NCBI GenBank assembly: GCA_013695685.1
Contig: JACCZY010000078.1
Span: forward strand, 1-35,991
DNA from: Geodermatophilaceae bacterium
GTDB lineage: Bacteria; Actinomycetota; Actinomycetes; Mycobacteriales; Geodermatophilaceae
DNA: 35,991 bases
Reading direction: 5' to 3'
In this document: positions 1 to 35,991 of the stretch, piece after piece
Numbering within the stretch: position 1 is the first letter of the stretch
Layout: each line of letters begins with the position of its first letter
Notes under the pieces: model-generated
Databases searched by the model: none
The model's input: only the letters and a program-made list of their open reading frames with translations
Told to the model about the DNA's origin: nothing
Position numbers and translations under genes: made by a program

Positions 1-21
1 TACGAGTCACCGGCCGGCCCG

Positions 22-387
22 GTGCTGCTCGCACTGCTGGGGGCCAGCGTCATCGTCGTCCTCGGGGCCACCGCGATCTCGACCGGACTGGCCGCCGCGG
101 ACGGCCGATCGGACCTGGCGACGCTGGCGGCGGTCGGAGCCTCGCCGCGCACGCGCCGGTGGCTGGCGATGTCCCAGGCCGCCGTCGTCGCCTTCCTCGG
201 TGCGCTGCTCGGCGCAGTCGCCGGCTTCGTACCAGCGGCCGCGATCGTCTCGACGTTGGTCGAATGGCCACTGATCGTTCCGTGGCTGGTGCTCGGCGTG
301 GTGCTCATCGGCGTACCGGTGATCGCCGCACTGTTCGCGGGCCTGTTCACCCGATCCCGGTTGCCGATGATCCGGCGGATCGCATGA
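22..387 (+). CDS. FtsX-like ABC transporter permease, C-terminal fragment (5' truncated by window edge)
   Basis: Hydrophobic TM segments plus 'ATISTGLAAADGRSDLATLAAVGASPRTRRWLAMSQA', typical of the C-terminal FtsX domain; ORF open from the window edge. Confidence 0.75.
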   Translation: MLLALLGASVIVVLGATAISTGLAAADGRSDLATLAAVGASPRTRRWLAMSQAAVVAFLGALLGAVAGFVPAAAIVSTLVEWPLIVPWLVLGVVLIGVPVIAALFAGLFTRSRLPMIRRIA

Positions 388-444
388 TCCTCACCGGCCG
401 CGCCCGCGAGCGGTACGTCGCCCGGGCGGTGCGGCGCGCGGTAC

Positions 445-1065
445 TCAACGCGCGGCTGCGGGCGCTATCCGCCGGCCGTCCCGTCTTGGTGACAGCTCAT
501 CGTGTCCGGGTGGAGGACCAGCATCGGCGTTGGGAGGTCGTCGGCCGATGACGATCGCGACCGCCGCCCCGGCCGGGGCGCTGGGGCAGAACGCCTCCCT
601 CGGCACGGACCCGCCGATGCCGATCCGCGGATACTGCCTCGCCCACTTCCGGGCGACCCAGCGCGGTACCACGATGTCGGCCCGGATCAGCGACGGCGAC
701 CGCAGCAGGCGCTCGCGCAGCGACTCCAGCAGCGACCATGGCGGGTTGGCGACGACCCGGTACGGAGCCTGCGGAAGCGGCGTCGTCAGCAGGTCGCCAC
801 GGCGGACCTCGACGGCCGCGCCGGACCCCGGCCCGCCGGCAGGGAACCGCCGGAGCAACTGCTCCACCCGGCCGGGGTGCAGTTCGACGGCAAGTACACG
901 GGCTCCGGCGGCGAGCAGCGGTGCGGTCAGCGCCCCGCTGCCAGCGCCGAGATCCAGCACGAGATCGCCGGGGTGGACACCCGCGCAGGCGACAATTCGC
1001 CGGGCCGCACGCGGCTCAAGACTGTGGTAGCCCCACCGCCGTCGGGGTCTCGCCCCGGCGGACAC
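445..1065 (-). CDS. Erm/KsgA-family rRNA adenine N6-methyltransferase-like protein
   Basis: GTG start; SAM motif I 'VLDLGAGSGALTAPLLAAGARVLAVELHPGRVEQL', motif IV 'VVANPPWSLLESLRERLL', N-terminal 'WGYHSLEPRAARRIV'. Confidence 0.8.
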   Translation of the reverse strand: MSAGARPRRRWGYHSLEPRAARRIVACAGVHPGDLVLDLGAGSGALTAPLLAAGARVLAVELHPGRVEQLLRRFPAGGPGSGAAVEVRRGDLLTTPLPQAPYRVVANPPWSLLESLRERLLRSPSLIRADIVVPRWVARKWARQYPRIGIGGSVPREAFCPSAPAGAAVAIVIGRRPPNADAGPPPGHDELSPRRDGRRIAPAAAR

Positions 1066-1129
1066 GACGCACGATGACCAGACCCATGTCGGTGATCCTG
1101 CCCTCCCCGCTGTGCCAGAGGCGAACTAT

Positions 1130-1672
1130 TTACTCGCCGAAATCCAGCGCAGGGGGCAGCGAGCCCTCCAGCTCCAGCAGCCAGCGCTTGGTCGCCAGCC
1201 CACCGCCGAAGCCGCCGAGTCCGCCGACAGCAAGGACCCGGTGACAGGGGACGATCACCGGGATCGGGTTGGCGCCCATGATCGAGCCGACCGCGCGGGC
1301 ACCGAGCACGCCGTCGTCGCCGTCGAAGACGCCGCTCTTGCGCGCCAGCTCGCCGTAGGTCACCGTCTCGCCGTAGCCGACCCCGTCGTACAGCGTCCCC
1401 AGCACGATGCGCTGGGTGGCCGCGAACAGCCCCCAGTCCAGCGGCAGATCGAAGGCCTGCCGACGACCCGCCAGGTAGTCGCCCAGCTGGTCGACCGCCT
1501 CTTCCGTTTCTGCGGCATCGGCAACGAGCCGGCGGCCGGCCCGCCGGGCTGCGGTTGCCAGCACATCGGCGTCGCCACCAAAGGCAACGAACGCTACCCC
1601 GTCGTCGGTCACCGCCACGGTGAGCTGCTGGATGGGCTGGGGAGCCGGCACCACCGCCCAGGCCATCGTCAT
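1130..1672 (-). CDS. ogt: methylated-DNA--[protein]-cysteine S-methyltransferase
   Basis: Active-site region 'NPIPVIVPCHRVLAVGGLGGFGGGLATKRWLLELEG' (PCHRV). Confidence 0.93.
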   Translation of the reverse strand: MTMAWAVVPAPQPIQQLTVAVTDDGVAFVAFGGDADVLATAARRAGRRLVADAAETEEAVDQLGDYLAGRRQAFDLPLDWGLFAATQRIVLGTLYDGVGYGETVTYGELARKSGVFDGDDGVLGARAVGSIMGANPIPVIVPCHRVLAVGGLGGFGGGLATKRWLLELEGSLPPALDFGE

Positions 1673-1714
1673 GGAGACAGTGTGTTCCGGCCTACCGACA
1701 GGTTTACGCCCGGC

Positions 1715-2368
1715 TCACCCGGTAGGTGCGAGGCCGATGGGACAGGACACCCCGGTTCCGCCGATCCCGCAGTACCCCATCGGGTTCTTGTGCAGGTACT
1801 GCTGGTGGTAGTCCTCGGCGTAGTAGAACTCGCCGGCCGGGGCGACCTCGGTGGTGATCTCGCCATAGCCGGCTGCCAGCAACCCCTCCTGGTACACCGC
1901 CCGCGTCCGCTCCACCACCTCGACCTGCGACGGGCCGGTGGTATAGATCGCAGAGCGGTACTGAGTACCGGTGTCGTTGCCCTGCCGCATGCCCTGGGTG
2001 GGGTTGTGCCCTTCCCAGAAGACCGCGAGCAGTTGCTCGTAGCTGATCACTGCGGGGTCGAAGACGACCAGAACGGCCTCGGTGTGCCCGGTTCTCGCCG
2101 AGCACACCTCCTCGTACGTCGGATGCGGGCTGAACCCTCCGGCGTACCCGACCGCGGTTGTGAAAACGCCGGGGGTCTGCCAGAAGATCCGCTCGGCACC
2201 CCAGAAGCACCCGAGGCCGAAGACTGCGGTCTGCATGCCCTCGGGGAATGGCGCCACCGTCGGGTTGCCGTTGACGGAGTGCACGCCACGGACCTGGATT
2301 GCCTGATCGCGCCCGGGCAGGGCGTCCTCGGCGGTGATCAGATTGGTCTTGGTTCGACTGAAGAACAT
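1715..2368 (-). CDS. msrA: peptide-methionine (S)-S-oxide reductase MsrA
   Basis: '[55 protein letters not shown]...' GCFWG motif; start placed at ATG 2368 (MFFSRTKTN), not the upstream ORF extension. Confidence 0.95.
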
Positions 2369-2410
2369 GCACCCCAGGGTACGTCGGTGTCGACCGATAG
2401 CGTCGAGCCC

Positions 2411-3004
2411 GTGAGCGAACCGAAAGAGATGAAAAGTGGTCTGCCGGTGATCGTCTTCGCCGATGCCGCGGAGTGGGAACGCTGGCTCGCCGGGCAGCAC
2501 GCCGAATCGACGGGGCTCTGGCTCAAGCTCGCCAAGAAAGGGTCCGCGATCACCACCGTCACCTACGCCGAGGCCGTCGATGTCGCGCTGTGCTACGGCT
2601 GGATCGACGGGCAGGCGGGCTCGTACGACGTCGCGTTCTGGCTGCAGCGCTTCACCCCTCGCGGGCGGCGGAGCAAGTGGTCCCAGATCAACCGGGACAA
2701 GGTCGCGGTGCTCGTCGGGGCCGACCGGATGCAGCCCGCCGGCCTCGCCGCCGTCGAGGCGGCGAAGTCCGACGGGCGATGGGCGGCGGCGTACGAACCG
2801 CCGAGCACGGCGACCGTGCCGCCGGACCTGCAGGAGGCACTGGATGCCAACCCCGACGCGGCGGCATCCTGGGAGACCCTCAACCGCACCAACCGGTACG
2901 CCGTGATCTACCGGGTCAACGACGCGAAGAAGCCCGAGACCCGGGCTCGTCGGATCGAGCAGTTCATCGCGATGCTCTGCCGGGGCGAGAAGCTGCATCC
3001 CTGA
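2411..3004 (+). CDS. YdeI/OmpD-associated (OmdA-domain) family protein
   Basis: '[52 protein letters not shown]...[13 protein letters not shown]...'; GTG start at 2411. Confidence 0.88.
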
Positions 3005-3084
3005 TGCAATGTGCCCGGGTGACGTCTGTCATAACGCTGCTACTCTTCCAGAGACGGATCAGAGAATACGCAGAAGAGACGCCG

Positions 3085-3567
3085 ATGCTGACCTTCACGA
3101 TTGCCGGGCGCGGTGTAGAGCTGGACTCCGCTGCGGTCGAACGCAGCTTGGCCGCCGAACTGCCCGAGCCCATTCACGAGCACTACGTCGTCGTCGGTGG
3201 CCGCCGGTTCCCGCCCAAGCAGGTGATCACCCTGGTGACGGGCCTCGACCGGGCTGACTTCACCACCCATCAAGCCAGGCGCGTCCTGCAGCGACTCGGC
3301 TTCCCCGCCGCTCGCCGCCTCCCCGCACCCGCACGGAGGCTGAGCGAGCCACCCGCGCGCGAGGGCGGCGCGCAGGCCAACCCGCTGGTCGAGGCACTGC
3401 GCCCGTTCATCGGGAAATGGGTGGCTGTCAGCGGCGACGAGGTCCTCGTGGCGGCGGATACTCCCAAGGAGGTCGTCGGCTGGCTCACCCGACACGGCTT
3501 GGTCGCCGACTCGATGTTCGGTGTCCCTCGTTCGGATGCCGACATCTTCGGCGCCGCACCCTATTAG
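3085..3567 (+). CDS. DUF5678-like protein with an N-terminal 'GGRRFPPKQV...FTTHQARRVLQRLGF' module
   Basis: N-terminal conserved-looking module plus C-terminal 'FIGKWVAVSGDEVLVAADTPKEVVGWLTRHGLVADSMFGVPRSDADIFG', resembling DUF5678 proteins; ATG 3085. Confidence 0.7.
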   Translation: MLTFTIAGRGVELDSAAVERSLAAELPEPIHEHYVVVGGRRFPPKQVITLVTGLDRADFTTHQARRVLQRLGFPAARRLPAPARRLSEPPAREGGAQANPLVEALRPFIGKWVAVSGDEVLVAADTPKEVVGWLTRHGLVADSMFGVPRSDADIFGAAPY

Positions 3568-3572
3568 ACGCG

Positions 3573-3986
3573 ATGAGGTTCGATTTCCGCGGGTTTCCCG
3601 CGGCGACTGCGGGAGCAATCACGCCACGTCCGATGGCTGACGTCTGGCTCGACGGATTGGACACAGGACCACTGGCTTGCCTCGTCGATACCGGCGCCTT
3701 ACGCACTCGTTTCTCCCGTGCGCTGGCCGAACTCGCTGGGATCGACGTCGACACATCCGTTTCCCACGTGGTTGTCGTCGGAGGAATAGAAGTCAGCGCT
3801 GCGCCGGCACTGGTGTCGCTGCGTATGCAGGGCGCCGACGAGACGCTCGGCTGGGAGGCCACCGTGTGGTTCTGCGATCCGTGGCCGTTCCCTTTCCAGC
3901 TCCTCGGCCTGGAGGGTTTCCTGCAGCACTTCCGGGTCACGCTGTCCGCCTACCACGAGTGGCTGGAGTGCCACCCGGAGACGTGA
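3573..3986 (+). CDS. retropepsin-like (clan AA) aspartic-protease-fold protein
   Basis: 'LACLVDTGALRTRFSRALAELAGI' (DTGA) and downstream 'FPFQLLGLEGFLQHFRV' (hydrophobic-hydrophobic-Gly); begins 5 nt after the upstream stop codon. Confidence 0.72.
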   Translation: MRFDFRGFPAATAGAITPRPMADVWLDGLDTGPLACLVDTGALRTRFSRALAELAGIDVDTSVSHVVVVGGIEVSAAPALVSLRMQGADETLGWEATVWFCDPWPFPFQLLGLEGFLQHFRVTLSAYHEWLECHPET

Positions 3987-3992
3987 CCGAAC

Positions 3993-6308
3993 TCAGTCGA
4001 GCAGGTCGAGGGCGGCGTCGACGATCGAGCGCACCCCGATGCCGTGCACGTCGTACACCTCGGCGACCGTGCCGACCTGACCGAAGCCGGTGACCCCGAG
4101 CGTGGTGATCGGCGTGTCATGGACGCCGCCGAGGAAGGCGAGCGTGTGCGGGTGCCCGTCCAGGACGGTCACCAGCGGCAGCGGCCGGCGGAACAGCTCG
4201 TCGAGGATCGCCTCGTCGGCGAGCGCATCGTCCATCCCCTGCCCTCGACGTCGTCGGACCGCCCGGAAGAGCAGGTCCGCGCTCGTCACGCAGACGACCC
4301 GGGCGCAGATGCCGTGCTCGCCCAGGTCGGTAGCGGCCTGCACCGCCTCGACGGTGAGAACTCCCATCGCGACCAGGCTCACCACCGCGTCGGCCGGGTC
4401 ATGCAGCACGTAGCCCCCGCGCACCACCAGGCTACGGCGGGCAGCACGGCCGTCGGGATCCTCCGGTACGCCGGCGAGCGTCTGGTCCAGCGGCCGCGTC
4501 GACAGCCGCAGGTATGACGAGACACCGTCCGGACGACCGAGCTGGCCGAGCGAGCGCAGCAGGCACCACTCCAGGTCCTGGGTGAATGCCGGCTCGTAGC
4601 TCAGTACCCCCGGTTGCTCGATCCCGGTGGACGGCGTGGTGATCGACTGGTGAGCGCCGCCTTCGGGAGCCAGCGTCACACCGGACGGCGTACCGACCAG
4701 GATCGACTGACCGCCGGCGTAGACGCCGAAGCTCCACGGCTCGAGCGCCCGGTTGACGAACGGGTCGTAGATCGTGCCGATCGGCAGCAGCGGTTCACCC
4801 CAGCGGCTCCAGGTCGCGCCCAACTCACCGAGCAGCCCGACCAGGTTCACCTCGGCGATTCCCAGTTCGATGTGCTGACCGAGCGGGTGCTCGCGCCAGT
4901 GCAACCTGGTCTCGGCATCGTCGGCGAACCAGTTGACCGACTCCTCGACGGCGAAGATGCCTACCTTGTTGAGCCAGCCCGCAAGGTTCGTGCTGCTTGC
5001 CACGTCCGGGCTGCAGGTCACGACGCGTGCGGCCACGTCGGGCGCGTCGCGATGCAGGTCGACGAGAACCCGCCCCAGACCCGCCTGCGTCGAGGCGGTC
5101 CCCTTGTGGGTCCGGCCCAGATCGACCGGTACGCCGGGCGGCTCCCGCAGCTGCACCGACGGCCGCTTCAGCCGCTCGGCCACCTGGGCACAGAACCTCG
5201 CCTCGGGAGCGTCGGCGGGCCACAGCTCCCACGGCCGCTCGGGGGTGGCATCGAGCCGGTCCGCCAGCTCGGCGTACTGGCCCTCGGTCAGGAGGGCGGA
5301 GTGGTTGGACGGATGGCCCTCGGTCGGCAGCGAGTAGCCCTTGATCGTGTACGCGAGGAGCACGGTCGGCCGGTCGTCCTCGACGGCGCGTAATGCCTCG
5401 GACAGGCCGGCGAGATCGTGTCCGCCGAGATCGCGCACGGCGGCGTGCAGTTCGTCGTCTGCCAGCCCGTCCATCAGTCGCCGGAGGGGGACGCCTGACG
5501 CGCCGCTGCCCGGCAACCGCTCGCGCAGCTCCGGGCCGGACGAGCGCAGCAGCCGCTGGTACTCCTGGTTGCCCATCTCGTCGATCCGCTGCCGTAGCTC
5601 CTCCCCGCCCGGCTGCTCGAACAGGGCCCGTAGCCGAGGGCCGTACTTGCAGGTGATGACCTGCCAGCCGGCGGCGGCGAACATCCCCGCGATCCGGTCG
5701 GCGGCGATCTGCGGCACCACGCGGTCCAGAGACTGTCGGTTGAGGTCGACCACCCACAGCACCTCACCGAGCCGGCCGACGGTGGGATCGAGGATGGCCT
5801 CCCAGCAGGCACCCTCGTCCAGCTCCGCGTCACCGAGCAGGGAGATCTGGCGGCCGGCCGGGCCGGCCAGGTCGCTGAATCGCCGGTCGACGTACCGCCG
5901 GGACAACGCCGCCCAGATCGGTGCGGTGGCCCCGATCCCGACCGAGCCGGTCGAGTAGTCGACAGTGTCCGGGTCCTTCGTCCGGCTGGGATAGGACTGC
6001 AGTCCCCGGTACGCGCGCAGCTGCGTCAGGTACGACGCATCCAGGTCGCCGAGGAGGTAGTTGATGGCGTGCAGGACCGGGCTGGCGTGCGGCTTGACGC
6101 TGACCCGGTCGGCGGCGGTGAGGGAGTCGAACCACAGCGCGGTCATGATGCTGACGATCGACGCCGACGACGCCTGGTGCCCGCCGACCTTGACTCCACT
6201 GTCGTTGGGCCGCAGATGGTTGGCGTGGTGCACCATCGACGTCGCCAACCACAGCACCTTGGCCTCGACCGCGCGCAGGATCTCTGCGTCCGCGCGATCA
6301 GTGGTCAT
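3993..6308 (-). CDS. transketolase / pyruvate dehydrogenase E1 (AceE-like) ThDP-dependent protein
   Basis: 771 aa; 'KPHASPVLHAINYLLGDLDASYLTQLRAYRGLQSYPSRTKDPDTVDYSTGSVGIGATAPIWAAL', 'LLGDAELDEGACWEAILDPTVGRLGEVLWVVDLNRQSLDRVV'. Confidence 0.88.
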   Translation of the reverse strand: MTTDRADAEILRAVEAKVLWLATSMVHHANHLRPNDSGVKVGGHQASSASIVSIMTALWFDSLTAADRVSVKPHASPVLHAINYLLGDLDASYLTQLRAYRGLQSYPSRTKDPDTVDYSTGSVGIGATAPIWAALSRRYVDRRFSDLAGPAGRQISLLGDAELDEGACWEAILDPTVGRLGEVLWVVDLNRQSLDRVVPQIAADRIAGMFAAAGWQVITCKYGPRLRALFEQPGGEELRQRIDEMGNQEYQRLLRSSGPELRERLPGSGASGVPLRRLMDGLADDELHAAVRDLGGHDLAGLSEALRAVEDDRPTVLLAYTIKGYSLPTEGHPSNHSALLTEGQYAELADRLDATPERPWELWPADAPEARFCAQVAERLKRPSVQLREPPGVPVDLGRTHKGTASTQAGLGRVLVDLHRDAPDVAARVVTCSPDVASSTNLAGWLNKVGIFAVEESVNWFADDAETRLHWREHPLGQHIELGIAEVNLVGLLGELGATWSRWGEPLLPIGTIYDPFVNRALEPWSFGVYAGGQSILVGTPSGVTLAPEGGAHQSITTPSTGIEQPGVLSYEPAFTQDLEWCLLRSLGQLGRPDGVSSYLRLSTRPLDQTLAGVPEDPDGRAARRSLVVRGGYVLHDPADAVVSLVAMGVLTVEAVQAATDLGEHGICARVVCVTSADLLFRAVRRRRGQGMDDALADEAILDELFRRPLPLVTVLDGHPHTLAFLGGVHDTPITTLGVTGFGQVGTVAEVYDVHGIGVRSIVDAALDLLD

Positions 6309-6416
6309 GGGGGCTCAGGGTAGGCGCTCGCGCCGATCGGCGAACACTGGATGCGGATCCGGCCGCCCGGTGGCCGACTACGCATCCGATCATGGGAAGT
6401 GGATACGGTGACCGCG

Positions 6417-7142
6417 ATGCCACACCTGCCTGCGGCGACCCACCGCCCGTTTGTCGAGACCGTCGAGCCGCCCGGCGCGGTGGCGGCGGTCGCGCTGGTT
6501 CTGCACGGCGGCAAGGCCAACGGCACCGGTGTACCCAAGAACATGAGCCTGTCGATGCTGCGGATGAGACCGATCAAGAAGCAGATCGCCGCGGCAGGCA
6601 CTGCCGCCGGTGTCGCGTCGTGGCTGCTGCACTACCGGGTCCCCGGCTGGAACGGCGCGGCGGCTGACCCGGCCCGGGACGCGCACTGGGCCTTGAGTGA
6701 GATCCGCCGGCAGCACGGCGCCGTGCCGGTCGTGCTGATCGGGCATTCGATGGGCGCCCGGGCTGCGATCCGGGTCGCCGACGACTCCTCGGTGGTCGGC
6801 GTGTGCGCGCTGGCGCCCTGGCTGCCGCCACAGGAGCCGATGCCGCGGTTGTTCGGCCGCACGCTGCTCATGGCGCACGGCACCCGGGACCGCTGGGTGG
6901 ACGGGCGCGGCTCGTACCAGTTCGCCGTACGGGCCAAGGCCAACCATCCCGACGTCGCCCGGTTCGAGGTGCGGGGAGTCGGTCACGCCATGATCCGCCG
7001 CGCGGCGGACTGGCACGCGTTTGCCCGCAATGCGGCATTGGGCATGCTCAGAGTCGAACCGCTGTGGCCACTTGTCACGAATGCCCTACACGAGGAGCTT
7101 CCAGCTGGGTTACGTGTCCCGTTGGAGGTTCCTCGCTTCTGA
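6417..7142 (+). CDS. alpha/beta hydrolase
   Basis: 'VALVLHGGKANG', nucleophile elbow 'VLIGHSMGARAAIR', 'LLMAHGTRDRWVD', 'VGHAMIRR'. Start codon (6417 ATG) is a choice. Confidence 0.85.
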   Translation: MPHLPAATHRPFVETVEPPGAVAAVALVLHGGKANGTGVPKNMSLSMLRMRPIKKQIAAAGTAAGVASWLLHYRVPGWNGAAADPARDAHWALSEIRRQHGAVPVVLIGHSMGARAAIRVADDSSVVGVCALAPWLPPQEPMPRLFGRTLLMAHGTRDRWVDGRGSYQFAVRAKANHPDVARFEVRGVGHAMIRRAADWHAFARNAALGMLRVEPLWPLVTNALHEELPAGLRVPLEVPRF

Positions 7143-7172
7143 GGCCGCCCAGTTCGAAGGAGATCGGAAAAG

Positions 7173-8498
7173 TTGCCTGCCGTCCCCCGCGAAAGCGTCG
7201 CCGTGGTCGGCTCCGGCGTCGCCGGCCTCACCGCTGCCTACCTGCTGCAGCGCCGGTACGACGTCACCCTCTTCGAGGCCGACGACCGGCTCGGCGGGCA
7301 TGCGCACACACACGACGTAGCCACGCCCGACGGCCGGGTCATCCCCATCGACACCGGCTTCATCGTCCACAACGAACGGACGTACCCCAACCTGCTCAGG
7401 CTCTTCGCCGAGCTTGGTGTGGACACCAAACCGACCGAGATGAGCATGAGCATCCGGTGCGAGGGCTGCGGCCTGGAGTACGCCGGAGCCCGCGGGTTGG
7501 CCGGCGTCTTCGCGCAGCCCCGTGCAGCGGCTAACCCGCGCTACCTGCGCATGCTGGTTGAAGTCAAGCAGTTCCACCGTCAGGCCCGGCGGCTGCTGGC
7601 GGCGTTCGGGACCGGTGATCCCACCCAGATCGACGCCGTCACGTTGGGCGCCTTTTTGTCCATGGGCGGCTACTCGACGTACTTCGTGCGGCACTTCATG
7701 ATCCCGGTCGTGTCAGCGGTCTGGTCTGCCGGCACCGACGTCTCCCTGCGCTATCCCGCCCGTTACCTGTTCAGCTTCCTGGACAACCACGGGATGCTCA
7801 GCGTGTCCGGGTCGCCCGCCTGGAGGACGGTCGAGGGCGGGTCACGGTCCTATGTGGAGCGTGCCGCCAAGGGGCTGACCGCGGTACAGACACAGACCCC
7901 CGTGACGTCGATTCGCCGTACTGCAGCGGGAGTCGAGATCCGCCATGACGCCGACCAACTGTCCACAATGGACAAAGTTGTCATCGCCACCCATCCGGAC
8001 CAGGCCCTGTCGTTGCTTGTCGATCCGTCTTTAGCCGAACGGGACATTCTCGGCGCGTTCTCGTACTCGACGAACGAGACGGTCTTCCACACTGACGCCT
8101 CGATCCTGCCTCGCAGTGTCCAGGCTCGTGCGTCCTGGAACTACCTGATGCCGGCCTGTGACATGAGCGGCGCGGAGCGCGTGACGGTCAGCTACTGGAT
8201 GAACAGGTTGCACCAGATCGAGGAACCGGTCGACTATGTGGTCTCGCTCAATGCGACCGACCGGATCGATCCCGAGTCCATCGTGGACCGGATGGTTTAC
8301 ACCCACCCGACGTTCACAGCCGCCTCCGTGGCCGCGCAGCGCCGGTTGCCAGAGCTGAACACCGCCACCACGGCGTACGCCGGCGCGTACCACGGCTGGG
8401 GTTTCCACGAGGACGGATGCGCCGCCGGAGTGCGGGCCGCCGCGAGTCTCGGAGTTGGCTGGGGCGCCGACGCGCTTCCCGCCGCGGGGGCGCAATGA
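7173..8498 (+). CDS. FAD-dependent amine-oxidase-like oxidoreductase (fatty-acid modification operon)
   Basis: TTG start with upstream AGGAGA; 'VAVVGSGVAGLTAAYLLQRRYDVTLFEADDRLGGHAHTH'; ATGA overlap with the next gene. Confidence 0.9.
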   Translation: MPAVPRESVAVVGSGVAGLTAAYLLQRRYDVTLFEADDRLGGHAHTHDVATPDGRVIPIDTGFIVHNERTYPNLLRLFAELGVDTKPTEMSMSIRCEGCGLEYAGARGLAGVFAQPRAAANPRYLRMLVEVKQFHRQARRLLAAFGTGDPTQIDAVTLGAFLSMGGYSTYFVRHFMIPVVSAVWSAGTDVSLRYPARYLFSFLDNHGMLSVSGSPAWRTVEGGSRSYVERAAKGLTAVQTQTPVTSIRRTAAGVEIRHDADQLSTMDKVVIATHPDQALSLLVDPSLAERDILGAFSYSTNETVFHTDASILPRSVQARASWNYLMPACDMSGAERVTVSYWMNRLHQIEEPVDYVVSLNATDRIDPESIVDRMVYTHPTFTAASVAAQRRLPELNTATTAYAGAYHGWGFHEDGCAAGVRAAASLGVGWGADALPAAGAQ

Positions 8499-9223
8499 GA
8501 ACACCTGCGCTGTACGACGCGACGGTGGAGCACACCCGCCGCGGCCCCGTCGACAACCGCTTCTCCTACCGGGTGCACATGTGGCTGGTTGACCTGGACG
8601 ACCTGCCACGGCTGCCGCGCGGGTTGCGCTGGCTGGCCCGCTTCGAGGCGCGTGACCACCTGGGCGATCCGGACCGCTCACTCCGGGACAACATCGACAA
8701 ATTCCTGGCGCCGTACGGCATCGATCTGACCGGCGGATGGGTGCTGATGCTGACGAACGCCCGGGTTGCCGGGTACGTGTTCAACCCGATCAGCGTCCAC
8801 TGGTGCTACGGCGCAGATGGCGACCTCGCCTGCCTCGTCGCCGAGGTGCACAACACCTACGGCGAGCGGCACGCCTACTTCCTGCGGCCGGACGACAGCG
8901 GGTGGGCAGAGACGGACAAGGAGTTCTACGTCTCGCCGTTCCTGACCGTCGACGGCCGGTACCTGATGCGCTTCTCCCCTCCGGGCGAGCGGTTGTCGGT
9001 CACGATGGCGCTGCGCCAGGGTGATGAGACCCCGTTCACCGCCACCTTGCGCGGCACCGCACGGCCGGCGACCCTGCCCGCCGTTCTCAGGGCGGCGGTA
9101 CGCCGGCCGTTCATGCCGCTGCTGGTCAGCACTCTCATCCGTTATCAAGGCGTCAAGCTCTGGCTGCGCCGACTGCCCGTCGTCCACCGTCCCCCGCACG
9201 TCCCCCAGGAGGGCGTTCAATGA
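8495..9223 (+). CDS. DUF1365 domain protein
   Basis: 'LYDATVEHTRRGPVDNRFSYRVHMWLVDLDDLP', 'NARVAGYVFNPISVHWCY', 'VAEVHNTYGERHAYFL', 'KEFYVSPFLTVDGRYLMRFSPPGE'. Confidence 0.92.
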   Translation: MRTPALYDATVEHTRRGPVDNRFSYRVHMWLVDLDDLPRLPRGLRWLARFEARDHLGDPDRSLRDNIDKFLAPYGIDLTGGWVLMLTNARVAGYVFNPISVHWCYGADGDLACLVAEVHNTYGERHAYFLRPDDSGWAETDKEFYVSPFLTVDGRYLMRFSPPGERLSVTMALRQGDETPFTATLRGTARPATLPAVLRAAVRRPFMPLLVSTLIRYQGVKLWLRRLPVVHRPPHVPQEGVQ

Positions 9224-10521
9224 CCGCCGCATCCATCTTCGACGAGACCCCGGTTCAACAACGGCCGGCACTGCGCGTCGTACCGCGCCCGAATCAGGGC
9301 ATCTGGCCGGGCCTCGCCGTACCGCCTCGGAATGCGTTCAAAGCCAGGATCGCGCAGGCACTGTTCGGCCGGGCGGTCCGGGATCTGCCGGTGCGTGTCG
9401 TCTACCCCGACGGCCGGGTGGTCGGCAGCGGCGGCAAGCACGACCCGGTGATGCGGCTGGACCGGCCCGACGCGTTCTTCAACCGGCTCGGCAGTGACGC
9501 CAAGATCGGCTTCGGCGAGGCGTACATGGTCGGGGACTGGTCGACCGGTCCGGCCACCGATCTGGCCGACCTGCTGGCGCCGTTCGCCGGTCGGATGGCG
9601 CGGCTGATCCACCCGGAGCTGCAGCGGTTCCGCAACGCGGTGGAACGGCAGCAGCCCGCGGAGGAGGAGAACACCGTCGACCAGGCGCGGGACAACATCG
9701 CCAGGCACTACGACCTGTCGAACGACCTGTTCGCGCAGTTCCTGGACGAGACGATGACCTACTCCTCGGCCTGGTTCGACGACTCCCCAGGTTCCGCGGA
9801 CTCCCTCGCCGACGCCCAGCGACGCAAGATCGACGGCATCCTCGACTTTGCGCGGGTGCGCGCCGGCAGCGAGGTGCTCGAGATCGGCACCGGCTGGGGC
9901 GGACTCGCGCTGCGGGCCGCCCAGCGCGGCGCACGGGTCGTCACCTTGACCCTGTCGGAGGAGCAGAAAACGCTTGCCGAGCGACGGATCGCCGCGGCCG
10001 GGTGCGCGGACCGGGTACGTGTGGTCCGGCAGGACTATCGCGAGGCGCAGGGGCAGTACGACGCCGTCATCTCCGTGGAGATGATCGAGGCGGTCGGCAT
10101 GGACTTCTGGCCCACGTACTTCCAGTCCCTCGACCGGCTGCTCGCGCCGCACGGACGCGTCGGGCTGCAGTCGATCACCATGCCGCACGATCGGATGCTC
10201 GCTACCCGCAAGTCCTACTCGTGGATCCACAAGTACATCTTTCCGGGCGGCATCATCCCGTCGATCCCGGCGATCGAGCACAACCTCGACGCGCACACGT
10301 CGCTGGAGATCGTCGAGCGGCGTGACCTCGGCCCGCACTACGCCGAGACGCTGCGGCAGTGGCGCCGCCGGTTCGTGGCGAACTGGCCCGAGGTTGCCGA
10401 ACTCGGCTTCGACGAGACGTTCCGCCGGATGTGGGAGTTCTACCTCGGCTACTGCGAGGCCGGCTTCCGGGTGCGCTACCTCGGCTGCAGCCAGCTCTCC
10501 CTCGCCCGCAGCCGCTTCTGA
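9220..10521 (+). CDS. cyclopropane-fatty-acyl-phospholipid synthase family SAM methyltransferase
   Basis: 'ARHYDLSNDLFAQFLDETMTYSSAWFD', 'VLEIGTGWGGLALRAAQRGARVVTLTLSEEQ', 'SVEMIEAVG', 'KYIFPGGIIPSIPAIE'. Confidence 0.94.
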   Translation: MTAASIFDETPVQQRPALRVVPRPNQGIWPGLAVPPRNAFKARIAQALFGRAVRDLPVRVVYPDGRVVGSGGKHDPVMRLDRPDAFFNRLGSDAKIGFGEAYMVGDWSTGPATDLADLLAPFAGRMARLIHPELQRFRNAVERQQPAEEENTVDQARDNIARHYDLSNDLFAQFLDETMTYSSAWFDDSPGSADSLADAQRRKIDGILDFARVRAGSEVLEIGTGWGGLALRAAQRGARVVTLTLSEEQKTLAERRIAAAGCADRVRVVRQDYREAQGQYDAVISVEMIEAVGMDFWPTYFQSLDRLLAPHGRVGLQSITMPHDRMLATRKSYSWIHKYIFPGGIIPSIPAIEHNLDAHTSLEIVERRDLGPHYAETLRQWRRRFVANWPEVAELGFDETFRRMWEFYLGYCEAGFRVRYLGCSQLSLARSRF

Positions 10522-10594
10522 CCGCCGTCCCCAGCTGACCGCCGGCGTCCCCAGCTGACCGCCGGTGCCCCCGGCTGATCTCCGGGGACACCGG
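10518..10594. repeat. imperfect ~20-nt tandem repeat (4 units: CTGACCGCCG-TCCCCAG-type)
   Basis: Units 10518-10534, 10535-10554, 10555-10574, 10575-10594; the first includes the stop codon of the CFA synthase gene. Confidence 0.85.
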
Positions 10595-10595
10595 C
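10561..10595. terminator. hairpin, candidate bidirectional terminator between convergent genes
   Basis: GCCGGTG-C-CCCCGG / loop CTGATCT / CCGGGG-A-CACCGGC: 13 bp stem with one mismatch, between stops at 10521 (+) and 10602 (-). No U-tract. Confidence 0.6.
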
Positions 10596-10601
10596 GCTGG
10601 C

Positions 10602-12707
10602 TTACCGCTGGACGATCGTGAACCCGCCGGGCTGCACGGACACGGTGACCGCCTCTCCGGAGGTCCACGTCCTGACCGTAAGCCGGCCGCGGTTGTCGTA
10701 CGACGACACCAGGACGTTCCCCTCGCCCGGCACCGTGATCGTCACCGACCGCTCCTGACGGGCGAAACTGTGCAGCAGCGCACGGCTGTGCCCACCCCCG
10801 CTGACCACGAGCCATTCCACCTCGGGCTGAACCAGCACGGCGTCGAGCTGCGCGGTGGTGCCATCGCCGACGTAGTGCGTACTCATCGAGTTGACTCCGG
10901 CGGTCACCGATTGAACCAGCTGACTCGTCCCGACGTCGAGATAACCGGGCGCCTCGGAAACGCCCTGAGCGCCAGCACCACCCTGGTAGACGACGGGGGC
11001 CGGGGATCGGTCGACGAAGCCGCGCGTCCCCACCGAAGTCAGCGGGACCTGTTGACGGTTGAACACCGGCATCAGCAGATAGCGCCCCGAAACGGGCAGA
11101 TCGACGACATGGCGCACCCGCCCGGACGGCCCGAGTTCCACGTAGCTTCCCCCGCTCCACTCCGCCTCGCCGGTCCATGGCGACTCGGGCGTCACGACCT
11201 CGGCCGCGTCGAACAGCTCGCCGTCCTCGGCCTCCTGCAACTGCCACGACACCCGGTTGAGCTGCCGCGCGGCCGTCGCCGCGACGGCCACGATCGGATG
11301 GGCGTCCAGTGCCAACATGGACAACTGGCCGTGGATCGCCGACTCGGCGCCGGAGTTCCGGTTGATGTTTCCGTCGAACTCCACGCCGTCGAACGTCACA
11401 CCGGTCCGCGGGTCATACATCGGTTCCCCGGCGGGGTTGTTGCCGAAGTACCACGATCCGGCGAACCCAGCCAGGTCGCGGAAGGACGCCTCCCCCGACT
11501 CCTCGGCCACGGCAAGCAGATTCTGCAACGTGGCGTCCGCGCCGTAGGCGATCTGACTGCGGTTGGTCGGACCTGGCTGCCACGAGTGATCTGGACCGCT
11601 GCCGGCCAGCAGGTGCGGGGTGAAGAGTGCGTTCTGCCGCACCGCCGTGGCGAGCAAGGAGCTGTCCTGCAGCACGTCACTGGCGCTGGCCAGCGCGCCG
11701 CTCATCTGATCTCCCCAGGAGTGCCAGACGGAGCGGGAGAGGGCCCAGGGTTGGATCGCACCGAACGGCCAGCTACGGGCGTCTCCGGCCGACATCAGCG
11801 CGATGCCCTCGCTGAGTTTCTGCAGGTCCGCGCGTGCCCGGGTGTCACCAGTCGCCTCGACGTACGCCGCCAGTCCGTATACAGCCTCGGCGGAGGCATC
11901 GGCGCCATCAGCGATCAGCCAAGCCGGTCGCTCCAAGCCATCGACTGTCTGATACGTCCCGTAGCGGTTCAGGACCTGTCGGTCCACCGCGTCCAGAGCA
12001 AGGTTCATCCGATCCTGCAGGAAGCCCGCGAAGGCAGGATCGGCGACCTGGAACGCCGCGTACCCCTCCCCGAGCGCCCAGACGGTGCGGGCCAGCCAGT
12101 ACGACGGGCCGCTGTCTGACGGATCGGGTAGTTCCACCGGCTCCGCGCTCGGATTCAAGGTGCCGTCAGGCTGCATCCACAGCACCACGTTGCCGGCGTT
12201 CGGCCCACTGGCGGTCTGCATGTAGGTGAGTCCACGGAGCAGGTCGAACGCCGTGTCCCGACTGGACACCGCGCCGAACTGCTGCCAGTGCCGCAGGTAC
12301 ACGATCGCTGCCCGGGAGACGTCGTCGGCGTTGAAGGCGCCCTGCCCCCAGGTGTCGGTGACCGGGTCGTACTCACCACCACCGACACGCTCGAACGTTC
12401 CGCCGTCACGTGCGTCGGCGTACGTCCAGAGCACTCCGAGCGAGGGCTGGTCGGCGATGTCGTACGTCGTGTGGTTCGCCTGCTCAGGCGGCGTCACCTC
12501 GTCGCGAAGGAAGTCCAGGTGGTCCAGGTTCGTGAGCCGCCCCGGTGCGGCGACCGGTGCCGCGCTCACGGCCGTGGAACCGGCGACGGCGACCAGGGGG
12601 ACGAGCATCGCCGCCGCGGCGATCACGACGCCAAGTCTGATCCGGATGGGCTTTCGGGTCGAACGCACAGCGCACCTCCGCATAGTTGTTTCCCGTGTCG
12701 TACTCAC
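10602..12707 (-). CDS. secreted alpha/alpha-barrel-like protein with C-terminal CBM6/35-like region (putative carbohydrate-active enzyme)
   Basis: Signal peptide-like N-terminus 'RIRLGVVIAAAAMLVPLVAVAGSTAVSAAPVAAP'; repeated helical segments with Trp/acidic motifs; 'QEAEDGELFDAAEVV...WSGGSYVELGPSGRVRHVVDLPVSGRYLLMPVFNRQ'. GTG start overlaps the GH130 stop by 4 bp. Confidence 0.65.
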   Translation of the reverse strand: MSTTRETTMRRCAVRSTRKPIRIRLGVVIAAAAMLVPLVAVAGSTAVSAAPVAAPGRLTNLDHLDFLRDEVTPPEQANHTTYDIADQPSLGVLWTYADARDGGTFERVGGGEYDPVTDTWGQGAFNADDVSRAAIVYLRHWQQFGAVSSRDTAFDLLRGLTYMQTASGPNAGNVVLWMQPDGTLNPSAEPVELPDPSDSGPSYWLARTVWALGEGYAAFQVADPAFAGFLQDRMNLALDAVDRQVLNRYGTYQTVDGLERPAWLIADGADASAEAVYGLAAYVEATGDTRARADLQKLSEGIALMSAGDARSWPFGAIQPWALSRSVWHSWGDQMSGALASASDVLQDSSLLATAVRQNALFTPHLLAGSGPDHSWQPGPTNRSQIAYGADATLQNLLAVAEESGEASFRDLAGFAGSWYFGNNPAGEPMYDPRTGVTFDGVEFDGNINRNSGAESAIHGQLSMLALDAHPIVAVAATAARQLNRVSWQLQEAEDGELFDAAEVVTPESPWTGEAEWSGGSYVELGPSGRVRHVVDLPVSGRYLLMPVFNRQQVPLTSVGTRGFVDRSPAPVVYQGGAGAQGVSEAPGYLDVGTSQLVQSVTAGVNSMSTHYVGDGTTAQLDAVLVQPEVEWLVVSGGGHSRALLHSFARQERSVTITVPGEGNVLVSSYDNRGRLTVRTWTSGEAVTVSVQPGGFTIVQR

Positions 12708-13780
12708 GACCGGACCCGTTCCAGTCGAGCCACACCGATCCGCGCATCAGCCATCCCGTAGAAGACGTAGCGGCTGCCGTCGATCTCCTCGATCGCCGTG
12801 GGGAACACAACATTGGGTACCGTGCCGGTGCGCTCGTCAGAGGTCTCCGGCTGGAGCAGCGGCGAGTCGCTGCGAGCCAGCACCCGCGTCACGTCCTCAC
12901 CGTCGAGCAGCATCGCACCGGCGGCGTACGTCGCTCCCTGCTGGAGCATGAATCCCGGGTCGAGTGAACCGTCGACGCCGTGATGCAGCAGCAGCCAGCC
13001 CTCCTCGACCTGGACCGGCGGCGGCCCCGCTCCGATCTTCAGGCTCTCCCACTGATGTTGGGGCAGGGCTACCAGCCGATGCCCACCCATCCGCACCAGC
13101 GCGCGAATGTCGGCCTCGACCTCGGCCGCGGGAACGAAGGAGACCCAGATCCCGGGCCGCTCATCGTCGAGGCCGGCCGGAAGGTGCACGCCCGCTCCCG
13201 GGCGCACCCAGGACAGATCCCACATCGGTCGGTGCAACATCGCGTACGACGGCCGGCCGTCCGGCCCGGGAACGGGGGTGGGGAAGAAGACGGCATCCTT
13301 ATTGGGAAAGAGATTCAGGTCGGTGTTCAGGTCAGGCTGATAGCCGAAGTGCACCGGGCCGAGTCGCCGCCAGCTCCGCAGATCTTTCGAGACCGCCAGT
13401 GCGAGCCGTGGCCCCAGCGGGCCGTAGGCGACGTAAGTCATGAGGTGCGTACCCAGCCGCGGAACCCAGGTCGTCCTGGGGTCCTCGACGCCCGCGTGCT
13501 CGTGGCTCTTCTCCCAGCCCTGGTCAGGGGCCAGCACCACCCCCTCGCGATCGACACCCACGGGCAGCCCGTCCTCGATCCGAACTCTGGCCAGACCGAC
13601 TCGGGAGACGTTGCCGCTGGCGACCAACCTCGGCAAGAGGTAGAGCTCGCCGTCGGAGTTGTAGCCGCTGGCTGGGTTCAGGACTCCTTCGACCTCGTTG
13701 ACATTGCCCGGCTCGGGCGACATGACGACACCCAGCCGTGTCAATGCGTACGGAACGCTCGTGTCCTGGATCGCCGCCAC
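12704..13780 (-). CDS. GH130-family glycoside phosphorylase-like protein
   Basis: 'NPASGYNSDGELYLLPRLV', 'GVEDPRTTWV', 'FPNKDAVFFP', 'LKIGAGPPPVQVEEGWLLLHHGV', 'NVVFPTAIEEIDGSRYVFYGMADARIGVARL'. Confidence 0.88.
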   Translation of the reverse strand: MAAIQDTSVPYALTRLGVVMSPEPGNVNEVEGVLNPASGYNSDGELYLLPRLVASGNVSRVGLARVRIEDGLPVGVDREGVVLAPDQGWEKSHEHAGVEDPRTTWVPRLGTHLMTYVAYGPLGPRLALAVSKDLRSWRRLGPVHFGYQPDLNTDLNLFPNKDAVFFPTPVPGPDGRPSYAMLHRPMWDLSWVRPGAGVHLPAGLDDERPGIWVSFVPAAEVEADIRALVRMGGHRLVALPQHQWESLKIGAGPPPVQVEEGWLLLHHGVDGSLDPGFMLQQGATYAAGAMLLDGEDVTRVLARSDSPLLQPETSDERTGTVPNVVFPTAIEEIDGSRYVFYGMADARIGVARLERVRS

Positions 13781-13781
13781 G

Positions 13782-14702
13782 TCAGCCCTTCACTCCGGAG
13801 CCGAGATCGCTGCTTGTGAAGTGTCGCTGGAATGCCAGGAACACAGCGACAGCCGGGGCCGCAAGAACGCAGGCACCGGCCAGGATGGCGCCGAACGGGT
13901 TGGCTGCCCGGCCCGCGAGGTTGCTGATGTAGTTGGCCAGCGAGACTGCCAACGGCTGCAGGTCCTGGTCCTTGGTCACCAGGAACGGCCACAGGAACTC
14001 GTTCCACGGACCGATGAACGTCAGGATGACCGCGGTGAGGATCGCCGGCTTCGCCAGCGGAATGGCGATCCGCCACAGGATCTTGAGCTCGCTCGCGCCG
14101 TCGATCCTGGCCGCCTCGAAGAGATCCTTGGGCAGGGCAAGGAAGAACTGCCGGAAGATGAGCACCGCGACGGAGTTGATCGCGAAGGGAAAGATCATCC
14201 CGAGGTAGCTGTCGGCCAGCCCGTAGGTCCGCACGATCATCACATAGAGCGGGATCATCAACAGCTGGAACGGGATGATCTGCACCAGCACGAGGGCCGC
14301 GAAAACGGCACCGCGGCCGCGCCAATGCAGGACCGCCAGTGCGTAGCCGGCGAGCAGCCCAAAGACCAGGGTGCCCAGCAGGACGCCTCCGGTGAAAATC
14401 CCGGAGTTGACCAATGACCTTGCCAGTGAGATGGAACTGTTGATGGCCTGGTAATTGTCCAGCGTGACGTTGGAGGGGTTCGGGAAGGCTCCGCTCAGGC
14501 TGGGATTGGGATCCTCCTGAAGGGATCCGACGAGCATGTAGTAGAAGGGGAAGAGGAAGGCGAGCGCTCCCGCCGTGAGCAGGCCGAGCCGCACCCACTG
14601 ACTCTTGCGCCGTGGTGACCGTGACTGCGTCGAACTACGCTGACCTTCCTCCGACGACTGAACGGTCGGGGTTTCCTCGACAGTGGCCCTGGACATGATC
14701 AT
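13782..14702 (-). CDS. carbohydrate ABC transporter permease (MalG-like)
   Basis: TM segments and EAA loop 'LPKDLFEAARIDGASELKILWRIAIPLAKPAI'; ATGA overlap with upstream permease. Confidence 0.93.
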   Translation of the reverse strand: MIMSRATVEETPTVQSSEEGQRSSTQSRSPRRKSQWVRLGLLTAGALAFLFPFYYMLVGSLQEDPNPSLSGAFPNPSNVTLDNYQAINSSISLARSLVNSGIFTGGVLLGTLVFGLLAGYALAVLHWRGRGAVFAALVLVQIIPFQLLMIPLYVMIVRTYGLADSYLGMIFPFAINSVAVLIFRQFFLALPKDLFEAARIDGASELKILWRIAIPLAKPAILTAVILTFIGPWNEFLWPFLVTKDQDLQPLAVSLANYISNLAGRAANPFGAILAGACVLAAPAVAVFLAFQRHFTSSDLGSGVKG

Positions 14703-15631
14703 TTCCTCCCGAGCACGAGTCGCTGAATGCCGGCCAACATCAGTACGGCGACGATGAGAAGGATGCCGATCGCGGCGGCGTACCCGGCGTTGCCTTGCTG
14801 GATGCCCTCCTGGTACATGACCAACACCGGCGAGGCGGAGGCCCCGTTCGGCCCCCCTCCGCCGGTCAGCAGATAGGGCTCGGTGAACAGGTTCGCACCG
14901 GTGATGGTGGCCAGCAGCGTGACCAGGAAAGTCGCCGAACGGACCCCCGGGACAGTTACCGACATGAATGTCCGCAGCCGCCCCGCGCCGTCCATCGAGG
15001 CAGCCTCGTACAGTTCCTTCGGCACATTCTGCAGCGCGGCCAGATAGAGCAGCACAAAGAACCCGAGCTGCTTCCAGGTCACGTAAATGGCGATCAGCGG
15101 CATGGCCAACGTGGAGTTCACGAACCATGACGGTTGTGGCGCCAGCGGCCCCAGCAGGTTGTTGACCAGCCCCCCACCACTGAACAGGAACAACCAGACA
15201 CCTACGACGGCCACGCTGGCGGTGATGTAGGGCACGTAATAGCTCACGCGAAAGAACGTGCGAAACGGGATGGCCGCGTTGAGCGCGGTGGCCAGCACCA
15301 ACGAGAGCACAACGGTGAGCGGCACGTTGAGCACGAGAAAGATTGCAACGTTTCCGAATGATTGCCGGACCGCAGGAGACTCGAAGGCCCTGATGTAGTT
15401 GTCTATCCCGATGAACGGCCTTTCCACGATCGCCCCGGGTGCTGCGAAGAAGTAATCGTGGAAGGACATGTAGACGGCGAGCCCGACCGGGTAGGCGAAG
15501 ATTGCCACCAGGAAGATGACGTACGGCGCGATGAACAGCGCTCCGATTCGCTGGCGGCCCGCCTTGTGACGGGAGCCGCGACGGGAGCGCTCGTTAGTCT
15601 GCGGGTCGGCGGCGGGAGCTGTGACAGTCAT
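14699..15631 (-). CDS. carbohydrate ABC transporter permease (MalF-like)
   Basis: EAA loop 'VPKELYEAASMDGAGRLRTFMSVTVPGVRSATF', multiple TM segments. Confidence 0.93.
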   Translation of the reverse strand: MTVTAPAADPQTNERSRRGSRHKAGRQRIGALFIAPYVIFLVAIFAYPVGLAVYMSFHDYFFAAPGAIVERPFIGIDNYIRAFESPAVRQSFGNVAIFLVLNVPLTVVLSLVLATALNAAIPFRTFFRVSYYVPYITASVAVVGVWLFLFSGGGLVNNLLGPLAPQPSWFVNSTLAMPLIAIYVTWKQLGFFVLLYLAALQNVPKELYEAASMDGAGRLRTFMSVTVPGVRSATFLVTLLATITGANLFTEPYLLTGGGGPNGASASPVLVMYQEGIQQGNAGYAAAIGILLIVAVLMLAGIQRLVLGRK

Positions 15632-15640
15632 CGCAGGCCC

Positions 15641-16930
15641 CTACTCCTCGCCCGCCAGGTCATTGATCCTCTGCGCCGCCTCGTCGAATGTTGCCTGGAG
15701 GTCTCCCTCTCCGAATATCACGGCCTCGGAGTAGGCATCGCGGAAGGTCTGCCAGATGTCGATCGAGTTGGGCACGATGGGCACCTCGACCGTGCGGGAT
15801 GCCTGATCGGCGAAGACCTCGTAGTCCGGGTTGGCGGCGAAGTAGTCCGGGTAGGTCGTCGGCAGCTCGGTGCGCATCGGCATCTGACCGGTCAGCTCGA
15901 GCAACTGGCCGTCGGCATCCTCGCTGGTGGTGAACTTGAGGAACTCCCATGCGGTGCCTCGGTTGTCGCAGGCGCTGAACATCCCGATGGACTTCTCGTC
16001 GCTGAAGCTGCTCACCTCGTCAGGTGAGACACCGTCGGGCGTCGGCACCGGGACGACGCCCCAGTTGACGGCGTCGTCATACACCGCGATCGCCCAGGGG
16101 CCGACGATGGACATGGCGGCCACTCCATCAGCGAAAGAGTCACCGGTGTAGTTCTCCTTGGGAGTCAGCCCTCGCTCGTACATCTGTGCCCAGAACATCG
16201 CCGCGTCGATGCCCGCGGGATTGTTGAACTGACTCGTGCCGTTCTCCACCAACTGCTGGCCACCCGATCCGGCGATGAACAACGGATAGAAGTCGAACCA
16301 GGACTGGAAGAACTCGCTGCTCGCCGCGGGCCAGATGGCCGCCTGCACCTCGCCGCTGTCGACCAGTGTCTGTGACGTGGCGAGGAACTCGTCATAGGTG
16401 CTCAGCGGAGGGTTCTCGGCGTCGAGCCCGGCGGCGGAGAAGATGTCCTTGTTGTAGAAAATCATGGACGGGTTGGTCTTCCACGGCATCTGGTAGTACT
16501 CGCCGTCGGTGGACAAGTACTGGGCGGAACGGTCGCCGGTGCGGGTCTCGATGTAGGAGGCGCCGTCGTCGAACTCACTGAGAGACACCAGTCCGCCCTG
16601 CTTATTGAACAGCGGCACGGCGGCCGGCGCGGTGTTGTAGATCAGGCATGGCGCGTTGCCTGCGGTAATGGCCGCGGTGATGACCTCCTCCGAGGACGTG
16701 CCGGCCGGGATCTCCTGGCCGGTAACCTGCTCGTCGGGGTGCTCGGCGTTCCAGGCGTCGACCATGGCCTCACCCCAGGCGACTTCTTCGGCGTTGTTGG
16801 AGTACCAGATGTCGATCGGACCGTTCGCAGTTGCGGCCTCCTCGGCACTCGGCCCGCTGTCCCCGCCACAGCCGGACAGACTTGCGCCGAGGCTGATGAT
16901 GGCCAGGGTGGTCAACGCTTTGCGCTTCAT
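15641..16930 (-). CDS. extracellular sugar-binding lipoprotein (ABC transporter SBP)
   Basis: Lipobox 'LGASLSGC'; 'PIDIWYSNNAEEVAWGEAMVDAWNAEHPDEQV', 'GEYYQMPWKTNPSMIFYNKDIF'; start at 16930, overlapping lacI-type stop. Confidence 0.93.
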   Translation of the reverse strand: MKRKALTTLAIISLGASLSGCGGDSGPSAEEAATANGPIDIWYSNNAEEVAWGEAMVDAWNAEHPDEQVTGQEIPAGTSSEEVITAAITAGNAPCLIYNTAPAAVPLFNKQGGLVSLSEFDDGASYIETRTGDRSAQYLSTDGEYYQMPWKTNPSMIFYNKDIFSAAGLDAENPPLSTYDEFLATSQTLVDSGEVQAAIWPAASSEFFQSWFDFYPLFIAGSGGQQLVENGTSQFNNPAGIDAAMFWAQMYERGLTPKENYTGDSFADGVAAMSIVGPWAIAVYDDAVNWGVVPVPTPDGVSPDEVSSFSDEKSIGMFSACDNRGTAWEFLKFTTSEDADGQLLELTGQMPMRTELPTTYPDYFAANPDYEVFADQASRTVEVPIVPNSIDIWQTFRDAYSEAVIFGEGDLQATFDEAAQRINDLAGEE

Positions 16931-17997
16931 TCTTGGCTCCCTTGCTCGCTTCTGGTGGACGGCTCCGCTGCTACCCGCCGACGACGGGGTGGTCCGGTGG
17001 AATCGCGCAGGATCAGCTCTGCCGGGGGGCATTGGACATCCGGCTGGGCACGGCCGGAGGCCAACGTGACCAGGGCCTTGGTTGCGGCGCGTCCCCATCC
17101 GAAGACATCCGTGCGGGCAGTGCTGAGAGCCGGGTGGACATGCGCGGCGAGCGGTGTGTCGTCGAATCCGACGACGGACAGGTCTCTGGGCACGTCCAGC
17201 CCCCGCTCGCGGGCCGCGGCCAGGCCGGCGATGGCCATGATGTCGCTGGCGTACACGATGGCCGTCGGTGGATGTGGCCCGTCGAGCAACCGTCGAGTCG
17301 CACTCGCACCGCCGCGCGCGGAGAAGTTGCCCTCGACCAGCTCGCCTGTCGGCAGCCCCGCAGCCGCCAGTGTCTGCGCCCACGCCGTACGACGGGCAAC
17401 GACGTGCACGTAACCTTTCGGTCCTCCGACGTGGGCGATGTCGCGGTGGCCGAGATCGATCAGGTGGCGCACCGCGGCGGTCACGGCCGGAGTGTCGTCG
17501 ACCATGATCGCCGGGAACGGAGATGCGGATCCGGTTCGGTTGAGGGTGACGGCCGGCAGCGAGAGCGACTGCAGCAGCGGGATGCGGCTGTCGTCGGCTC
17601 GCAGATCAGTGAGCAGAACGCCGTCGACTCGACCGTCACGAGCCAGCCGGCGGTAGCCGTCGTGCTCCCCCTCGGGGGTGACCACCTGAAGCACGAGCAC
17701 GTACCCGCTGTTGACCAACTCCGCCTCGACGCCGGCGATGAGCGCGGGAAAGAAGGCGTCCTCGGCGAGGATCTCGGGGGGTCTGGCGATCACCAGTCCG
17801 AAGGCCAAGGCGCGGGAGGTGGACAGCGCTCGGGCGCGCTGGTCCGGAGTCCAGCCCATGTCCGCCGCCACCCGCAGAATCCGCTCACGCGTGTCGACCG
17901 CGACACCGGGCCGCTGGTTCAGTGCGAACGAGACCGCCCCCTTGGAGACGCCAGCGGCCCGGGCGACGTCGGCGATGGTGATTCGACCAGAACGCAC
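16927..17997 (-). CDS. LacI family transcriptional regulator
   Basis: N-terminal HTH 'RITIADVARAAGVSKGAVSFALNQRPGVAVDTRERILRVAADMGW' and periplasmic-binding-like effector domain. Confidence 0.95.
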   Translation of the reverse strand: MRSGRITIADVARAAGVSKGAVSFALNQRPGVAVDTRERILRVAADMGWTPDQRARALSTSRALAFGLVIARPPEILAEDAFFPALIAGVEAELVNSGYVLVLQVVTPEGEHDGYRRLARDGRVDGVLLTDLRADDSRIPLLQSLSLPAVTLNRTGSASPFPAIMVDDTPAVTAAVRHLIDLGHRDIAHVGGPKGYVHVVARRTAWAQTLAAAGLPTGELVEGNFSARGGASATRRLLDGPHPPTAIVYASDIMAIAGLAAARERGLDVPRDLSVVGFDDTPLAAHVHPALSTARTDVFGWGRAATKALVTLASGRAQPDVQCPPAELILRDSTGPPRRRRVAAEPSTRSEQGSQE

Positions 17998-18060
17998 GAA
18001 AGCCCTTCTGCGCCGCGAACTCGAGCACTGCTCCCGCCGCCGTGTGTCCAGCGGTACTTG

Positions 18061-18091
18061 CTAATAAACCGGTTTAGAGGCTGGTAGTCAA
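18061..18091 (-). promoter_or_regulatory. promoter of the sugar operon with overlapping LacI-type operator TAAACCGGTTTA (18065-18076)
   Basis: Minus strand reads TTGACT (18091-18086) ... TATTAG (18066-18061); perfect 12-bp palindrome TAAACCGGTTTA with central CG lies in the spacer/-10 region. Confidence 0.72.
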
Positions 18092-18146
18092 GGGCGAGTC
18101 ACATGCGGTAAGCCCGGCCGCCGCCCGTCTGAGGGATGCTGAGGAC

Positions 18147-18899
18147 ATGAAACTTGCCGATAGCAGGATCTGGGTCACCGGAGCGTCGAGCGGGATCGGT
18201 GCGGCGCTGGCAACCGAGCTGGCGGCACGCGGCGCCCACGTCGCGATCTCCGCGCGGCGTAGGGACAAGCTCGAGGAGGTCGCCGCCGGGCGGATGCACG
18301 TCGAGCCGGTCGACGTCACCGACAAGCAGGCGATGCTCGCGGCCGCAGAGTCGATCCGCGCCTCGATGGGCGGTATCGACGTGGTGGTGCTGAACGCCGG
18401 CGCCTGGGATCAGGTCAAGGTTGAGCGCTGGGACTCCGAGGTCTTCCGGCGGCACTTCGACGTCAACCTGATGGGACTGATACACGGCGTCGAGGCGGTC
18501 CTGCCGGCGATGCTCGAAGCAAAGTCCGGGATGATCGTCGGGGTCGCGTCGGTGGCCGGCTACCGCGGAATGCCGAACTCCGAGGCGTATGGCGCCACCA
18601 AGGCGGCCCAGATCAACCTGCTCGAATCGATGCGGATCGACCTTCGTCGGCGCGGGGTGACAGTGCAAACGGTCTGCCCCGGGTTCGTCAAGACCGAGCT
18701 GACGGCGCGGAACACGTTCCCGATGCCGTTCATCATCACCGCCGAGCAGGCTGGCCGGGAGATCGCCGACGGCATTGCGAAGGAGAAGGCCGAGGTGATC
18801 TTCCCGCTGCCAATGATGCTGATGATGAAGGCGGCTCGCCTGGTCCCGGTCGCCGCCTGGGCGGCGCTGTTGTCCAGGGTCGCCCGCCGGCCGCAGTGA
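18147..18899 (+). CDS. SDR family oxidoreductase
   Basis: 'IWVTGASSGIGAALATELAARGAHVAISARR', 'VLNAGAW', 'YGATKAAQINLLESMRIDLRRRGV'. Confidence 0.93.
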   Translation: MKLADSRIWVTGASSGIGAALATELAARGAHVAISARRRDKLEEVAAGRMHVEPVDVTDKQAMLAAAESIRASMGGIDVVVLNAGAWDQVKVERWDSEVFRRHFDVNLMGLIHGVEAVLPAMLEAKSGMIVGVASVAGYRGMPNSEAYGATKAAQINLLESMRIDLRRRGVTVQTVCPGFVKTELTARNTFPMPFIITAEQAGREIADGIAKEKAEVIFPLPMMLMMKAARLVPVAAWAALLSRVARRPQ

Positions 18900-18997
18900 C
18901 CCGCCCTGTATGTGATCGAAGGAAGGGACTATGCCCAGAAGGTCCCCGATGAGATATCCTCCGGGGCGGTCGGCGTATATCTTGAGAGGGAGTTGTG

Positions 18998-19204
18998 ATG
19001 TCTCGGACGGTGATCGACATCGATGACGACCTGCTCCACGAGGCCGCTCGGTTGCTTGAGACATCGACGAAGCGAGCGACGGTGCATGCGGCGTTACGGG
19101 AGGCGGTGGCAGTGCGCCTACGCCGTGAAGATTTGGCGGCGGCGGCCGGCGGCGCCTACGAGGATGCGTTGAATCCCGACATCATGGCCGCAGCGTGGCG
19201 ATAG
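18998..19204 (+). CDS. vapB: VapB-type (RHH) antitoxin
   Basis: 'MSRTVIDIDDDLLHEAARLLETSTKRATVHAALREAVAVRLRRE'; overlaps the PIN gene. Confidence 0.88.
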   Translation: MSRTVIDIDDDLLHEAARLLETSTKRATVHAALREAVAVRLRREDLAAAAGGAYEDALNPDIMAAAWR

Positions 19205-19611
19205 CGTCCTACCTTGCCGACACCAGCGCGACTGCGCGGCTGCATCACCCCGAGGTCGCGCAGGCGCTGGGGCCGCTCCTGGACCGTGGACTCGTCGCGA
19301 CCTGCGGCATCCTGGAACTTGAGTTGACTTTCGCCGCTCGCGCGGGCGATGTACCCGCCACCAGGCGTCGCCGGTCCGGGCTGGAATGGCTGGACACCGC
19401 CGATGAGGACTTCCGCGTCGCGATGCACACACAAGTCGAACTCGCCGAGCGCGGGCATCATCGCGCCGCGGCGCTGCCCGATCTGTTGGTCGCGGCCGTG
19501 GCGCTGCGACACCGAGTGGCTGTCGTGCACTACGACGGTGACTTCGACCTGATCAGTGCGGTCACGGGGCAGCCGACTCAGTGGGTCGTCCCTCGCGGGT
19601 CAGTCGCCTGA
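19195..19611 (+). CDS. vapC: VapC-type PIN-domain toxin
   Basis: 'YLADTSATARL', 'CGILELELTFAAR', 'LPDLLVAAVALRHRVAVVHYDGDFDLIS'; GTG start. Confidence 0.9.
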   Translation: MAIASYLADTSATARLHHPEVAQALGPLLDRGLVATCGILELELTFAARAGDVPATRRRRSGLEWLDTADEDFRVAMHTQVELAERGHHRAAALPDLLVAAVALRHRVAVVHYDGDFDLISAVTGQPTQWVVPRGSVA

Positions 19612-19651
19612 CCGGTGATGCTGTTACCGTCGTTGGCGTAACTCAAGCACG

Positions 19652-19731
<80 letters not shown>

Positions 19732-19780
19732 GGGATTCGCTGCCGTCTCGCCCCGTCCGATGAGGACTGGGAGGTCCGCA

Positions 19781-20407
19781 ATGTCCACAGAGAGGTCCAC
19801 AGAGAGGTCCACAGAGAGGTCCACCAGAACTAGCGCGCCGCTCACCCGGTGGCGCACCGTCGACATCGTCATTGCGGCGGTGATCGGCGTCGCCTTCGGG
19901 GTCGTCTTCTGGGCCTGGAACCTGCTCGGCACGGTCGTCGGGCCGGCACTGGCGTTCTTCGCCCCCGTCGCCGCGATCCTCAACGGCGTCTTCCTAATGC
20001 CGGGCGTGATCGGCGGGCTGGTGATCCGCAAACCCGGCGCAGCCGTGTTCGCCTCGACCCTGGCGGCCGCGGTCTCGCTGCTGCTCGGATCGCCCTACGG
20101 CGGCATCATCATCGTGTACGGCCTCGTACAGGGCATCGGCGTCGAGCTCGGATTCGCCCTGACTCGCTACCGCCGCTTCGGCCTCGGGGCCACGCTCATC
20201 GCTGCTGTGACCGGGGGTTTGTCGACGTCGATCCTGGACCTCTCGCTGTACTACCCGACCTGGCCGGTCGCCTGGATGGCGTCCTACCTCGGCCTCACCG
20301 TGCTGTCCAGCATGGCGCTCGCCGGTCTCGGCGGCTGGTTCCTCGTCCGGGCATTGGCCGCGAGCGGCGCGCTGTCGTCCTTTCCGGTCGGCCAGCGGCG
20401 GCTCTGA
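19781..20407 (+). CDS. ykoE: thiamine/HMP ECF transporter S component, YkoE-like
   Basis: Downstream of the TPP riboswitch; 'VDIVIAAVIGVAFGVVFWAWN...GVFLMPGVIGGLVIRKPGAAVFASTLAAAVSLLLGSPYG'. Confidence 0.9.
   Translation: MSTERSTERSTERSTRTSAPLTRWRTVDIVIAAVIGVAFGVVFWAWNLLGTVVGPALAFFAPVAAILNGVFLMPGVIGGLVIRKPGAAVFASTLAAAVSLLLGSPYGGIIIVYGLVQGIGVELGFALTRYRRFGLGATLIAAVTGGLSTSILDLSLYYPTWPVAWMASYLGLTVLSSMALAGLGGWFLVRALAASGALSSFPVGQRRL
19783..19824 (+). repeat. 12-bp perfect tandem repeat GTCCACAGAGAG x3.5 in the ykoE N-terminus
   Basis: Read directly; encodes MSTERSTERSTERST. Confidence 0.97.
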
Positions 20408-21855
20408 TCACGGCGGCGCGAGGGCCGAGCCGGGTCGTCGCCCGCGGGTTCGGCCTGCGGTACGCCACCCGCCGTGCATGGGCGCTGTCCGACCTCGACC
20501 TCGCGGTCGAGCCGGGCGAGCGGGTCCTGCTCACCGGAGCATCCGGTTCCGGGAAGTCCACCCTGATGTACGCCGCCGGCGGCCTGCTCGGCTCCGACTC
20601 GGTGGAACTCGCCGGAGACCTGACCGTCGACGGTGAGGCCCCGCCGCTGGCCCGGGACCGGCTCGGGCTGCTGGCGCAGGACCCGGATAGCCAGCTCGTG
20701 ATGACCCTGGCCGGGGACGACGTCGCCTTCGGCCTGGAGAACGCCGGTGTACCGCGTGCGGAGATCTGGCCGAGGGTCGACGCCGCGCTGCACCGGGTGG
20801 GCTTCGGCTACGGGCGGGACCGGCAGACCGACGAGCTGTCCGGCGGGGAGAAGCAGCGGCTGGTGCTCGCCGGGGCGCTGGTCCGCCGGCCGGGACTGCT
20901 GCTGCTCGATGAGCCGACGTCGCAGCTGGACCCGGCCGGTGCGGCGCTGGTAAGGGCCGCCGTCACCGCGGCGGTGGCCGACCGGACGGCGACACTGCTG
21001 CTCGTCGATCACGACGCCGCGCCGTGGCTCCCACTGATCGACCGGGTGGTCGAGATACTGCCCGACGGCGGCCTCATCGAGCATTCACGCACCTGGCGGC
21101 CGACCGAACGGGCGGCGGGGCTGGCCGTTGCCCGGGACGCCGGTGCGGATGCGGCGACGGGGCCGACGCTGCTGTCCGCCGAGGCGGCCGGGTTCAGCTA
21201 TCCCCGGTCGCCTGTCGCCGCGCTGCCAGCCACCTCGCTCAACCTCGTCGCCGGCCGGACGACGGCGGTGACCGGTCCCAATGGCAGCGGCAAGTCCACC
21301 CTCGGCCTGCTGCTCGCCGGGCTTCGCGCACCAGATACCGGGACGGTCCTGGCCTCACCTGGCCTGGCCTGCGGCGTACGGCGGGATCGTCGGAAGCCGT
21401 ACCAGTGGACCGCCGCCGAACTGGTAACCCGGATCGGGACGGTGTTCCAGAACCCCGAGCACCAGTTCCTCACCCAGCGGCTGCGCGACGAGCTCGCGCT
21501 GGGGCCGCTGCGGTCAGGCGCGATGGCCGGCCACGCCCGCGAGGTCGCCTTCGGACTGCTCGAGCGGCTCGGGCTGACGGCGTACGCCGATGCGAATCCG
21601 TTCACGCTGTCCGGCGGCCAGCAGCGGAGGCTGTCGGTCGCGACTGCGCTCGCGACATCGCCACAGGTGCTGGTGTTGGACGAGCCGACGTTCGGACAGG
21701 ACGTGGGCACCTGGCGGGAGGTGGTACGGCTGCTTGCCGAGCTGCGATCCGCCGGGCGGGCGCTGTGCCTGATCACCCACGACCGCGACCTGGTCTCGGT
21801 ACTCGCCGACGACGAACTGGCTCTCGGCCCCGAGCGCACGGAGGTTCGAAGGTGA
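20404..21855 (+). CDS. ykoD: ECF transporter duplicated ATPase, YkoD-like
   Basis: Two ABC ATPase domains: 'LTGASGSGKSTLM', 'DELSGGEKQRLVLAGALVRRPGLLLLDEP' and 'VTGPNGSGKSTLG', 'FTLSGGQQRRLSVATALATSPQVLVLDEP'. Start uncertain; CTG 20404 proposed. Confidence 0.9.
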   Translation: MITAARGPSRVVARGFGLRYATRRAWALSDLDLAVEPGERVLLTGASGSGKSTLMYAAGGLLGSDSVELAGDLTVDGEAPPLARDRLGLLAQDPDSQLVMTLAGDDVAFGLENAGVPRAEIWPRVDAALHRVGFGYGRDRQTDELSGGEKQRLVLAGALVRRPGLLLLDEPTSQLDPAGAALVRAAVTAAVADRTATLLLVDHDAAPWLPLIDRVVEILPDGGLIEHSRTWRPTERAAGLAVARDAGADAATGPTLLSAEAAGFSYPRSPVAALPATSLNLVAGRTTAVTGPNGSGKSTLGLLLAGLRAPDTGTVLASPGLACGVRRDRRKPYQWTAAELVTRIGTVFQNPEHQFLTQRLRDELALGPLRSGAMAGHAREVAFGLLERLGLTAYADANPFTLSGGQQRRLSVATALATSPQVLVLDEPTFGQDVGTWREVVRLLAELRSAGRALCLITHDRDLVSVLADDELALGPERTEVRR

Positions 21856-22613
21856 GTGCGGGGCTGGTGCTGCGCCCCGCCGCGCAGGTGCGCCTGTCGG
21901 CCATCAACCCGGTGGCCCAGCTCGCCGCGCTCGGCATCGTCAGCCTCACCCTGCTCACCACCCTGGACATCGTGACGCCGACGCTCGTACTGCTCGTGGA
22001 ACTGCTGATGCTGCCGGCGGCGGGTATCCGTTCCCCGGTCGAGCTCATCCGGCGCACCTGGCCGCTGCTGCTCGGCGCGAGCATGGTCGGTCTCGTGAAT
22101 GTCGTGATCAGCGAAGACGCCGGCCCACTGGTCGGTCTGGGCCTGGCGTTGCGGGTGATCGCCCTGGCGCTGCCCGGCGTACTGCTGGTCGCCTCCACCG
22201 ATCCGGTCCGGATGGCCGACGCGCTGACCACGCACTGGCGGGTGTCGACCCGCTTCGCCTACGGGGCGTTGGCTGGGCTGCGGCTCGTCCCGCTGCTTAT
22301 CACCGAGCTGGCCACGATCCGGCTGGCCCGGCGTACCCGTGGGGTGGACGCCGGCCGCAATCCTCTCGTCGCGGCCCGGCGGTTCACCGGCACAATATTC
22401 ACCCTGCTGGTCGGCGCGATCCGGCGCGGCTCTCGCCTCGCCACCGCGATGGACGCACGCGGCTTCGATTCCGGGATCGCCCGCACGAACGCCCGCGGGT
22501 CGGTGCTGCGCCGGCGCGACTGGCTGTACGTCGCCGCTGCGCTCGCCGTCTGCGGCGGCGCCACCGCAGCCAGCATCGCCGCAGGCACCTGGGCGCCCAT
22601 CTTCGTCGGCTGA
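21852..22613 (+). CDS. ykoC: ECF transporter transmembrane T component, YkoC-like
   Basis: GTGA overlap with ykoD; 'ATIRLARRTRGVDAGRNP', 'ATAMDARGFDSG', TM segments. Confidence 0.88.
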   Translation: MSAGLVLRPAAQVRLSAINPVAQLAALGIVSLTLLTTLDIVTPTLVLLVELLMLPAAGIRSPVELIRRTWPLLLGASMVGLVNVVISEDAGPLVGLGLALRVIALALPGVLLVASTDPVRMADALTTHWRVSTRFAYGALAGLRLVPLLITELATIRLARRTRGVDAGRNPLVAARRFTGTIFTLLVGAIRRGSRLATAMDARGFDSGIARTNARGSVLRRRDWLYVAAALAVCGGATAASIAAGTWAPIFVG

Positions 22614-22643
22614 CCCTGAGGCCGTCGCGGATCGACCATCAAG

Positions 22644-22661
22644 ACGTTCCCGCGGGAACGT
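22644..22661. repeat. 18-bp perfect palindrome ACGTTCCCGCGGGAACGT (candidate hairpin/terminator after ykoC)
   Basis: ACGTTCC-CGCG-GGAACGT followed by TT, 31 nt after the ykoC stop. Confidence 0.6.
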
Positions 22662-22717
22662 TTCCGTGACTCGGCTGCGGCCGAGTCGCAGCCTTTTGTC
22701 GGACCCTGAGGCTAGCT

Positions 22718-22733
22718 TCGAACGTATGAGCGA
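22718..22733 (+). promoter_or_regulatory. degenerate LexA/SOS-box-like site overlapping the DUF222-HNH start codon
   Basis: TCGAAC-GTAT-GAGCGA against actinobacterial TCGAAC-N4-GTTCGA: perfect left half, 4/6 right half. Confidence 0.5.
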
Positions 22734-24081
22734 ATCAGTTGCGGGTGTCGTGTCGGTGGAAGAGCTCGGTGAGGACATCTGCCGGCTCGCCGCCTCGCTG
22801 GCTGCAGCGACGTCGCGGTGGTTGCTGATGATCGCCGAATTCGACCGGCGCGAGGGCTGGGGCGGGATCGGAGTCAAGTCGTGCGCCCATTGGCTGAGCT
22901 GGCGATGTGGGTTGAGCCCAGGCACCGGCCGCGAGCATGTCCGGGTGGCTCGCGCCTTACTTGCCTTGCCGCTCATTGCCGCGGCCTTCGCAGCCGGATC
23001 GCTGTCCTACTCCAAGGTCCGTGCGATCACCCGGATCGCCGACCAGGACACCGAGGAGGACCTGCTCGCCCTGGCCTTGTCCGCGACGGCCGCCCAGGTA
23101 GAGCGGGTAGTCCGCGGCTGGCGGACTGCCGAGTCTGCCAACGCTCCGGACCAAGACGCCCGGCGGGACGTGAGTTGGCACTGGGACCGGGAAGGAATGC
23201 TCATCGTGCGAGCCCGGCTGGGACCAGAGGAAGGCGCACTCTTCCTCGCCGGCTTGGAGGCGGCCCGCGAGTCCGAGTCCGAGTCCGAGTCTGATGCGAC
23301 CGACGCCCAAACCGAGCAGATTAGGGCGGATGAGTCAGAGATGGCGACCCCGACCGATGACGCCGACGGATTCCCGCGGGAACGTCCAACCGACCCGGCC
23401 GCCGATGCACTGGTCAGCCTGGCGCAGACCTACCTGGACCCGGACCCGGACAGGCGCAGCACGGCAGCCCGCCATCAAGTGGTCGTCCACGTCGACGCCG
23501 CGGTGTTGGCCGACGACACAGCGGCCGGAGCGGCGCACGTTGAGAACGGCACCGCGCTCAGTCACGCTCAAGTGCGGCGAATCGCCTGTGACGCCGCGTT
23601 GGTCGTGCTGTTACGCGACGGAGCCGACGTCCTCGACGTAGGGCGAAAGCGCACGATTCCCACCCGCATGCTGCAGGCGATCTGGGCGCGCGATCGTGCC
23701 TGTCGCTTCCCCGGATGCACCGAACGCCGGCGCGATCGTGTGCAGGCGCACCACATCTGGCACTGGGCAGACGGCGGCCCGACCTCGCTGTCAAACCTCG
23801 TGCTGCTCTGCCGATTCCACCACCACCTCGTGCACGACGACGGCTTCGGCGTACGCAGGGGTTCCGACGGTGACCTGAGTTTCACCACCCCCAGCGGGAT
23901 CCCTGTCCCGGAACACCCCACCTGGCTGCGCCCCGACGAAACACCGGCACCGACACTGGCGGCAAAAGAGCCGTTGGCGCAATGGGACGGCCAGCGGCTG
24001 GATCTGAACTACGCCGTAAGTGTCCTCCTCAGCCGGCGCAGCTACGTCCACGACCGCCGAGGCCGGAAGACGGCCGCCTGA
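22726..24081 (+). CDS. DUF222 / HNH endonuclease domain protein (13E12 repeat family)
   Basis: C-terminal HNH 'ARDRACRFPGCTERRRDRVQAHHIWHWADGGPTSLSNLVLLCRFHHHLVHDDGF' and N-terminal DUF222-like helical region. Confidence 0.94.
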   Translation: MSESVAGVVSVEELGEDICRLAASLAAATSRWLLMIAEFDRREGWGGIGVKSCAHWLSWRCGLSPGTGREHVRVARALLALPLIAAAFAAGSLSYSKVRAITRIADQDTEEDLLALALSATAAQVERVVRGWRTAESANAPDQDARRDVSWHWDREGMLIVRARLGPEEGALFLAGLEAARESESESESDATDAQTEQIRADESEMATPTDDADGFPRERPTDPAADALVSLAQTYLDPDPDRRSTAARHQVVVHVDAAVLADDTAAGAAHVENGTALSHAQVRRIACDAALVVLLRDGADVLDVGRKRTIPTRMLQAIWARDRACRFPGCTERRRDRVQAHHIWHWADGGPTSLSNLVLLCRFHHHLVHDDGFGVRRGSDGDLSFTTPSGIPVPEHPTWLRPDETPAPTLAAKEPLAQWDGQRLDLNYAVSVLLSRRSYVHDRRGRKTAA

Positions 24082-24113
24082 ACCGGGAGCCCCCCCCCGA
24101 CAGCCCGAGCGGG

Positions 24114-25877
24114 TCAGCGGCCGACGGCGTACCCCTGCATGCCGCGCGGGTTCGCGGCCGCCCGGAGTACGCCGGTCGCCGGATCGCGTGCTACGGCAGA
24201 CATCCGCCCGAGCGACCAGCCATCGGAGACGGTGACCAGATGGCCCCGCCGGCGCAGCTCGGCGATGACGTCCGCACCGACTCGTGACTCGACCACCACC
24301 TCGCCGAGCGAGCTCTGGCGCGGGAAGAACGAGGACGGAAAGGCGTTGGTGTGCCAGGTCGGCGCATCGATCGCGGCCTGCAAGTCGAGCCCGCGTAGGG
24401 TGTGGGCCAACCAGAACACCATCTGCCACTGATCCTGCTGATCGCCGCCCGGCGTCCCGAACGACAGCACCGGCTCCCCGTCGCGTAGCGCCAGCGACGG
24501 GCTCAGCGTGGTCCGCGGTCGCTTGCCCGGCGCCAGCGAGTTCGGCAGCCCGTCCTCCAGCCAAAACATCTGCGCCCGCGTACCGAGGCAGAAGCCGAGA
24601 CCCGGCACCGTCGGGGAGGACTGCAGCCAGCCACCGCTTGGCGTCGCGGAGATCATGTTTCCCCACCGATCGACCACATCGATGTGACAGGTGTCGCCGC
24701 GCGTCGCGCCGGACCGGGCAACCGTCGGCTCGCCCACGCCGGCCGCGGTCGTACCCGCCTGCCTGCCCTCGGTGACGAACTGCGGCAGGCGTGGCGCGCG
24801 GCCTCCCGGCGAGCCGGGCCGCAGCTCCATGGAAGCGGTGTCAGAGACGAGCGCCCAGCGCTGCGCCGCGTACTCCACCGACAGCAGGTCGGCCAGCGGG
24901 ACCTCCACGTCGCCAAACCACGCCTCCCGGTCGGCGAAGGCGAGCTTCGTGGTCTCGACGACGGCGTGTATGAGGTCTGCCTGGTCCATGTCCCGGACCT
25001 CGGCGGGGTCGAGCATGCACAGTTGCTGCAGGAACGCCGGCCCCTGGGTCCAGCCGCCCGCTTTTGCGATGGTCCAGCCGTCCCAGTCCACCGTGACGGC
25101 CGGCTCGTATCCCGACCGCCAACCGGCCATGTCGGCACCGGTGAGGACGCCGGCGTGCGGCGTACCTGAGTCGTCCATCACCTCGGTCCGCGCGAACTCA
25201 TCGACGGCGGCGGCGACAAAACCCTCCGACCACGCCCGCAGCGCCGCGTCGATCTGCATCTCCCGGGTCATGCCCACCGCCTCGTCGACGAGCCGACGGT
25301 ACGACGCGGCGAGGGCCGGCTGCCGGAACAGTGCGCCGGCCGCCGGCGGGTGACCCGCAGGCAGCCACCTCTCGGCCGAACTCGTCCAGTGCCGGGTGAA
25401 CAGCTCGGCGACGGTACCGATGGTGGCGCTGACACGAGGCAGCAGCGGGTGGCCGTCCTCGGCGTACCCGATGGCGAACCGGAGGACCTCGGCGAGTGAC
25501 TTCGTGCCGTGGTCGCGGAGTAGCGTGAGCCAGGCTGGTACGGCGCCGGGCACCGTGGCGGGCAGGAACCCGGTTCCCGGCACCAGTTCCAGGCCGAGAC
25601 CGGCGTAGTGGTCGATGGTGGCCGCCGCCGGAGCCGGGCCCTGTCCACAAAGGACTGTCGGGGTCGGGTTCTCGGCCGTGGTGATGATGGCCGGCAGGTC
25701 GCCGCCGGGGCCGTTCAGGTGTGGCTCTACGACGTGGAGTGTGAACGCGACGGCGACGGCGGCGTCAAAGGCGTTGCCGCCGTCCTCCAGCACGGCCATC
25801 CCCGACTGGCTGGCAAGCCAGTGCGTCGAGGCCACCATGCCGAACGTGCCTGCCAGTTCCGGTCGTGTCGTGAACAT
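24114..25877 (-). CDS. gamma-glutamyltransferase family protein
   Basis: 'MVASTHWLASQSGMAVLEDGGNAFDAAVAVAFTLHVVEPHLNGPGGD', 'RGDTCHIDVVDRWGNMISATPSGGW', 'PGKRPRTTLSPSL'. Confidence 0.93.
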   Translation of the reverse strand: MFTTRPELAGTFGMVASTHWLASQSGMAVLEDGGNAFDAAVAVAFTLHVVEPHLNGPGGDLPAIITTAENPTPTVLCGQGPAPAAATIDHYAGLGLELVPGTGFLPATVPGAVPAWLTLLRDHGTKSLAEVLRFAIGYAEDGHPLLPRVSATIGTVAELFTRHWTSSAERWLPAGHPPAAGALFRQPALAASYRRLVDEAVGMTREMQIDAALRAWSEGFVAAAVDEFARTEVMDDSGTPHAGVLTGADMAGWRSGYEPAVTVDWDGWTIAKAGGWTQGPAFLQQLCMLDPAEVRDMDQADLIHAVVETTKLAFADREAWFGDVEVPLADLLSVEYAAQRWALVSDTASMELRPGSPGGRAPRLPQFVTEGRQAGTTAAGVGEPTVARSGATRGDTCHIDVVDRWGNMISATPSGGWLQSSPTVPGLGFCLGTRAQMFWLEDGLPNSLAPGKRPRTTLSPSLALRDGEPVLSFGTPGGDQQDQWQMVFWLAHTLRGLDLQAAIDAPTWHTNAFPSSFFPRQSSLGEVVVESRVGADVIAELRRRGHLVTVSDGWSLGRMSAVARDPATGVLRAAANPRGMQGYAVGR

Positions 25878-25879
25878 GG

Positions 25880-26473
25880 CTAGGAATCTATCGGCAGGTC
25901 CGCGCGGAGCAGGCTCCAGAGCAACTCGTCGTGCTTTCGGCCGTCGCCGTACCGGTAGGACTGACGCAGCCGACCCTCCTGGGTGAAGCCGGCGTTCTGG
26001 GCGACCCGCGCCGAGGCGGGGTTCTCCGCCGCGTGGATCAACTCGATCCGGTCGATGGGCAGCTGCAAGAAGACCCACCGGCACAGGGCGGTGACGGCAC
26101 CCGAGGCGACGCCGCGGCCGCGGGCGGGCGGGGCGGTCCAGTAGCCGATCTCCGCGTCGCCCTGGTCGTAGTCGATCTGGTGCAGGGACACCGAGCCGAC
26201 CAACTCCCCGCTCAGCCCGTCGACGACGGCAAGCGAGACGTGGTCGCCCTCGCTCCAGTCGGCGCGGCGAGCTATCCATGCGGCGGCGTCGGCCCGGCTG
26301 TGCACAGGCGAGGCGTTCCACAGCGCGATCTCGGGGTCCGTCCCGGCCGCGAGCACGGCGTCGGCGTCGGCGGCCGACCAGGGGCGCAACAGGATCGTCC
26401 CCCAGCGGATCTCGGCGGGTTCCGGTACCGACGTCACGGTGCCCAGCCTCGCACCTCCCGCCGTTGGGGCCAA
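25880..26473 (-). CDS. GNAT family N-acetyltransferase (RimJ/RimL-like)
   Basis: 'EIGYWTAPPARGRGVASGAVTALCRWVFLQLPIDRIELIHAAENPASARVAQNAGFTQEGRLRQS'. Start codon uncertain. Confidence 0.92.
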   Translation of the reverse strand: MAPTAGGARLGTVTSVPEPAEIRWGTILLRPWSAADADAVLAAGTDPEIALWNASPVHSRADAAAWIARRADWSEGDHVSLAVVDGLSGELVGSVSLHQIDYDQGDAEIGYWTAPPARGRGVASGAVTALCRWVFLQLPIDRIELIHAAENPASARVAQNAGFTQEGRLRQSYRYGDGRKHDELLWSLLRADLPIDS

Positions 26474-26498
26474 CGATCAGGCACCCTGAGCGTTGCCG

Positions 26499-26545
26499 GT
26501 CCTCTCCTAGCTTCCAGCAGAGGTACGGCGACGGTAGGAGAGGAC
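26499..26545. repeat. 11-bp perfect inverted repeat GTCCTCTCCTA...TAGGAGAGGAC in a divergent promoter region
   Basis: Arms 26499-26509 and 26535-26545, between the GNAT (-) and YibE/F (+) genes. Confidence 0.85.
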
Positions 26546-26582
26546 GGCGTCCGCGCCCTCAGCCCTGGACGGAGTCGATCCC

Positions 26583-27908
26583 ATGAGCCATACCCACCTG
26601 CCGGTCTCCGTCGACGACGAACAGCCCACCGACCCCTGGCTCGTCGCGCAACGCCGCCGAGCCGTGTTCCTGCTGGCGCTGGTACTCGTTCCGGTCGGGC
26701 TGGCGACCCTCGTCGGGCTGGTGGTGCTCTGGCCGGACGGAGAGGAGAGCGCCGCGCGACAGGCCGCGGTCGAGCAGGTGCTTCCCGGCAGCTTGTTCGT
26801 CGATGCGACGGTGCTGAACGTCGAGGCGGTCGACTGCTCCGGCCCCGCCCTCGGACCGGGCTCGCCGGTCCCGGCAACTCTCACCTGCGCGACCGTGCTC
26901 GCCCGGGTGGAGGAGGGTTCTGAGGCGGGCACCGCCGTACAGATCGACATCCCGGCCGACGTCTTCCTCGCCGGGTTCGAACCCGGCGACCAGCTGCGCC
27001 TGCTGCGCAGCCCGGCCTTCGAGGACATCCCGGTCCGGTACAGCTTCACCGACTTCGGCCGCGAGCGGCCGCTCACCCTGCTGGCGCTGGCCTTCGCCGT
27101 CGTCGTGGTGGCGGTAGCCCGGCTGCGCGGGGCGGCAGCATTGGTCGGCCTGATCTTCGCCTTTGTGATCATGGTCAAGTTCATGCTTCCCGGGCTGCTC
27201 AACGGCGAGCCACCCGTGCAGGTCGCGCTCGTCGGCTCAGCGGCGATCATGTTCGTCGTGCTGTACCTCGCGCACGGCTTCTCCGCGCGCACCACGACGG
27301 CACTCGCCGGAACGATGTTCGGGTTGGCCCTCATCGCCGGACTCGGATCGTGGGCGGGTTCGACGGCACGGCTGACCGGGTTGGGCAGCGAGGAGAACCT
27401 CACCCTCACCTACCTGACCAGTCAGATCGACCCGGCTGGGATCGTGCTCTGCGGGATCATCGTCGCCGGACTCGGCGTACTCAACGACGTCACGATCACG
27501 CAGGCCTCGGCGGTTTGGCAGCTGCACGAACTCGCCCCAGAGCTGTCCGCGCACAAGCTGTTCACCAGCGCGATGCGGATCGGGCGGGATCACATCGCCT
27601 CCACCGTCTACACGATCGTCTTCGCGTACGCCGGCGCGGCGCTGCCGGCACTGCTCCTGCTCGAGATCTACCAGCGGCCGTTCGTGGACACCGTCACCGG
27701 CGAGGTGATCGCCGAGGAGGTGGTCCGTACCCTGGTCGGCGGCATTGGCCTCGTCCTGGCGGTCCCCGTGACCACCGCGGTCGGCGTACTGCTGGTGAAG
27801 TCGGTAAGCCGCCGCGATCCGATTCCGGACCGTCAGGACACGAAGACCAGCGCCTCGGCCAAGGGCTTGCGAACGAGGTCGGGGACGCGGCAGTCCGGTG
27901 CCGGATAA
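26583..27908 (+). CDS. YibE/F family multi-pass membrane protein
   Basis: Multiple TM segments with 'GLIFAFVIMVKFMLPGLLNG', 'CGIIVAGLGVLNDVTITQASAVWQL', 'IGRDHIASTVYTIVFAYAGAALP'. Confidence 0.92.
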   Translation: MSHTHLPVSVDDEQPTDPWLVAQRRRAVFLLALVLVPVGLATLVGLVVLWPDGEESAARQAAVEQVLPGSLFVDATVLNVEAVDCSGPALGPGSPVPATLTCATVLARVEEGSEAGTAVQIDIPADVFLAGFEPGDQLRLLRSPAFEDIPVRYSFTDFGRERPLTLLALAFAVVVVAVARLRGAAALVGLIFAFVIMVKFMLPGLLNGEPPVQVALVGSAAIMFVVLYLAHGFSARTTTALAGTMFGLALIAGLGSWAGSTARLTGLGSEENLTLTYLTSQIDPAGIVLCGIIVAGLGVLNDVTITQASAVWQLHELAPELSAHKLFTSAMRIGRDHIASTVYTIVFAYAGAALPALLLLEIYQRPFVDTVTGEVIAEEVVRTLVGGIGLVLAVPVTTAVGVLLVKSVSRRDPIPDRQDTKTSASAKGLRTRSGTRQSGAG

Positions 27909-28504
27909 CCCACCGGAAAGAGGATGAACGGCCGCTCGTTCGGCGGCCGTTTCAGGATCGCCGACAGAAAACCCATCGGACTGGGCGTGTGCGGGACAGT
28001 GGCCAGGCCCATCGTGTGCAGAGCGGCGACGAAGAGACCGCAGGCCAGCCCGACGCTTTCGCTGACGTAGTAGTTCTTGCGCGATCGGCCGTCCGGCAGC
28101 ACCGCCTGCTTCTGCGCGAAGACGACCACCAGCCACGGCGCAACGTCGAGATAGTCCTTGTGCTCGTCGGTGCCCAGCCGGGCCAGCGCCTCATGCCACT
28201 CGGGCACGTCCCGCTCGCGGTAGAAGCGGCGCTCCTCGAGCTCTGCGGCCAGCCTGATCCGGTGCCGAACGTCCGCATCACTGACCGCGACGAAGGTCCA
28301 CGGCTGCAGGTGCGCCCCGGACGGCGCGGTGTTGGCGGCGCCGACGGCCAGCTCGATCGCCTCGCGAGGCACCGGGTCCGCGCTGAAGGAACGGATGCTG
28401 CGGCGGCGATCCAGATGATCGAGGAACTTCCGCCCTCGACGCAGGCCGTCGGCGAGCGGTAACCGCTCCGGCCGGTACGGAACGAAATTCGGCTGGCTCA
28501 TCAC
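27833..28504 (-). CDS. nitroreductase family protein
   Basis: 'RRSIRSFSADPVPREAIELAVGAANTAPSGAHLQPWTFVAVSD', 'VGLACGLFVAALHTMGLATVPHTPSPMGFL'. Convergent overlap with YibE/F gene. Confidence 0.92.
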   Translation of the reverse strand: MMSQPNFVPYRPERLPLADGLRRGRKFLDHLDRRRSIRSFSADPVPREAIELAVGAANTAPSGAHLQPWTFVAVSDADVRHRIRLAAELEERRFYRERDVPEWHEALARLGTDEHKDYLDVAPWLVVVFAQKQAVLPDGRSRKNYYVSESVGLACGLFVAALHTMGLATVPHTPSPMGFLSAILKRPPNERPFILFPVGYPAPDCRVPDLVRKPLAEALVFVS

Positions 28505-28615
28505 GCCATCATGGCTGCCGATGTGCGCGATGAATCGACCCCCGCAACCGGGTGACCTCAGCCTTGCCCCGGCGACCCCAGCCTGCTCCGGGAATGCAAC
28601 GGGCGCCGAGGCCGC

Positions 28616-29118
28616 TCAGATGGTGATGGCGACCTTCCCTCGCGCGTTCCCGGCCTCGAGGTGGCGGATGGCCTCCGGCACTCGATCCAGCGAGTAGGTC
28701 TTGTCGATACTCGGCGTCACCGTGCCCGCCTCAATCAGGTCGGTGAGCCGTTCGAGGTCGCTGGAGCGGTCTTTGGCGATAAACATGGTCAACCGCTGAC
28801 GGACGAACAGTGACAGGGCCAGGGCTCGCAACTGTCGGTCGATGCCCCGGTCACGTTGCCGCCTTCCTCACCACCGGTGATGACAGCCGTCCCGGTGGAC
28901 GTGAGCGCGCGCCGCAGGCGTGACAGTGCGGGGTTCCCGGCGATGTCGAGGATCAGGTCGTAGCGGTGCGCACACCTTCTGCCCTTGCTCGACACGGCCG
29001 ACGTCGCGCAGACCCTGCAAGGCGGTGATCGCTGAACCGGAACCACCGCCGCCTGCTCGAAGGAGACGTTCACCGGCTTGCGGGCGAGCATGTCTTCCCG
29101 AGCCACGGTGTGCCCGGC
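28616..29118 (-). pseudogene. decayed zinc-type NAD(P)-dependent oxidoreductase (MDR family)
   Basis: Fragments in different frames: 'MLARKPVNVSFEQAAVVPV', 'SAITALQGLRDVGRVEQGQKV', 'YDLILDIAGNPALSRLRRALTSTGTAVITGGEEGGNVTG', 'RALALSLFVRQRLTMFIAKDRSSDLERLTDLIEAGTVTPSIDKTYSLDRVPEAIRHLEAGNARGKVAITI'. Confidence 0.85.
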
Positions 29119-29126
29119 TCACCAGC

Positions 29127-29156
29127 CGACGCCGCCGGACTCGACGCCGCCGGACT
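29127..29156. repeat. 15-bp tandem duplication CGACGCCGCCGGACT x2
   Basis: Two exact adjacent copies, 29127-29141 and 29142-29156. Confidence 0.95.
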
Positions 29157-29204
29157 CAAGGTAGGCCCGGCTGAGGCCCGGACGCCGGGTCATCAGCCGG
29201 CTCC

Positions 29205-29864
29205 CTACCGACGGCGTACGCGCTCCGGCACCGGAACACCAGGCGGTACGTCTGGGGCGCTCACCGGATCCGCCCAACCTGACACGGCCGGGAGTACGCC
29301 GGCCCAGCCGCCGGCCGCCACGTCCTCCGGCTCGTCGACGGGCGGCCCGGTCCGCACCTTCACCGACGCCTCATCCAGGGACAGGGCGATGACCGACGTC
29401 GCGGCCAGCTCCTTGCGGGTGGGCTGTCGCGTCGCGGCCCACTGGCCGGGCGCCAGGTGCTCGGTGACGCATTCGAGCGCGCGCACCTTCTCCGTCGCGT
29501 CCGTCACGAGCCGAGGTACGCCGAAGATGACCGCCGACCGGTAGTTCATCGAGTGGTGGAACGCCGAGCGGGCCAGCACGATCCCGTCCAGCAGCGTCAC
29601 CGTCACGCAGACCGGCTGGCCCGGGGTGCTCATCAGCGGGCGGGCAGCCACCGAGCCGTGCAGGTACATCGTCTCCGCGTCGACGCCGTATCCGGTGGGG
29701 AGCACGACCGGGGTGCCGTCGGCGATGAAACCGAGGTGGCAGATCAGCGCCTCCGACAGGACGTCGTGCAGAGCAGCGCGGTCAGTCGCCGCACGTTCCC
29801 GGTGCCGGCCGAGCCGGGTGCGGGGGCTCCCGGACAGTGCTGTTGTCGCGGGCGGGGTCGTCAT
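29205..29864 (-). CDS. pyridoxamine 5'-phosphate oxidase-like flavin-binding family protein
   Basis: 'DVLSEALICHLGFIADGTPVVLPTGYGVDAETMYLHGSVAARPLM...VCVTVTLLDGIVLARSAFHHSMNYRSAVIFG'. Confidence 0.9.
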   Translation of the reverse strand: MTTPPATTALSGSPRTRLGRHRERAATDRAALHDVLSEALICHLGFIADGTPVVLPTGYGVDAETMYLHGSVAARPLMSTPGQPVCVTVTLLDGIVLARSAFHHSMNYRSAVIFGVPRLVTDATEKVRALECVTEHLAPGQWAATRQPTRKELAATSVIALSLDEASVKVRTGPPVDEPEDVAAGGWAGVLPAVSGWADPVSAPDVPPGVPVPERVRRR

Positions 29865-30006
29865 GCCGGACACGGTAGGCGACGCCTTGGTACCTGCCTG
29901 CCCGCTCGTCGGGCAATGACGGTCCGCGGCTTTCCGGGCGTATCCGCGCGCAGGCACGGGGCGCGACCCCACTTAGCTGGGCCGAGCCCATGCACGCGCT
30001 GCTCGC

Positions 30007-30408
30007 CGCGGTGTCCGGCTGGCCAAGGCGTACGGGCTCGCGCATCGCGGCCACCTGAGCCTGATCGAGGACGACCTGCTCGAACTGAGCACCACCGCCC
30101 GCTCGCTACTCGGGACGGACCTGCCCCTGATCGGTGCCGACGTGACCGTAGAGCAGTTCCTGCGCGTGCTCGACGGCTATCACCCGAAGTTCGCTGCAGG
30201 CGAGCAGTTCTCCTACTGCAACGGCGGCCTCGGTTTCTGGCTGCACGAATGGGCAACAGTGACGCTGCTGGGCTCCGACGCCGGTGTTTCCTTCCGAACC
30301 GTCCCTGACCCGGTTGCGCACATGACGCACACGGTCCTGTCGAACACCTCCGACGGCGCCTTGCCGACCACCCGTCATCTCGACCAATCGCTCGGTACGT
30401 CGCAGGGT
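30007..30408 (+). pseudogene. decayed serine hydrolase / beta-lactamase-family gene
   Basis: One open frame: 'LAKAYGLAHRGHLSLIEDDLLELSTTARSLLGTDLPLIGADVTVEQFLRVLDGYHPKFAAGEQFSYCNGG...SDAGVSFRTVPDPVAHMTHTVLSNTSDGALPTTRHLDQSLGT'; no start codon, no SxxK segment. Confidence 0.75.
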
Positions 30409-30526
30409 CCACCGGCTGCGAACTCGCACGTCGTCGTATCCGCATCAGCAGGGATGTATTCACGGCGAACCGAACTGATCCTCATGGGCGTATCCACCGC
30501 AACCGCCCACAGCATGAGGAGACGTC

Positions 30527-30751
30527 ATGAACCCCCGGAGGGACGCCGTACCGGCCCAGTCGGCCGTCGGTACCGCGCTTGCGGCGCTGACCAGCTGCCC
30601 GGCCTGCGGCGCTCCGGCAGAGATCACCCGCCGCGACGTACTCGAGAGCACCGACGGACCCATCGAACATGTCGGAGTGCGCTGCGTCCAGCGGCACATC
30701 TTCCTGATGCCGACGTTCCTTCTCGACCGGGTCACTCAGTCCCAGTCGTAG
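30527..30751 (+). CDS. small zinc-ribbon-like hypothetical protein
   Basis: 'SCPACGAPAEITRRDVLESTDGPIEHVGVRCVQRHIFLMP', AGGAGA upstream of ATG. Confidence 0.7.
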   Translation: MNPRRDAVPAQSAVGTALAALTSCPACGAPAEITRRDVLESTDGPIEHVGVRCVQRHIFLMPTFLLDRVTQSQS

Positions 30752-31587
30752 AACCCGCGGCCGGACTTCTTGCCCAGCTCACCGCGCGCCACCATCTCGC
30801 GCAGCAGCGCCGGCGGGTCGAACCGCGGTCCGAGGGTGGACGCGAGATGCGAGGCGATCCCGAGCCGGACGTCGAGGCCGACGAGGTCGGTCAGCCGGAG
30901 CGGACCCATCGGCCAGCGGTAGCCCAGCCGCATCCCCGCGTCGATGTCCTCCGCCGAGGCCACCCCCTCCTCGACCATCCGGATCGCCTCCAGGCCGACG
31001 GCGACGCCCAGCCGGCTGGTCGCGAACCCCGGCGAGTCCCGTACGACGATGGCCTGCTTGCCCAGAGCGGCGACCCAGCCCTGAACGCGCTCGAGCAGCT
31101 CGGCTGCAGTATCCGGATGGTGCACGAGTTCGACGAGCGCGCTGGCCGGCACCGGGTTGAAGAAGTGCATCCCGCAGAAGCGTTCTGGCCGCTCCAGCGA
31201 CGCGGCGAGGTTCGTCACCGACAGCGAGGAGGTGTTCGTCGCCAGTACGGCGTCCGCACCGGCCACCGCCTCCAGCCGTCGCAGCACCGACGACTTGAGC
31301 GCCGCATCCTCGGGCACCGCCTCGACGTACAACGCCGCGTCTGGAGGCAGCTCCGCTGCCTCGGTCACGGCCGACACCCGACCCAACGCCTCGGTCGCCG
31401 AGGCGAGCTTGCCCTTCTCCTCGGCCTTGCCCAGCGTTCCCGCGATCCGCTGCGAGGCAGCGTTTGCGCGGTCTTGGTCAGCCTCCAGGACGACCACCGA
31501 CGAACCGACCGCGGCGAAGGCGTGCGCGATCCCCGCACCCATGGTTCCTCCCCCGACGACGACCACCGCAGCCGGAGGTCGGCTCAC
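30736..31587 (-). CDS. 3-hydroxyacyl-CoA dehydrogenase family protein
   Basis: '[30 protein letters not shown]', '[16 protein letters not shown]', '[28 protein letters not shown]', '[11 protein letters not shown]'; GTG start in GTGA overlap. Confidence 0.93.
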
Positions 31588-33077
31588 CGCTGCAGTGCCT
31601 TCGTCTCGAGGAACTCCTCGAGCCCGGCCACCCCGAGTTCCCGACCGTTGCCGGACTGCTTGTACCCACCGAAGGGAGCCATGAAGTTCCACCGGCCGCC
31701 GTTGACGTCCACCTGGCCCGCCTCGAGCCGGCGGGCTACCGCGAGGGCGCCGTCCGGGTCGGCTCCGAAGACGCCGGCCGCCAGCCCGTACGGCGTTCCG
31801 TTCGCTATCCGCACCGCGTCGTCGACGTCGGTATAGGGCAGTACGGCGATGACGGGCCCGAAGACCTCGTTCTGCGCCAGCTCGGAGTCCTCGGCCACGT
31901 CGGCCAGCACGGTCGGTTGAACGAAGTACCCCGTGGACAGCCCTTCCGGCACCTCGGTGCCGCCGGTGACGAGCCGCGCACCGTTGTCCTGTGCCCGGGC
32001 GATGAAGCCCCTGACCCGCTCGCGCTGCGCCTGGCTGACCAGCGGGCCGAGCCTGGTGCTCTCGTCCATCGGGTCACCGGCCTGGTGGGACTGCGCGGTC
32101 TTCGCCGCCGCGGCCAGCGCCTCGTCGTACCGCTCGACCGGGACGAGCAGCCGGCTGAACGCCGTACACCGCTGGCCGGCGTTGGTGAAGCACTGCGAGA
32201 CGGTGGACTTCACGGCCTTGGCGAAACCCTCGTCGTCCAGGTCGGACAGCACGACGCTGGCCGACTTGCCGCCAAGTTCGAGGGCGACCCGCTTGATCGT
32301 CTCGGCCGCCAGCTGGGTGATCCGCTTGCCGGCCCGCGCGGACCCGGTGAAGGAGATCATGTCGATGTCCGGATGCGCCGCCATCGCCTCGCCGACGACC
32401 GGCCCGGTCCCTGACACCAGATTGAACACACCCGGCGGCAGGCCCACCTCGTCGAGGATCGCGGCGAACTCGTAGGCGATCAGCGGGGCGACCTCGCTCG
32501 GCTTGAGTACGACCGTGCAGCCCGCCGCCAGCGCCGGGGCGACCTTGGCGACCACCTGGTGCAGGGGGTAGTTCCACGGCGTGATCGCACCGACGACGCC
32601 GATCGGCTCGCGGACTATCAGCGAGTTGCCGACCTCGGTCTCCCACTCGTAGCTCTCGGCCAGCTTCGCGTACGTCTTGAGCGTCCCGATCGGCGTACCG
32701 ATCTGCACCAGCTTGGCGATCCGCAGCGGCGAACCCATCTCCCGCGCGACGACCTCAGCCAATGCGTCGGTGCGGTCCACGAGAATGTCGGCGATCTTCG
32801 ACAGGTACGCCGCCCGTTCGCTCGCCGCCGTCTGCGACCAGCCGGGGAGCGCCGCACGAGCGGCGGCCACGGCGGCGTCGACGTCGGCCGATGCACCGGC
32901 CGGCACCTGGGCCATTACCTGCTCGGTGAAGGGGTTGACGACATCGATCAGCTCGGTGCCCGACGAGGGAATCCAGCGTCCATTGATATAGAGCTGGGCG
33001 TAGAGCTGAGTCGAATCCGGGTGTGCTCCAGTGACAGGCATGACCCGTTCGTACAAGCGAGTGTGTTCCCGTGTCAA
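31584..33077 (-). CDS. aldehyde dehydrogenase family protein
   Basis: '[40 protein letters not shown]', '[14 protein letters not shown]', '[16 protein letters not shown]', '[13 protein letters not shown]'. Start may be 33041. Confidence 0.95.
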
Positions 33078-33142
33078 ACGCGCGCCCGCGTCAGGGCGAT
33101 CCGGCGGAGCCGAGGTGTCCGAGATCGGCGGATACGGTGGTC

Positions 33143-33865
33143 ATGGTGAACGGCGATCCCCGCACCGCAGCGCCGTGGGTGGATGCGGTGCTGGACGTCC
33201 AGCCGATGCCGCCGATCGAAACGATCGCCGCCGCTGCCTTGCTGGCTCTCGCGGGCATCCTCGTCCCGGGCGTGTGGCCCCGGACGAGGCATCTGCTGAC
33301 GATCGCGCACGAGGGTGGCCATGCCCTGATGGCGTTGCTCACCGGCCGGCGGCTGGCCGGTATCCGGTTGCACTCGGACACTTCCGGCCTCAGCGTCTCG
33401 GTGGGCCGAACCACTGGTGTGGGCATGGTCGCGACGCTCGCGGTCGGCTACCTGACCCCCTCGGCGCTCGGGCTGGCCGCCGCGGCGACCCTGGCCTCCG
33501 GCCGGGTGACGGCGATGCTCTGGGGGACGCTGTTGCTCCTCGCCGGGGTACTGCTGCAGATCCGCAACTTCTTCGGCTTCGGCCTGTTGCTCGTCGCCGG
33601 CGGCTTGGTGCTCGCCGTGTCGTACTGGGCACCGGCGGAGATACAGACCCTCGTCGCCTACCTGCTCGCGTGGTTCCTGCTGCTGGGCGGTATCCGCCCG
33701 GTCCTCGAACTCGCCCGCACCCGCCGGGCCACCCGGATCGGCACGTCCGACGCTGACCAGCTCGCCCGGCTCACCGGCCTGCCCGCAGGTGTCTGGGTCG
33801 TGCTCTTCCTTGCCGGGGCGGTCGTGCTGGCAGGGCTCGGTGTCCGGCTGCTCAGCGGCATCTGA
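33143..33865 (+). CDS. M50-like membrane metallopeptidase family protein
   Basis: 'LLTIAHEGGHALMALLTGRRLAGIRLHSDTSGLS' (HExxH-type HEGGH) plus several TM segments. Confidence 0.88.
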   Translation: MVNGDPRTAAPWVDAVLDVQPMPPIETIAAAALLALAGILVPGVWPRTRHLLTIAHEGGHALMALLTGRRLAGIRLHSDTSGLSVSVGRTTGVGMVATLAVGYLTPSALGLAAAATLASGRVTAMLWGTLLLLAGVLLQIRNFFGFGLLLVAGGLVLAVSYWAPAEIQTLVAYLLAWFLLLGGIRPVLELARTRRATRIGTSDADQLARLTGLPAGVWVVLFLAGAVVLAGLGVRLLSGI

Positions 33866-34035
33866 TCGCGCGATTGCTTGAGGATCTCAGGGCGGCGACC
33901 GCCCACCCAGTCGGGGGTCCGGGCCCGGACGGCCGCCGCGCAAACATCCTCCCACGTCCACGCTCACCCGGCCGGGCCAATGGCAGGGAAGGGACGCCGA
34001 GTGGGCGATTCCGTCCAGTAGCAGTCGCGCTTGTG

Positions 34036-34088
34036 GGTACCGGCGCCGCCCCCGATGCGACGCCGGTACCGATGCCCCTGAGAGGGGC
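34036..34088. repeat. two adjacent hairpins in a ~330-nt gap without a convincing gene
   Basis: GGTACCGGCG (34036-34045)/CGCCGGTACC (34061-34070) and GCCCCT-GAG-AGGGGC (34074-34088). Confidence 0.8.
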
Positions 34089-34267
34089 GCTCATGGCCGC
34101 CAAGGCGTGAGCCGCAGCGGGCTCGGCCGCCACCCGGCCGGTTCCACCCCTTCCGAGGTGTCACATCTACTGCTGTCATGGTGAAATGACGTCCGTCGGA
34201 TGCCTTGCCAGTCAGCAGGTCACGAGTTCGGGGACATTTCCTACGCTACGGATGGACTCGGCGCAGA

Positions 34268-35095
34268 ATGTCTCCAGCCGGGGACGGAGACATCGTGGGG
34301 CGGCGAGACGCGGCAGTGGCGCTTGGCGAGTTGCTGGCCGATCCCGGCTTTCCGTATCGGGGCCGGTGGGCCCTGCTCGGCACGACCCCCCGCCGCGGGA
34401 TCTGCGACGCGTTCGGCATGACGGCGCGGCACCGCGCCCAACTCGTCGCACTCTGGGAGTCCTCGCCCGGAGGGCTTGCACTCGCGCACCCCGACGTCCT
34501 CGGCGAGCAGTCGCGCCGCGGCAATGTTCAGCCGGATGTGGCACGGCCGGCCCGGGACTACCACTCCGTCTGGGTACTCGAGGACCATCACATCGGAGCC
34601 GATCGGCGGCCGAGGGAGCACCGCACCACCCAGACCCTGGCCGCCGATGTCGACGAACTTCGGCACATCACCCTGCGGATCGACGCCGACTGTGTAGCCG
34701 TCGACGTCGAGCAGGGTGGGCGGGCCAGCGGGGGGATCACCAGGATCACCGAGGGCCTCTGGGGACAGCGAATCGTCCTCGACCGACCGGCGGCGCGAGG
34801 TGAGCACCGGAACCTCGTCTACACGACCTATTTCCGCTACGCCGAGGATCCGCCGCCGGAGTTCCGCCGATCGGGGGGTAGTGACCCGCACGCACACATC
34901 GAGATCCGCGTGCAGTTCCACCCTGACTGCCTGCCCACGGAGATCTGCCATTGCGTGTGGCCGACGCTGGACCGGCCTCCCCTGACCGAGGCTGTCCTGC
35001 AGTTGGATGAGGCACACAGCGCAGCCATGGTGTTCAACATCCTGCAACCCGGAGGGTTGGTCGGCTTCCGATGGACCTGGCCGGACCAGAGCTAG
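34268..35095 (+). CDS. hypothetical actinobacterial protein
   Basis: Long ORF with actinomycete-like codon usage; 'LRHITLRIDADCVAVDVEQGG...NLVYTTYFRYAEDPPPEFRR'. Alternative GTG start 34295 has a better SD (GGGGACGGAG). Confidence 0.7.
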   Translation: MSPAGDGDIVGRRDAAVALGELLADPGFPYRGRWALLGTTPRRGICDAFGMTARHRAQLVALWESSPGGLALAHPDVLGEQSRRGNVQPDVARPARDYHSVWVLEDHHIGADRRPREHRTTQTLAADVDELRHITLRIDADCVAVDVEQGGRASGGITRITEGLWGQRIVLDRPAARGEHRNLVYTTYFRYAEDPPPEFRRSGGSDPHAHIEIRVQFHPDCLPTEICHCVWPTLDRPPLTEAVLQLDEAHSAAMVFNILQPGGLVGFRWTWPDQS

Positions 35096-35102
35096 CCGTG
35101 AG

Positions 35103-35288
35103 CTAGCCGACGAGGACCGCGAGCAGGAGCATGATCGCCACGCCGAGCACGACGGTCCAGCCGACCGCCACCCCGAAGCTGAGGTCGAATAGCGACATCA
35201 AGCCGAAGGAGACCAGCCCGGCGAGCAGCAGCAGAGCGACAGTGAGGTAGAGCAACCTGGTTCGTGTCGAATGTCGTCTGACCGCCAT
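35103..35288 (-). CDS. small membrane protein, two predicted TM helices
   Basis: 'LLYLTVALLLLAGLVSFGLMSLFDLSFGVAVGWTVVLGVAIMLLLAVLVG'. Confidence 0.65.
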   Translation of the reverse strand: MAVRRHSTRTRLLYLTVALLLLAGLVSFGLMSLFDLSFGVAVGWTVVLGVAIMLLLAVLVG

Positions 35289-35505
35289 GCGGCCAGTATC
35301 CGCAATCCCGCAAGCTGTTCAAGACGCCAGAGGGACGAAGATCACGCGATGTGCTAGGGAACACGGTGGCAGTGCCGAACCAAGAATGCGAGTGGCAGCG
35401 CGACATCGCCAGCCGTGGGGGGGCGCCGGACAAGCGGCCTGTGGCGATGCACCAACAACGCGCGGGGCGCTTCGTTCAGTTGTCCACAGATTTCTGCGCG
35501 GGGGG

Positions 35506-35546
35506 TTGACATGCCTCGCAGGCGATAGTATCGAACACATGTTCGA
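35506..35546 (+). promoter_or_regulatory. promoter-like elements with perfect LexA SOS box TCGAACACATGTTCGA (35531-35546)
   Basis: TTGACA 35506-35511, TAGTAT 35526-35531 (14-nt spacer, short), SOS box TCGAAC-ACAT-GTTCGA containing the ATG at 35539. Confidence 0.82.
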
Positions 35547-35991
35547 GCACGCAATCAGCGCGGACCGCGAGATCATCGATCGGCTCCGCGAGGCCGAACG
35601 GCAGATCGCGGTCCTGCACGCCGAGCAGCTGGACATGATCACCGAGATGTACCGCCGCGCACGGGACTGGATCAGTGCCCCGGCCGATACGCCTGGGCTG
35701 GTCGATGCCGCAGAGGTCGCCGCCGCAGAGATCGGGGTGGCGCTGCGGATCGCAAGGCGCTCGGCGGTGGATCGGCTCGGCCTGGCCGTGCACGTCTTGC
35801 AGGGTTTGCCAGCCACGGCTGCGGCGCTGCGCTCCGGGGAGGTGAGCTTGGCCAAGGCGCGGATCATTGCCGACGCCACCGCCGACCTGACCGACCAGCA
35901 CACCGCCGAGGTGGAAGCGCGGGTGCTGCCTCGGGCTGGCCGGCAGACCCCGGCCGGGCTGGGCGTGTCGGTAGCCCGCGCGGTGCTCGCC
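35539..35991 (+). CDS. DUF222 (13E12-family) protein, N-terminal part, truncated by window end
   Basis: 'EVAAAEIGVALRIARRSAVDRLGLAVHVLQGLPATAAALRSGEVSLAKARIIADATADLTDQHTAEVEARVLPRAGRQTPAGLGVSVARAV'. Confidence 0.9.
   Translation, partial: MFEHAISADREIIDRLREAERQIAVLHAEQLDMITEMYRRARDWISAPADTPGLVDAAEVAAAEIGVALRIARRSAVDRLGLAVHVLQGLPATAAALRSGEVSLAKARIIADATADLTDQHTAEVEARVLPRAGRQTPAGLGVSVARAVLA

Follow-up and report, generated by a model that had tools for sequence, protein, structure and literature searches.

We consider it very probable that, in the window analysed here, a LexA operator sits on the point where transcription of a leaderless DUF222 gene begins. The window is a whole contig of 35,991 nucleotides from the 2.98-Mb metagenome-assembled genome (MAG) of a Geodermatophilaceae bacterium. 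A perfect LexA (SOS) box shares a base with a -10 hexamer at one end and encloses the gene's likely start codon at the other (Table 1). In undamaged cells a LexA dimer bound to this box would cover the promoter from the final -10 base through codon 3 and block RNA polymerase, whilst DNA damage would free the promoter through RecA-stimulated self-cleavage of LexA. Transcription would then begin at or beside the A of the ATG, as its spacing from the -10 hexamer suggests, and the product would be an mRNA with AUG at its 5' end, presumably translated with no help from a Shine-Dalgarno sequence. The right half of the operator is coding, and the protein accordingly begins Met-Phe-Glu (Met/Val-Phe-Glu/Asp in its relatives).

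Table 1. Positions of the sequence features discussed in the text, numbered along the window
Feature	Position	Strand	Remarks
LexA (SOS) box TCGAACACATGTTCGA (TCGAAC-ACAT-GTTCGA)	35531..35546	+	Perfect match to TCGAAC-N4-GTTCGA
ATG, likely start codon	35539..35541	+	Box positions 9-11; followed by TTC GAG (Phe-Glu), also operator bases
-10 hexamer TAGTAT (TANNNT)	35526..35531	+	Final T is the first T of the box
TTGACA	35506..35511	+	Identical sequence and spacing in nearest homologue (L051/L045)
DnaA-box-like element TTGTCCACAG	35480..35489	+	Conserved in nearest homologue; similar TTTTCCACAG in two others
DUF222 gene, 5' part, protein MFEHAISADREI...	35539..35991	+	Ends at contig end
Second DUF222 + HNH gene region	22696-24075		PafBC-like element, -10, degenerate LexA box
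PafBC-like promoter of second DUF222 gene, TTGTCGGAC (7 of 9)-N8-TAGCTT	22696..22718	+
Degenerate box TCGAACGTATGAGCGA, 2 mismatches	22718..22733	+	Same box position taken by ATG 22726 of the second DUF222 + HNH gene

The LexA box and its gene

The first-pass annotation had read the box as an exact match to the actinobacterial consensus with the ATG in its N4/right half, making the operator partly coding, and this description holds in sequence, coordinates and frame: the A and T of the ATG occupy N4 positions 3 and 4 and its G opens the right half. TAGTAT, likewise reported there, lies 7 nt (35532-35538) before the ATG, the spacing of about 7 nt from a TANNNT hexamer that is expected of a leaderless gene, and no Shine-Dalgarno sequence was found within 25 nt upstream of the ATG. 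A canonical -35/-10 promoter was sought at this gene and none was found; TTGACA lies only 14 nt from the -10 hexamer, and its role as a -35 is uncertain because this spacer is short. DnaA-box-like TTNTCCACAG sites occur upstream of several DUF222 genes in either orientation (13 in the forward and 9 in the reverse sense, none in the coding control), including the window element at 35480-35489 and sites at L049, L051, L053, L109-L111 and L194.

The encoded 151-aa fragment is a DUF222 domain (PF02720; 35.3 bits against a curated cut-off of 24.4). Its C-terminus lies beyond the contig end, and a homologue of 518 aa (L047) carries, by Pfam, DUF222 only, with no HNH domain. Contigs also end inside DUF222 genes at C157 and C276 of G000 and at C119 and C5 of G001, a genus mate with the same gene, three of them near codon 140-150, which suggests near-identical paralogues that broke the assembly. 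A copy of window positions 35275-35433 (95.7% over 161 bp) lies on the minus strand at L011 (G000:C202, 2100-2367) and runs straight into the middle of a DUF222 frame, with promoter, box and N-terminus absent; this locus may be a truncated paralogue, a strain variant or an assembly artefact. A plasmid or phage origin was rejected, since a tblastn search with the paralogue gave no match in the plasmid or phage collection.

Perfect boxes are expected from base composition at 0.0008 per window and 0.07 per 2.98-Mb genome, against one present in the window and five in the genome, all at SOS or DUF222 genes. Sites with up to two mismatches number seven in the window, compared with 1.55 +/- 1.25 in shuffled sequence. 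The existence of such two-mismatch sites is the one point in favour of a chance match, a reading to which we attach a negligible probability and which we reject given the expectation, the count in the genome, the reversed controls and the conservation of the box in homologues (see below).

Other LexA boxes in the genome

The genome encodes LexA (PF01726, 93.4 bits, on contig C100). It also encodes PafC; an adjoining gene for another WYL protein was assigned to PafB, and a TatA-like start, recognised by eye, lies downstream. One further perfect box, identical to that of the window and with the ATG in the same place, opens a DUF222 paralogue on contig C276; of the other three, one stands at dinB, immediately behind an ATG, one precedes a putative imuA'-imuB-dnaE2 cluster and one a putative uvrA gene, these gene names having been assigned by eye from the translations. 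Degenerate boxes with an ATG at the same position are found in further DUF222 genes of the genome, at 22726 in the window (Table 1) and on contigs C8 (TCAAACCTATGAGCGA) and C221 (TCGACGGTATGTTCGA).

These sites bear on the idea that the box no longer works or serves another regulator, for instance an ArsR-type protein, as might be imagined from the speculation that ArsR regulators can occlude SOS boxes (PMC8151990). We regard this as very unlikely, since the box is the exact LexA consensus in a genome that encodes LexA, the other perfect sites include those at dinB and before the genes read as uvrA and imuA'-imuB-dnaE2, and the box is still perfect in homologues whose flanks have diverged.

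Recurrence in the genus, order and phylum

A search of the genus with two paralogues as query gave seven close homologues, the gene discussed here included, in four genomes (Geodermatophilaceae MAGs). All seven carry a perfect box with an in-frame ATG or GTG at box positions 9-11, and in each a -10-like hexamer ends on the first T of the box. When the seven promoters are aligned the box, its N4 centre excepted, is the only long invariant block. Two more distant homologues in the genus have TCGCTCGTATGTTCGA in the same register.

We then surveyed 184 DUF222 gene starts from the genome itself, its relatives and a sample of the phylum; these genes share ancestry, Pfam score played a part in their selection, and the counts that follow are of non-independent events. 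A box with at most one mismatch lies near the start in 84 of the 184. Relative to the box, TANNNT hexamers are found at -5 (27 genes), -6 (26), +7 (14) and +16 (7), with few elsewhere, and in-frame start codons peak at +8 (26), +6 (9), +19 (8) and +33/+34 (25). An ATG or GTG at +8 is in frame in 26 cases against 13 and 4 in the other two frames; when a TANNNT 5-8 nt before is added, the box overlaps an in-frame start codon in 29 genes against 7 and 2.

The predicted operator is thus found on DUF222 promoters in several registers. The first, which includes the gene discussed here, has the start codon inside the box; codons 2 and 3 (TTC GAN) are then part of the operator, and proteins of this register therefore start M/V-F-E/D. 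In the second the box encloses the -10 hexamer and is closely followed by the ATG, whilst the third, frequent in the other genera of the family, has the start codon about 28-36 nt past the start of the box, often behind a purine-rich, Shine-Dalgarno-like stretch. A further arrangement, with TTGACT and a -10-like hexamer 17-18 nt apart and a LexA box occupying this spacer, was seen at L080 and L199. A quick tree of the 184 N-terminal domains, built on a short alignment without branch support, has at least 18 changes of the positions 9-11 register, which only suggests its repeated gain or loss.

Independently of DUF222, the pattern TANNNTCGAACNNRTGTTCGA (-10, box and start codon) was sought in 299 genomes of the order. 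It is present in 98 of them and in 36 of 74 genera, and the reversed pattern in none. Amongst 71 occurrences that were read, chiefly from one family, 53 begin a DUF222 frame exactly at that codon, two stand ahead of DUF222 but out of frame with it, and the remaining ones open some other long frame or none. Three of this remainder begin other repair genes at that codon, namely DinB (L223, L231) and a UvrD-like helicase (L206), each with a perfect LexA box, the same -10 spacing and the start codon inside.

These comparisons support the start-in-operator arrangement as a register that recurs among DUF222 genes and is met now and then in dinB and uvrD-like genes. The first-pass annotation had singled out the exact overlap with the start codon and proposed comparing DUF222 start regions in this and related genomes: the overlap is real, but what appears peculiar to the locus is shared by 7/7 genus homologues and is one of several registers among the 184 starts. 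The same annotation had suggested LexA control and a leaderless mRNA, and both gain support from the comparative geometry in genus, order and phylum; the leaderless mRNA, to which the 7-nt spacing from the -10 hexamer also points, we regard as probable.

Choice of start codon

Taken by itself, the presence of an ATG in a LexA box is weak evidence, because the box before the genome's lexA gene, TCGAACACATGTTTGA, has the same ACATG core and yet opens no gene; the weight comes from in-frame use, the fixed -10 spacing and recurrence. The LexA operator might accordingly be genuine and its inner ATG a by-product of a favoured box centre, with translation beginning upstream, for example at the in-frame ATG 35287, or downstream. 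Besides the shared core of the lexA box, two observations speak for this and against our preferred reading: the reading frame stays open for 288 nt 5' of ATG 35539, and other DUF222 genes have their start codon beyond the box, in other genera of the family often 28-36 nt past the point where the box begins. Third-position GC, however, is 0.87 downstream of ATG 35539 and falls to a non-coding 0.54 upstream, and the alignment with the paralogue starts at the M-F-E of the protein; for these two reasons ATG 35539 is the likely translation start. In-frame use of the inner codon also prevails by 53 to 2 in the order-wide search, and we consider the by-product reading improbable, albeit less so than a dead box or a site for another regulator.

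PafBC elements on DUF222 promoters

Upstream of the 184 DUF222 genes the 8-mer with the strongest enrichment is TGTCGGTG, found in 36 genes (reversed word, 1), which is the core of the PafBC promoter tTGTCRgtg-N8-TannnT (PMC5656591). TTGTCRGTG (at least 7 of 9 positions), followed by N7-9, TANNNT, N5-8 and an in-frame start codon, occurs in 49 of the 184 genes, compared with 3 and 0 in the other frames, and these 49 include the paralogue on C276 and the second DUF222 gene of the window. In 19 of the 49 a LexA box with at most two mismatches is also present, at -19 (7), -8 (10) or -6 (2) from the start codon, and one further gene has a weaker LexA site, downstream. Judged by their promoters, genes with both elements would come under both damage responses. 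The gene at 35539 is not one of these: 8 nt before its -10 hexamer ACATGCCTC matches TTGTCRGTG at 2 of 9 positions, and PafBC control was rejected for it on this sequence.

Relation to known systems

In Mycobacterium tuberculosis 13E12/HNH genes, likewise DUF222-type genes under an SOS box, are LexA targets, e.g. Rv0515, Rv1702c, Rv3074 and Rv3776 (PMC5005354, PMC4181829), and five HNH genes are RecA-dependent and mitomycin-induced (PMC8151990). The LexA motif reported for that species, MKWMTCGAAMRYWTGTTCGA (PMC4181829), already holds NTG in the register described here. M. tuberculosis has many leaderless mRNAs that arise from TANNNT promoters (PMC3898074), and its LexA is itself leaderless (PMC2897130). 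The gene at 35539 resembles these mycobacterial transcripts in having TANNNT close upstream of the start and no Shine-Dalgarno sequence, but differs in that the whole interval from -10 to start codon is taken up by the repressor site, which runs on into the coding sequence. The PafBC promoter finds its counterpart in the 49 DUF222 genes above, with the start codon 5-8 nt after the -10 hexamer, and not in the gene at 35539, which is without the element. Whereas mycobacterial recA has separate PafBC and LexA promoters (PMC5656591), those of the DUF222 genes that carry both elements have them on one promoter.

In the literature searched we found no statement of a start codon inside the box, of a box base common to the -10 hexamer, of a family-wide register or of DUF222 genes combining PafBC and LexA elements; the two main M. 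tuberculosis LexA-regulon papers lay outside that search, and an earlier mention is possible.

Implications

On balance, and with considerable reserve, we favour a broader picture in which the damage-controlled DUF222 promoter is compressed into about 45 bp, the PafBC element, -10 hexamer, LexA operator, transcription start and start codon overlapping in a few fixed registers. Such a promoter would act as an 'activate and de-repress' gate, and the first three residues of the protein (M/V-F-E/D) would be fixed by the repressor site; the gene at 35539 would be its LexA-only, leaderless version. The geometry also suggests that, where initiation is leaderless, a single repressor dimer can cover promoter, transcription start and start codon at once. 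What looked like an oddity of a single locus becomes a rule open to testing on data already available, and M/V-F-E/D next to TANNNTCGAAC may help to correct start-codon annotation. For the biology of the family, the arrangement would link both DNA-damage responses of actinobacteria to a set of multi-copy genes whose function is unknown, through an operator placed tightly enough to dictate the N-terminus of the protein.
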